This document shows, in pieces, positions 1 through 54,357 of a stretch of DNA of 54,357 nucleotides. The notes beneath the pieces were generated by a model that saw nothing but the letters and a program-made list of their open reading frames with translations, was not told the origin of the DNA and ran no database searches. A program made the translations under genes and the position numbers. Positions within the stretch are counted from its first letter, which is position 1. Every line of letters begins with the position of its first letter. Source of the DNA: Syntrophales bacterium (GTDB lineage: Bacteria > Desulfobacterota > Syntrophia > Syntrophales > UBA2210); contig JAQULO010000008.1 in NCBI GenBank assembly GCA_028718565.1, positions 1-54,357 on the forward strand, given 5' to 3'.

Positions 1-242
1 ACGGGTACGCGTATTTTGATTTTGGGAGATCTTCGCCGGGGGAGGGAACGTACAGATTTAAGGAGCAGTGGGGGGCGCGCCCCTTACCCCTGCACTGGAG
101 CTATGCAGTGAAGGGCAAGGCCTCTGTCCCCGGCAATGAAGAGGGGATGGGCAGACAGATCGCCGCGGCATGCTGGAAGAGGCTCCCCGTACCGATTACC
201 CGGGTCATAGGCCCTCCGATCAGGAAGCATATCGGGCTATAG
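1..242 (+). CDS. FemAB-like protein of the exosortase A system, C-terminal part
   Basis: The reading frame starting at base 3 is open from the window edge to TAG at 240-242, so the 5' part lies outside the window. The 79 visible residues include FDFGRSSPGEGTYRFKEQWG and end in RKHIGL. This resembles the C-terminus of FemAB/GNAT-fold proteins found with exosortase A (PEP-CTERM) loci, where their acceptor is unknown. It is missing from the ORF track because no start codon is inside the window. The exosortase, EpsI and XrtA-type glycosyltransferase that follow support the call. Family assignment is from remembered motifs, not a search. Confidence 0.75.
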   Translation, partial: GYAYFDFGRSSPGEGTYRFKEQWGARPLPLHWSYAVKGKASVPGNEEGMGRQIAAACWKRLPVPITRVIGPPIRKHIGL

Positions 243-261
243 GGATAAAAACTAGAACGAC

Positions 262-1479
262 ATGATGATCCAACGGACACTGCCACCAACGGTGGCACCG
301 ATATACTGCCTGGATATTGCTAATGGATTCATGGGTATCCTCCGAGGTAGACGGGAAGTCGATCGGTTTGAGGGTGAACTTCGGGAATATTTCGGTGTCC
401 GACACTGTTTTACGCTGTCATCCGGGCGGGCGGCGCTGACTGTCATTCTCCAGGCCCTCCGTGCCCTACATCCGGAGAGAAGGGCCGTGGTCATACCGGC
501 CTACACCTGCTATTCGGTGGCAGCATCGATTGTCCGCGCAGGCCTTGCGGTAAGGCTGTGTGATGTCGATGCGCAGACGCTGGATTTTGATTACGCGCAA
601 CTTGAAAGTATTGTAACCGGGGATGCACAGGCTTCACCTAAGATATTGGCGATTATCCCCACTCACCTCTTCGGTCTGCCCTCGGATATTGACAGGGTAA
701 CAAGGATCACCTCAGGTCATAAAATTTTTCTTATTGAGGATGCCGCCCAGGCATTTGGGGGGGGGTATAAAAAAAATAAGCTGGGAACGATAGGGGATGT
801 CGGTTTTTTCAGCCTCGGCCGAGGCAAACCGATAACTACGGTTGAAGGGGGGATTATCATCACCGATAGGGATGACATCGCCTGCGGGATTGAAGACCAG
901 ATCAAGGGGATAAAACGATCCCCCCTTGTCGCAGCACCACCACTGATCTTCAAGGCGCTGTTTCTTGCCCTCTTTGTCCATCCGTGGTTGTACTGGTTTC
1001 CGAAGAAACTTCCATTCTTGAGACTTGGTGAAACCCTCTATAATGAAGAGTTTGCTATAGGGCGACTGTCTCCTTTCCAGGCAGGCCTGGCGAGGAGGTG
1101 GCAGCGCAGGATAGAGTATATGAAACAGGCTCGTAGGAAGCGGGCCCTGAGATTTCTACCGATAGGCCGCAGCAACCGTTTTCATGGCTACGTATCCGAC
1201 GAAAGTGAGATGCCAGATCTTCTAAGGTTTCCGCTCCTTTTCCCGAACGCAGGGTTCAGAGAGGATCAGGGATACCGGGCTGCGATGGACAGGAGGGGGA
1301 TTGTGCCACAGTATCCGACCTCCATAAAGGATATAGAGGGGCTTCAAGGCAGATTCACAGGGCAGCAGTACCCGGGCGCGGACCAGGTAGCGGCACACTT
1401 GGTGACGCTACCGATTCATCCGCTGGTATCGCAGGCCGATGCGGATCAGATCATCGAGCTTTTGAAAGACAGCCGGTGA
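262..1479 (+). CDS. DegT/DnrJ/EryC1/StrS-family PLP aminotransferase
   Basis: This 405-residue protein has the fold-type I aminotransferase layout: the SSGRAAL phosphate-binding segment near residue 53, the IEDAAQAFGG strand carrying the pyridine-contacting Asp near 160, and the PLP-lysine segment SLGRGKPITTVEGG with Lys at about 189. Members transaminate nucleotide-linked keto-sugars, and some act on other carbonyl compounds. The N-terminal part is shorter and more divergent than in typical sugar aminotransferases, so the substrate is open. The ATG at 262 lies 19 bases after the FemAB-like stop, consistent with one transcription unit in the exopolysaccharide locus. Confidence 0.8.
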   Translation: MMIQRTLPPTVAPIYCLDIANGFMGILRGRREVDRFEGELREYFGVRHCFTLSSGRAALTVILQALRALHPERRAVVIPAYTCYSVAASIVRAGLAVRLCDVDAQTLDFDYAQLESIVTGDAQASPKILAIIPTHLFGLPSDIDRVTRITSGHKIFLIEDAAQAFGGGYKKNKLGTIGDVGFFSLGRGKPITTVEGGIIITDRDDIACGIEDQIKGIKRSPLVAAPPLIFKALFLALFVHPWLYWFPKKLPFLRLGETLYNEEFAIGRLSPFQAGLARRWQRRIEYMKQARRKRALRFLPIGRSNRFHGYVSDESEMPDLLRFPLLFPNAGFREDQGYRAAMDRRGIVPQYPTSIKDIEGLQGRFTGQQYPGADQVAAHLVTLPIHPLVSQADADQIIELLKDSR

Positions 1480-1527
1480 TAATCATGAGAAAGGTGCCGT
1501 ATCATAGAGATGCCCCCGTGAAACCGT

Positions 1528-2169
1528 ATGTCTAGGAAAACAGCTGCATATATTGCTCTCTTCCTTGCCGTTGCGGGTTTGATCGGCTTGGGCGTATCGA
1601 CCCGGGTCTCGGACGGGGTTGTAAGATATCTGAAGGCGATGACGATCTCCGAGAATGTGATCCCGGATGGAAGCTCCTTTGATATTGTCTACGTCCTCGG
1701 TGGAACTCAACCAAGCCTGCAGGAAAAGTACGAACGCCTGGGGTCCCTCTGCCGTACTATCAAGTATCAGAAAATCCTTATCCTTGATAGACTCGGGATT
1801 ACCGAGTATCGTAAAGAGGCGGGGCGAAATCTTACCAACAATGAGTGGTCTCTCATGCAGCTGGAACGGCGGGGCATCAAAAAGCAGGACGTGGAGCTGG
1901 TATCGATGACCGATGGGTATTTCGGTACGCTCAGTGAGGCGAGGGCGGTGACAGGGTTGATGGGGGAAAGGGGATACCGCACGGCACTTCTCATTACGGC
2001 TCCTCACCACACGGCACGGGTTAAGAGGAGTTTTGGCCGGATGCTGAAATATAACCGCGGGACGTGTTATGTTACAAGCTCTGAAGAAGAGGCGGCATTC
2101 GGAGAACTGCTTATGGAAAACCTCAAACTGATGGTTTATACTCTTATCTTATTACCGATGCAGGATTGA
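1528..2169 (+). CDS. DUF218/YdcF-like membrane-anchored protein
   Basis: This 213-residue protein starts with one hydrophobic segment (about residues 7-25) that should anchor it in the inner membrane. The DUF218 core follows: strand DIVYVLGG near 52-59, a NNEW segment, and APHHTARVKRSF near 170, which corresponds to the late conserved His/Arg segment of YdcF/SanA-type proteins. The biochemical role of the family is poorly defined, with links to envelope polysaccharide and S-adenosylmethionine binding. The stop at 2167-2169 overlaps the proposed start of the exosortase gene, so the two are probably translationally coupled. No specific function can be assigned. Confidence 0.65.
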   Translation: MSRKTAAYIALFLAVAGLIGLGVSTRVSDGVVRYLKAMTISENVIPDGSSFDIVYVLGGTQPSLQEKYERLGSLCRTIKYQKILILDRLGITEYRKEAGRNLTNNEWSLMQLERRGIKKQDVELVSMTDGYFGTLSEARAVTGLMGERGYRTALLITAPHHTARVKRSFGRMLKYNRGTCYVTSSEEEAAFGELLMENLKLMVYTLILLPMQD

Positions 2170-3095
2170 AGGGAATACACAACACCGATTCAATGTGGTC
2201 ATTTAAAAATCTGAAGAAGATTGATAAGAAAACCCTCTGCCGAACAGTGAAGGAACAGATGCCCTTCGCCTCCTTTGTCCTTGCAGCAATGATCCTCTTC
2301 GTCGCCTGTTACCATTCGACACTTGCCTGGATGTATGGGCGGTATATCAGCGCTGATTCTTATTATTCACACGGGTTTTTAGTTCCTTTTGTGACGGGCT
2401 ACCTTATCTGGCGCGAGCGGGGACGGCTCAGAGACAAAGACCCCGGTTTTTCATGGCTGGGGCTCTTCGTCATGGCCATCGCGCTTTTGATACACGTATT
2501 CGGAACAATTATCTATGTCTTCTCCGTATCCGGTTTTTCAATCTTTCTGTTGATACTGGGGTTGTCCCTCTTTCTTTTCGGGGGGAGGGTAACACGGATC
2601 ATCCTCTTTCCGCTGGTATTTACGATATTCATGTTCCCGCTCCCGTCCGCCTTTATCGGTGTTGTTTCTTTCCCCTTGAAGCTGTTCGTGGCGAAGAGCG
2701 GAGCCTGGATCGCGGGCCTGATGGGAATACCCGTCTATCTCGAGGGTTTTTATATTACCATCCCGGCCGGTAGCCTTCTGGTCGGTAATCCCTGTAGTGG
2801 GTTGCGCTCGTTGATTACCTTTCTGGCGCTCGGTTCGATCCTCGCATACTTCAGCCCAACTTCTCTGTGGAGGAGAGGGCTGATCATTTTTCTTTCCGTA
2901 CCCACGGCCATCGTGTCGAATGTCATCAGGGTCCCTACGCTGATAACCATCTCTCATTACTGGGGTCTGGAGGCGGCAATGCCCGGAGGTTTCTGGCACG
3001 ATGCGTCAGGTATCATGGTATTTGTCATTGGTTTTTTCCTTCTCATATGTTTTACAAGGATGCTGGAATGGGGATCAACAGGAAAAAGCACATAA
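2166..3095 (+). CDS. xrtA: Exosortase (XrtA/EpsH-type membrane transpeptidase)
   Basis: This polytopic membrane protein of about 300 residues carries the three exosortase active-site elements: Cys in GNPCSGLRS (about residue 210), Arg in VSNVIR (about 255) and His in FWHDASG (about 278). YYSHGFLVPF near the N-terminus is also a family hallmark. Exosortases are thought to cleave C-terminal PEP-CTERM sorting signals and attach the protein to an envelope component. The frame opens at TTG 2166, overlapping the upstream stop. ATG 2193 (MWSFKN) is an equally plausible start, and neither has a strong ribosome binding site. EpsI overlaps its 3' end. No PEP-CTERM substrate was recognised in this window. 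Confidence 0.9.
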   Translation: MKGIHNTDSMWSFKNLKKIDKKTLCRTVKEQMPFASFVLAAMILFVACYHSTLAWMYGRYISADSYYSHGFLVPFVTGYLIWRERGRLRDKDPGFSWLGLFVMAIALLIHVFGTIIYVFSVSGFSIFLLILGLSLFLFGGRVTRIILFPLVFTIFMFPLPSAFIGVVSFPLKLFVAKSGAWIAGLMGIPVYLEGFYITIPAGSLLVGNPCSGLRSLITFLALGSILAYFSPTSLWRRGLIIFLSVPTAIVSNVIRVPTLITISHYWGLEAAMPGGFWHDASGIMVFVIGFFLLICFTRMLEWGSTGKST

Positions 3096-3709
3096 CCGTC
3101 CTTGTGCTGCTTGCCTTCTCAGCACTGGCCGTTAATTATCTCAGCTATGACACCTTCGCTCGGCAGGATAATGGCTTTGAGGCAATCGGCAAAATTCCGC
3201 ATACCATCGGGGGTTGGCAGGGGAAAGATTTGCCCCTGGATTTAAGCGTATACGAGATACTGGAAACGAAAACCATAATACACAGAAGCTATACGCTGAA
3301 TAATAGAAACATTCTATTGTCAATAGTTTATTATCCTGAAACAAAAGTGGATTTTCATGCTCCGGAGGGCTGCCTTGGGGGGCAGGGCATAAAGACCAAG
3401 AGTTCATCCAAGACCATCAATCTCAGAACGGGGGATGGACCCGTATCTTTGGACATAAACGAGATAGGATGGGAAAAGGGAAGTGAGCAGAGCATGGTCT
3501 ATTATTTTTATAAAGCCGGCTCGTTCGTCGGAAACAGCTACATCAAGCTGCGTCTTGCCTTGGCCCTCAACAAGTTTACCTCGACTGAAAAGAGTGGGTC
3601 TCTCGTACGGGTGTCTATCCCGGTGTACCTCTCGGATTACAAAAAGGCTGAGGCCGCCCTGCGGGAATTCATGGGGGAACTCTACCCGTACGTCATCAAG
3701 GCTTTGTGA
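3068..3709 (+). CDS. epsI: EpsI (exosortase-associated protein, DUF3485)
   Basis: The track ORF starts at 2867, but the protein-like part begins at ATG 3068 (MGINRKKHITV), which overlaps the exosortase end by 28 bases and gives 213 residues. A single N-terminal hydrophobic segment (about 8-25) is followed by a periplasmic domain. VDFHAPEGCLGGQG, with Cys at about 102, is the characteristic EpsI segment. In many XrtA loci EpsI is adjacent or fused to the exosortase and is needed for exopolysaccharide production. Its activity is unproven. The overlap indicates coupled translation with xrtA. Confidence 0.87.
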   Translation: MGINRKKHITVLVLLAFSALAVNYLSYDTFARQDNGFEAIGKIPHTIGGWQGKDLPLDLSVYEILETKTIIHRSYTLNNRNILLSIVYYPETKVDFHAPEGCLGGQGIKTKSSSKTINLRTGDGPVSLDINEIGWEKGSEQSMVYYFYKAGSFVGNSYIKLRLALALNKFTSTEKSGSLVRVSIPVYLSDYKKAEAALREFMGELYPYVIKAL

Positions 3710-3744
3710 GCAAATGATTTTCACGGAGAGGTGGTCGGAAAGAG

Positions 3745-4866
3745 ATGTTATACGTGAAACCCATACGCGTCATGCAGATTACACATGACCTTGCGATAGG
3801 AGGGCTTCAGCAGGTTGTTGTCAATATATGCCGGAATATCAACCGTGACCGGTTTTCCGTTTCGGTTTTGTGTCTGCGCGCAGGGGGGGAGTTGGTGTCT
3901 GAACTGGAGGAGATAGGAATTCCGGTCCTTATGCTTCCGCAAAAGCGGTATGGAACAGATTACTTCTCTTTTCTGAAGGTTGCGTCGATACTCCGTCGGG
4001 AGAAAACGGAGGTTATCCATACGCACAATAAACAGCCGTTCATCGACGGGACCCTGGGGGGTATCATCGCGCGTTCCAGAACTATCGTTCATACCGATCA
4101 TGGGAGAATATTCCCCGATAAGCGCCGCTATGCGTTCGCAGAATGGGTGATGTCACACTTTGTATACAGGATAGCCTCGGTTTCTAACAAGACAAGGGAG
4201 GATCTGATACGATACGAAAAGATTAGAAGGAAGAAGATTATAACTGTTCCGAACGGCGTCGACGAACGATTGTTTGAGACATGTACCGACCCTGAGGCTA
4301 AAAAAAGGGAGCTGGGTATCAGTGGAAGGTATCCAATCCTTGGGATCGGAGCGCGACTGGTCAAGGAAAAGGGGATTGATTATCTCCTGGGGGCGGTTTC
4401 AGAGTTACGCAAACACTACCCTGGGATCCTTCTCATTATAGCGGGCACGGGTCCATATGAAGATACGTTGAAAAATGGTGCGAGTGAACTGGAGATAACA
4501 GACCATGTGGCATTTGTCGGAGCGAGAATGGACATGCCCGAACTCTTGAGCGTATTTGATGTATATGTGTTGCCGTCTCTTTCGGAGGGGATGCCCCTGG
4601 CACTGCTTGAGGCAATGGCCGCAGGATGCCCAATCGTTGCGACAAATGTGGGTGGAGTACCGGATATTATTACTGATGGGTATAACGGAACTCTTGTCGA
4701 GCCGCGTGACAGTTATGCTCTGGCGAAGGCGATCCTGGATATTATGCGGGACGATGAGCAAAGAGAGCGTTTTCGTGAGCGGAGCCGCTTTTTGTATGAG
4801 CAGCACTATTCGGCCACCGCGATGACAAAAATCTATGAGAGCTTGTACCTGCGGGGGAATCCGTGA
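3745..4866 (+). CDS. GT4 glycosyltransferase of the XrtA-associated type
   Basis: This 373-residue GT-B glycosyltransferase has an N-terminal acceptor domain with the glycine-rich turn DLAIGGLQQVV (about 14-24) and HTHNKQPFIDG near 92. The C-terminal donor domain has GARLVKEKGIDYLL and the nucleotide-sugar binding stretch SLSEGMPLALLEAMAAG. The overall look matches the sugar transferase group associated with PEP-CTERM/EpsH loci (TIGR03088-like, from memory). It acts at the cytoplasmic face during repeat-unit assembly, but donor and acceptor are unknown. Its stop overlaps the GTG start of the next gene by four bases. Confidence 0.85.
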   Translation: MLYVKPIRVMQITHDLAIGGLQQVVVNICRNINRDRFSVSVLCLRAGGELVSELEEIGIPVLMLPQKRYGTDYFSFLKVASILRREKTEVIHTHNKQPFIDGTLGGIIARSRTIVHTDHGRIFPDKRRYAFAEWVMSHFVYRIASVSNKTREDLIRYEKIRRKKIITVPNGVDERLFETCTDPEAKKRELGISGRYPILGIGARLVKEKGIDYLLGAVSELRKHYPGILLIIAGTGPYEDTLKNGASELEITDHVAFVGARMDMPELLSVFDVYVLPSLSEGMPLALLEAMAAGCPIVATNVGGVPDIITDGYNGTLVEPRDSYALAKAILDIMRDDEQRERFRERSRFLYEQHYSATAMTKIYESLYLRGNP

Positions 4867-6200
4867 GGAAAACAGCGGGCAAGCCCTTGAAAAGCGTTCG
4901 GGACGGTAAAAAAATCTTAATGATCTGTTATTACTTTCCTCCTATAACAGACGTCGGGAGCCTCCGAAGCATCCACTTTGCGAAATACTTTAGACAGTAC
5001 GGGTGGAGACCATCGGTATTAACGGTTAGAAATCCGGACAGGGCCTACTGCACGGTTGGTGATGAAGTTTCCCCCGACGGCATACACGTGGAACGCTCTT
5101 TGTCAGTAATCAATCCTTATAGACCCCTTGGAAAAGCACATGGCCTGGTTACCCGGCTTCTTAAGTTGTTTCGAATCGACCTGGTTCGAAACCGCCTGTA
5201 CGACCTGTTCTGCATCCCTGACATGTTCTGGGGGTGGATACCCCTGACCGTTCTGAAGGCGATAGGCATTGTTCGGAGATTCAATGTGGATGCCATATAC
5301 GTGTCCTGTACGCCTTTCAGTTCCGCGCTAATCGGCGCCTTCGTGAAGTTGAGAACGAAAAAGCCCCTCATCGTAGATTTTCGTGACCCATATGCGCTGG
5401 AAGAGCGGGCGGAAATTTTCGATGTTCCGTTATACAGACAGAACATCGATAAGAGGATTGAACGATGGGTTCTCAACGTGGCGGATGCTTTTATCGTGAC
5501 GACGGAGGAGACAAGAAATGGATATATGCGGCAATATCCAGAGTTCACGGAGAAGATGTACACCGTTTATAACGGTTTTGATATGGCCGATGCATCGGTA
5601 AAGTCCGTAGATAAGTATGATAAATTTACGATCATCTATACCGGTGACTTCTATCTATATACGAAAAAGAACGAGCTGTTTGCCGAGGCATTCTTTGATG
5701 GACTTTCCCGTCTCATGGAACGGAGATTTATCAGTCCCGATACCTTCCAATTTCTTTTCTATGGTGACGGGTTCCGTATGATAGAACAATTGGCGCACAG
5801 GTACGGTGTATGCGATGTCGTTCATGTATCGGGAAGAATCTCCCGGAAGAGTGTGATAGAGGCAATAGAAAAATCTCACTTTAGTCTCCTGAGGATAGTC
5901 TCTCCGATGATCAGTACTAAACTCTTTGAGGGAATCTCTCTGAATACACCTTTCATTGCGACGATCCCACATGGCGAGGCGGAGGCGATAATACGGAAGT
6001 ACAGTCCCGGGTCCTATGTAATCACAGAGGCCACCGGCGAGGCTGTGGCAGCCTCCATTACTGAGGGTATGGAAAGGTACAGGAAAGGTGATACGCCACG
6101 GAACGATTTGAACGGTTTCTCCGATCATTTTTCGAGGGAGAGAGGTGCACAGCGTATGATGAAGATCATTGATAATGTCATAGGGCGTGCGGCACAGTGA
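4863..6200 (+). CDS. GT4-like glycosyltransferase
   Basis: This 445-residue protein starts at GTG 4863, overlapping the previous TGA in a GTGA junction. CYYFPPITDVGSLRSIHFAK near the N-terminus is the acceptor-domain loop of large GT4 enzymes such as WbuB-like proteins. The donor half contains YTGDFY and LFEGISLNTPFIATIPHGEA, a divergent form of the usual E-x7-E region. It probably adds one sugar of the exopolysaccharide repeat unit. Specificity cannot be read from the sequence. Confidence 0.8.
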   Translation: MRKTAGKPLKSVRDGKKILMICYYFPPITDVGSLRSIHFAKYFRQYGWRPSVLTVRNPDRAYCTVGDEVSPDGIHVERSLSVINPYRPLGKAHGLVTRLLKLFRIDLVRNRLYDLFCIPDMFWGWIPLTVLKAIGIVRRFNVDAIYVSCTPFSSALIGAFVKLRTKKPLIVDFRDPYALEERAEIFDVPLYRQNIDKRIERWVLNVADAFIVTTEETRNGYMRQYPEFTEKMYTVYNGFDMADASVKSVDKYDKFTIIYTGDFYLYTKKNELFAEAFFDGLSRLMERRFISPDTFQFLFYGDGFRMIEQLAHRYGVCDVVHVSGRISRKSVIEAIEKSHFSLLRIVSPMISTKLFEGISLNTPFIATIPHGEAEAIIRKYSPGSYVITEATGEAVAASITEGMERYRKGDTPRNDLNGFSDHFSRERGAQRMMKIIDNVIGRAAQ

Positions 6201-6273
6201 CGAAGAGGGTTGCGCCGTACATTAAAAGAAATACGCCCATTAAATCCGTTCAGATTTGTAGGGATATCTGCAT

Positions 6274-7764
6274 ATGAATATCCTCCAGGCGGCGTTTGCC
6301 GGAGCCAGCTGGCTTGCGCTGTTTCGTGTAATAAGCCAGTCCTTTTCATGGGTTGCTACGATCATCATCGCCAGGATCCTCGTTCCGGAGGATTATGGAA
6401 TGATGGAGATGGCCACGATCTTCACCGGGTACATCGTGCTGTTCAGCGAAATCGGACTCGGTTCGGCGATCGTTCAACGTGAAGAGATTACGCAGGACGA
6501 ACTGTCGAGCATCTTCTGGTTTATTCTCGGATGGGGAGGTGTCCTCAGCCTTTTCTTCATAATCCTGGCGTATCCGACTGCGGCGGTTTTCCAAAATAAG
6601 GGTTTGATACCGCTGACCCAATCGATGTCGATTGTATTTATTCTGGGGTCCGTGAGCATTGTCCCGCAGAACATCCTCCTGCGTGAATTAAAATTCAAGG
6701 TCACCGGTCTTATAGAAGCTGTATCCGTAATTATCTCCTGCATCAGCATGATAGTTATGGCATCGATGGGGAGTGGAGTCTGGACCCTGATTGGGGGGAA
6801 TATCGTGAGAACCGCGTGCAGTGCGATTTTAGTACTTTCCTTTTCGGGGTGGAAACCTCAATTCAGATTCGGGTTTAACCAAATAAAGCCGCACCTTAGT
6901 TACGGCATCAATGTCGCGGTTAGCAATTCCCTGTATTATTTCTATACGAAAAGCGATTGCTTTTTCGCCGGTCGTACGCTAGGCTCCCTGAAGTTGGGCT
7001 ACTATTCCATGGCGCTTCAATTGTCGGTTATCCCAACCGATAAGATCGTGTCACTGATAAACCGCGTCTCATTCCCTCTCTTTTCACGCTGCCAGAACGA
7101 ACCGGAGATCTTCAACAATTTTTTTCTGAAGATGGTAAAGATCCTGAGCATTATTGCGTTGCCGTTATACTGCGGGGGGGTCTTTATCGCCGACGAATTG
7201 ATCCTCGCCCTTCTTGGTCCAAAGTGGATGGATACAATAGTGCCTTTCAAGATGTTGTGCGTTGCACAGATATTCGTCGCGCTGGCCTCGGCGAATGCAA
7301 TTGTTTACAACGCGAGGGGCCTGCCGCGGGTAAATCTCTATTTCAATCTGGTGAATGTTATTATGCTTCCCCTGTCATTTTTCGTGGCTGCCAGATATGG
7401 CCTTGTCTATATCGCGGTACCATGGATCACCATTCATCCCCTTCTTCGTATAGGTCAGACATGGATGACGCTGAGAATGCTCTCTCTCCGTATCTCCTCC
7501 TATCTCAAGGCGATCAGTCATCCGATATGTGCCGTTGTGTCCATGATGGTAATCCTGATGATCTTCCGATCCTTTTATTTCGCGGTAATTGACCCGCAAA
7601 GGAGTATGGCTGTGGCATATATCACGACGGCCGTCAGCCTTGGTGCAGCCTCATATGTGGGATACTATTTTCTGTTCCAGCGCAATGTGATATGGGTACT
7701 ATGGGCGCTGGTGAACAGCCGTGGACGATCAATGGACCGTGAGGATGAACGACAGGGTGATTGA
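6274..7764 (+). CDS. Polysaccharide flippase (Wzx/WzxC-like, PST family)
   Basis: This 496-residue protein is hydrophobic throughout, with about 12-14 predicted membrane helices. The N-terminal GASWLALFRVISQSFSWVAT and the following ARILVPEDYGMMEMA are typical of lipopolysaccharide/exopolysaccharide exporters of the PST branch of the MOP superfamily. It would move the undecaprenyl-linked repeat unit to the periplasmic face. ATG 6274 follows a 73-base gap after the upstream glycosyltransferase. It sits upstream of an O-antigen-ligase-like protein, the usual export/polymerisation pairing. Confidence 0.85.
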   Translation: MNILQAAFAGASWLALFRVISQSFSWVATIIIARILVPEDYGMMEMATIFTGYIVLFSEIGLGSAIVQREEITQDELSSIFWFILGWGGVLSLFFIILAYPTAAVFQNKGLIPLTQSMSIVFILGSVSIVPQNILLRELKFKVTGLIEAVSVIISCISMIVMASMGSGVWTLIGGNIVRTACSAILVLSFSGWKPQFRFGFNQIKPHLSYGINVAVSNSLYYFYTKSDCFFAGRTLGSLKLGYYSMALQLSVIPTDKIVSLINRVSFPLFSRCQNEPEIFNNFFLKMVKILSIIALPLYCGGVFIADELILALLGPKWMDTIVPFKMLCVAQIFVALASANAIVYNARGLPRVNLYFNLVNVIMLPLSFFVAARYGLVYIAVPWITIHPLLRIGQTWMTLRMLSLRISSYLKAISHPICAVVSMMVILMIFRSFYFAVIDPQRSMAVAYITTAVSLGAASYVGYYFLFQRNVIWVLWALVNSRGRSMDREDERQGD

Positions 7765-7830
7765 AAGACAGTGATCCTCCCGCACCGTTGCCCTGAAAGG
7801 CGATTTTGTGAACAGGGTACCACCAAAATA

Positions 7831-7859
7831 TTGACGCAGCTTTGCCGTCTTGTTATCAT
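7831..7859 (+). promoter_or_regulatory. Possible sigma-70-type promoter before the O-antigen-ligase-like gene
   Basis: TTGACG (7831-7836) and TATCAT (7854-7859) are separated by 17 bases in the 147-base gap between the flippase and the polymerase/ligase gene. The match is good by eye but untested. It would give an internal promoter within a mostly tightly packed locus. Confidence 0.35.
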
Positions 7860-7962
7860 CGTTGGCGGTCAGGTTGATTGAACGGGGTAACGTGCCTCTT
7901 ACCGGGAATAGGTGGAGACGCCGGAGGCAACAATCCCAGGGAAAGAAAGGTATCTTGATACT

Positions 7963-9186
7963 ATGCAAGACATACCCGTCCAGACAGTTGCAGGGGCAGA
8001 AGAGACGAGCAGATACAGGGTATGGTTTTTCATTGCCATGCTATATCTCATTGTTGACTATGCACGTCCCCAAGACATTTTAACATTTCTGGGACCCCTG
8101 CGCCCCGGGATGATTACCATCTTGCTGCTTGCAGCCTGCGTGGTATTCAGCGGAAAGATCGTCCTCTCCTGGAGTAGTCAGACAAGGCTTATCTGGGCGT
8201 TTATCCTGCTCCTCTTTATTCATATTCCCTTCGCAAAGAACACCTATTTTGCCCTTAACGCAGGGCTGGAAATGCTGAAGTTTATGCCGTTTATTCTCTC
8301 CGTTATAATCCTGGTCGATTCGATAGGGCGTCTGAAGAGGCTTGTTATCGTAAGCGTCATCATTATGGCGTATATAAGTTTTTACGGTATAAAGCACGCT
8401 GGGATGGGGTCCGGAGGGTGGTTCAATGATGAAAATGACATATCGTTGTACATAAATACGATGCTGCCCTTTGTCGCCCACCTTTATTACCACGAGAGGG
8501 CGAGGATAAAGAAGTTTTTGTATGCGGGAATCTTTGCTCTGGGAATTGCAACTATTATAACCTCTTTTTCCAGGGGAGGCCTTGTGGGCATCATGGCCAT
8601 GGTCGCCGTTGCATGGCTGATAAGCCGACATAAAATCAGAATGTTCGTTATCATATGTCTGGCTGCCTTTGCGTTTTTTGCGTATACCAGCCAGGAATAT
8701 AAAGCGGAGATATCCACGATAACGAACACACAGTCCGGTACCATTCATGGAAGGATCATTACGTGGGGGGTGGCATGGGACATGTTTCTGGATTATCCTT
8801 TGGGGGTGGGAGGAAACAATTTCCCTGTCAGGTTCGAGGAATATCAGACAAAAGAGTTCTCCCGTGGAATGTGGGGCCGCGTCGCTCATTCATTATGGTT
8901 TACCCTGATACCGGAACTGGGAATCCCGGGCATAATTATCTATTTTATGCTCTTGCTTACTAATTTTAAAACGCTTATGTCTCTCCTGAGGTTGAAATAT
9001 GAAGATAATCCCGACCTCTTATATATACGCACCCTGTCACTCGCTTTTCTGGTTTCGGCAGCAGGATTTTTCGCCTCCGCCACAGGCCTTTCTGTTTTGT
9101 ATTATCCGCATTTTTGGTACTTGACAGCAATGCTTGTGGCAACTGAAAATATAGCAATTAAGATGAACCTTCAACCTGAGCAATGA
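7963..9186 (+). CDS. O-antigen-ligase-like / Wzy polymerase, exosortase A-associated type
   Basis: This is a polytopic membrane protein of about 407 residues from ATG 7963. The track opens at GTG 7912, but ATG 7963 has a purine-rich GAAAGG upstream and starts closer to the first membrane helix. MLYLIVDYARPQDILTFLGP near the N-terminus and TSFSRGGLVGIMAMVA in the middle are typical of the O-glycosylation-ligase-like family found in exosortase A loci (TIGR03097-like, from memory). A large periplasmic loop holds GRIITWGVAWDMF, and HSLWFTLIPELGIPG follows. It should polymerise or transfer the exported glycan in the periplasm. Confidence 0.8.
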   Translation: MQDIPVQTVAGAEETSRYRVWFFIAMLYLIVDYARPQDILTFLGPLRPGMITILLLAACVVFSGKIVLSWSSQTRLIWAFILLLFIHIPFAKNTYFALNAGLEMLKFMPFILSVIILVDSIGRLKRLVIVSVIIMAYISFYGIKHAGMGSGGWFNDENDISLYINTMLPFVAHLYYHERARIKKFLYAGIFALGIATIITSFSRGGLVGIMAMVAVAWLISRHKIRMFVIICLAAFAFFAYTSQEYKAEISTITNTQSGTIHGRIITWGVAWDMFLDYPLGVGGNNFPVRFEEYQTKEFSRGMWGRVAHSLWFTLIPELGIPGIIIYFMLLLTNFKTLMSLLRLKYEDNPDLLYIRTLSLAFLVSAAGFFASATGLSVLYYPHFWYLTAMLVATENIAIKMNLQPEQ

Positions 9187-9343
9187 AATCGATGCTTCTG
9201 TACCAGTTTCCAACATTGGTTACAACGGACACTACAGGCGGGCACCTGTGATTACAGGCGCAACAGGAAACCAATCTTCGGGATAAGTCTTGCCTTCCCG
9301 TAGCAACAATTAAAAGCAAGAGACGCGAAAAGGCCAACACTCG

Positions 9344-11395
9344 ATGACTGAACATCGCAAGAGATATCACAAAGATTGGATTCTAGTGACTCTTCTGGTC
9401 AGCCAGATATTTTTGGTTGGGATCTTTTTAACTGATATCAAGGTGGTTTGTGTTACTTTTCTAGTGGCTGCAATATTCGCTAGTCCCGGTTTTTTCTTTT
9501 TCGTATGCCAGGGGAGTAGGGCGCTTGTGGCGGCCATATATGGAATCCCGCTTGGCGTGGCATACAGCAGTCTTGTCGTTACGGTTTGTGTCGCACTGAA
9601 GGGATGGAATCTGACTCTCTTATCCTGTTCGTACATCGTAAGTATCTTTTTTATTGTGTATATCTCAAAAAGGATACGACAGCAGGCTGAGATACTCTTG
9701 GAAGCAAATACTTTCTCCCTTGAAGAATCTTATCCGATTTGGGGGTTGTTTGCTGTTATTTCACTATATGTCGCCTTAGTAACCATACCCTTATTGAATG
9801 TCGGTAAATTGACGGAATATGGGTACGCTTATACTGGTTTGTTTGGCCACGATTTTGTCATTCGTGGACTATATGCCGTTGCAGCTTCTCAAAATGTCCC
9901 GATCGATAACTTTTACTTTGCGGGGCATCATCTAAAAAACTTCTACCTTCTTTGGTACATATTGCCGGCGGCAATTTACAAGGCAATGTCGGGTTTATGT
10001 AATATAAAAGATGTCCTCATTATCATGAGTCTTGGTTCGGTTCCCGTGTTCTTTCTCCTTCTCTGTGCTGTGTCGCCACACTTTATGAAGGAAGAAAAAA
10101 GCGAGGTGACAGATAAAGGAAAAAGAAGGAAAAGATTTCTGACGATTATTGTGGTGCCCTTTTTCGCCGCATCGTTTCATTGGATTTACGCTTTAGTGAA
10201 GTTATTTGTTCAAGAAGTTTATCCCTTCCCGTTGTTAATGGAATACACGAAAGAATTGGGGTTTTTATCTCAAACGTGGTTTCGTTGCTTCCTTTTTGAA
10301 CCACATGTTATGCTCGTCATTATGATAGCTATGGTGATTATCGTCATCAGCGAAAACGGACCGTCCTATATGAGAAGTATTACTATAGGCGTTCTTCTGT
10401 CTGCGATGGCCTTGACCGACAGTATAACCTTCCTGATTTTTGGGCTCTCTTATTTCATCTATCAGATTGTCTGCAGCGCGGCGGCAAAAGAAAAATTTGT
10501 TGTTCGAGACTTAGTTGTAACGTTGGCTGTCGGTTTATGTTGTCTTCTTGTAATGATGTATCTGGACATCTTAGGTTTTGCTAAATACTCAAACAAGATT
10601 CTTTTTGAATTGAATCTCAAAATTCTTGTAGCGCTCCCCTTCTTGCTATTCTTGACGCTGGGTGTCATCCCTGTAACGGCGTATCTTGGGATAAAACTAT
10701 CAAAACATACCATGAAAACCATATTCGCACTCTTAATGACCGGAATTGCCGTTCTCTTTCTGACATGCATTACAGATGCTTTAGAAGGAAATGTTGTCCT
10801 AAGAAAATCGCTTTATTTTGTAAGGATGCCGCTCTTTTTTCTTTCGATACAGTATGTCTACTCTATGAATAAGGGGATATTCAATAAAGTCATCATTTTT
10901 CTTATGATTTTAGCACTTCCAACAGTGGTGACAGATGTGTGGGCGACAAGCGGCATTTATAAGGGGGCAGGAACTATATATATCACACCGGGAGAAATGG
11001 AAGCGTCTTCGTGGATAAAAACCAACACGACTCGTGATTCCATCGTCCAATCGATGATTGAATATGAGTATCCCGGCAAATTTGGCTACTCAGTAACAAT
11101 ATTTTTTGGCGAGCGTAAGGCCGCTCTCGGCCTGTGGAAGGGTGCAAAAATGTTTTATCCTAATTATGATGCTATTAGGGATAGAGCGAGCGCAATTAAT
11201 ACAATTTTTTCAACCGAGGAGCCGAAGAAACGCCAAGAGCTCCTTGCAGAATTGAATATAGATTACGTTTTTATAGGTGAAAAAGAACGGGCGCGCTATA
11301 AAGACTGTGAGAAGTACTTTACTGCCGACAAGACAAATTATGAAAAGGTTTTTGACAATGCTGAGGTCAGCATATTCAGGATTAAGAGAGGGTAA
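9344..11395 (+). CDS. Large polytopic membrane protein, possibly GT-C-fold
   Basis: This 683-residue protein has roughly 12-14 hydrophobic helices followed by a soluble C-terminal domain of about 130 residues beginning near TPGEMEASSWIK. The loop GLFGHDFVIRGLYAV and the motif FAGHHLKNFYLLWY recall GT-C membrane glycosyltransferases that use lipid-linked sugars, but I cannot place it in a named family. A C-terminal 'asswIk' segment is common in such proteins. DNA composition becomes noticeably more A+T rich from here. The gene follows a 157-base gap and ends three bases before the VioA-like gene, so it probably shares that transcript. Confidence 0.6.
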   Translation: MTEHRKRYHKDWILVTLLVSQIFLVGIFLTDIKVVCVTFLVAAIFASPGFFFFVCQGSRALVAAIYGIPLGVAYSSLVVTVCVALKGWNLTLLSCSYIVSIFFIVYISKRIRQQAEILLEANTFSLEESYPIWGLFAVISLYVALVTIPLLNVGKLTEYGYAYTGLFGHDFVIRGLYAVAASQNVPIDNFYFAGHHLKNFYLLWYILPAAIYKAMSGLCNIKDVLIIMSLGSVPVFFLLLCAVSPHFMKEEKSEVTDKGKRRKRFLTIIVVPFFAASFHWIYALVKLFVQEVYPFPLLMEYTKELGFLSQTWFRCFLFEPHVMLVIMIAMVIIVISENGPSYMRSITIGVLLSAMALTDSITFLIFGLSYFIYQIVCSAAAKEKFVVRDLVVTLAVGLCCLLVMMYLDILGFAKYSNKILFELNLKILVALPFLLFLTLGVIPVTAYLGIKLSKHTMKTIFALLMTGIAVLFLTCITDALEGNVVLRKSLYFVRMPLFFLSIQYVYSMNKGIFNKVIIFLMILALPTVVTDVWATSGIYKGAGTIYITPGEMEASSWIKTNTTRDSIVQSMIEYEYPGKFGYSVTIFFGERKAALGLWKGAKMFYPNYDAIRDRASAINTIFSTEEPKKRQELLAELNIDYVFIGEKERARYKDCEKYFTADKTNYEKVFDNAEVSIFRIKRG

Positions 11396-11398
11396 CTA

Positions 11399-12529
11399 AT
11401 GGATCGTGGGTCTGAAAAACGATATTATGTTACAAAACCGACTTTACCGCCGCTGGACAAATTTACTAGACTTCTGGAAGATATCTGGAATACTAAGATT
11501 TTGACAAACAATGGCAAATATCACCAAGATCTTGAAAGACAATTATGCAAGTATTTAGGAGTGTCTCACTGTAGTTTGTTTGCAAATGGGACGTTGGCGC
11601 TCACCGTGGCACTTCAGGCACTTCGGATTACAGGAGAAGTCATAACCACTCCCTTTAGTTTTGTTGCCACGGCTCATGCATTGTATTGGAATGGTATCAC
11701 ACCGGTCTTTTGCGACATTGATGAAGAGACGTTAAATGTTGATGCACAGAGAATAGAGTCCTTAATTACACCTAAGACAACGGCGATTCTACCCGTACAT
11801 GTCTACGGTCATCCTTGTGATGTTGAGTCCATAGCACATATCTCCGACATATATGGCTTGAAAGTTATTTACGACGCCGCCCATGCTTTTGGTGTCAAAA
11901 AAAACGGAGAATCGATATTACGGCATGGCGATCTGTCTGTCCTGAGTTTCCACGCCACAAAGGTTTTTAATACTGCGGAAGGCGGTGCCATTATAGCGCT
12001 GGATGAAAAATTGAAACAACGAATAGATTTTTTGAAAAACTTTGGCTTTGCGGATGAAGTTACTGTCGTTGCCCCCGGAATAAATGCAAAGATGAATGAA
12101 ATTCAGGCTGCCTTAGGCTTGTTGCAATTGATCGATTTTAATGATGGAAATGAGCGAAGAAAAAAAGTTGCAAATTGCTACACGTCCCTGTTGGAACGTG
12201 CTGAAGGAATTAGAGTTTTTTCGGAGGGCGAAAGTGTTGAGCACAACTATTCCTATTACCCCATCTTGATTGATAGTAATAAACTGGGGATGTCCCGCGA
12301 TGCGCTATATGAGCGATTGAAAGAGTTTAATATATTTACGAGGAGATATTTTTACCCCCTTATAAGTAGTTTTCCTGCTTATCGGGGTCTTCCCTCAGCG
12401 GCTTTCGACAATTTACCTGTCGCGAATAGAATTGCCAACCAGGTGTTATGTCTCCCCATATACAGTGACTTGGAAGTATCGGATGTCGAATTTATCGTGG
12501 ACACCATTTTTAAAATTGTCGGGGTGTAA
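11399..12529 (+). CDS. vioA: VioA-type dTDP-4-amino-4,6-dideoxyglucose transaminase
   Basis: This 376-residue DegT-family aminotransferase has the PLP-lysine segment SFHATKVFNTAEGGAII (Lys at about 188), the YDAAHAFGV strand with Asp at about 159, and the ILTNNGKYHQDLE and TTPFSFVATAHAL segments that I associate with VioA. VioA transfers an amino group to C4 of dTDP-4-keto-6-deoxyglucose to make dTDP-viosamine. The acyltransferase directly downstream fits the next step. No dTDP-glucose synthase or dehydratase gene lies in the window, so these would be elsewhere. A related transaminase acting on another 4-keto-sugar cannot be excluded. Confidence 0.75.
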   Translation: MDRGSEKRYYVTKPTLPPLDKFTRLLEDIWNTKILTNNGKYHQDLERQLCKYLGVSHCSLFANGTLALTVALQALRITGEVITTPFSFVATAHALYWNGITPVFCDIDEETLNVDAQRIESLITPKTTAILPVHVYGHPCDVESIAHISDIYGLKVIYDAAHAFGVKKNGESILRHGDLSVLSFHATKVFNTAEGGAIIALDEKLKQRIDFLKNFGFADEVTVVAPGINAKMNEIQAALGLLQLIDFNDGNERRKKVANCYTSLLERAEGIRVFSEGESVEHNYSYYPILIDSNKLGMSRDALYERLKEFNIFTRRYFYPLISSFPAYRGLPSAAFDNLPVANRIANQVLCLPIYSDLEVSDVEFIVDTIFKIVGV

Positions 12530-12536
12530 GGTGACA

Positions 12537-13130
12537 ATGAACTCCTTTTATCCCGAACAAGAATTAAGAAAGATTGGATTTGCCTTTATAGGGAAAGATA
12601 TAAAAATATCAAGGAAGGCTTCTATTTATAACCCTCAACAGCTACATATCGGTGATAACTCAAGGATCGATGATTTCTGCATCCTTTCACCGGGAACCGG
12701 AGGGATCGTAATAGGCAAACATGTACACATTGCTTGTTATACAAGTCTCATTGGAAAAGGGAAAATTATCATAGAAGATTTTGTGAATTTGTCGTCTAAG
12801 GTCGGGGTCTATTCGAGTTCTGATGACTATTCCGGTGCGTATATGACAAATCCTACGATTCCCTCCGAATATACACATGTGATGCATTCCGATGTTACCA
12901 TTGGTAGGCATGTAATTATTGGTGCAGGGAGTGTTGTCTTGCCAGGTGTTGTGATAGGTGAGGGCGCAGCGGTAGGTGCTTTGTCACTTGTGGTAAAGGA
13001 CTGTCGGCCTTTCACGATCTATGGTGGTGTTCCCGCAAAAGAATTAAGAGAGAGAAAGCGGGGCATACTGCATTACGAAAAACTTTTCACGAGTGGTAAG
13101 AAAAAAACACGGGATGGTGAATCGGAATGA
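12537..13130 (+). CDS. Hexapeptide-repeat sugar acyltransferase (VioB-like role)
   Basis: From ATG 12537 the protein has 197 residues. The track's earlier start at 12432 lies inside the aminotransferase. AAGG just upstream supports 12537, although GTG 12531 is possible. Left-handed beta-helix repeats are visible (IGDNSRIDDF, IGKHVHIACYTSLIG, IGRHVIIGAGSVVLPGVVIG), and the C-terminal part IYGGVPAKELRER is typical of xenobiotic/sugar acetyltransferases. It likely transfers an acyl group from acyl-CoA to an amino-sugar. Next to the VioA-like enzyme, dTDP-Qui4N is the obvious candidate acceptor. Confidence 0.78.
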   Translation: MNSFYPEQELRKIGFAFIGKDIKISRKASIYNPQQLHIGDNSRIDDFCILSPGTGGIVIGKHVHIACYTSLIGKGKIIIEDFVNLSSKVGVYSSSDDYSGAYMTNPTIPSEYTHVMHSDVTIGRHVIIGAGSVVLPGVVIGEGAAVGALSLVVKDCRPFTIYGGVPAKELRERKRGILHYEKLFTSGKKKTRDGESE

Positions 13131-14068
13131 TGAAAGATATCGATTGCAGTATCATAATACCAGTATATTTTAATGAGGAAACCATTCATGAATTGTACGA
13201 TATACTCGAAAGAGAGGTAATTAAAAAAAACGACAAGAAGTTTGAAGTGATATTCATAGATGATGGCTCAGGGGATCAATCTCTTAAGAAAATCTTGGAG
13301 CTATGGGAAAAGAAGAAAGAGACTATAAGAGTAATAAAGCTTACTCGAAACTTTGGCCAGGTACCAGCGATGATGGCCGGATATCACAACGCGCGGGGTA
13401 GATGTATCATCAACATATCGGCTGATCTACAGGACCCTCCTGAACTTATCAATGATATGCTGCTCTCCTACTACGAAGAAGGATATGAAATTGTTGTCAG
13501 TTATAGAGAAGCACGGGATGAGTCCTTGTTTAGAACCTTGACTTCGAGAATCTTCTATAAGCTTACCAGGATTCTTAGCTTTCCTAATATGCCTTCTGGG
13601 GGGTTCGATTACGGTCTTGTAGGAGATAAAGCAAAACAACACATACTTCTTAAGACAGAAGCCAACCCCTTCTGGCAAGGTCAAGTTCTGTGGACCGGTT
13701 TCAGAACAAAGTTCATTCCATATACGCGCAGGAAAAGGGAACAGGGAAAATCGAAGTGGTCCCTTTCAAAAAAGATTAAGTACCTCATTGACGGGATAAT
13801 GAGCTTTTCCTATTTTCCTCTTAGGATGATGTCAGTCTTTGGAATCATTACAGCGATTTGCGGTTTTGTCTATGCGGTTATCGTTTTTATTGCACGCATC
13901 TTCGGCAATGTTCCCTTCAAGGGATGGGCGCCGTTGATGATAGTCGTTCTAGTTCTTTCAGGAATACAGATGCTCATGCTGGGAACAATAGGGGAATACA
14001 TCTGGAGGGCTCTCGACCAATCTAGGGGGCGGGAGCCGTATATAATTGAAAAGATGTTTGATCAGTAA
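13127..14068 (+). CDS. GT2 glycosyltransferase, polyprenyl-phosphate (GtrB/ArnC/DPM1-like)
   Basis: This 313-residue protein has a GT-A domain with SIIIPVYFNEETI (about 8-20), FIDDGSGDQS and ADLQDPPE near 100-107, the metal-binding stretch of the DPM1/GtrB/ArnC group. Two C-terminal membrane helices follow (about 232-255 and 265-290), along with GEYIWRALDQSRGREPYI. Such enzymes charge undecaprenyl phosphate with a sugar for later periplasmic transfer, which suits the neighbouring GT-C-like membrane protein. The start ATGATGA overlaps the acyltransferase stop by four bases. Confidence 0.85.
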   Translation: MMKDIDCSIIIPVYFNEETIHELYDILEREVIKKNDKKFEVIFIDDGSGDQSLKKILELWEKKKETIRVIKLTRNFGQVPAMMAGYHNARGRCIINISADLQDPPELINDMLLSYYEEGYEIVVSYREARDESLFRTLTSRIFYKLTRILSFPNMPSGGFDYGLVGDKAKQHILLKTEANPFWQGQVLWTGFRTKFIPYTRRKREQGKSKWSLSKKIKYLIDGIMSFSYFPLRMMSVFGIITAICGFVYAVIVFIARIFGNVPFKGWAPLMIVVLVLSGIQMLMLGTIGEYIWRALDQSRGREPYIIEKMFDQ

Positions 14069-14194
14069 CTGTGCTTCGATAAGATCCCAGAAGCCGTCAT
14101 AAGACCTTTTGGTCAGACGCTTGAATGGAGAAGCGCAATCGTTGAAGTGCAAACAACCTCATCGATAATGTTGTGCTAAGAAAAATATCCCCAA

Positions 14195-15220
14195 ATGAAT
14201 CTTCATAATCTATTTTTCAACTCAAAAAAGCTAATCGCGGGTGTATTTGACCGGACAGGCCTTATTGATACCGGGTTAAGGTTTTCTAAAAGGCGTTTTA
14301 TTTTTGCTTATCATCGTGTATTGCCTGACCATGTAGCGAAGGATTCATTTATTCAGTCGTGCATGGTGACTTCGGCAAGTGCCTTTGAAGCGCAAATAAA
14401 CTGGATGAAAAATTGTGGTGAGATAGTTAGTGTTGAAAAGATTGTAAACTTCGATCAGAAGAATAATGAACCCTGGTTTGCAATCACCTTTGATGATGGA
14501 TGGAAAGACACATTCGACTGCGCATATCCTATACTAAAAAAATACAATATTCCTGCTATGGTATTTTTGGCAACGGATGCTGTTTCGACCGGAAACATGC
14601 CGTGGCCTGATGAAATTTATGAAAAAACGGGTGAAGCTATTCTGTGCGGCAGAAGTGATTCTGTCAGAGCATATTTCGTAGAAGATTTTTTGTTACAGCC
14701 CGATGATGATTCCCGACGTCATTGCAGAGAAGTTCTGGATGAGTTTATTGAAATCCTTAAGTTATGCGATCCGGGGGAACGATCAATGAGGATCAGAAAA
14801 TATTATGAAAAAATTGGGGTTTCAACTCCGGCGATCTCGGGAAAGATGATGTCCTGGGATGACGCAAGAGCTATGCTTTGGTCGGGGTTAATTTCATTTG
14901 GTTCACACACAAAGAGTCACTTGATCCTTCAGGGGAGTGATCCTATGATCATCTCTGGTGAACTAACCGAGTCAAAAGAAGTTATTCAACAGCAACTGGG
15001 TGTAGAATGTGACTGGTTTGCTTATCCGAACGCCCGATGGGAAAAGGGGCATGAAAAAATCTTGGCCAATGCCGGATATCGATATAGCGTCACCTTGATA
15101 ACAAAGAAACTTGACAAAAAAGATCCAACCCACATACTTCCGAGACACATTATGTATGACGATGTTGCGAACGTATTTGGCTACATGAAATTACGGATGC
15201 TCGGCATACCCTTTTTTTAA
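14195..15220 (+). CDS. Polysaccharide deacetylase (NodB-like, CE4)
   Basis: This 341-residue protein has FAYHRVLPDHV near residue 31, the catalytic-base motif TFDDGWKDTF (about 96-105) and the metal-binding H-x3-H in SHTKSHLIL (about 236-244). DWFAYPNARW corresponds to a later conserved Tyr/Pro segment. CE4 enzymes remove N- or O-acetyl groups from glycans. No clear signal peptide is visible, so it may act in the cytoplasm on lipid-linked intermediates. A helical insert separates the first and second motifs. It lies in the middle of the glycosyltransferase block. Confidence 0.83.
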   Translation: MNLHNLFFNSKKLIAGVFDRTGLIDTGLRFSKRRFIFAYHRVLPDHVAKDSFIQSCMVTSASAFEAQINWMKNCGEIVSVEKIVNFDQKNNEPWFAITFDDGWKDTFDCAYPILKKYNIPAMVFLATDAVSTGNMPWPDEIYEKTGEAILCGRSDSVRAYFVEDFLLQPDDDSRRHCREVLDEFIEILKLCDPGERSMRIRKYYEKIGVSTPAISGKMMSWDDARAMLWSGLISFGSHTKSHLILQGSDPMIISGELTESKEVIQQQLGVECDWFAYPNARWEKGHEKILANAGYRYSVTLITKKLDKKDPTHILPRHIMYDDVANVFGYMKLRMLGIPFF

Positions 15221-15245
15221 TCCTGCGGAGGTTATCAAAAAAGTT

Positions 15246-16382
15246 ATGGGGACAGTTAATGCTGATGTGAAGATACTTGGAGTTATTGATGAAGATCCTT
15301 TTGACTTCAGGACGTGGTCGGGGAGTTCGCGGTACCTGTTTCAATCGTTACGGGAAAAGGGGAATCTTTGTGGAGCAGTGAGTGCTCAACCCTCCAAATA
15401 TATAAGTACTATATATAAGCTGTTAAGCTTTTATCCCAATATGGCTCACTGGAAGACAAGATATCATCTTAATGTTGGTTATTTCAAACAGATGACCAAG
15501 GTCGCACAAAATAAGATTGAAGGGTTTAGCCGTGACGAGTACAACGTTATACTTCAGGTTGGAGCGTGGTATGATCTTGCCGGAAGAAAAGGCAAGCGGA
15601 CGGTATCGTATCATGATGGCAATCTCTATTCTCTTTTAAGTAGTGACCGGAACGGACATTTGAAGGATAAGCGATTCGTTAAAAAGTGTTTCACTCATGA
15701 GAAGGTTCTTTACCATAAGATGGACCTCTTGTTTACGATGAGCGACTGGCTAAGAGACAAGTTCTGTGAAGGGTTTGACCTGCATCCTGATAAAGTAGTG
15801 ACTGTTGGCGCCGGGACTAATCTGCCCTATACCTTAGAAGTTGATAACAAGAATTACGATAGGAGAAGGGTATTGTTTGTTGGCAAGGCGTTCGAGAGAA
15901 AAGGAGGGAATGTTCTGCTGAATGCTTTTCAAGAGGTGCGAAGGGAATTACCTGACGCCGAGTTGATTATAATCGGCCCTCACTTGGCTGCTGTGCCCGA
16001 TGGAGTGACATGTCTGGGTTATCTCTCAAAGGATAAAGATACCGATACCCTGCTGAATGAATATTCAAAAGCGACGCTCTTTGTGATGCCTTCACTATAT
16101 GAACCTTTTGGGATAGTGTTCGCCGAGGCAATGGCACATAAGCTTCCGTGTATTGGAACACGGAACTGCGCGATGCCGGAACTCATAAAAGATGGCGAGA
16201 CGGGCTATCTCGTTCCGGTTGGCGATTACAGAAAGCTTTCAGAGAGGATCATCTATATCCTGAAACATCCTGGGAAGGCCAGAGAACTTGGGGAGAATGG
16301 TTTTAAACACTATCAGGAAAACTATACTTGGGATAGAGTAACTAACAAAATAGTGGATGCCATAAGGGCCAGGCTTCTATAG
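15246..16382 (+). CDS. GT4 glycosyltransferase
   Basis: This 378-residue GT-B enzyme has the N-terminal segment DFRTWSGSSRYLFQSL, matching the glycine/serine turn of GT4 acceptor domains. The donor domain carries VGKAFERKGGNVLLNAF and MPSLYEPFGIVFAEAMAHKLP, the classic E-x7-E motif region. GGAGG lies 15 bases before ATG 15246, a longer spacing than usual. It should add a sugar to the growing repeat unit. Substrate is unknown. Confidence 0.85.
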   Translation: MGTVNADVKILGVIDEDPFDFRTWSGSSRYLFQSLREKGNLCGAVSAQPSKYISTIYKLLSFYPNMAHWKTRYHLNVGYFKQMTKVAQNKIEGFSRDEYNVILQVGAWYDLAGRKGKRTVSYHDGNLYSLLSSDRNGHLKDKRFVKKCFTHEKVLYHKMDLLFTMSDWLRDKFCEGFDLHPDKVVTVGAGTNLPYTLEVDNKNYDRRRVLFVGKAFERKGGNVLLNAFQEVRRELPDAELIIIGPHLAAVPDGVTCLGYLSKDKDTDTLLNEYSKATLFVMPSLYEPFGIVFAEAMAHKLPCIGTRNCAMPELIKDGETGYLVPVGDYRKLSERIIYILKHPGKARELGENGFKHYQENYTWDRVTNKIVDAIRARLL

Positions 16383-16418
16383 CATAATGACCCTATTGTT
16401 TTTGAGATTGGATGAGTA

Positions 16419-17594
16419 ATGTCGGTGCATTCCAAATTTGACCATAGGATCATTCACATCATTTCTGGTGACCTTTGGGGGGGGGCCGAAGCGCAGGCGT
16501 TCAGTGTCATTTCTGCTATCAAGCAAAGGGGGTTTGATGTCAGGTGTGTTCTTTTCAACGACGGGATGATGGCTATAAAACTTAGGCATCTTAAAATTCC
16601 TATAGAAATTGTCTTGGAGGGCCAGCATTCTTCTGTTGCCATTGCAGTAAGAATAAAAGAACTCATTTGTGCTATATCTCCAAGTATCATTCATGTGCAC
16701 GATATAAAGGAGCATTTTGTTACAAAATTGGGCGTTATCTTATCGAGAAAAAAAACACCAATAGTCCGCACAGTCCATAGCAGGGCGGCGTTATCGTGGA
16801 GAAGGGCGCCACGACAAATGATTCGTTCAATCGCCGTGTATTCAAGTGGATGGATTTTAAAACGTTTCAGCAAAGATTGTTTTGTTGCAGTTTCAAGAGA
16901 TATTGCAAAAGACCTCGATCACACAGTAAGACGTGGATTTGTAAAGACTATTTTAAATGGTGTGACCCTTAAGGAGCTCGATAGAGAGGTTGAAAGGGAT
17001 GAAGTAAGGCGGAGATATAATGTGGGGGGTCTGTTTTGGATAGGGACAGCTGTCAGACTTGTGGATATAAAAAATATTCCAATGCTCATTGCCGCTACAA
17101 AAAGAATCGTGGGGGAAGGTATCCCATGCCGTGTATCAGTATTCGGTGACGGACCGTTACGTCAGCATCTTTTTGATCTCATAAGGGAATCAAATTTGAC
17201 TGGGGTAATCTTACTTCATGGTTTTGAAGCGGATATTTTGCCTGTAATGCATTCGCTTGATGCCTTCGTTCTTTCATCCTTTCACGAAGGAATGCCGATA
17301 GCCTTGCTTGAGGCCATGGGAATTGGCCTGCCTGTTGTTTGTACCGAAGTGGGGGGGATGAAGGAGATCATCCAGAACTGTAAAAACGGCATTCTCATTC
17401 CCTCGAACGATGACAAGTCTCTTGCTATTGCCTTGAAACGGCTCTTTGATGATCCTGCTTTTGCAAAAGAACTTTCCATAAATGCTCGAGAAACCATAAA
17501 ATCAAAATATTCAACCGAACATGTTGTGAAAGATCTTATTGATGTCTATGACTCACTTATTTGTCCGATTGGAGCTATAACGAATGGCTACTAA
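16419..17594 (+). CDS. GT4 glycosyltransferase
   Basis: This 391-residue GT-B enzyme has ISGDLWGGAEAQAFSVI at the N-terminus, which is the acceptor-domain GGAE turn. HVHDIKEHFV comes near residue 91, and the donor-domain signature SSFHEGMPIALLEAMGIGLP near 285. It is of the same general type as the 3745 gene but clearly distinct in sequence. It probably acts in the cytoplasm on undecaprenyl-linked intermediates. The 3' end overlaps the following glycosyltransferase gene by 11 bases. Confidence 0.86.
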   Translation: MSVHSKFDHRIIHIISGDLWGGAEAQAFSVISAIKQRGFDVRCVLFNDGMMAIKLRHLKIPIEIVLEGQHSSVAIAVRIKELICAISPSIIHVHDIKEHFVTKLGVILSRKKTPIVRTVHSRAALSWRRAPRQMIRSIAVYSSGWILKRFSKDCFVAVSRDIAKDLDHTVRRGFVKTILNGVTLKELDREVERDEVRRRYNVGGLFWIGTAVRLVDIKNIPMLIAATKRIVGEGIPCRVSVFGDGPLRQHLFDLIRESNLTGVILLHGFEADILPVMHSLDAFVLSSFHEGMPIALLEAMGIGLPVVCTEVGGMKEIIQNCKNGILIPSNDDKSLAIALKRLFDDPAFAKELSINARETIKSKYSTEHVVKDLIDVYDSLICPIGAITNGY

Positions 17595-18579
17595 GCGCAT
17601 TTGGATTGCATGGGAACGTCAGCGACGATCAATCGAACTAGCGAGAAGCTTCAACTGTCGTCTCTATATTATCGACTATTCCGGGTTATTCAGATATCCG
17701 AAAGCAACGCTTCAAACAATATGGATCGTTTTGAGAGAAAAACCAAAGGTCCTGTTTGTTCAGAATCCATCAATGATATTGGCAGCACTTGCCTGTATTA
17801 TTAAAAGGTTGTTGGGGATATCGGTTGTTGTGGATCGCCATACAACATTCAGATTAGGCAAGAAGAAAGGAGGTTCTCTGAAGGTATGGATTTTCATGAG
17901 GCTTCATTATTTTACGTTAAGGATGGCTGATCTTACAATTGTCACGAACCGGTATCTCGCTGAGCTTGTTGAAGAAGCGCATGGTACAGCGGCAATCCTT
18001 CCAGACAAACTCCCAGAATTTGGTTGTGTAACCCCCATTAATTTGGGGTGCGAAAAAAATATTGTACTTGTCTCTTCTTTTGGAGAGGATGAACCCTTTG
18101 CTCATGTAATTCAGGCAGCCAAGAGGCTGGAGGGATCGGGTATTTGCATTCATGTAACCGGGGATGTAAAAAAGGCTGATCCATTGATCCGTAATGCACA
18201 GATTGATTCAATAAAATTTACAGGGTTCATCCCAGATGAGATGTATCCCGCGTATCTCCTTTCTGCAGATGCGGTAATGGTGTTGACGACAGCGGACCAG
18301 TGTATGCTCTGTGGATGTTATGAGGCCGTTTCACTGGAGCGCCCCTTGATCACATCTCGTACCCAGGTTTTAGAAGATTATTTTAGTGGAGCTGTTTTTG
18401 TTGAGGATGATGGCGATCAAATTTACAATGCAATATTGGCGGTATTAGATAACCCCAAAAAGTACGCGGCGAATGTTCGAGACGTCAAAAAACATATTTC
18501 ACGCTCATGGATGATTGCCTTCCATAATATCGAAGGTATTATTTCGAACATTGAAAACCAAAACATGAGAGTTGAATAG
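17584..18579 (+). CDS. Glycosyltransferase-like protein (GT-B type)
   Basis: This 331-residue protein overlaps the upstream gene by 11 bases. N-terminal RIWIAWERQRRSIELAR and VLFVQNPSMILAALA resemble the acceptor half of GT-B enzymes. The donor half has LVSSFGEDEPFAHVIQAA and LTTADQCMLCGCYEAVSLER, where the Glu-containing helix is altered compared with classical GT4 motifs. A glycosyltransferase role is likely from fold-type motifs and context. The altered donor site makes the exact family uncertain. Confidence 0.68.
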   Translation: MATKRIWIAWERQRRSIELARSFNCRLYIIDYSGLFRYPKATLQTIWIVLREKPKVLFVQNPSMILAALACIIKRLLGISVVVDRHTTFRLGKKKGGSLKVWIFMRLHYFTLRMADLTIVTNRYLAELVEEAHGTAAILPDKLPEFGCVTPINLGCEKNIVLVSSFGEDEPFAHVIQAAKRLEGSGICIHVTGDVKKADPLIRNAQIDSIKFTGFIPDEMYPAYLLSADAVMVLTTADQCMLCGCYEAVSLERPLITSRTQVLEDYFSGAVFVEDDGDQIYNAILAVLDNPKKYAANVRDVKKHISRSWMIAFHNIEGIISNIENQNMRVE

Positions 18580-18805
18580 AAATGATAACTTACGTTGCAT
18601 TCATTTCATTTATAGAAGGAATTAACCTCCGATTCATGCTTCGGGGATTGCCCCTTCAAGTCTGTTCAGAATCATTTGGATGATAACATGAGACTAGGGT
18701 CTGGCGTAGCGGAGGCATATGATTCTGGTCTTATAATTGCTCTTCTGGGAAAGATTATCTCTGTACCAATAAAGACAATGTTCGTAACACTTCAGGATTA
18801 CTTCC

Positions 18806-20563
18806 ATGGCTATTACGTTTGAACTCGTTAATGGTGAAAAACCCGCATCTGATGATTTTACAGCTTGGGTCCCTGGCTGGTGGTATCGGACGGCAGGGCT
18901 GCCTCTGAAGACAGGGGACTTGTCCGGCAGATATCTATGGATTCTAGCAGGTTGGTTCTTGAGCGAAGAACAACCGAGTGTGGTAATCGAGCGGTTCCTG
19001 AAAAACGGGGATGTCGAGACGTTATTCAATGCTGATGGGCAGTTCCTTCTCGTTATCTATGATAGGTCATGGAGAAGTGTAAAGATATACCGTGACCGTA
19101 CGGGAATGTTACCTCTTGTATATGGGTCAGGTAAAAAGGGATTTGCGTGTTCAATCTGGATCGAGAACGTGAGAAGTCTGACGGGCATTGAAGGTAAAGC
19201 ATCCAAAGAGGTTTTAGATGAACTGCCGGTTTACAGGATCACATTACCTCCCGCCAGCATCATTGACAAGGTGAAAAGCCTTTCTGGCAAATGTTCCTTG
19301 AATATCGATGATAAGGGGTTTACATTAAATGAACATCCGATGGTTCCATCGAAAGACACCCGTTACAATACCCTAAAGGCTGCGAGTGATGATTTTGGAG
19401 AGACTCTTTCCAAGAGTGTCATAAAGAGAATAGATGGCCTGAAAGATATAGGGGTATGGTTAAGCGGAGGAAATGACTCCAGCCTTTTGGTCGCCTTATT
19501 AAGAAAATATTTTAACGGGAATGTCTCCACAATATTTGTGACCTTCGAAGACTATGACAGAGACTATAGAAAATATGCACGAGAGGTCGCTAGCCGGTTT
19601 GAAACCGATCATTCCGAAGTTGTGGTCGGAGTGAAAGACTATTTGAATCTTTGGGCAAAAACGATTCACATTATCCAAGAACCAATTAATGGCCCTGGCA
19701 CCATAGGACAGGTTGCAGCCCTCAAACAAGTTTCACCCTCCGTAGAAATATTGTTACATGGTGATGGTGCGGACACGATTTTCGGGGGTCCCTATTGGGC
19801 ACCAATGCTTTATATGTCGTATTTGGGTGGGGCTTTGCCCCGCCCTTTCAGAAGGTACCTGACACATGTGTCGAAAAACATGCATGAAAAAAGTTTCTTG
19901 TTCAAGGCGATAGCGAAAAGTCTGAAAGCATTGGGTACATCTTTAAAAGATTATCTTCATTCTGAAATTGTTTTTGGGGCAGAAGAACAAATTGATGAGG
20001 TTTTTGTCCGCGAGACTTGGCGCCATACCGTCGATGATTTTCAGCGGCATATTAAGGGCGATCCCTTGTCCGATGTGCTTCTGTTTCTACTCTTGCACTG
20101 GCACTCGATCTGGATCGGGTCGTTTAAGCGACTTGGTTTTTATTTTGATGTGCCTTATGTGTTCCCATTCATGGATTACGAGCTATTGAAATATTCCGTG
20201 AGATTGCCGGTGCATCTTCGATATCATTATGCGACAAAGAAGGCCCCTTTAATGAAGTATGCTGAGGGCTTTTTTAACAAGAGATTTATTTATAAACCTA
20301 AAGAAGGGTTCGGAGTTCCACTAAAAAAATGGTTTTACCTGCCAGACTCAACACCATTCCTGAATCTCCCACTTGAAGAAAGGAGTCTCAGGCGAGGCTG
20401 GTGGAAGGAGAATGAGTTAAAAAAAGTAATCGACTTGCACAAGTCGGGGCAAGGAACCGACGAATCAGCAGAATCCATCCCTTGGATAACTACCAACCTT
20501 GAACTCTGGGCGCGAATATGTCTTGAGGGGGATTCACCCGATTTATATAAACTATCATCGTAG
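18806..20563 (+). CDS. Asparagine-synthetase-like protein lacking the glutaminase cysteine
   Basis: This 585-residue protein has the two-domain layout of AsnB. The C-terminal synthetase domain keeps the PP-loop VWLSGGNDSS (about 218-226), and the usual GEGADE-type segment appears as HGDGADTIFGG (about 318-328). The N-terminal half keeps GQFLLVIYD and the RDRTGMLPLVY stretch but begins MAITFEL, so Cys2 of Ntn-type glutaminases is absent. It therefore should not hydrolyse glutamine itself. Related proteins in exopolysaccharide clusters and lasso-peptide cyclases use the ATP-dependent domain for other amide bonds. A role in amidating a uronic acid or attaching an amino acid to the glycan is inference only. 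Confidence 0.78.
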   Translation: MAITFELVNGEKPASDDFTAWVPGWWYRTAGLPLKTGDLSGRYLWILAGWFLSEEQPSVVIERFLKNGDVETLFNADGQFLLVIYDRSWRSVKIYRDRTGMLPLVYGSGKKGFACSIWIENVRSLTGIEGKASKEVLDELPVYRITLPPASIIDKVKSLSGKCSLNIDDKGFTLNEHPMVPSKDTRYNTLKAASDDFGETLSKSVIKRIDGLKDIGVWLSGGNDSSLLVALLRKYFNGNVSTIFVTFEDYDRDYRKYAREVASRFETDHSEVVVGVKDYLNLWAKTIHIIQEPINGPGTIGQVAALKQVSPSVEILLHGDGADTIFGGPYWAPMLYMSYLGGALPRPFRRYLTHVSKNMHEKSFLFKAIAKSLKALGTSLKDYLHSEIVFGAEEQIDEVFVRETWRHTVDDFQRHIKGDPLSDVLLFLLLHWHSIWIGSFKRLGFYFDVPYVFPFMDYELLKYSVRLPVHLRYHYATKKAPLMKYAEGFFNKRFIYKPKEGFGVPLKKWFYLPDSTPFLNLPLEERSLRRGWWKENELKKVIDLHKSGQGTDESAESIPWITTNLELWARICLEGDSPDLYKLSS

Positions 20564-20627
20564 TCAATAACCAAAGAAATATAGATCAGCTTGTTTCCCC
20601 TTCTGCATTCTAAAGAATCTTAAACCA

Positions 20628-22490
20628 ATGAAGATAAAGAGAACATTCAAATTTGCAACTCTAGGCATGGCAATATTAACAATTGCACTTGCAGCAACAG
20701 TTGTGTCGTACAGTACAGTAGGCCCCAAGCAAGAGAGTATTTATGTTGATAATCTTATCATCAAGGACATAACAAACGGTTCATACTCTGTTCTCAATAG
20801 AAATAATAAAGGAAAAATTGCTGGCCTTCGGGCAACAGGGAAGACAATCGGTACGGCGATAACTAAGGTGATAGAGGACTTATCGGGTAGCGAGATGTCT
20901 ATTAAGGGAATTCGGAGAATAGTGGCGGATATCAACAATGGAATAGGGTCGACGAATGGTAAAAATTGTTATCGAACAATTCATGGAGCGCTCAGTGCCA
21001 TGAAGGGTGGTGATCATATATTAATACGTGGGGGGATATACAGGGAGGGAAGTATAACTATCCCATCGTCGAAAAACGGGACGAGTTGGGAAAACTATTC
21101 GGCAATTTCGGCATATAACAATGAACGTGTAGTTATTGATGCCGGCAGTAATAATACAAGCAATATATTTGCTATAGGAAATGATGACGATGCTTCTCCT
21201 ATTCGATATTGGAAATTCGAAGGGCTCGAAATAACGGGTGGTGGTATGTCTGGCATCAGTTTTAGAAAAGGGCCCATTATCGTCCGTTATTGTTATATAC
21301 ATGACAATTATACCGGGTCAAGTGGTGAGCTTGAAGGGTCGAATCCTGCCGGAATTAGAGGAGCTTGGTGGCAAGATTCAATAATCGAATATTGTTATTT
21401 TAAGGATAACGGTAGTCTGGCTAACAATGGGCAGCATTCTGTTATAGGTGCTCAGTGCTATTCAGATTATGATTATATAAATTATCGTGATATCCATCCG
21501 AAAGATCCGGACAGATGTATTAAGAACAACACAATTCGATATAACTTATTCGAAAACACAAAAAACCGTGCGTTCTCAGGAATCCACCATAAAGGGCAGC
21601 AATTATTAGCATCGCATCCAATTCCTTACGAAAAAGATTTCGGAGCCCTTAGGGGGCATCCCCACAGAAGTTGGGGGGATAAGATACATCATAATATCTT
21701 TTTAGGTATCCCGAGGAGTATCGGATGCCAGCAGGACTTTGCCCAAGTGTTTAACAATATTATCGTGGACAGTAATGTTGGTATAGAGATATCTGATTAT
21801 GAGACACGCACGGGGTCTACGGCTGTAACAGTCTATAATAATACTATTATTGGGGGACGTATTCTTGTTAATTTCGGACATCCATCGCGAGAGTATGTCT
21901 TGAATCCTTATATAATATTGATGAATAATATAATAGATGACTCTCCTCAGGACTACGATAGAAATTACAACCTGAGAATCGGTGACGGTTATGTGGCAAA
22001 ATCATTCAATTATGATCGAAGAAGGGTAATGATAACTAATAATTATGTATACCGATATGATAATGAACATGATATTGGAGTTCCCTCTGAAAACCCTGGC
22101 GAAGGCCGACTTCTAATGACAATTGATGAGTACGGTAGAGGAAACAGGAAAAATGAAAATTCGCCGAGAGAAGTAAATTATCGAAAACTTTCGTCTGAAA
22201 ACATCGACCCCTTATATCAGGGTTCAATCGGAACGAGCAAATTCAAGGTAAGAGGTGGCCACCGTATAACAGACTCGATTTCAATTTCTGAAATTAGTGT
22301 TTCAAGGGATCATCCATATCTAGAAGATGTTGAATTACCAAGATATATCGGAGCAACGGGTCTCACGAAAGATAGCGGGGAAAGGTGGGATCCTGAGAAC
22401 CCTGACCCTGGTGACGCTGGATGGGTGGATTATGTATGGTATGTAGTAGGAAGAAAATTGAAACCTCCCCAGAATGTTAGAATTCACTAG
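20628..22490 (+). CDS. Secreted right-handed parallel beta-helix protein
   Basis: This 620-residue protein starts with a signal-peptide-like segment (KIKRTFKFATLGMAILTIAL...). After about residue 115, YRTIHGALSAMKGGDHILIR is the usual entry to DUF1565/pectate-lyase-like helices. Recurrent rungs follow, such as RYWKFEGLEITGG, IIVRYCYIHDN and IEYCYFKDNG, and later VYNNTIIGG. Proteins like this are polysaccharide lyases, epimerases or glycan-binding proteins in the periplasm or outside the cell. No catalytic set could be pinned down. The C-terminus has no PEP-CTERM signal. Position inside the locus suggests it trims or binds the locus's own polymer. Confidence 0.75.
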   Translation: MKIKRTFKFATLGMAILTIALAATVVSYSTVGPKQESIYVDNLIIKDITNGSYSVLNRNNKGKIAGLRATGKTIGTAITKVIEDLSGSEMSIKGIRRIVADINNGIGSTNGKNCYRTIHGALSAMKGGDHILIRGGIYREGSITIPSSKNGTSWENYSAISAYNNERVVIDAGSNNTSNIFAIGNDDDASPIRYWKFEGLEITGGGMSGISFRKGPIIVRYCYIHDNYTGSSGELEGSNPAGIRGAWWQDSIIEYCYFKDNGSLANNGQHSVIGAQCYSDYDYINYRDIHPKDPDRCIKNNTIRYNLFENTKNRAFSGIHHKGQQLLASHPIPYEKDFGALRGHPHRSWGDKIHHNIFLGIPRSIGCQQDFAQVFNNIIVDSNVGIEISDYETRTGSTAVTVYNNTIIGGRILVNFGHPSREYVLNPYIILMNNIIDDSPQDYDRNYNLRIGDGYVAKSFNYDRRRVMITNNYVYRYDNEHDIGVPSENPGEGRLLMTIDEYGRGNRKNENSPREVNYRKLSSENIDPLYQGSIGTSKFKVRGGHRITDSISISEISVSRDHPYLEDVELPRYIGATGLTKDSGERWDPENPDPGDAGWVDYVWYVVGRKLKPPQNVRIH

Positions 22491-22573
22491 ATTGTATAAG
22501 CCTACTGACTGAAAGAAAGTGCCCATTGGCTTTTAATGGGGAATAATTAGTGCTGGTTGGGGAATACGACTAA

Positions 22574-23704
22574 ATGAAGATACTTTTTTATTTATCTATT
22601 GTGATGATCATATATGCCTATTTCGGCTATCCCATAACGTTGCTCATAATTCGATTGATCAGTGGGAAGAACGGCGTGCAAAAGGGTTTACATTCTCCCA
22701 ATATATCGGTGATTATAACCGCATATAATGAAGAGGCGAATATTCGGCAAAAGATCGAAAACACTCTATGTGCAGAATATCCCGAAGATAGATTGCAGAT
22801 AGTTGTCGTATCAGATGGTTCAACTGATCGTACAAACGAGATAGTCCGTGAGTACGAATCTAGAGGCGTAGATTTTGTACCGATAAAAATTCGTGTGGGA
22901 AAAGAGAATGCTCAAAAGGAAGCCCTGAAACACACGAGGGGAGAAATTATTATATTTACAGATGTAGCTTCAAGTATGCAACGGGATGGCCTTGTTGAGA
23001 TTGTACAGAATTTTGTCGATCCTGTGGTGGGTTGTGTGAGCAGCGTTGATAAGGTATGCAATGACTATGAATTGAGCGGTGGAGAGAGGCTCTACGTATC
23101 ATATGAAATGTTTTTGAGGAAGCTTGAGTCACAGGTGTATTCAATCGTCGGCGTAAGTGGATCATTCTTTGCGCTAAGATCTGAGATATGTAAATATCTT
23201 CAAGGGGATATGCAAAGTGATTTTTCTGCGGCCATTTATTCAATAAAGCTGGGTCTGCGAGCAGTCAGTGATGAGACTGTACAAAACACATATAAAGAGG
23301 GTGCAAATATCGATGATGAATTTGAAAGAAAGGTGCGGACTGTCATCAGGGGCATGACAGTGTTTTTCAGACACCTGGATATGTTGAATATTGTAAAATA
23401 CGGATTATTTTCATACTGCTTATGTTGTCACAAACTTTTAAGATGGCTTGTTCCTTTTTTCTTGATTACGGCATTTGTAACAAATGCCGTAATTGCGCCG
23501 CATTACGTGCAATACCTTATAGTATTTATAGTGCAGATCATGTTTTATGGTGCGGCTTTAATAGGGATGTTGAGCAACCGTGGCTTAACGATAGTAGCAA
23601 AAATTCCTAGATATTTCACGATAGTAAACAGTGCAATACTGGTGGCGTGGTGGAAATATTTGACTGGGGAACGGATAGTGACATGGGAACCTACAGAAAG
23701 ATAG
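22574..23704 (+). CDS. Membrane-bound GT2 glycosyltransferase
   Basis: This 376-residue protein begins with a membrane helix (about 3-25). A GT-A catalytic domain follows with ISVIITAYNEEANI (about 45-58), VVVSDGSTDRT (about 78-88) and FTDVASSM near 128, the latter in the position of the DxD metal site. Two or three C-terminal helices lie between about 285 and 345. The topology is that of processive or lipid-linked GT2 enzymes such as IcaA/BcsA relatives, but the usual QxxRW is not seen. It probably uses a nucleotide-sugar at the cytoplasmic membrane face. Confidence 0.82.
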   Translation: MKILFYLSIVMIIYAYFGYPITLLIIRLISGKNGVQKGLHSPNISVIITAYNEEANIRQKIENTLCAEYPEDRLQIVVVSDGSTDRTNEIVREYESRGVDFVPIKIRVGKENAQKEALKHTRGEIIIFTDVASSMQRDGLVEIVQNFVDPVVGCVSSVDKVCNDYELSGGERLYVSYEMFLRKLESQVYSIVGVSGSFFALRSEICKYLQGDMQSDFSAAIYSIKLGLRAVSDETVQNTYKEGANIDDEFERKVRTVIRGMTVFFRHLDMLNIVKYGLFSYCLCCHKLLRWLVPFFLITAFVTNAVIAPHYVQYLIVFIVQIMFYGAALIGMLSNRGLTIVAKIPRYFTIVNSAILVAWWKYLTGERIVTWEPTER

Positions 23705-23936
23705 CGTGTACAAATCAAGCTCTTTTTGAACAGCCAGACCTTTTTTGTGTTTAGATTCCCGTTGCTTTTGCCGACCGTTCTTGGCCAGTTTTTCCCCTCA
23801 ACGGTTTAAATCGTAAGCTATAGGAAGAAATTTTCCTATTTCTAAAAATTTCGCAAAAAACTCAAACAGCACCCAGTCAAAGGGAATTTAAAAGGTCCCA
23901 GGGGCTAACTGTTCGGAAAGAGATTCATTTTTACAC

Positions 23937-25325
23937 ATGAATAAATACGCTGAAAATAATTACCATAGACTTCCAATCTTCATGCAAAACGTGCTGTGTT
24001 CTCTTTATGGGACCATGCTTTATATGGAGAGGTATGCACCACCATGGAAGCGATACTATAATTATTTAATAAACACACAGTCTATGAGTAATGAAGAAAT
24101 TGATCGAATGCAGATTTCTTTACTGAAGGGACTGATATCGCATGCTATAGACTATGTGCCGCATTATCAGCAAACGATCCAGCTCAAAAAAGAAGATTTG
24201 CGACGGTTTGATTCCATGAACATGCTTGAATATCTTCCGATTTTGGAAAAATCAGAATTTAGAGAATCAGCAGAAACTTTTATCTCTAACTATTACGATA
24301 AAGCCAAACTAATCAAAATTAGCACTAGTGGAACAACCGGAACACCCTTAACCATATATACTTCTAGAGAAGCACGCAAAATGAACTACGCATTTTTTGA
24401 GCGTTCGAAGTTCTGGGCTGGCATAAAAAGACTCGAAAGAAGCATAACATTCGCCGGCAGGGCAATAGTCCCCGCACAGCAAAAAGACCCTCCATTCTGG
24501 AGGGTCAATGTACTATTCAACAATACCTTGTTTTCGTCATATCATCTCAGCAATAAGAACCTTCCATACTATGTGGATAGAATTAGAAAAATTCAGCCGC
24601 ATTTCATAGACAGCTACCCATCCAGTATCGGCATAATTGCTAGGTATATCATAGATAATAACATATGTGATATAAAGCCCAAGGCAATAATAACTTCATC
24701 TGAAACTTTATTTGACGCTGAAAGGGAAGAGATTGAGAAGGCTTTTGGGTGCCGGGTTTATGATCAATACGGTAGCGCAGAACAGGTTACGTTTGCCTGT
24801 CAATGCACAAAAGGGGCTTATCATATAAATCCTGAGTATGGCTTTGTTGAAGTGTTAGATAAAAACAATAGACCATTGGAGAAAGGAATGTTGGGTGAGT
24901 TTGCTTGTACCGGTTTTATAAACCGTGCAATGCCTCTCATTAGGTATAAGATCGGCGACATGGGGATTCTAAGCGATAGAAAATGTGATTGTGGTTGTAA
25001 CTTTCCGCTTGTCGAAAGAATATGCGGACGAACTGACGATATCTTGATTACACCTAGCGGCAAGTATGTAGGCAGACTTGACCCTGTTTTTAAGGGGGTG
25101 GGGCATACCATTAAGGAGGCGCAGATCATTCAGGAAAAGTTGGATTTAATAACGATTTTAGTGGTTAAAGCGCCTGGGTACACTGACAAAGATGGTGAGT
25201 CTATAATCAAAGAGCTAAAGAAAAGAATGGGGCCTGCTATGAGCTATGCGATTAGACTTGTAGATTCCATACCCAGAACGAAAACCGGCAAGAGTAGAGC
25301 TGTGATACGGAAAGTGGAAGAATGA
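23937..25325 (+). CDS. PaaK/CapK-type adenylate-forming enzyme
   Basis: This 462-residue protein belongs to the phenylacetate-CoA-ligase-like branch of the ANL superfamily. The AMP-binding P-loop is STSGTTGTPLT (about 129-140), the aromatic/adenine motif is YDQYGSAEQ, and the hinge region IRYKIGDMG is present. A cysteine set (CQC, then CDCGC) may bind zinc as in PaaK. SIPRTKTGKSRAVI near the end supplies the catalytic lysine, so the enzyme looks intact. CapK-like proteins are common in capsule loci, where they are presumed to activate an acid for glycan decoration. A 232-base gap without a recognisable gene precedes it. Confidence 0.8.
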   Translation: MNKYAENNYHRLPIFMQNVLCSLYGTMLYMERYAPPWKRYYNYLINTQSMSNEEIDRMQISLLKGLISHAIDYVPHYQQTIQLKKEDLRRFDSMNMLEYLPILEKSEFRESAETFISNYYDKAKLIKISTSGTTGTPLTIYTSREARKMNYAFFERSKFWAGIKRLERSITFAGRAIVPAQQKDPPFWRVNVLFNNTLFSSYHLSNKNLPYYVDRIRKIQPHFIDSYPSSIGIIARYIIDNNICDIKPKAIITSSETLFDAEREEIEKAFGCRVYDQYGSAEQVTFACQCTKGAYHINPEYGFVEVLDKNNRPLEKGMLGEFACTGFINRAMPLIRYKIGDMGILSDRKCDCGCNFPLVERICGRTDDILITPSGKYVGRLDPVFKGVGHTIKEAQIIQEKLDLITILVVKAPGYTDKDGESIIKELKKRMGPAMSYAIRLVDSIPRTKTGKSRAVIRKVEE

Positions 25326-25539
25326 CAAAGACCGTGTTGATTAACAAAACCTTGGATGTCCTGATCTGTTGTAGGAGGGCTAACTTTACCTCACTGGCTC
25401 GGTGAGACTATGACCTGCGGGATTTTGCTTAGAAAAAGTTATGAGCCCCCCACAGCCAGAAGATGTTAACTTTAAAAGGTTATGATAAAATATACCCCGG
25501 AGTCAATTAACCAAATTTGAACGAGGAGGAGTACATAAA

Positions 25540-26004
25540 GTGGCAAATATTTCTTTTGACGTAAGGGCTGGGCGCGTCAGATCGAGCGTTAAAAGAGACG
25601 TTCCGCAAACGCAGAAATCCGTTAGCGATGTGATACGGGAGTTAAAAGAGGGGATGAAAAAGCCGACAGGGGAAGACTATCGGGAACGTGCGATCGCGAT
25701 TCACGGGCTCGTGTGCGCTCGGTGCGGCAGGGAGTTTGATCATACCAATAGGCACCTTCTAACCGTTCACCACAGAGATGGCAATCATCACAACAACCCC
25801 CCGGATGGGAGCAACTGGGAAAATCTGTGCGCCTATTGCCACGAAGACGCACACAGTCGGGAAGTCCTTGGCGAATATTTCGATGGGACCTCGGGCGGCA
25901 GGGATGATGCCGTGATGGTTTATAAGGATGAGTTTGCGGGTGCTGGACTTGGCTCTCTGGGGGCTAAACTGCAGGAGGCTATGAAGAAGGGTAAAAAAAA
26001 ATAG
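25540..26004 (+). CDS. yajD: YajD-family HNH nuclease
   Basis: This 154-residue protein starts at GTG 25540, ten bases after a strong GAGGAGG ribosome binding site. The core matches YajD: CARCGREF and LCAYCHEDAH form a four-Cys zinc site, and between them VHHRDGNHHNNPPDGSNWENL carries the HNH histidines and asparagine. The tail KLQEAMKKGKKK also fits. An extra N-terminal segment of about 45 residues is variable. HNH proteins of this type are putative DNA endonucleases of unknown physiological role. It stands alone after the polysaccharide block, 214 bases downstream of the CapK-like gene. Confidence 0.88.
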   Translation: MANISFDVRAGRVRSSVKRDVPQTQKSVSDVIRELKEGMKKPTGEDYRERAIAIHGLVCARCGREFDHTNRHLLTVHHRDGNHHNNPPDGSNWENLCAYCHEDAHSREVLGEYFDGTSGGRDDAVMVYKDEFAGAGLGSLGAKLQEAMKKGKKK

Positions 26005-26300
26005 CAACGGCTGGCCCACGCCGGAGGGTGTGGCTGCCGTTCCCGACAAGCTATCCTTTCTGAAGCAGAGTCTCCTGAAAAAACAAAATCACTTGATAAT
26101 ATGAGACCTTTGCATGGCAGACCATTCCCCCCAAGCCAGGTTTTGGGGCCGATTTTTCAGAAAGATGAGCCGAACCTGAGATGATATTTGTGTTAGGACG
26201 AGCCCGTTTTACTGTGACTTTAGCAGGGATACGGCGCGGAATGCGCATAATCTATGCTTAAAAATGGAAATTATGAAGCGGTTGTGCAAAGCTCTCGTTA
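26005..26300. other. Intergenic stretch without a recognised gene
   Basis: No convincing coding region is visible between yajD and the terminator at 26301. Directly after the yajD stop, AACGGC (26006-26011) pairs with GCCGTT (26036-26041) around a GC-rich core, a hairpin with no T-tract. Further on, CCCCAA and TTGGGG flank a short loop near 26130-26150. The small reverse-strand ORF in the track (26051..26248) has no protein-like features. The stretch could be the remnant of a mobile element, but I see nothing that proves this. Confidence 0.4.
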
Positions 26301-26349
26301 GGATAAAAGAAAAGCGGGATCATGCGCCAATCCCGCTTTTCTTTTATCC
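26301..26349. terminator. Perfect 20-bp bidirectional terminator hairpin
   Basis: GGATAAAAGAAAAGCGGGAT (26301-26320) is exactly complementary to 26330-26349 across a nine-base loop. The arms contain A-rich and T-rich runs, so each strand reads as a stem followed by T-rich sequence. It lies between the converging yajD (+) and outer-membrane protein (-) genes and should stop transcription from both sides. Confidence 0.92.
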
Positions 26350-26372
26350 GATCGGAATCCCGCTCGGTTTTT

Positions 26373-27686
26373 CTAATCTGCCAACTGGAAGGGCCGTGAG
26401 GCGGAAAGGGTCAGCATGACCCTGTTATCCACGTATTCATCACCTGGATCATCGCTCATCCGGTTCAGATAGGAATATTCCAGACCGAGGGAGTACCAGC
26501 GGAGAAATCTCATCCTAAAACCACATCGCCCCCTGTAGGTTTCATCCTCCGTATCGGACAGGTATCTGTTCTTTCGGTAAGAGGCGCCAGCGTAAGCATT
26601 TATATTCTGCATGACCGTATAATCCACATTACCGGCAATGGTCCAATACCGCGTATAATCCCTTTGCTCAGCATCCAAATAATCCTCATCCCATCCGCCT
26701 CTGCCCATCAGCGAGACGGCCCCTCGCTCAAACTTACTTTCCAGGGTTGCCCCGTAGCTCACGTGCCCCGTATCGTTTTCTGTTCCATATCCGTTCGGCT
26801 TGTAGTACCCCGTGTCCAGCGACAGCGATGTCCGGGAGGAGAGCCCGTGAGTTATCCCTACAGATCCCTCGTGAACCTGGCGATCTTTTCTCGATGCCTT
26901 TTCGAAGTCCCTTCTCGTATACCCGTAACCGATGTACCCCGTTGTGCGCGGATTAAAGCGGTACAAATAGCGAATATCGACTTCGTGACCATCAAAATTA
27001 TCACCCTCGGGGGCACCGTCATTACGCTCAAATTCGGTCCTGGTAAAGCGGTACTTCAGATCCGTACCGTTGTGTACATCGAACCAATAAATCAAGCCGG
27101 CATACGGACCATGCTCAATAGTGTCATCCAGGGAGGGGTCCTCGTTTTCCAAGAGTTCATGTCTGTATCCGGCCGTCAGTAAGTCCTCGGGACCAAATTG
27201 ATACGACAGAGCGGCGTCAGCCACATTTCTCTCATAGGTATACAGGGTATGCCTCGATCTCCGCCTCTTTTCGTAGTCCGCAAAGGACTCCTCTGTAGCC
27301 TCTTCCGATTTGAGATAATATTCCTCCAGGTCAACCCTCCAGGATTCTCCAAATTTCTGCCAGAGGTTCAGCCGGGCGTTGTGTCTGGTCGTATCGTTGT
27401 TCGTATATTCATGATATTTGACAAAGGTAGGCGAGTAGTAAAGGTTCAGGCCGTTATTGCTTGAATAGAGGTCGAATCCGATCCCCGGCGAGACGGTCGT
27501 TATATAATCCGATTTTCTATCGTCCTTGTCTAAAAAAATATTATCATCATAGGTCTCGCCGACGGTTATCATCGGTACAATTTCAATACGGCCCTTCCCC
27601 ATGGCGGGAGGAGACACCAAGACACCCACCATCACAGCTATCACGACAAAAAAGGCAGCAAACTTTTGTTGATGGCAGGCAGTCAT
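26373..27686 (-). CDS. Outer-membrane beta-barrel protein of the exopolysaccharide locus
   Basis: This 437-residue protein has an N-terminal signal peptide (hydrophobic core FFVVIAVMVGVLV, then SPPAMG). ITVGETYDDNIFLDKDDRKS follows, a start typical of the EpsL/TIGR03016-like outer-membrane proteins seen with exosortase A loci (from memory). The rest is alternating amphipathic strands rich in Tyr, Arg and Asp (FDVHNGTDLKYRFTRTEFE, TTGYIGYGYTRRDFE), and the last strand RVMLTLSASRPFQLAD resembles a barrel end. It probably helps the polymer cross the outer membrane. Its ATG overlaps the stop of the Wzz gene as ATGA. Confidence 0.83.
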   Translation of the reverse strand: MTACHQQKFAAFFVVIAVMVGVLVSPPAMGKGRIEIVPMITVGETYDDNIFLDKDDRKSDYITTVSPGIGFDLYSSNNGLNLYYSPTFVKYHEYTNNDTTRHNARLNLWQKFGESWRVDLEEYYLKSEEATEESFADYEKRRRSRHTLYTYERNVADAALSYQFGPEDLLTAGYRHELLENEDPSLDDTIEHGPYAGLIYWFDVHNGTDLKYRFTRTEFERNDGAPEGDNFDGHEVDIRYLYRFNPRTTGYIGYGYTRRDFEKASRKDRQVHEGSVGITHGLSSRTSLSLDTGYYKPNGYGTENDTGHVSYGATLESKFERGAVSLMGRGGWDEDYLDAEQRDYTRYWTIAGNVDYTVMQNINAYAGASYRKNRYLSDTEDETYRGRCGFRMRFLRWYSLGLEYSYLNRMSDDPGDEYVDNRVMLTLSASRPFQLAD

Positions 27687-28753
27687 AGTTTTATCCTTGG
27701 AAGATGACCCAGCACGGGGAGGTGACTGACATCCACTATGTCGACTTCGTGGCGAATGGTCCCTTGGGTAAACTCCGGCAGCAACGCCGCCCCTATCCCC
27801 AGCATCAGCCCCCCGAGAATAATTATGATCATAAGCCGTATTTCCGCCTTCCTCGAAGGGGCGACAGGAAACGCAGGAGGACTTATTACCCTAATATTCC
27901 CCACTATTCCTGCTTCCTTTACCTGACTTGTAAAATAGACCCCATCCAACTCCGCAAATCGTTCTTTATCCATCTCTACTCGGGCTTGGAGCCGCTTCAT
28001 CTGCAATTGGATATTGATATCGCGAGCCTCGTCAAAATCACCCGGAATCTGGTACTGTTTTTTATAATCGAAGACCGCCTGTTCTGAATCCTGGAACTCC
28101 TGGTAGGCGTGGTTTCTCTGCTTTTCCAGAAAATCCCTTTCGGAACTAACCGCCTTCTTGTTGTCCTCAAGATTGGACGCGAGACAGACATCGATATAGC
28201 TTCTGGCCAAGACCAAGGCAACATCCCTGTCGGTGCTCTTTGCTGTAATCCAGATCAAGGCTGAGGTGGGGGCACTTGTGATTTCCACCCTCTTTTGTAT
28301 CTCCGTTAGGAGACTGACCTCCAGCAAGGGTTGCGACACAGGTTTCGACCTCACGCCAAACAACCTTAGCGCCCCTGCCTTGATCTGGGGGAAGATATCC
28401 ACCTCGGCTCGTAAATTACTCTTGGCTTTTTCGGGTAAAATTTTTAAGACTTCCGCGGCAAAAAAGGAACTCTTTATTTTTTCCTCCTCGGTCGTAACGT
28501 ACAACCCTGGCACCCTTCCCGTACCCAGAGTTTCCTGCTTGGCCTGGGAGATCGCGGAACGGGGTTCCTCAACCAGGAGGGTTGCCTGGCTGACAAACTT
28601 GGGCTTGATAAGGGGAGAAAGAAGAGTCAGCGCGAGAAAAATGCCAACAAGAAAAAAGATGAGCACCATCCATTTTCTCTCCAAGATCGGGACACCATAC
28701 TTAGATGTATAAATAGAAATATCAAACTGCCTGTCTCTCGCCTTCTCGCTCAT
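27683..28753 (-). CDS. Wzz-type chain-length determinant protein
   Basis: This 356-residue protein has the two-helix Wzz layout: an N-terminal helix (about 28-50, KWMVLIFFLVGIFLALTLL), a long periplasmic domain with a coiled-coil stretch (KQRNHAYQEFQDSEQAVFDY), and a C-terminal helix (about 304-325) preceded by the conserved proline-rich PPAFPVAPSRK. It sets polymer length and links polymerase to export. The kinase domain sometimes fused to such proteins is absent. A separate BY-kinase-like protein is encoded 25 bases upstream, so the pair matches split Wzc systems. It overlaps the barrel protein gene by four bases. Confidence 0.87.
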   Translation of the reverse strand: MSEKARDRQFDISIYTSKYGVPILERKWMVLIFFLVGIFLALTLLSPLIKPKFVSQATLLVEEPRSAISQAKQETLGTGRVPGLYVTTEEEKIKSSFFAAEVLKILPEKAKSNLRAEVDIFPQIKAGALRLFGVRSKPVSQPLLEVSLLTEIQKRVEITSAPTSALIWITAKSTDRDVALVLARSYIDVCLASNLEDNKKAVSSERDFLEKQRNHAYQEFQDSEQAVFDYKKQYQIPGDFDEARDINIQLQMKRLQARVEMDKERFAELDGVYFTSQVKEAGIVGNIRVISPPAFPVAPSRKAEIRLMIIIILGGLMLGIGAALLPEFTQGTIRHEVDIVDVSHLPVLGHLPRIKL

Positions 28754-28778
28754 ATTGATACCGGTATGAAAAACCTCT

Positions 28779-29411
28779 CTAGAATTGGTGGTTATACACT
28801 ATTCCCCTGATTTTACTGCTCCCCTGAGGAATAGCGGCGATAGCATTTTCCAGCTCGGCCTTTGTCGTCCTTTTGTCCTGAACAACAATGACCACCATAT
28901 CACAAATGAGACTCAGGAGAGCAGGATCTACATTGCTCCTGTTCTGAACGAGCAACGGAGAAGTATCAAACAGTATCAGATCAAACTCTTCTTTCATTTC
29001 ACGGATCAGGTTATCCAGAAGTGAACGGTTCAGAAAAGGGGAGATGTCCGTGTCGACCCGGCCAGCCGACATTATCTGCAATCCCTTGAGATTAGTATCC
29101 CTTAATGCCTCTTTCCAGGGCAGAAGCCCCAACGCAACCGCGCTGAACCCTTTTCCTATTTCAAGCCCAAAGGAGAGGTGGAGCTGTGGCCGACGCATGT
29201 TCAGGTCTACCAGCAACACCCTCATGGCACCGAAGCGGGCTATATTGTAACCCAGCACAGAGACCAGAAACGTGCTGCCGACATCGTCGTGGGGACTGGC
29301 AACCATAACGGTCTTGAGATTTAGCTTTTGGAGTTCGCCCACTACCCCTTCCCGGATCCTATGGACTTCCGCATAATCGAAGGCCTCGTTGACAAGTCTA
29401 CTTGGATTCAA
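28779..29411 (-). CDS. CpsD/BY-kinase-like protein with degenerate Walker A
   Basis: This 210-residue protein has the fold of CpsD/CapB/Wzc cytoplasmic kinases, but its nucleotide site is altered. The expected P-loop of the GEGKST type reads SPHDDVGSTF (about 39-48), with no lysine. Walker A' reads VLLVDLNMRRP, where the second Asp of the usual DADLRRP is Asn. Walker B LILFDTSP keeps its Asp. No tyrosine-rich tail is seen; the protein ends GIVYNHQF. The start is TTG at 29411 with AGGTGA eight to nine bases upstream, and an in-frame stop four codons further up. It may be a pseudokinase regulator of the Wzz protein. Kinase activity is doubtful. Confidence 0.78.
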   Translation of the reverse strand: MNPSRLVNEAFDYAEVHRIREGVVGELQKLNLKTVMVASPHDDVGSTFLVSVLGYNIARFGAMRVLLVDLNMRRPQLHLSFGLEIGKGFSAVALGLLPWKEALRDTNLKGLQIMSAGRVDTDISPFLNRSLLDNLIREMKEEFDLILFDTSPLLVQNRSNVDPALLSLICDMVVIVVQDKRTTKAELENAIAAIPQGSSKIRGIVYNHQF

Positions 29412-29847
29412 TGTACACGCTCACCTTTGCGAAAAATGTTCTATCCCCAAACAACAACTCCGCAACCTCCAAGATAGGGAGGTGCCGCCCCTCCTGCTTT
29501 GATAGGCCACCAACCTCGACTCACACTATCATTAATCTTCGATCATGAACAGATGCGGTCATAATAACAGAAAAAAAAATGAAAAGTAAAGCAATAAATC
29601 AATTTAAAAAGTTCACCCTGATTTCAACCCCATTTCCGCAAAGAAGCGACCGCAACATGTAAGAGAATACTTCAAGCATCCGGCGGTCGCATATGCAGCA
29701 TAATGGATATATTCAAACACCGGAGCAATATGAATGAGATTGTACGTTTGATGCCCCGCTGCTTGCGGCGGGACAGTTCATTCCGCCAAACGTATCAGCG
29801 TCACTGCGTACTGCGACTACATCAAAGATTGATCAAGCCGATTAATC
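29412..29847. other. Divergent intergenic region with two hairpins
   Basis: This 436-base gap separates the leftward CpsD-like operon from the rightward acyl-CoA synthetase gene and must contain promoters for both. No convincing -35/-10 pair was found by eye. GCGACCG (29646-29652) pairs perfectly with CGGTCGC (29684-29690) across 31 bases. A second nested palindrome lies at 29743-29794 and is listed separately. An A-rich tract sits near 29570-29610. No ORF with protein-like composition was recognised. Confidence 0.5.
29743..29794. repeat. Nested palindromic element (REP-like)
   Basis: TACGTTTG (29743-29750) is the exact reverse complement of CAAACGTA (29787-29794). Inside it, CCCCGC (29754-29759) faces GCGG-c-GGG (29765-29772) around TGCTT. 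The combination of an outer 8-bp arm and an inner GC hairpin looks like a repetitive extragenic palindrome or a structured leader. Copy number in the genome cannot be judged here. Confidence 0.4.
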
Positions 29848-31320
29848 ATGATACGAGAAGCTGTGCTGAATAATATACCTGTAACCTTGGATCAAGTGTT
29901 CAATCCACGTTCCGTAGCGATCGTGGGAGTTTCTGCGAATAAACCGAGGTCTTTTGCCGCTTCCGTTGTAAAAGCCCTCAAGGCCGCAGGCTTCCCCGCC
30001 GTCTACCCTGTAAACCCCAACCACACGGAAATGTTTGGCTTACCTTGTTATTCCTCCATTTCTGCCATCCCCGGTTCGGTGAACCATGTTATCGTGAACA
30101 TCCCGGCGGAAAAAACCCTGGATCTGCTCGATGATTGCGCTCGGAAAGGCGTCACATCGGTTCATTTGTTTACCGCCGGCTTTCGGGAAAGCGGCGAGCG
30201 GGAAGGGATCGAGCTTGAACAAGTCATATTGCAAAGGGCGCAGGCCGCGGGCTTCCGCATCATCGGTCCCAACTGTACCGGTTTGTATGTCCCCAGGGCC
30301 CGGTTCATTCCAATCTCTCGTATACCCGGATCGCCGGGTCCTGTCGCCTTCCTGTCGCAAAGCGGCGGGCACGCCTATGATCTCCCGTTCCACGCCGGTC
30401 CCAGGGGAATCACATTCAGCAAGGTGATCAGCTATGGCAACGCCCTGGATATCAACGAATGCGAGTTGCTTGAATATTTTGCCGATGACGACGAATCGGA
30501 AATCGTTGCCATCTATATCGAAGGCGTAAGGGAAGGCCTCAGGTTTCGTCGCGCTCTTGAAAAAGCAGCCGGGGAAAAGCCCGTCGTCATCTGCAAGGGA
30601 GGCACCAGTGACGCGGGCCTAAGGGCCACACTGAGCCACACGGCCAGTTTGACATCGTCCGTGAAGGTCTTTGACGCCCTTTGCCGTCAAGCCAACGCGA
30701 TCCGGGTCGATGATATCCAGGAGATGATCGATGTCCTAGTGGCCATTCGCTTCGCCGTACCGTATCCCAAGGGCAGAGGTGTCGCCGTTGTCGGCCAAGG
30801 CGGCGGTCCGAGTGTGCAGGCAAGCGATCAGATGGAACGTATGGGATTGTATTTTCCCCCCCTGGCGCCGGATGTTCACCGGAAACTGGAAGAATTTCTG
30901 CCGACGGCAGGAGCAATATTTTCCAACCCCCTGGATGCGACCAATATTCTGCTACCGGACATCATGTACCAGACCATGAAAGTCATCGGCGGCTCTCCTG
31001 ATATCCATATGATGCTCTACCATATGGGATTTCACCCGGCGACACACTGGGGGCGTGGATGGTATGGGAATGACGCCTTCCTCAAACCGGCAACCGAGGC
31101 ACTGCAAAAAGCCCACCGGGAAACCAGAAAGCCCGTGCTGCTGGCCCTCGGTCTGCCCTCTGATCTGGCGGGCGCGGAAGAACGGTTGCAGGTGCAGGAA
31201 TCGTTTATGAAAGCGGGCCTTCCTGTCTTTCACTCCCTCGAAAAGGCCGCCCTGGCCATGGCCAGGGTTGAGACCTGGCATCGGCGCTTCAAGCCTCAGG
31301 ACCAAGACATTAATTCTTGA
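29848..31320 (+). CDS. ADP-forming acyl-CoA synthetase, alpha subunit-like
   Basis: This 490-residue protein has a CoA-binding Rossmann domain at the start (FNPRSVAIVGVSANKPRSFA, about 19-38; YPVNPNHTEMFGLPCY), a succinyl-CoA-synthetase-like domain (GPNCTGLYVPR, AFLSQSGGHAYDLPF), and a third domain with ICKGGTSDAGLRATLSHTAS, where the His-containing loop of ADP-forming synthetases is preserved. There is no ATP-grasp (beta) domain, so it should need a separate beta subunit, not seen in this window. ADP-forming enzymes make ATP from acyl-CoA or run in reverse to activate acids. It converges on gpmI with only nine bases between stop codons. The substrate is unknown. Confidence 0.8.
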   Translation: MIREAVLNNIPVTLDQVFNPRSVAIVGVSANKPRSFAASVVKALKAAGFPAVYPVNPNHTEMFGLPCYSSISAIPGSVNHVIVNIPAEKTLDLLDDCARKGVTSVHLFTAGFRESGEREGIELEQVILQRAQAAGFRIIGPNCTGLYVPRARFIPISRIPGSPGPVAFLSQSGGHAYDLPFHAGPRGITFSKVISYGNALDINECELLEYFADDDESEIVAIYIEGVREGLRFRRALEKAAGEKPVVICKGGTSDAGLRATLSHTASLTSSVKVFDALCRQANAIRVDDIQEMIDVLVAIRFAVPYPKGRGVAVVGQGGGPSVQASDQMERMGLYFPPLAPDVHRKLEEFLPTAGAIFSNPLDATNILLPDIMYQTMKVIGGSPDIHMMLYHMGFHPATHWGRGWYGNDAFLKPATEALQKAHRETRKPVLLALGLPSDLAGAEERLQVQESFMKAGLPVFHSLEKAALAMARVETWHRRFKPQDQDINS

Positions 31321-31329
31321 TTATGACCT

Positions 31330-33021
31330 TTACCGTACCCTGATGAGCGATTCCATGTAGTCGTCAGGTCTGTCATATCCGAGGAGCAGGAGGATTGTCG
31401 AGGCGATGTTGCCCAGCCCCGCCTCAGGAATTTCGGCGCGTTCATACCGGCTGGTATCGGGGCCGTGGATAATGAAAGGCACCGGATTGAGCGTGTGACT
31501 CGTCTGCGGTTTGTACTCCCCACCTGGACCCATGACGGCCCTTCCCGTCTTTTCGTCCACGGCTACCATCTGCTCGCAATTCCCATGATCGGCCGTTATG
31601 ATCACTGTTGCGCCGAGTGCGTCGGCCGCTTCAACGATCCGCCCCACCGCACGGTCCACGGCCTTTATCGCTTCCACCGCCGCCGGGAGCGACCCGGTGT
31701 GTCCCACCATATCCCCGTTGGGAAAGTTCAGACGGAGGAACCGGTATGCTCCGGATTTCATCGCGGCAATTGCATGAGAGGCTATCTCATCTGCCTTCAT
31801 CTGCGGTGCCTGATCAAAAGGCAGACGATCGGATTCGATCTCCTCCCATTCCTCGGTCTTTGCATCAAACTTGGAGGAGTTATTCCCGTTCCAGAAATAG
31901 GTCACGTGGCCGAACTTCTGAGTTTCACTTATGGCATACTGCGGGACACCATTGTGTGCCAGGTATTCCGACAGTGTCCGATCAATTGCGGGCGGCTCAA
32001 CAAGATATTGGGGGGGCATGTGCGTGTCCTCATCATACTCGAGCATGCCGGCGTAGAGAACAGCAGGATGACGCTTGCGTTGAAATCCTTTGAAATCGGC
32101 CTCGACAAACGCGCGGCTGATCTCGATGGCCCGGTCGCCCCGAAAGTTGAAGAGGATAACGCCGTGTTCGTCGCCGATCTGGGCGAGGGGTTTTCCCGGA
32201 TTTTCGGAATCATGAACAACCCAGTGGGAAAGGTACTGATCGTCAACGGCCTCTTTTTCGCGTAGGAGCCTGATGGCGGTGAGGCTGTCGGGGAACCGGG
32301 GCCCTTCGCCCAGCACGTGGGCATGGTACCCCCTCTCGACGATGGACCAGTCCGCCTCGTAACGGTCCATGGTGGTCACCATCCGGCCACCCCCGGAGGC
32401 AATGAAGTACCGGCGTCGCTTTCCCTGCTCAAGGGCCCTCGCGCGCAGTGACCAGAGATAATCTTCCAACTCGCCGAAGTAGCGCAGGGCGCTCAGGGGA
32501 AACACATCCCGTCCGTCCAGGAGTCCATGGATATACACCTCTTCCACCCCTTCCCGGTCGCACTGTCCGACGAGCGAGATGAGGTGGGCGAGGTTGCTGT
32601 GAACGTTCCCGTCCGATATGAGGCCTATGAAGTGGATCGGCGTCTTCTTCGCCCGAGCATTAGCGATGATCTCCCTCCAGATCTTTCCCTCAAAGAGGCG
32701 ACCGCTTTCGGTGGCCTCCTCGACGAGTTTCGCACCCTGGAAAAACACCCGCCCCGCGCCAATGGCGTTGTGACCGATTTCACTGTTCCCCTGGTCATGG
32801 TCCGAGGGCATCCCGACCGCTGTTCCGTGCGCCTTCAGAGTAAGCACGATCTTTTCGTGCTCCATGAGCCGGCACAGATTGCGCGGAGCCGCGATTTCGA
32901 CGGCATTGCCCGGATATCCGTCTTTCTCCCCCCGGTACAGACCAACGCCGTCCATGATAATCAGGAGCAACGGGCCTTTCACCCCTTCATAGTTTGATAG
33001 ACGACTCAGTTCCAAATGCAT
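31330..33021 (-). CDS. gpmI: 2,3-bisphosphoglycerate-independent phosphoglycerate mutase
   Basis: This 563-residue alkaline-phosphatase-superfamily enzyme interconverts 2- and 3-phosphoglycerate. IIMDGVGLY near residue 21 gives the first metal-binding Asp. HDQGNSEIGHNAIGAGR (Ser at about 80) is the phosphorylated-serine segment, and FNFRGDRAIEISRAF and ITADHGNCEQM supply further metal ligands. Length is slightly above the usual 510-550 residues. GGGAGGG lies just upstream of ATG 33021. It is the last gene of the acyl-CoA operon, 37 bases after the acyl-CoA dehydrogenase gene, an unusual location for a glycolytic enzyme. Confidence 0.93.
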   Translation of the reverse strand: MHLELSRLSNYEGVKGPLLLIIMDGVGLYRGEKDGYPGNAVEIAAPRNLCRLMEHEKIVLTLKAHGTAVGMPSDHDQGNSEIGHNAIGAGRVFFQGAKLVEEATESGRLFEGKIWREIIANARAKKTPIHFIGLISDGNVHSNLAHLISLVGQCDREGVEEVYIHGLLDGRDVFPLSALRYFGELEDYLWSLRARALEQGKRRRYFIASGGGRMVTTMDRYEADWSIVERGYHAHVLGEGPRFPDSLTAIRLLREKEAVDDQYLSHWVVHDSENPGKPLAQIGDEHGVILFNFRGDRAIEISRAFVEADFKGFQRKRHPAVLYAGMLEYDEDTHMPPQYLVEPPAIDRTLSEYLAHNGVPQYAISETQKFGHVTYFWNGNNSSKFDAKTEEWEEIESDRLPFDQAPQMKADEIASHAIAAMKSGAYRFLRLNFPNGDMVGHTGSLPAAVEAIKAVDRAVGRIVEAADALGATVIITADHGNCEQMVAVDEKTGRAVMGPGGEYKPQTSHTLNPVPFIIHGPDTSRYERAEIPEAGLGNIASTILLLLGYDRPDDYMESLIRVR

Positions 33022-33058
33022 GGCAGCCCTCCCGGGAAGAGCCGGTTGCCGGTGAAAG

Positions 33059-34207
33059 CTATCGTGCCCCCAGTAATTTTCTGGCGATAACGACCCTTTG
33101 GATCTCGTTGGTGCCCTCGTATATCTGGCATATTTTAGCGTCCCGCATGTGCCGTTCAGCGGGGTAATCCTTGCAGTAGCCGTAGCCTCCGAATATCTGG
33201 ACGCCTTCTATGGCGGCTCTCATGGCCACGTCGGAGGCGTACATCTTTGCCATCGCAGATTCCTTCTCGAAGTTATACCCGTTATCCTCCAGCCACGCGG
33301 CCTTGAGGAGGAGCATCTCCGCCGCGTCCAGTTCGGTGGCCATATCGGCCAGTTTCCACTGGATCGCCTGGAATGATGTGATAGACTGTCCGAACTGCAC
33401 CCGTTCCTTCGCATACGCGAGGGAATCTTCAAGGACCGCCCTCCCGATGCCGCAGGCCTGGCACCCGATGCCGATCCTGCCGGCATTGAGCCCCTCCATC
33501 ATCTGATGAAATCCCTCGCCGGGTTTCCCCAGGAGGTTCTCGGCTGGCACTTCGGCGTCTTCAAAAACCATCTCCGCCGTGCCGGAGGCGAGGATACCCA
33601 TCTTGTTCTCTATGGTTCCGACGGAAAAGCCGGGGGTATTTTCCAAATCCACGATGAGATTCGAGATTCCCTTGTACCCCTTGGCAGCGTCCTCGGTTAC
33701 GGCCAGGACGCAGTACTTTGCCACATTCCCGCTGGTGATAAATTTCTTGACGCCGTTGACGATATACTTGTCACCCTTGAGCTCGGCCCGGCACCGGAGA
33801 GCGGCTGCATCGCACCCTGCCCCCGCCTCGGTCAAGGCATAACACCCCTCTACATCGCCACCGGCCACGGGTGCCAGGAACTTCCTCTTCTGTTCATCCG
33901 TGCCGTAGGTCTTGACCGGGTGCCCGTACAGGGAATTGTTCACCGACGTAATGACGCCGCAACTCGCGCAGCCCCGCGAGATTTCAATCAGGGCCATGAC
34001 ATATGTCACGTTGTCCATACCCGCTCCCCCGTATTCGGTGGGAACGGATACACCCATGAGGCCCATCTCCCCCAGCTTCCTGCATATCTCCTGGGGATGC
34101 CGGTGGGTATGGTCCAGCTCTTCGGCCGCCGGCTTGATCTCTTCATTGACAAACCGTGTTACCATATCCTTTACCATCTGCTGTTCTTCCGTAGGCGCAA
34201 AATTCAT
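33059..34207 (-). CDS. Acyl-CoA dehydrogenase (short-chain/butyryl type)
   Basis: The start is placed at 34207 (MNFAPTEEQQMVKDM), which has AAGGAG about eight bases upstream. The track's ATG at 34240 overlaps the crotonase end and has no such site. The 382-residue flavoprotein has the ACAD signatures CYALTEAGAGCDAAAL (about 119-134) and the C-terminal YCKDYPAERHMRDAKI, then QIYEGTNEIQR with the catalytic-base Glu. It oxidises acyl-CoA to enoyl-CoA and passes electrons to electron-transfer flavoprotein. Genes for the latter are not in the window. Sequence resembles short-chain enzymes, but chain-length specificity is not certain. Confidence 0.92.
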   Translation of the reverse strand: MNFAPTEEQQMVKDMVTRFVNEEIKPAAEELDHTHRHPQEICRKLGEMGLMGVSVPTEYGGAGMDNVTYVMALIEISRGCASCGVITSVNNSLYGHPVKTYGTDEQKRKFLAPVAGGDVEGCYALTEAGAGCDAAALRCRAELKGDKYIVNGVKKFITSGNVAKYCVLAVTEDAAKGYKGISNLIVDLENTPGFSVGTIENKMGILASGTAEMVFEDAEVPAENLLGKPGEGFHQMMEGLNAGRIGIGCQACGIGRAVLEDSLAYAKERVQFGQSITSFQAIQWKLADMATELDAAEMLLLKAAWLEDNGYNFEKESAMAKMYASDVAMRAAIEGVQIFGGYGYCKDYPAERHMRDAKICQIYEGTNEIQRVVIARKLLGAR

Positions 34208-34240
34208 AAGACACTCCTTTTCAGTTGTTCTTTTGGGCAA

Positions 34241-35023
34241 TTACCTGCCGATATAATTAGGTTTTCTCTTTTCAAGAAAAGCTTTCATTCCCTCTTTCTG
34301 ATCACGCGTGCTGAAGCACTGAGAGCAACATTGATTCTCCAGCCTGTTGGCATTATCGAGTGACAAGTCATAACCAAAATTGATGGCATCTTTTGCCATC
34401 TTCATGGCAAATGTCGGCATGCCGGTCAGTTTTATCGCAAATTTTCTGGTTTCTTCCATAAGCTGCCCGGAGGGGTATACCTTGTTCGCCAAGCCGATTT
34501 CGTATGCCCTCGCAGCGTCAATCTGTCCCCCGCCCAGCACAAGCTCCTTCGCGCGCCCCATGCCAATCAAACGGGGAAGCCTCTGTGTACCGCCCCAGCC
34601 AGGGATCAGGCCTATCAAGATTTCCGGCTGGCCGAACTTCGCGTTCTCAGCGACAAACCGCATGTCGCAGGCCAGAGAAATTTCCGTACCCCCCCCCAGT
34701 GCGAACCCATTAACCGCCGCTATGGATGGTTTCGGAATGGTTTCAAGGAGTCGAAGAACTTCATGCCCCAGCTCCATGAATGCGAGGGCATCGCAAGGCT
34801 CCATGTCCTGCATCTGTGCTATGTCGGCGCCGGCCACAAAGGCAGTATTTCCGGATCCGGTCAATATGATAACCTTGACATTATCATCATCTTTGCATGC
34901 CGTAAGGGCAGCCTTTAATTCCATCATGGTCTCGGAATTCATGGCGTTGAGAGCCTTCGGCCTGTTGAAGGTAATGGTGGCTATCCCCTCTTCCACAACG
35001 AAAAAAATATTTTTATATTCCAT
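34241..35023 (-). CDS. Enoyl-CoA hydratase (crotonase)
   Basis: This 260-residue crotonase-fold protein has GNTAFVAGADIAQM (oxyanion-hole region, about 58-71) and AAVNGFALGGGTEISLACD (about 103-121). PEILIGLIPGWGGTQRLPR follows, with the first catalytic Glu in PEI. The second catalytic Glu position of hydratases falls in the preceding GTEISLACD segment, so hydration of 2-enoyl-CoA is likely. AAGGAG precedes ATG 35023. It sits between the dehydrogenase remnant and acyl-CoA dehydrogenase, matching the standard beta-oxidation order. Confidence 0.92.
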   Translation of the reverse strand: MEYKNIFFVVEEGIATITFNRPKALNAMNSETMMELKAALTACKDDDNVKVIILTGSGNTAFVAGADIAQMQDMEPCDALAFMELGHEVLRLLETIPKPSIAAVNGFALGGGTEISLACDMRFVAENAKFGQPEILIGLIPGWGGTQRLPRLIGMGRAKELVLGGGQIDAARAYEIGLANKVYPSGQLMEETRKFAIKLTGMPTFAMKMAKDAINFGYDLSLDNANRLENQCCSQCFSTRDQKEGMKAFLEKRKPNYIGR

Positions 35024-35037
35024 GTGTCATCTCCTTT

Positions 35038-35178
35038 TTACTGATTACTATAATCGTACAAACCTCTTCCCGACTTTCTCCCCAGGAAGCCCGCATCCAC
35101 GCACTCCTTCAAGAGGGGCCACGGGCAATATCTGAAATTACAAAACCCCTTTACGCCGCCGAAAGTTTTTATCTCCAC
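35038..35178 (-). pseudogene. 3-hydroxyacyl-CoA dehydrogenase remnant with internal deletion
   Basis: A 46-residue ORF starts at GTG 35178, seven bases after AGGAGG. Its first residues VEIKTFGGV resemble the N-terminal strand of 3-hydroxybutyryl-CoA dehydrogenases (MEIKT-GVVGAG type). After a short unrelated stretch it runs straight into [20 protein letters not shown], then DYSNQ, the family's C-terminus. About 230 residues, including nearly all of the NAD-binding domain and catalytic residues, are missing. The track ORF that starts at 35241 adds only repeat-derived sequence. The position between thiolase and crotonase is where a full-length gene is expected. It is translatable but cannot be catalytic. 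A genuine deletion or an assembly collapse are both possible. Confidence 0.75.
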
Positions 35179-35213
35179 ACTTTCTCCTCCTCTTGTTGGC
35201 CCGGCGTAGTAAC

Positions 35214-35276
35214 TGTCATTCCCGCGAAGGCGGGAATCCATGAAGGCCTGGATGCCGGCTCAAATCCGGCATGACA
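35214..35276. repeat. REP-like palindrome of the TTCCCGCGAAGGCGGGAA type
   Basis: TGTCAT (35214-35219) and ATGACA (35271-35276) form outer arms around two hairpins: ATTCCCGC/GCGGGAAT (35218-35225 and 35230-35237) and GATGCCGG/CCGGCAT (35251-35258 and 35266-35272). This clover-like unit is a widespread intergenic repeat in Proteobacteria-type genomes. It sits between the thiolase gene and the dehydrogenase remnant. Confidence 0.82.
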
Positions 35277-35341
35277 TCTTTTAATTATTTGGCGGCCGCA
35301 CCAATACCTTCTAATTCCTTGTTACCCCGTGGATATTTACG

Positions 35342-36637
35342 CTACACTCTTTCAAGAACGATGGACATTCCCTGACCGCCTCCTATGCACAATGAGGCGA
35401 GACCGAGATTCAGGTCCTTCTTTTTCATCTGCATCGCAAGGCTGTAAGTGATCCTGGCTCCGGTACATCCGATGGGGTGCCCGATGGAAATTCCGCTGCC
35501 GTTGAGGTTGCAGTTGTCGAGACTGACGTTCAGCTCGCGCATGCACGCGATTGCCTGGCAGGCGAAGGCCTCATTCAGCTCGATGTAATCCATATCCGTC
35601 ACCGTCAGCCCCAGCTGATGCATAACCTTCCTTGTGGCCGGAACGGGTCCCAACCCCATATAGGCGGGATCCACGCCGCCTGACGCGTATCCCTTTATCT
35701 TCGCTATGGGTTCTAGCCCCAGTTCCTTTGCCTTCTCAGCGCTCATCAACACAACAGCCGCTGCCGCATCATTGATGCCGGACGCGGTGGCGGCGGTTAC
35801 AGTTCCCTTCCCATCCGTTGTAAAAATGGGGTTGAGCTTTGCCATCTTTTCCAGTGTTGTTTCCCTCGGGTGTTCATCTACTTCGAATACCTTAGGATTA
35901 CCCTTGGATTGCGGTATGACGACCGGCACAATCTCGTCCTTGAATTCACCGCTGGCGATCGCCGCCAGTGCCCTCTGGTGGCTGAGGAGCGCGAGTTCAT
36001 CCTGCTCTTCACGGGTGATACCGTAGAGCGCAGCGATATTCTCGGCCGTAAATCCCATGTGGTACTTGTTGAATATTTCATAGAGACCGTCGTGAACCAT
36101 GGTATCGGTGATCTGACCGAAGGGCATATCCATCCGGTACCCCCACCTCGCATTCGGGAGGGCGTAAGGCGCCTGACTCATTGACTCCATGCCACCGGCA
36201 ACGACCACATCCGCATCCCCCGCCTTGATGGCCTGGGCGCCTAGTGCGATAGCCTTCATCCCCGACGCGCAGATCTTGTTAACGGTGATCGTAGTAGTCT
36301 CTTCAGGCAGACCGGCATATATGGATGCCTGACGTCCCGGATTCTGTCCCTGACCCGCCTGGATAACGTTCCCCATGATACACTCATCAAAGTACGCGGG
36401 TGTCAACGAATCGTCATAATCATAATATTTTTGGTTTATATCCGTCCTGTCGAATCCTCCGAACACGTCAGCGCGGCACGATCTGATAAAGTCGGTGATA
36501 GTGGGCCTGAGACCAGCCCTCTTGATCGCCTCTTTGATAACAAGTGCGCCGAGATCGACGCATTTCACATCCTTGAGAGAACCGCCGAATGTACCGACGG
36601 CGGTTCTGGCTCCGCTTACGATAACTACTTCTTTCAT
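35342..36637 (-). CDS. Acetyl-CoA acyltransferase (thiolase) with an N-terminal-domain insert
   Basis: The start is ATG 36637 (MKEVVIVSGARTAVGTFGG) preceded by AAAGGAG. The track's 36712 start runs into the ligase gene. The 431-residue protein has the nucleophile Cys in NKICASGMKA, the NEAFACQ segment, GHPIGCTGAR and the C-terminal CIGGGQG. Compared with AtoB-type thiolases it carries about 38 extra residues between KRAGLRP and DECIMGNVIQAG (roughly 43-78, including RADVFGGFDRTDINQKYYDY). It condenses or cleaves acyl-CoA thioesters, most likely the final step of beta-oxidation here. Confidence 0.92.
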   Translation of the reverse strand: MKEVVIVSGARTAVGTFGGSLKDVKCVDLGALVIKEAIKRAGLRPTITDFIRSCRADVFGGFDRTDINQKYYDYDDSLTPAYFDECIMGNVIQAGQGQNPGRQASIYAGLPEETTTITVNKICASGMKAIALGAQAIKAGDADVVVAGGMESMSQAPYALPNARWGYRMDMPFGQITDTMVHDGLYEIFNKYHMGFTAENIAALYGITREEQDELALLSHQRALAAIASGEFKDEIVPVVIPQSKGNPKVFEVDEHPRETTLEKMAKLNPIFTTDGKGTVTAATASGINDAAAAVVLMSAEKAKELGLEPIAKIKGYASGGVDPAYMGLGPVPATRKVMHQLGLTVTDMDYIELNEAFACQAIACMRELNVSLDNCNLNGSGISIGHPIGCTGARITYSLAMQMKKKDLNLGLASLCIGGGQGMSIVLERV

Positions 36638-36692
36638 AAAATGTCTCCTTTTCTTGTCTGTATATGTACCGAGGATGTTCTCCGTTGTATCC

Positions 36693-38153
36693 TCAATCAA
36701 GGCTCTCCACAAACTCCACCTTCCGGGGAGATTTGTATGAAGAGAGATATTCTCTACAGTGCTTCATGATATCTCTTCTGCTGAGTGAAGCACCCCGTTT
36801 TTTTACGACAAGAGCTCTGACAACTTCTCCTCGCATGAGATCATTCTTTCCGACGACCCGTGCGTCGCTAACGGCCGGGTGCATCCTGAGGATGTTTTCG
36901 ACCTCCGTGGGATATACGTTGAATCCGCTGGTGATGATCATTCGTTTCTTACGCCCTTCAAGAAAGATGTACCCCTCTTCATCTATCCGCGCCAAGTCTC
37001 CGGTGTGGAGCCATCCATTCCGAATGACCTCCGCCGTTGCCTGTCCGTTCCGGTAATATCCCTGCATGACATTGGGACCCCTGATGACGAGTTCTCCCAC
37101 CCCCCCTGTCGGAAGCCGGGAACCCGCCTCATCGAGCACCTGCGCCTCTACATCGGGTATCGGGAGGCCGATGGATCCCGGTTTTTGCAAGCCATCTATC
37201 CTTTCGACCGAGCAGCAGGGGGAGGCCTCCGTCAGACCGTATCCCTGAACCAGCATGACGCCGAACTTCTTTTCGAACAGCGGGATGTATTCCGGCGGCA
37301 TTGCCGAACCACCGGTAATGCAGAATCTCAGGGAACCGACATTATACTTGTCAGCTTCCTCAAACAGCAACATCCCCAGAAATATCCTCGGAACGGCTGC
37401 CACATAGGTGATTTTCTCTTCTTCTATGGCCTTGAAGACGGCTCCAAGATTGAACTGGTCGACCATGACAAGGCTGGCACCCGCCTTCAAGATCATCAGC
37501 ATGTTGGCGACGGACCCGAAGGAATGAAACAGCGGGATGAGACACAGTCCTCTGTCGTCCGGTGTCCCGTTCAAGAGCTCTTCCAGCAGGAGGGATTGTG
37601 AGGAGAGGTTGCGATGGGTAAGAACGGCGCCGAGTGGGGTTCCTGTCAGTCCTGAGGTATAGATCATCACGGCGGGGTCGTCACCGGCAATCTCCGGCAT
37701 TTCGAGTTCGAGATCCTCCCCTTCCAGAGAACCGTTTATGGAGAGGGTGCCCGGGGTGTCGTCGGTCGTTATCAGGTGCTCGAACCGCGGCAGCCTTTCC
37801 CGTATCTCTTCAATCCGCTTTGCCGAGGACGGGGCGGTAACACATGCCTTGGCATCACAGTTGCCGAGGAGATACAGCAACTCATGGGGGGTTGAGGCGG
37901 TGTTGATAGTGACGGCAACCGCTCCAAGCTTCAGGATGGCAAAATAGGATATGATAAATTCCGGTATGTTGGGGAGCATGATTGCAACCTTATCCCCCTT
38001 GGTCACGCCGAGAGCTTTCAATCTGTTGCCGAAGGAGTTTACCCCCCTGTCCAACTCGGAGTAGGAAACACTCGTATCCTCATATATAAGGGCCACCCTG
38101 TCCGGATAGGTGGTGCAGGTATGTTCCAACATCATCCCCAGATTCTGTACCAT
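36693..38153 (-). CDS. AMP-dependent acyl-CoA ligase lacking its A10 lysine motif
   Basis: ATG 38153 (MVQNLGMM) has GGGAG six bases upstream and is preferred over ATG 38159. The protein has 486 residues. ANL-family motifs are present: IYTSGLTGTPLGAVLTH (P-loop, near 165), YGLTEASPC, LVIRGPNVMQGYY and GWLHTGDLARIDEEGYIFLEGRKKRMI. Two things are odd. The P-loop has LTGTPLG where most ligases have TTG-x-PKG. The protein stops at VEFVESLD, just where the catalytic-lysine motif (PKT-x-TGK type) should follow. In the +1 frame the next codons read LIEDTTENILG, a spacing reminiscent of that motif. It is possibly a frameshifted or decayed gene at the head of the operon. Confidence 0.78.
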   Translation of the reverse strand: MVQNLGMMLEHTCTTYPDRVALIYEDTSVSYSELDRGVNSFGNRLKALGVTKGDKVAIMLPNIPEFIISYFAILKLGAVAVTINTASTPHELLYLLGNCDAKACVTAPSSAKRIEEIRERLPRFEHLITTDDTPGTLSINGSLEGEDLELEMPEIAGDDPAVMIYTSGLTGTPLGAVLTHRNLSSQSLLLEELLNGTPDDRGLCLIPLFHSFGSVANMLMILKAGASLVMVDQFNLGAVFKAIEEEKITYVAAVPRIFLGMLLFEEADKYNVGSLRFCITGGSAMPPEYIPLFEKKFGVMLVQGYGLTEASPCCSVERIDGLQKPGSIGLPIPDVEAQVLDEAGSRLPTGGVGELVIRGPNVMQGYYRNGQATAEVIRNGWLHTGDLARIDEEGYIFLEGRKKRMIITSGFNVYPTEVENILRMHPAVSDARVVGKNDLMRGEVVRALVVKKRGASLSRRDIMKHCREYLSSYKSPRKVEFVESLD

Positions 38154-38292
38154 GCGCATCTCCCGTAGTGTCTGGCAAGATCAAACAATTTTTCGCACCC
38201 CCCAATATCATAACGAATGCTTTACTGCAACAGAATTGCAAGGATGCCTCTACAGCTGTGGCATGATCATAGCTTCGCGGCGAGTGATTGTC

Positions 38293-38320
38293 TTGACATT
38301 TTGGTGCGGTGTAATATACA
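38293..38320 (+). promoter_or_regulatory. Likely sigma-70-type promoter of folD
   Basis: TTGACA (38293-38298) and TATACA (38315-38320) are separated by 16 bases, about 55 bases before the folD start and divergent from the acyl-CoA ligase gene. The -35 box is a perfect consensus match. Confidence 0.5.
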
Positions 38321-38374
38321 TGTCAGGCCCGGTGGGGGGGGACAAAGGACCGGAAATCTTTTGTGGGGAGGACC

Positions 38375-39223
38375 ATGGCAGTAATCATTGACGGTACAAA
38401 AGTCTCTCAGGATGTGAGGGATGAGATTAGAAAAGAGGCACTTCGGCTCAAGGCTGATGCGGGGGTTGTCCCGGGACTTGCCGTTATCCTTGTCGGGGAT
38501 GACCCCGCCTCGCATATCTACGTTGCGAGAAAGGAAAAGGCCTGCACCGAGGTTGGTTTCCTCTCCAGAGAGTACAAGTTTCCCGGCGACACGAGAGAAG
38601 CGCAGCTTCTCGATATCATAGCTGAATTGAATGTGGATACGGCAATACACGGAATACTGGTTCAGCTCCCTCTCCCGCAGCACATCAATCCCGATTCGGT
38701 TATCAATGCCATAGACCCGAAAAAAGATGTGGACGGCTTCCACCCACTCAACGTCGGGCGTCTGTTGACGGGCAACCCCTTTCATACCTCCTGCACCCCG
38801 TCGGGTATCCTGGAACTGCTGGATCGCTATGAAATAGATATCCGGGGCAGGGAGGCTGTTATTGTGGGAAGGAGCAACATTGTTGGAAAACCCCTCGCCC
38901 TGCTGCTGTTGGCGAGGCACGCAACGGTCACGGTCTGTCATACGAGAACACGGAATCTTCCGGAAGTTACGAGGAGGGCGGAGATCCTCGTGGCCGCAGC
39001 GGGGAGCCCAGAGATGATAACCGGGGATATGGTAAGAGGAGGAGCGGTCGTGATTGATGTCGGCATAAACCGGCTCCCCGGTGGTAAGCTGGTGGGGGAT
39101 GTCGCCTTTGACCAGGTGGGCGAAAAGGCATCGCACATCACCCCCGTTCCCGGAGGGGTGGGACCGATGACGATCGCGATGCTGCTCAAAAACACGCTGC
39201 ATGCGGCGAACGATCTGACGTAG
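38375..39223 (+). CDS. folD: Bifunctional methylenetetrahydrofolate dehydrogenase/cyclohydrolase
   Basis: From ATG 38375 (MAVIIDGTKV) the protein has 282 residues, the normal FolD length. The track's GTG at 38363 adds four residues with no family match. Signatures are YVARKEKACTEVGF (Tyr/Lys of the active site near 49-53), GILVQLPLPQHI, DGFHPLNVGRL, the NADP-binding VGRSNIVGKPLALLL, and the C-terminal TPVPGGVGPMTIAML. It interconverts methylene-, methenyl- and formyl-tetrahydrofolate for one-carbon metabolism in the cytoplasm. GGGAGGA is close to the ATG (about three bases), a tight spacing that leaves some doubt about the start. Confidence 0.95.
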   Translation: MAVIIDGTKVSQDVRDEIRKEALRLKADAGVVPGLAVILVGDDPASHIYVARKEKACTEVGFLSREYKFPGDTREAQLLDIIAELNVDTAIHGILVQLPLPQHINPDSVINAIDPKKDVDGFHPLNVGRLLTGNPFHTSCTPSGILELLDRYEIDIRGREAVIVGRSNIVGKPLALLLLARHATVTVCHTRTRNLPEVTRRAEILVAAAGSPEMITGDMVRGGAVVIDVGINRLPGGKLVGDVAFDQVGEKASHITPVPGGVGPMTIAMLLKNTLHAANDLT

Positions 39224-39254
39224 TCAAAGCGTCCGGACCGGTACAGGAGAACCG

Positions 39255-40862
39255 ATGAATTTCGAAATTATTTCAGGTGTCATAGGAGGGCTGGGGCTAT
39301 TCATATTCGGGATGTTCCTCCTGAGCGACTCACTAAAGAGATTGTCCCTGGGGCTCCTGAAGGCGATGCTTGAGAAGGTAACAAAGGGGAGGCTCAAGGC
39401 GACGGTGATGGGGATGGTTGTCACCGCGATCATACAGAGTTCGAGCGCGACCTCGGTTATAGTCATAGGCTTCCTCAATGCCGGATTTATCCCGTTGGTG
39501 GGGGCTATTGCGATCATGATCGGCGCCAATGTGGGGACCACGGTTACCGCACAGCTTATCGCATTCAAGTTCACGGCGGTAGCGCCCATATTCGTGTTCA
39601 CCGGTGTCGTGACCTCCCTTGCTGCAAAAAAGGACAAACACAAGAACAAGGGACGAGCACTGTTGGGATTCGGCCTCTTGTTTCTGGGGCTCGCAATGAT
39701 GAGCTCCGCGGTCAAACCCCTGGCGGACAATGAGATGATACGAAACGCCTTTGTCAATTTCGGTACCAGTCCTCTCCTCGGGATACTCACGGGGTTGGTA
39801 GTGACCGCCATACTGCAGAGCAGCAGTACAACCACCGGAATGATCATAGCCTTCGCGTCCGTCGGACTCCTGGACCTGACGGCGGCTGTCTACCTGGTCT
39901 TCGGGGTCAATATCGGCACCTGTGCGACCGCGGGTATCGCCAGCATAGGGGGAAATCTTTCCAGCAAGAGGCTTGCCCTCGGGCATACGCTCTTTAACGT
40001 TACAGGAGCCCTGATCATGCTGCCTCTGGTTCCTCTCTATCTGAAATACATCCCCATGACGTCGGGCGACATCGCGAGGCAGATCGCCAATTCCCACACG
40101 GCCTTCAATGTGATAAATACCCTCATTTTTCTGCCAATGGTTCCCCTTTTGGTAAAGCTTCTGAATCGGGTGATTCCCGGAGAGGATTACGAGAAGAAGG
40201 GAACAAAACATCTCGATAAACATCTGCTTATAACTCCCAACCTGGCGATCGATGCGGCCATCAAAGAAATGGTCTCCATGCTGGACCTGTGCCACGAGAT
40301 GTTTGAGAAGGCGGAGCAGTGTATCACAACGTACAGCCACAAGATCAGAAATGAGATTTCTCTCGACGAAGATTCGGTTGACGAGATGCAGAGGAATATT
40401 ACCGAATATCTGGTTCAGACCACCAAGGGAGAGCTGTCCGACAAGGAGCGAAACCTGGTTCCCTCCCTCCTCCACAGCGTCAACGATCTCGAACGGGTAG
40501 GGGATTACTGCGAGAGCCTCGTGAAGCTGGCCCAGCGGGGCTATGAACATAACCTCACCTTTTCCGCTCCTGCGAAGATGGAGCTGGCCAAACTGTTTGA
40601 AAAGGCGCATGCCCTGATGCGGCAGACAAAAAAGGCCCTTGAAAATGATGACCATCAGGCTGCTGCCATCACGCTGAATATCGACAGAGAGACACACGCC
40701 CTGGTGAAACAGTACCGCTCCAACCATGTAGAAAGGCTGGGAAAGGGTGAATGTGTGAGTGATGCCGGTCTTGTCTATTCGGATGTACTGACGGCTATCG
40801 ACAGGTTGAACGACCATCTGTGCAACATCACAAAGGGTATATTGCATATAGGGAAGAGGTAA
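39255..40862 (+). CDS. Na/Pi cotransporter family protein with PhoU-like domain
   Basis: This 535-residue protein has two inverted-repeat transport modules, each with the signature Q-S-S-S: TAIIQSSSATSVIVIGFLNA (near 57-76) and TAILQSSSTTTGMIIAFAS (near 184-202). The C-terminal third (from about residue 330) is soluble and alpha-helical, with PhoU-like stretches such as DLERVGDYCESLVKLA. Members take up phosphate with sodium. The PhoU-like tail probably regulates transport. It begins 31 bases after folD and may be cotranscribed. Confidence 0.9.
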   Translation: MNFEIISGVIGGLGLFIFGMFLLSDSLKRLSLGLLKAMLEKVTKGRLKATVMGMVVTAIIQSSSATSVIVIGFLNAGFIPLVGAIAIMIGANVGTTVTAQLIAFKFTAVAPIFVFTGVVTSLAAKKDKHKNKGRALLGFGLLFLGLAMMSSAVKPLADNEMIRNAFVNFGTSPLLGILTGLVVTAILQSSSTTTGMIIAFASVGLLDLTAAVYLVFGVNIGTCATAGIASIGGNLSSKRLALGHTLFNVTGALIMLPLVPLYLKYIPMTSGDIARQIANSHTAFNVINTLIFLPMVPLLVKLLNRVIPGEDYEKKGTKHLDKHLLITPNLAIDAAIKEMVSMLDLCHEMFEKAEQCITTYSHKIRNEISLDEDSVDEMQRNITEYLVQTTKGELSDKERNLVPSLLHSVNDLERVGDYCESLVKLAQRGYEHNLTFSAPAKMELAKLFEKAHALMRQTKKALENDDHQAAAITLNIDRETHALVKQYRSNHVERLGKGECVSDAGLVYSDVLTAIDRLNDHLCNITKGILHIGKR

Positions 40863-40931
40863 CGGCTCAGTTTCACTGTTTAGTTCCTTAGCTTTAAAGT
40901 TCTTGCAAAAATGGCAAGAGAATTAAAAACA

Positions 40932-41010
40932 ATCACGAAACCACGAAAAGAAGGAAAGCACGAAATCAAATTCTGTTTTTCGTGTTTTCGTAACTTCTTG
41001 TTTTCGTGAT
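40932..41010. repeat. Imperfect inverted repeat built of CACGAAA units
   Basis: The left arm starts ATCACGAAACCACGAAAAG and the right arm ends TTCTTGTTTTCGTGAT, with further CACGAAA and TTTCGTG copies between. Folded, it makes a long imperfect hairpin in the 223-base gap between the Na/Pi transporter and the UPF0173 gene. Such CACGAAA-rich elements recur in intergenic regions of related genomes, to my knowledge. It may also terminate transcription from the left. Confidence 0.55.
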
Positions 41011-41085
41011 AAAAATATATTTTATTTGGTTCTATCTTGTCCATGTTGGGAAATTTTTAATCCGAAACGTACAAGGAGGTCTCGC

Positions 41086-41691
41086 ATGCTGGAGAATATA
41101 TTCTGGCTTGGTCATTCAAGCGTGAGGATAGATGGGCAGCAGGTAATCTACATCGATCCCTGGAAACTCAAAGACCCCAAGAAGGCGGACATCATCCTGA
41201 TCAGTCACAGTCATGCTGATCACCTGTCTGCGGAGGATATCGGGAAGATACGGAAGGATGGCACCGTTATCGTTACCACGCAGGATAGCGCCACCGATTT
41301 TTCAAGAGACATCCGGATAGTAAAACCGGGTGACGTGGTACGGGTCGGCGGGATAACGGTTGAGGCCGTGCCTGCATACAATACGGACAATGCCTTTCAT
41401 CCGCGGGAGAACGGATGGCTCGGATTTGTGGTGACGGTTAAGGGGAAGAGGATCTACTACTGCGGTGACACCGATCTGATACCCGAGATGGAGACCATCC
41501 ACGCGGATATCATGCTGGTACCCATAGGCGGAATCTATACGATGAACGCCGAGCAGGCCGCACGCGCGGTCAATATCATACGGCCCGAGGTGGCCATCCC
41601 CGTCCACTACGATGATATTGTCGGCTCCGCAGAGGATGCCCGGCGGTTCAGGGGCTTGTGCGATGTTCCCGTGGCGATAAAAAGTGTGTAA
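41086..41691 (+). CDS. UPF0173-type metal-dependent hydrolase (metallo-beta-lactamase fold)
   Basis: ATG 41086 (MLENIFWLGHSSVRIDG) has a strong AAGGAGGT seven bases upstream. The track's 41026 start runs through the repeat region. The 201-residue protein has the metal-binding SHSHADH motif (about 40-46), YCGDTDLIPEM near 125 and PVHYDDIVG near 176, in line with the UPF0173/UlaG-like group. Substrate is unknown; some relatives hydrolyse cyclic or lactone phosphodiesters. It lies between a repeat and the groES promoter and appears to be a single-gene unit. Confidence 0.85.
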   Translation: MLENIFWLGHSSVRIDGQQVIYIDPWKLKDPKKADIILISHSHADHLSAEDIGKIRKDGTVIVTTQDSATDFSRDIRIVKPGDVVRVGGITVEAVPAYNTDNAFHPRENGWLGFVVTVKGKRIYYCGDTDLIPEMETIHADIMLVPIGGIYTMNAEQAARAVNIIRPEVAIPVHYDDIVGSAEDARRFRGLCDVPVAIKSV

Positions 41692-41706
41692 TTCTTCTGA
41701 CGGCCC

Positions 41707-41734
41707 TTGACATGGGTGGATTGATGTTTATCCT
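41707..41734 (+). promoter_or_regulatory. Likely promoter of groES-groEL
   Basis: TTGACA (41707-41712) and TATCCT (41729-41734) are separated by 16 bases, about 70 bases before groES. No CIRCE inverted repeat (TTAGCACTC-N9-GAGTGCTAA) is present between 41692 and 41802, so HrcA control is not indicated here. A partial resemblance to a heat-shock sigma promoter (CCTTGAC upstream) is too weak to claim. Confidence 0.5.
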
Positions 41735-41802
41735 ATGGGATATTGGAGATTCCAACAAGGGTATTTAACTAAAAACAAGTGTAAGGGAGGAGAATACGAA
41801 GG

Positions 41803-42093
41803 ATGAAGATACGACCATTGCATGACAGGATTATTGTTAAGCGCCTCGAAGAAGAGGAGAAGACAAAGGGGGGAATCATTATACCCGATAGCGCCAAGGA
41901 AAAACCGATGGAGGGGAAGGTTATAGCCGTTGGAAACGGAAAGGTGACGGATGACGGCAAGATCCTGACAATGGATGTAAAGGCCGGCGACAAGGTGCTG
42001 TTCAGCAAATATTCCGGAACCGAGGTTAAGATAGACGGCGTTGAGCACCTTATTATGCGTGAGGACGACATACTCGGAATAATTGAAAAATAA
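41803..42093 (+). CDS. groES: Co-chaperonin GroES
   Basis: This 96-residue protein is of standard GroES length. [20 protein letters not shown] opens the chain, the mobile loop is [16 protein letters not shown], and [18 protein letters not shown] forms the beta-barrel core. A seven-membered GroES ring caps the GroEL chamber. GGAGGAGAA lies upstream of the ATG. groEL follows after 30 bases with its own strong ribosome binding site. Confidence 0.97.
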
Positions 42094-43770
<1,677 letters not shown>

Positions 43771-43808
43771 CAGGCCGTTCAAAACTGCAACAGTGTTGTG
43801 TGATTCTG

Positions 43809-43845
43809 GAGAGGCCCCTCGCCAAAGGCGAGGGGCCTCTCTTTG
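43809..43845 (+). terminator. Terminator after groEL
   Basis: GAGAGGCCCCTCGCC (43809-43823) pairs perfectly with GGCGAGGGGCCTCTC (43827-43841) across a three-base AAA loop, followed by TTTG. The 15-bp GC-rich stem is among the strongest in the window. It also lies downstream of the converging HAD gene on the other strand and may serve both. Confidence 0.9.
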
Positions 43846-43862
43846 TGTGATGCTCGAAAAGA

Positions 43863-44489
43863 TCAGATAGCGAGGAGATCCTCGGGTGAATCGATGACGT
43901 AGTCGGCGCCGACCCCTTCGAATCGCTCTTTCGGATGCCACCCCCAGGTTGCGGCAACCGTTTTGATGCCAGCGGCCTGCCCCTCCCTGATGTCGCCGAC
44001 GGTATCTCCCACATAGTATGTCCGATCCCTGAGTACGTGGCACTTCTCCACGGCGTGGTGTATCTTTTTGGTCTTGCTGAGCATGAAGTCGGCACCCAGG
44101 ACGTCATCAAAAATTCCGTCAAACTGGTACCGTGAGAGGAATGTTCGTATAACGGAAGAGATATTGGAGGATATAACAATAAGGGTGTTCCCCTTGGCAA
44201 GGGCACTCATCACAGTCAGAATGCCGTCGAAGGGGAGGATCCTCCCGTAATCTATGCCCGGGGCGGCAGCCATGACGGCGTTGTTGAAGGCCGTCATGTT
44301 TACTCCCCGTGCCCGAAGAGACTCATAGAAATTACCGTCAAAAAGATCAAGAAATTCTTTGCGTGTCGTTATGACGGGGAAGCCTATCTGTTCAAGATGC
44401 CCCTTTACGAGCTCCTCGTAGAGGATCAGCGAGTCCGCGATAACACCGTCAAAGTCGAAGATAAATAGATTTTTCATGTGGGGTTTCAT
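43863..44489 (-). CDS. HAD-superfamily hydrolase (phosphoglycolate-phosphatase-like)
   Basis: This 208-residue protein has the HAD motifs: FIFDFDGVIADS (nucleophile and acid/base Asp, near 9-20), motif II VISSN, motif III Lys in LSKTKKIHH, and motif IV YVGDTVGDIREGQAAG. The helical cap between motifs I and II is of the phosphoglycolate phosphatase type. The start at 44489 is eight bases after the mtnA stop. ATG 44477 is an alternative, and neither has an obvious ribosome binding site. The link to mtnA suggests a phosphatase acting on a sugar phosphate of the same salvage route, but this is inference. Confidence 0.82.
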   Translation of the reverse strand: MKPHMKNLFIFDFDGVIADSLILYEELVKGHLEQIGFPVITTRKEFLDLFDGNFYESLRARGVNMTAFNNAVMAAAPGIDYGRILPFDGILTVMSALAKGNTLIVISSNISSVIRTFLSRYQFDGIFDDVLGADFMLSKTKKIHHAVEKCHVLRDRTYYVGDTVGDIREGQAAGIKTVAATWGWHPKERFEGVGADYVIDSPEDLLAI

Positions 44490-44497
44490 TATGGGTT

Positions 44498-45573
44498 TTA
44501 TGAGACTTCCGGTCCGGACCGCGGGCGATATGCAGCAGAGTCGCCGAAGATGTCTTTGATCTTTCTGCCGAACGGTTTCGTAATAATCCCCTTTTCTGTG
44601 ATGATAGCGGTGATGTATCTGTTAGGGGTTACGTCAAAGGCAGGATTGCATGCATGGACCCCCTGCGGTGCGGTCTGTGTGCCGTGGAATCCGAGCACCT
44701 CGTCCTCGCTTCTCTCTTCGATGGGGATTCCCCTGCCGGTTCGTGTATAGCGATCTATCGTGGAAAGCGGGGCCGCCACATACAGGGGGACCCTGTTCTC
44801 CATGGCCAGAACGGCGAGGCTGTAGGTCCCAATCTTGTTGGCTGTGTCGCCGTTGGCTGCGATGCGGTCCGCCCCCACCAGGATAAGATTGACCATCCCC
44901 CGCTGCATGAGAGAGCCCGCCATGCTGTCGGTTATAAGCGTGGCGGGAATACCTTCCCTGTGCATCTCCCATGCGGTCAGCCTCGCCCCCTGAAGGAGGG
45001 GTCTGGTTTCGTCCACCATGACATGGAGGCTCTTTCCCTCTTCATGGGCGGCCCGGATGACGCCCAGCGCCGTTCCATAGCCACCGGTTGCGAGCGCCCC
45101 GGCATTGCAGTGCGTCAGTATTGTGTCTCCATCCCGTATCAGGCCCTTCCCATGGTCCCCCATCTGCCGGTTGGCGACGATGTCTTCTTCCAATATCCGC
45201 AGAGCCTCATCCACGAGTGCCCTTCTGACTCTGTCCGCATCTAAATTGGGTCCGGACACGCACTCAAGTTCGAAACGGGACTTCATCCTGTCAATGGCCC
45301 AGAACAGATTGACGGCGGTGGGGCGAGTACGGGCGAAGGCGTCGCAGATCCGGTAGAAATCCTTTTTCAGCTTTTCTTCGGGGGCATTAAGTGTTCCGAG
45401 TGCTATGCCCATCGAGGCCGCTATGCCCACGGCTGGCGCCCCCCGTATGGCCATATCATTGATGGCATCTATGACGTCCTGATATGTACGGCAGGTCAGG
45501 TATCGTTCTTCATGGGGAAGGGCTCGCTGGTCGATCATCACCACAGTGTCCCTTTCCCAAGATATGGTCTTGA

Positions 45574-45577
<4 letters not shown>
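44498..45577 (-). CDS. mtnA: S-methyl-5-thioribose-1-phosphate isomerase
   Basis: This 359-residue member of the eIF2B-like isomerase family has [19 protein letters not shown] near residue 43, the active-site Cys in [15 protein letters not shown] (near 155) and the Asp segment [19 protein letters not shown] (near 235). It converts methylthioribose-1-phosphate to methylthioribulose-1-phosphate in methionine salvage, or the deoxy analogue in related shunts. Its ATG overlaps the gatB stop by four bases. No nucleosidase or phosphorylase gene is nearby. Confidence 0.95.
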
Positions 45578-47006
<1,429 letters not shown>

Positions 47007-47007
<1 letters not shown>

Positions 47008-48464
47008 TATAGATCGGGTTTCCTTTTCTCTAGAGCTGAATTTTTCTCGTATGCGGACGGGACCTGAAGCAGTTTTTCCTCCTGAAACTGGCCCGCCATG
47101 AATTGAACTCCAATCGGGAGGCCGCCCTTCGTATACCCGCAAGGGACCGATATTCCGGGAACTCCCGCGAGATTTGTTGAGAGGGTGAATATGTCGTAGA
47201 GATACATCTGGAGGGGATCGTCCATCTTTTCCCCAATACGAAATGCCGGAGTCGGTGTCGTAGGGGTCAGTACGACATCGCACTTCGTGAACGCACGGTC
47301 AAAATCGTCTCTGATCAGGGCCCGCACCTGCGACGCCTTTTTATAGTAGGCATCGTAATATCCGGAGGAAAGAGAGTAGGTGCCTATCATGATCCTCCTC
47401 TTAACCTCCGCTCCGAAACCCGATGATCGGGTTTTCTTGTACATATCCAGGAGACTTTCTCCGTCCGGCGCCCTGAAACCGTATCTGACCCCGTCGAACC
47501 GAGCGAGGTTCGAACTGGCCTCTGAAGGCGCTATGATATAGTAAGTTGCTATGCAGTACTCGGTATGGGGAAGCGATACATCAAGACACCGGGCACCGAG
47601 TCCCTCCAGGGTTTTGATGGCTGTGTCTATGGAGGCCCGGATCTCCGGGTCGACCCCTTCGACAAAGTACTCCTTGGGAATGCCGACGGTCCACCCCTCG
47701 ATATCTCTGGAAAGGCAGGCCCTGTAATCAGGGACCTTCGTGGGAACGGAGGTGGCATCGCTGGTGTCATGGCCGGAGATCGCGTTCATCATAATGGCAC
47801 AGTCTTCCACATCTTTGGTGATAGGCCCTATCTGGTCCAGAGAGGAAGCAAATGCCACCATGCCGAAGCGCGAGACCCTCCCGTAGGTGGGTTTCAGGCC
47901 CACAACTCCGCACAGGGCCGCGGGCTGTCTGATGGAGCCGCCTGTGTCGGTACCCAGGGAGGCCATGCATTCGTCGGCCGCGACCGCAGCGGCTGATCCG
48001 CCGCTTGACCCTCCGGGGATACGCTCCAGATCCCACGGGTTCTTTGTGATCCCGAACCGGGAAGTCTCGGTTGAGGACCCCATGGCGAACTCGTCCATAT
48101 TGGTCTTCCCCACAAAGACTGCCCCGGCGTCCTTCAGTTTCCTGACCACCGTGGCGTCATAGGGGGGGACAAAGTCTTCAAGTATGCGCGATCCGCAGGT
48201 CGTCCTGACTCCTTGTGTACACAAGACATCCTTGATGGCTATGGGTATACCGGTTAGCGGCCCTCCGGTTCCCGCCCGTATCAGCTTGTCCGCCGCACAG
48301 GCCTGCTGGGTGGCAGCCTCCTCCGTCAGGGTGATATATGCGTGCACACGCTCTTCTAGGGATGCTATCCGCCGGTACACGGACTCGGTGACTTCAGCGG
48401 ATGTAAGACTTCCATCTCTGAGCCGTTCCTGTAGTTCATGAATAGTTAACCGATTCGGTTCCAT
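47007..48464 (-). CDS. gatA: Asp-tRNA(Asn)/Glu-tRNA(Gln) amidotransferase subunit A
   Basis: This 485-residue amidase-signature enzyme has the catalytic Ser-cisSer-Lys set: Lys in [10 protein letters not shown] (near 79), the glycine/serine loop [13 protein letters not shown] (near 152) and the nucleophile Ser in [16 protein letters not shown] (near 175). It releases ammonia from glutamine, which is channelled to GatB. It follows gatC by 75 bases and overlaps gatB by one base. Presence of gatCAB indicates indirect Asn- and/or Gln-tRNA formation in this organism. Confidence 0.96.
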
Positions 48465-48539
48465 GCCTCTCTAATCCAGCCTCAATCCGGGAATAGATTC
48501 CCTCAAAACAGGACGCTGCCCCTAAGGCCCGCCCTCTGG

Positions 48540-48827
48540 TTATTCTATAATCTTGGGAACGCCGAAGAACCCCATCTCCCCTTCCGGGGCATTGGCGAGA
48601 GCCATCTCCACCCCGATAGATTTCTTCTCCGCATCCTCCCTGAAGACATTACCCAGAGAGATGGCGTGAGTCATCGGCTCAGTCCCCTCAGTATCCACTC
48701 CATTCAATATGTCCATGTACATCAGTATGTTGTTGAGCTGCGAGGTGAGTGTGCCCTTTTCATCCTCACTGAGTTCAAGGCGGGCAAGATGGGCGACATA
48801 CCCCACTTCCTGCGTTGTTATCTTCAT
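48540..48827 (-). CDS. gatC: Asp-tRNA(Asn)/Glu-tRNA(Gln) amidotransferase subunit C
   Basis: ATG 48827 (MKITTQEVGYVAHLARLELS) is preceded by AGGAGGGGT and gives 95 residues, the normal length. The track's 48905 start adds sequence without family likeness. VAHLARLELSEDEK and the central ILNGVDTEGTEPM are GatC hallmarks, and the tail MGFFGVPKIIE also fits. GatC wraps around GatA and GatB to stabilise the complex. It heads the gatC-gatA-gatB-mtnA-HAD operon. Confidence 0.95.
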   Translation of the reverse strand: MKITTQEVGYVAHLARLELSEDEKGTLTSQLNNILMYMDILNGVDTEGTEPMTHAISLGNVFREDAEKKSIGVEMALANAPEGEMGFFGVPKIIE

Positions 48828-48926
48828 CGCGTTACCCCTCCTGGTTGGTGGGTTCATCCACATAAATGAGGTAAATCCCCTATCACAGAACCGTGCAAGT
48901 TGCAAACCGTTGAATCTGATTTCTGA

Positions 48927-48956
48927 TTGACAAAGATTCAGTCAGTAAGATACTAT
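48927..48956 (+). promoter_or_regulatory. Possible promoter of the tat operon
   Basis: TTGACA (48927-48932) and TACTAT (48951-48956) are separated by 18 bases in the gap between the divergent gatC and tatA/B genes. The ATG at 48955 that begins the track ORF lies inside this -10 box, which favours the later start at 48988. Confidence 0.42.
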
Positions 48957-48987
48957 GATCGCAGTTTTACGGGAAGATGGTGATGGT

Positions 48988-49275
48988 ATGTTTGGCATTG
49001 GAATGCCGGAATTGATAGTTATACTTGTTGTCGCCCTGCTTGTCATCGGGCCGAAAAAACTGCCTGACCTGGCAAAGTCTCTCGGCAAAGGGCTTGCGGA
49101 GTTCCGCCGTGCCACCGATGATGTAAAGGAAAGCCTCAATGTAGAGCAGATAAAAGATGAAGCGAGCGATCTCAAGGATTCGGTCCTCTATGGGGAAAAA
49201 AAGAAAAGACCTGAAGACGGTGGTCCGAAGGTGAAAGAAGAGACCCCGGAGCCGGTGGATAGAGATTCGCACTAA
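48988..49275 (+). CDS. tatA/tatB: Twin-arginine translocase subunit TatA/TatB
   Basis: From ATG 48988 (MFGIGMPELIVILVVALLVI) the protein has 95 residues. The short N-terminal membrane helix is followed by GPKKLPDLAKSLGKGLAEFR, the amphipathic helix of Tat small subunits, and then a charged, disordered tail. MF-x-IG-x-x-EL at the N-terminus is TatB-like, while the small size is TatA-like, so the subtype is left open. It forms the Tat pore or receptor with TatC for export of folded proteins. tatC follows after a gap of about 200 bases. Confidence 0.9.
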   Translation: MFGIGMPELIVILVVALLVIGPKKLPDLAKSLGKGLAEFRRATDDVKESLNVEQIKDEASDLKDSVLYGEKKKRPEDGGPKVKEETPEPVDRDSH

Positions 49276-49473
49276 TCCACGGTGATTCAATTTTTCCTTT
49301 ATTCCTGTGAACGCATGTAGTCACCTTCCATCCTTTCGCTACATTCATGCCTGATTTCCCGGGGGCTAGCTATGCTTGACGTTTTTATAGTTTTTCCCAA
49401 AAACAGCTGGAGTAGCTCCGACGAGACGTTGTACGGATATATCAGCCATGAAGCTATAGTGTGAGCTCAAGTT

Positions 49474-50253
49474 ATGACCGATCCAACAGATGAAAAAATG
49501 CCCTTTACGCTCCACCTTGAAGAGTTGAAGACCAGGCTGACGCGTGTGCTGATTGCGATCGCAGTGGGGTTCGTTGTATGCTACCTCTTCAAGGAAAAAC
49601 TGTTCTGGGCCTTGACACGTCCCCTCGCCGCTGTGCTTCCTGACAACGGTTCAATGATATTCACCAGTCTTCCGGAGGCATTTTTTACCTATCTCAAGGT
49701 ATCCTTTCTGGCGTCTATTTTTCTTGTCAGCCCCTACATTCTCTACCAGATATGGAAATTCGTGTCACCGGGTCTCTTTTCATCCGAAAAGAAACAGGTC
49801 GCACCCTTCGTCATTTTTTCAACCATATTTTTTTTAGGGGGATCCCTTTTCGCGTATTACATTGTCTTTCCGTTCGGTTTTAAATTCTTTGTCGGTTTCG
49901 GGAATGATTTCATACGCCCCATGCTCTCGCTGAGGGAGTATCTCTCCTTCTCCATGAAGCTGCTTATCGCGTTTGGGGTTATATTTGAACTCCCCATCTT
50001 TATGCTATTTCTGGCGAGGATAGGGGTAGTAAACTCAGAATTTCTGAAAAAAGAAAGAAAGTATGCGATCCTCCTCATCTTCATTGTCGCCGCAATTCTC
50101 ACTCCTCCGGATGCTGTGACACAGGTGCTGATGGCACTGCCGCTGATGCTCCTGTATGAAATCAGTGTCTGGGTGGTAAAGGCAGGGGAGAAGAAACGCG
50201 CCCTCAAAGAAGATGATGAGGGAAACGATAAGGAAGCTGAGAAAAATGAATGA
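49474..50253 (+). CDS. tatC: Twin-arginine translocase subunit TatC
   Basis: This 259-residue protein has six membrane helices and the TatC N-terminal signature FTLHLEELKTRLTRVLIAIA (H-LEEL-R). VSPYILYQIWKFVSPGLFSSEKK follows, containing the conserved YQ-x-W-x-F-x-PGL segment, and later FELPIFMLFLARIG (F-x-E-x-P). TatC recognises twin-arginine signal peptides. It carries an unusually charged C-terminal tail (KRALKEDDEGNDKEAEKNE). The stop overlaps the start of the PBP1A gene as ATGA. Confidence 0.95.
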   Translation: MTDPTDEKMPFTLHLEELKTRLTRVLIAIAVGFVVCYLFKEKLFWALTRPLAAVLPDNGSMIFTSLPEAFFTYLKVSFLASIFLVSPYILYQIWKFVSPGLFSSEKKQVAPFVIFSTIFFLGGSLFAYYIVFPFGFKFFVGFGNDFIRPMLSLREYLSFSMKLLIAFGVIFELPIFMLFLARIGVVNSEFLKKERKYAILLIFIVAAILTPPDAVTQVLMALPLMLLYEISVWVVKAGEKKRALKEDDEGNDKEAEKNE

Positions 50254-52628
50254 TGGATAGTGAAAGGCAACCTCTTAATAATACGGTGGAAAATAGGAGA
50301 TGGCTAAAAAAAAGGGTGTTTCTCTGGGTCTCTCTTGCGATCCTCCTGCCGGTCCTGACGGGGGCGGGGTTCTTCTATTCCCTTATGGGTAGCCTGCCCA
50401 GTATTTCCTCGCTGAAGGACTACAGGCCCAGCATCATCACCAGGGTATACGCGGATAATGATCAGCTTATTGACGAATTCTATCTTGAAGATCGAAAGGT
50501 TGTCCAGATCACCAATCTGCCGAGATTTGTCATACAGTCATTTGTGGCGGCGGAGGACGCCCGTTTTTTTCAGCACAAGGGAATAGATTTTCAAGGCATT
50601 GTCAGGGCCTTTTTCAAGAATGTGGAGGCGGGGGCAATCGTTCAGGGAGGTAGCACCATAACCCAGCAGGTGGCAAAGGCACTCTTCCTGTCTCCCGAGA
50701 AAAAGTACATCCGAAAGCTGAAGGAGGCCATTCTGGCCTACAAGATAGACCGGTACCTTAAAAAGTATGAGATCCTCAACCTTTATCTGAACCATATATA
50801 TCTGGGGCATGGGACGTACGGCATAGAGGCCGCGTCACAACAGTATTTCGGGAAGCCCGCCGAGCAACTTACCCTGCCGGAGGCAGCCCTCCTTGCCGGG
50901 CTCCCCAAGGCCCCCAGCCGGTATTCCCCTTCCCTCCACCCCGACCGTGCCCGCAAGCGACAGATCTACGTTCTGGAGAGGATGGCAGAGGATGGGTACA
51001 TAACGGAGGAGGAAAAGACGATCGCGCTCGCCGTACCGATGCAACTGAGGCTGGCTGGAGACGAAGAAAAGATCGCACCCTACTTTACCGAAAATGTTCG
51101 CCGATATATTCAGACCACGTATGGAAGTAATGTCCTCTACAGCGAAGGAATTGAGGTGTACACCACGCTGGATATGGCCTCTCAGGCGGCAGCTCGTGAT
51201 GCCATGATGCGGGGGCTCATGGAAGTGGACAAGCGGCAGGGGTATAGGGGGGCCCTGAAAAAGGTGCCGGAGGAGGAGATCGAGTCCTTTGTGAAAAATA
51301 TGCGCGGCGACATGGATAAGCCGCTGGAGGATCACATCATACAGGCCGTCGTGACGGATGTGGACAGCGTGGAAAAGATCGTGAGATTGCAGGCGGGCAC
51401 CTATGAAGGCACCATGCGACTGGAGGAGATGTCGTGGGCCCGACCTCCCGATCCGGAGGCGGCCTTCGCGGCGGCCAAGGTGAAAGATCCGGCGGATGTG
51501 CTCAGAAGGGGCGATGTCGTGGTGGCGCGGGTCCTGAGCGTTGTGGACGGCAAGCTGCAACTGGCCCTGGAGCAGGAACCCCGGGTGCAGGGTGCCCTTC
51601 TTGCCATGGACGCCAATACCGGAGCGATAAAGGCGATGGTCGGGGGCAGGAGCTACGGGAAGAGCGAGTTCAACCGTGCCACACAGGCAAAGAGGCAGCC
51701 CGGATCCGCCTTCAAGCCCTTTATATTTACCGCAGCCTTCGACAAGGGCATGACCCCTGCGACCATTATTATGGACAGCCCTGTCATTTACCGCGATACT
51801 CTGAAGGACAGCCTGTGGAAACCACAGAATTTCTCGGAGAAGTTTTACGGTCCCACGACCCTAAGGACCGCCCTGATCGAATCGAGAAATCTGGTGACCA
51901 TAAAGCTCTTAAAAGAGATAGGGATCAATTATGCCGCCGATTACGCGGTTAATATGGGAATAACCACCCCCCTTACGAGGGATCTTTCCATGGCTCTTGG
52001 CACGTCCGGAGTAACCCTCCTGGAAATGGTACGGGGCTACGGAATTTTTGCGAATGGTGGCAAGAGGGTGCGGCCATTCTTTATAAAAAGGATCGTTGAT
52101 CGTACCGGCAACATAGTGGAAGAAAACAGGCCGGAAGCGGAGCAGATTATCGACCCCGGGATCTCCTATATAACATCTCACCTGCTCCAGGAGGTTGTCA
52201 AAGGAGGCACCGGGTGGCGGGTCAGAGCGCTGGGCCGACCGGTGGCGGGGAAGACAGGCACAACCAACGATCTCAAGGACGCGTGGTTCATGGGGTTTAC
52301 CCCCTCGCTTGTTGCGGGTGTGTGGGTCGGGTTTGACGACCTGAAGCCACTGGGTAAATATGAAACCGGTTCCCGCGCTGCCAGCCCCATATTCCTCTAT
52401 TTCATGGAAAAGGCATTGGCTGGTACCCCGGTTGAATCCTTCTCACCTCCTAAGGGTGTTGTCTTTGCCAAGATCGATCCGGAGACGGGGATGCTGGCAA
52501 GCCCTTCCTCAGGCGAGTACATCTTTGAATGTTTCCTGGAAGGAACCGAACCGACTGGAACCGTTGTTGAAGAGAACAGGGCTCAGGACAAGAGTTTTTT
52601 CAGGGATGACTTCGATTCCCAGAATTGA
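50250..52628 (+). CDS. mrcA: Class A penicillin-binding protein (PBP1A family)
   Basis: This 792-residue bifunctional peptidoglycan synthase has one N-terminal membrane helix (about 25-45). The GT51 domain follows with AAEDARFFQHKGID (catalytic Glu near 102) and QGGSTITQQVAKAL. An OB-like insert lies around 330-440, and then comes the transpeptidase domain: nucleophile Ser in PGSAFKPF (about 486), SRN (about 545) and KTGTTND (about 668). It polymerises and cross-links glycan strands in the periplasm. Its ATG overlaps the tatC stop by four bases. The last 40 residues are hydrophilic. Confidence 0.95.
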   Translation: MMDSERQPLNNTVENRRWLKKRVFLWVSLAILLPVLTGAGFFYSLMGSLPSISSLKDYRPSIITRVYADNDQLIDEFYLEDRKVVQITNLPRFVIQSFVAAEDARFFQHKGIDFQGIVRAFFKNVEAGAIVQGGSTITQQVAKALFLSPEKKYIRKLKEAILAYKIDRYLKKYEILNLYLNHIYLGHGTYGIEAASQQYFGKPAEQLTLPEAALLAGLPKAPSRYSPSLHPDRARKRQIYVLERMAEDGYITEEEKTIALAVPMQLRLAGDEEKIAPYFTENVRRYIQTTYGSNVLYSEGIEVYTTLDMASQAAARDAMMRGLMEVDKRQGYRGALKKVPEEEIESFVKNMRGDMDKPLEDHIIQAVVTDVDSVEKIVRLQAGTYEGTMRLEEMSWARPPDPEAAFAAAKVKDPADVLRRGDVVVARVLSVVDGKLQLALEQEPRVQGALLAMDANTGAIKAMVGGRSYGKSEFNRATQAKRQPGSAFKPFIFTAAFDKGMTPATIIMDSPVIYRDTLKDSLWKPQNFSEKFYGPTTLRTALIESRNLVTIKLLKEIGINYAADYAVNMGITTPLTRDLSMALGTSGVTLLEMVRGYGIFANGGKRVRPFFIKRIVDRTGNIVEENRPEAEQIIDPGISYITSHLLQEVVKGGTGWRVRALGRPVAGKTGTTNDLKDAWFMGFTPSLVAGVWVGFDDLKPLGKYETGSRAASPIFLYFMEKALAGTPVESFSPPKGVVFAKIDPETGMLASPSSGEYIFECFLEGTEPTGTVVEENRAQDKSFFRDDFDSQN

Positions 52629-52829
52629 GGGAGAGATTCCCTACCCTGAAAATCCTTAGAAATAGCCTCTGATTCCTCCTATATTGGATCTCGTTTGGCT
52701 TTCTAATTGACGCGTCTGGAGACGGCCGGTCTTTCCGGATTTGTCTTGACAACAACTCGCCCCTCCGGTACGAGTGTCCACCGGAAGTTGGACCTGTTTC
52801 GAAACCATTATAATCAGGGAATTAACTTG
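52629..52829 (+). other. Possible promoter/leader region before the short terminator
   Basis: No gene is recognisable. TTGACA (52746-52751) is followed 17 bases later by a poor TACGAG. TATAAT (52809-52814) has TTGGAC 15 bases upstream (52788-52793). Either would start an RNA that meets the hairpin at 52830-52859 within about 40-80 bases. ACTCG and CGAGT, and CCGG repeats, could form small stems in between. This could encode a small RNA or an attenuated leader for the zinc-ribbon gene. Confidence 0.3.
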
Positions 52830-52859
52830 AAAGCAGGGGTAATATAGCCCTGCTTTTTT
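52830..52859 (+). terminator. Intrinsic terminator upstream of the zinc-ribbon gene
   Basis: AAAGCAGGG (52830-52838) pairs with CCCTGCTTT (52848-52856), followed by more T residues to 52859. It has the form of a Rho-independent terminator on the + strand. It may end the tatC-PBP1A transcript about 200 bases after the stop, or act within a leader. Confidence 0.82.
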
Positions 52860-52906
52860 GTCTGGCTCGTTCCGGGAAAAAGCCCTCGCATACATAAAGG
52901 ATTCCT

Positions 52907-53338
52907 ATGACACAGAACAAGGACAGAACGCCCGTTGCCCAGAGACTTGTAACCCGGTGCACAAGATGCAATATGGAGCTCAACCACATGGTAGTTTCTC
53001 ATAACATGGAGGGGATCGTCGCGCGGGTACAGTGCCGCACCTGCGGAAGCGAGCACAAGTATCACCCTGAAAAGAAAAAGTCGCCCCCGAGAACCGCACG
53101 GGCTGCCGGGAGTACGGCAGCGACCAGAAAAATACCCGTCGCGCCGGACTTTGCGAAGCTTTCGGAGAAATTAAGGAACAAAGAGCCGGTCCCCTACAGC
53201 ATGTCGGGCTCATTTAAGGTCGATGACGTGATCGATCATGCGACCTTCAAGCTGGGACTCGTGACAAAGGTCTCTCATCAACGGGTCGAGGTGTTGTTTT
53301 TTGACGGCCCGCGGACCCTTGCGTGCGATAGGGGATGA
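52907..53338 (+). CDS. Zinc-ribbon protein with C-terminal SH3/Tudor-like domain
   Basis: This 143-residue protein has two CxxC pairs, CTRCNMEL (about 18-25) and CRTCGSEHKYH (about 43-53), which should bind zinc. A basic, Ala/Pro-rich linker (about 55-85) follows. The C-terminal domain has the pattern FKVDDVIDHATFKLGLVTKV, then RVEVLFFDGPRTLA, which resembles the small nucleic-acid or RNA-polymerase-binding domain at the end of UvrD/PcrA-type proteins. I do not recognise a named family. A nucleic-acid-linked role is inferred from domain type only. AAAGGA lies seven bases before the ATG. Confidence 0.75.
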   Translation: MTQNKDRTPVAQRLVTRCTRCNMELNHMVVSHNMEGIVARVQCRTCGSEHKYHPEKKKSPPRTARAAGSTAATRKIPVAPDFAKLSEKLRNKEPVPYSMSGSFKVDDVIDHATFKLGLVTKVSHQRVEVLFFDGPRTLACDRG

Positions 53339-53546
53339 TCTCCATGGAGGCGCTTCCCCCTTGTTAAAAAACGGAACGATAAAAGACTTGTTGTAGTATC
53401 CCTCTTTGGCAACTGAAGAAAGTGATAGAAGGAGAGGGTTCCCTTGTGAAATTTTCCCCATGCGGCCCGTTTCATCCGCCTTATGCCTTGTTGTTCTTCC
53501 TTTTGCCGTGGAGATGGACGTGTGTAGACAGGCCCAACAGCGGTTA

Positions 53547-53837
53547 TCACGTCGAAGCGGCGCCGACAATCTCCAACAGAGATTCCGGGTGTTGTACCAA
53601 GGTCTCCTTTCGTGCCTTGGAAAGACACTTGATCCTGTGTTCCAGCCGCAACGCCGCCCCCCGGGCGCCGGCATGCATTGTGAGCACGAGCTGAAGTGGT
53701 CCCCTTCCTCTCAGGTACCGTGCGGCCTTGAAACCAGACCCCTGATGCTCGGCGAAGCGGCGGTCCACATCGGTGGTTATCCCCGTGTAGAGGGCTCCGC
53801 TCTTGCATCTGATCATATAGACATACCAACTCGCCAT
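53547..53837 (-). CDS. GIY-YIG nuclease-domain protein (UPF0213-like)
   Basis: This 96-residue single-domain protein begins WYVYMIRCKSGALYTGITTD, the GIY-YIG motif with YVY/YTG, followed by Arg in DVDRRFAEHQ. The Glu of the active site falls in ALRLEHRIKCLSKARKETL. Length and composition match the YhbQ/UPF0213 group of small GIY-YIG proteins, whose role in DNA repair or processing is not settled. It converges on the zinc-ribbon gene with about 200 bases between the stops. Confidence 0.9.
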   Translation of the reverse strand: MASWYVYMIRCKSGALYTGITTDVDRRFAEHQGSGFKAARYLRGRGPLQLVLTMHAGARGAALRLEHRIKCLSKARKETLVQHPESLLEIVGAAST

Positions 53838-54234
53838 ACATGCCTGTCCTTAAAAACAGCAGCGGATAGCGCCTTCCCCGTGCCCCGGGCTGACCTCATG
53901 TGCGGCCTAGCGCTGTGCTCAAGTAAGCCGCTAACGCGGCAGAATTAACGGTTTCAACTCCATCTTTTTTCAAGTGAAAGCACGACACTTCTCTGCCTTT
54001 CCCCTCTGCAAACTTTCCTCTTTACACCTGCCATAATACCTCTCCTTTCCTTTTGGGGCTAGTTTTGTATGGAGTCAATATTTTCCGGTCAGGAAATTGG
54101 CATAAATACAAGAAAATAATTATGAGAAACGGTCATTTGAGTCATCATTTTCCTTGGCATACCGGTAGCGGTGTGGGCGCGCCGTGATATTGATAATAAT
54201 ATCTTAATGTTGTCAACATGCCGCCTCCCAGCCA
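53838..54234. other. Intergenic region without a recognised gene
   Basis: No protein-like ORF is visible from the GIY-YIG start to the direct repeats near the right edge. The DNA is A+T rich after about 54060. GATATT and AATATC around 54185-54202 form a short palindrome. The region must contain the GIY-YIG promoter on the - strand, but no clear boxes were found. The small ORF in the track here is an antisense shadow of the GIY-YIG gene. Confidence 0.5.
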
Positions 54235-54305
54235 GTTGACTCATAATAAAATGTTACCGAAGGGGAAGCGATAGGAGGTAACGTTGACTCATAAAGAATG
54301 TTACC
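54235..54305 (+). repeat. Two direct repeats, possible mobile-element end
   Basis: GTTGACTCATAATAAAATGTTACC (54235-54258, 24 bases; shown for comparison with the next copy) recurs as GTTGACTCATAAAGAATGTTACC (54283-54305). Twelve bases at the left end and eight at the right end are identical, with the middle differing. Repeated 20-25-base motifs spaced tens of bases apart are typical of transposase-binding sites at the ends of some insertion sequences (IS21-like). The rest would lie beyond the window, so this stays tentative. Confidence 0.5.
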
Positions 54306-54357
54306 CATGTTTGTTATTTATGGAGAAAATCTTCCTCATTTTTTTATCCATAGTTTT

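Follow-up and report, generated by a model that had tools for sequence, protein, structure and literature searches.

Polysaccharide co-polymerases of the PCP-2 type run, in the standard model, on cycles of tyrosine phosphorylation. The locus analyzed here raises the question of what a protein of the BY-kinase family does beside such a co-polymerase (PCP) when the residues of catalysis are missing. It lies in a window, i.e. the whole stretch of DNA that was analyzed, of 54,357 nucleotides from a Syntrophales bacterium (contig JAQULO010000008.1, assembly GCA_028718565.1). A preliminary description had located at 28779-29411 a CpsD-like gene in an intact operon with Wzz and an outer-membrane protein, and had proposed either a pseudokinase or a new nucleotide-site variant. 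The coordinates are correct and the strand is minus. The BY-pseudokinase gene comes first, with its TTG start at 29411, and is followed by the PCP gene after a gap of 25 bases and by the gene of a beta-barrel outer-membrane protein (OMP), which overlaps the PCP gene by 4 bases. This spacing, and the conservation of both the TTG start and the Shine-Dalgarno-like sequence in the orthologue of UBA6078, agree with an intact operon. The features discussed below are the following:

28779..29411, minus strand: stand-alone BY-pseudokinase resembling CpsD and the Wzc kinase domain, 210 aa, TTG start (open reading frame and translation; TIGR03018 and TIGR01007 below cut-off; fold match 3la6)
29421..29428, minus strand: Shine-Dalgarno-like sequence AAAGGTGA upstream of the pseudokinase start, kept in the UBA6078 orthologue
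29265..29297, minus strand: degenerate Walker A, SPHDDVGSTFL, residues 39-49, with Ser46 (29274-29276) at the lysine position and G45 and T47 retained
29187..29219, minus strand: Walker A', VLLVDLNMRRP, residues 65-75, with DxD changed to DxN
28956..28982, minus strand: intact Walker B, DLILFDTSP, residues 144-152
28923..28943, minus strand: insertion region typical of the clade, NRSNVDP (residues 157-163), following Walker B
27683..28753, minus strand: Wzz/PCP-2b-type polysaccharide co-polymerase without kinase domain, 356 aa (GNVR above its cut-off, Wzz slightly below)
27686..27763, minus strand: cytoplasmic C-terminal tail of the PCP, ...GTIRHEVDIVDVSHLPVLGHLPRIKL, candidate docking tail for the pseudokinase (pattern conserved in partner PCPs)
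26373..27686, minus strand: outer-membrane beta-barrel protein, BBP2_2, related to TIGR03016/EpsL
2166..3095, plus strand: exosortase of a nearby polysaccharide locus, outside the operon (PF09721, 2.6e-65; TIGR02602 over cut-off)

The pseudokinase was placed in the BY-kinase family, below the cut-offs, on the basis of its NCBIfam scores, the top model being TIGR03018 (XrtA-associated tyrosine autokinase) with 88 bits (cut-off 230.65), followed by TIGR01007 with 86.6 bits (cut-off 108.05). Sequence matches in the PDB (phmmer) and a fold search both returned the kinase domains of CapB, BceF, Wzc, Etk and VpsO. The top Foldseek matches were BY-kinases (E 6e-10), the best PDB fold match being the Wzc kinase domain 3la6, on a predicted structure of modest confidence (pLDDT 61) made from few sequences. 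Among the features of an active BY-kinase, Walker B is present in the window protein, and the Walker A lysine, the DxD motif and the tyrosine cluster are absent. It shares with BY-pseudokinases of the EcpK/HfsB type the BY-kinase fold, a loss of the catalytic residues and tyrosine tail that is kept among orthologues, and a PCP-2 partner without kinase domain.

The protein reads ...VMVASPHDDVGSTFLV... LLVDLNMRRP ... DLILFDTSPLL ... and ends in IVYNHQF. The P-loop had previously been read as DDVGST in place of GEGKST, which would put a glycine at the lysine position. The loop is indeed altered, but this register is one residue off and was ruled out by three gapless alignments to real BY-kinases, in which GEGKST pairs with DVGSTF; G45 before the lysine and T47 after it are therefore retained and the lysine itself is Ser46, not Gly45. 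This retention of the remaining Mg site had been masked by the one-residue shift. The replacement of DxD (DAD) by DLN and the lack of a tyrosine cluster, both pointed out earlier, were found again, the single tyrosine near the C-terminus being Y206. The oligomerisation motif of BY-kinases, EX2RX2R, compares with AEVHRIRE, in which one arginine is in register and the glutamate and the other arginine are displaced by one residue.

Was the altered loop unique to this sequence? The same trio of genes occurs in a genome of the same genus, UBA6078, a Syntrophaceae MAG (L031/L070), where the pseudokinase is 87% identical and its loop, PHDDAGITFL, also lacks the lysine (isoleucine). Between the two genomes, the lowest dN/dS is that of the pseudokinase (0.07), the PCP having 0.11 and the OMP barrel 0.14, so that the pseudokinase, which is under purifying selection, is the best conserved of the trio. 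Profile searches of 155 genomes of the order and 395 of the phylum revealed five further members with the loops SPHDDAGNT (G508), SPYDNTGNT (G400), SPYDNTGSS (G481), GAHAGAGTT (G154) and GAHEGAGTT (G111). The seven members come from six families and form one clade (support 100/99 in a 58-sequence tree). None of them has the lysine, its position being taken by S, I, N, N, S, T and T, and all display the asparagine of DxN, retain G45, T47 (Ser in one), D69 and D149, and have no or one tyrosine in the C-terminal tail. The loss is thus shared by the clade rather than particular to the window. All seven also carry an N[RI]xNV[DN] insertion after Walker B, where canonical BY-kinases have a four-residue gap. 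A similar insertion, NRRM(T/M)DP, is present in two lysine-bearing DxN homologues (L064 and L081) which group together near the clade; an order of the losses is no more than suggested by this tree, the root of which is arbitrary.

Other lysine-less proteins were encountered. L079, L080, L082, L084 and L096 form a second, separate BY-kinase-like group without the lysine (EGA/EGT/EGN), also with DxN, some stand-alone and some fused to a PCP, and sharing the terminal tail RR(K/R)..IP..(A/I/V)Y..L. Within the same order, six BY-kinase-like proteins (L006, L011, L014, L017, L051, L055) have an arginine for the Walker A lysine (EGRT), and L051 and L055, the two inspected, are devoid of a tyrosine tail. 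Genome G052, which we take to be Syntrophus aciditrophicus, encodes two BY-kinase-like proteins that retain the lysine and DxD and lack the tyrosine tail, and therefore represent a different branch. Kinship with the S. aciditrophicus pair, given as a pseudokinase pair in PMC12004946, was rejected on this basis.

The clade is tightly linked to its co-polymerase. Homologues of the window PCP (E<=1e-15) were found in 4 of the 155 genomes of the order, exactly the four that harbor the pseudokinase clade, and always adjacent to it; adjacency extends to three more families and holds for 7/7 genomes overall. The PCP of the window ends about 26 residues past its last hydrophobic stretch (356 aa), and the tail pattern IR[HN]..D, then P..G..P, is common to the seven partner PCPs, including the neighboring PCP genes of G508, G400 and G481. 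G154 and G111 belong to two different families; in both, a GT2 glycosyltransferase carries the pseudokinase domain as its C-terminal part and the next gene again codes for a PCP. A limited literature search found no report of such a fusion:

L068:7665-9422: GT2-pseudokinase fusion (PF00535/PF13632 + AAA_31/BcsQ)
L069:2-1447: GT2-pseudokinase fusion (PF00535/PF13632 + AAA_31/BcsQ)

The pseudokinases of G508, G400 and G481 have an N-terminal extension with short repeats, in which a motif resembling [DN]P[FIL].G[IV][DN][LMF] is present two or three times (L105:1980-3107, L106:8988-10211 and L107:8691-9833). A ParA-type ATPase with an intact KGGVGKT P-loop precedes the pseudokinase in G508 and G481 (L105:1250-2089 and L107:9935-10798) and perhaps positions the export machine. 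In two families, the vicinity of the pseudokinase operon also encodes OmpA-like proteins that contain thrombospondin type 3-like repeats (L070:4524-7176 and L105:4400-6968), accompanied in G508 by a weakly DUF4156-like lipoprotein.

In the window, an exosortase polysaccharide locus (2166-23704, plus strand) is convergent to the pseudokinase operon and contains the exosortase, EpsI, a flippase, a PEP_O_lig-like ligase and many glycosyltransferases. The association with XrtA-type loci implied by the preliminary description is not general, because an exosortase is encoded in only 4/7 clade genomes, this one included, and a strict association is not kept outside the genus. The TIGR03018 autokinase accordingly resembles the window protein as its top-scoring model and by the exosortase locus near both members of this genus, but differs from it by the large gap to the cut-off, by the lysine and DxD that the window protein has lost, and by the three clade genomes without exosortase.

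A kinase acting on the protein in trans was searched for in the host genome, a draft 98.4% complete, from the assembly of which an absent gene could be missing. No canonical BY-kinase was found there, the other TIGR01007 matches being ParA, Mrp, FlhG and MinD-like proteins, and trans-phosphorylation by another BY-kinase was rejected on this account. No phosphatase of the usual two families, low-molecular-weight tyrosine phosphatase (LMW-PTP) and CpsB/CapC, was detected in this genome. Another contig codes for an OPX protein. Canonical BY-kinases were likewise not found in G508 and G400 at E<=1e-20, and one is present elsewhere in the genome in 4/7 clade genomes.

Altogether, we favor, with a probability of about 70%, the view that the BY-pseudokinase forms the base of a bipartite PCP-2 on the cytoplasmic side, serving as a phosphorylation-free scaffold for the adjacent Wzz/PCP. 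The protein would bind the C-terminal tail of the neighboring PCP and, by touching the PCP ring directly, would hold or guide it with no need for tyrosine phosphorylation. Both halves of the initial proposal survive; the pseudokinase half is favored because the lysine, the tyrosine tail and the second Asp of DxD are all missing, because no other BY-kinase or usual phosphatase was found in the genome, and because EcpK/EpsV offers an analogue. Kinase activity is thus presumably absent. Docking of the PCP tail is probable by analogy with CapAB and with EcpK/EpsV (PMC12004946), and together with HfsB/HfsA the latter provides a precedent for a BY-pseudokinase scaffold in a bipartite PCP-2 (PMC12004946). 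Mutation of K540 in Wzc abolishes phosphorylation and the K540M variant forms a uniform octamer (PMC8285477), which suggests how the ring could be kept stable by a partner devoid of the lysine; stabilisation of the PCP ring may be expected from this analogy, and an effect on chain length could follow. Two observations count against this view: G45, T47, D69 and D149 are retained, unlike in EcpK, and some clade genomes (the 4/7 above) do possess a canonical BY-kinase.

Because of these four retained residues the pure scaffold is not the sole reading, and the nucleotide-site half of the initial proposal stays. The main rival, which we consider possible though clearly less probable, holds that the protein does not phosphorylate but binds Mg-ADP/ATP through G45, T47, D69 and D149, nucleotide binding switching the PCP ring between states. 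Throughout the clade these positions are kept, whereas the lysine position varies freely. K540 keeps Wzc open by way of D642, and the closed state is reached when D642 leaves K540, pairs with T541 and coordinates Mg (PMC8517177); the counterparts of D642 and T541 are both retained in the window protein, and the structure of Wzc K540M was solved with MgADP (PMC11986026). Moreover, DxN occurs in 13/13 lysine-less sequences against 7/45 others (Fisher P 2e-8, relatedness ignored, in a homologue sample skewed to sequences resembling the query), and lysine loss together with DxN appears at no fewer than three places in the tree. However, the retained residues may serve folding, and EcpK functions without any Walker motif. 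In its extended form, this rival would make the clade a nucleotide-gated, phosphorylation-free PCP switch in which the Mg ligands are kept, the lysine was lost jointly with the second Asp of DxD in several lineages, and the GT2 fusion couples repeat-unit synthesis to polymerisation, a proposal we regard as equally tentative.

It is very unlikely that the protein is an active kinase or ATPase whose catalytic residue has moved or is of an unusual kind. This reading could draw on the intact Walker B and first Asp of Walker A' and on K33, present in 6/7 members, but K33 stands before strand beta-1, by homology distant from the phosphates, and there is neither a tyrosine tail as target nor a detected phosphatase of the two usual families, DxN being moreover invariant in the clade. 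Slightly less plausible still is a regulatory partner that would form a heteromeric ring with an active, canonical BY-kinase; such a kinase is available in 4/7 genomes, but the searches above found none in the genome of the window or in G508 and G400. A pseudogene or sequencing error, to which the rarity of the gene (missing in the third genome of the genus and in most of the order) might point, can be dismissed given the intact frame, the conserved start and Shine-Dalgarno, the low dN/dS and the same loss in seven genomes.

The scaffold reading connects the clade to a kind of protein already known, of which the first experimental description is recent, the BY-pseudokinase EcpK having been published in 2025 (PMC12004946). 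EcpK (MXAN_7447) and EpsV of Myxococcus xanthus (PMC12004946), compared here by description, likewise associate a stand-alone BY-kinase fold devoid of catalytic residues and tyrosine tail with a PCP-2 lacking a kinase domain; EcpK has however lost all three Walker motifs and bears a basic C-terminal helix, whereas the window protein retains Walker B, G45 and T47, has no such extension and is encoded beside its PCP. HfsB/HfsA of the Caulobacter holdfast (PMC12004946), also compared by description, show the same association of a stand-alone pseudokinase and a PCP-2 without kinase domain, but are alphaproteobacterial. CapB/CapA of Staphylococcus, a PCP-2b system, are similarly bipartite, with the PCP C-terminal tail next to the kinase, but CapB is active and has the Walker A lysine, DxD and tyrosine tail. 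What is new is a distinct clade with its own signature, the retention of the Mg site, genomes without a detected canonical kinase, and two GT2-fused members.

For PCP-2 co-polymerases, this clade would constitute a further, well-conserved case of phosphorylation-free operation and, as some of its genomes apparently lack any canonical BY-kinase, it makes the phosphorylation-free model directly testable. Its partial loss, with the lysine and one Asp gone and the Mg ligands kept, separates the absence of catalysis from the absence of nucleotide, a distinction that EcpK does not allow because none of its motifs is left. Finally, the fusion to GT2 is a structural hint at the partner that may be brought to the PCP by the pseudokinase.
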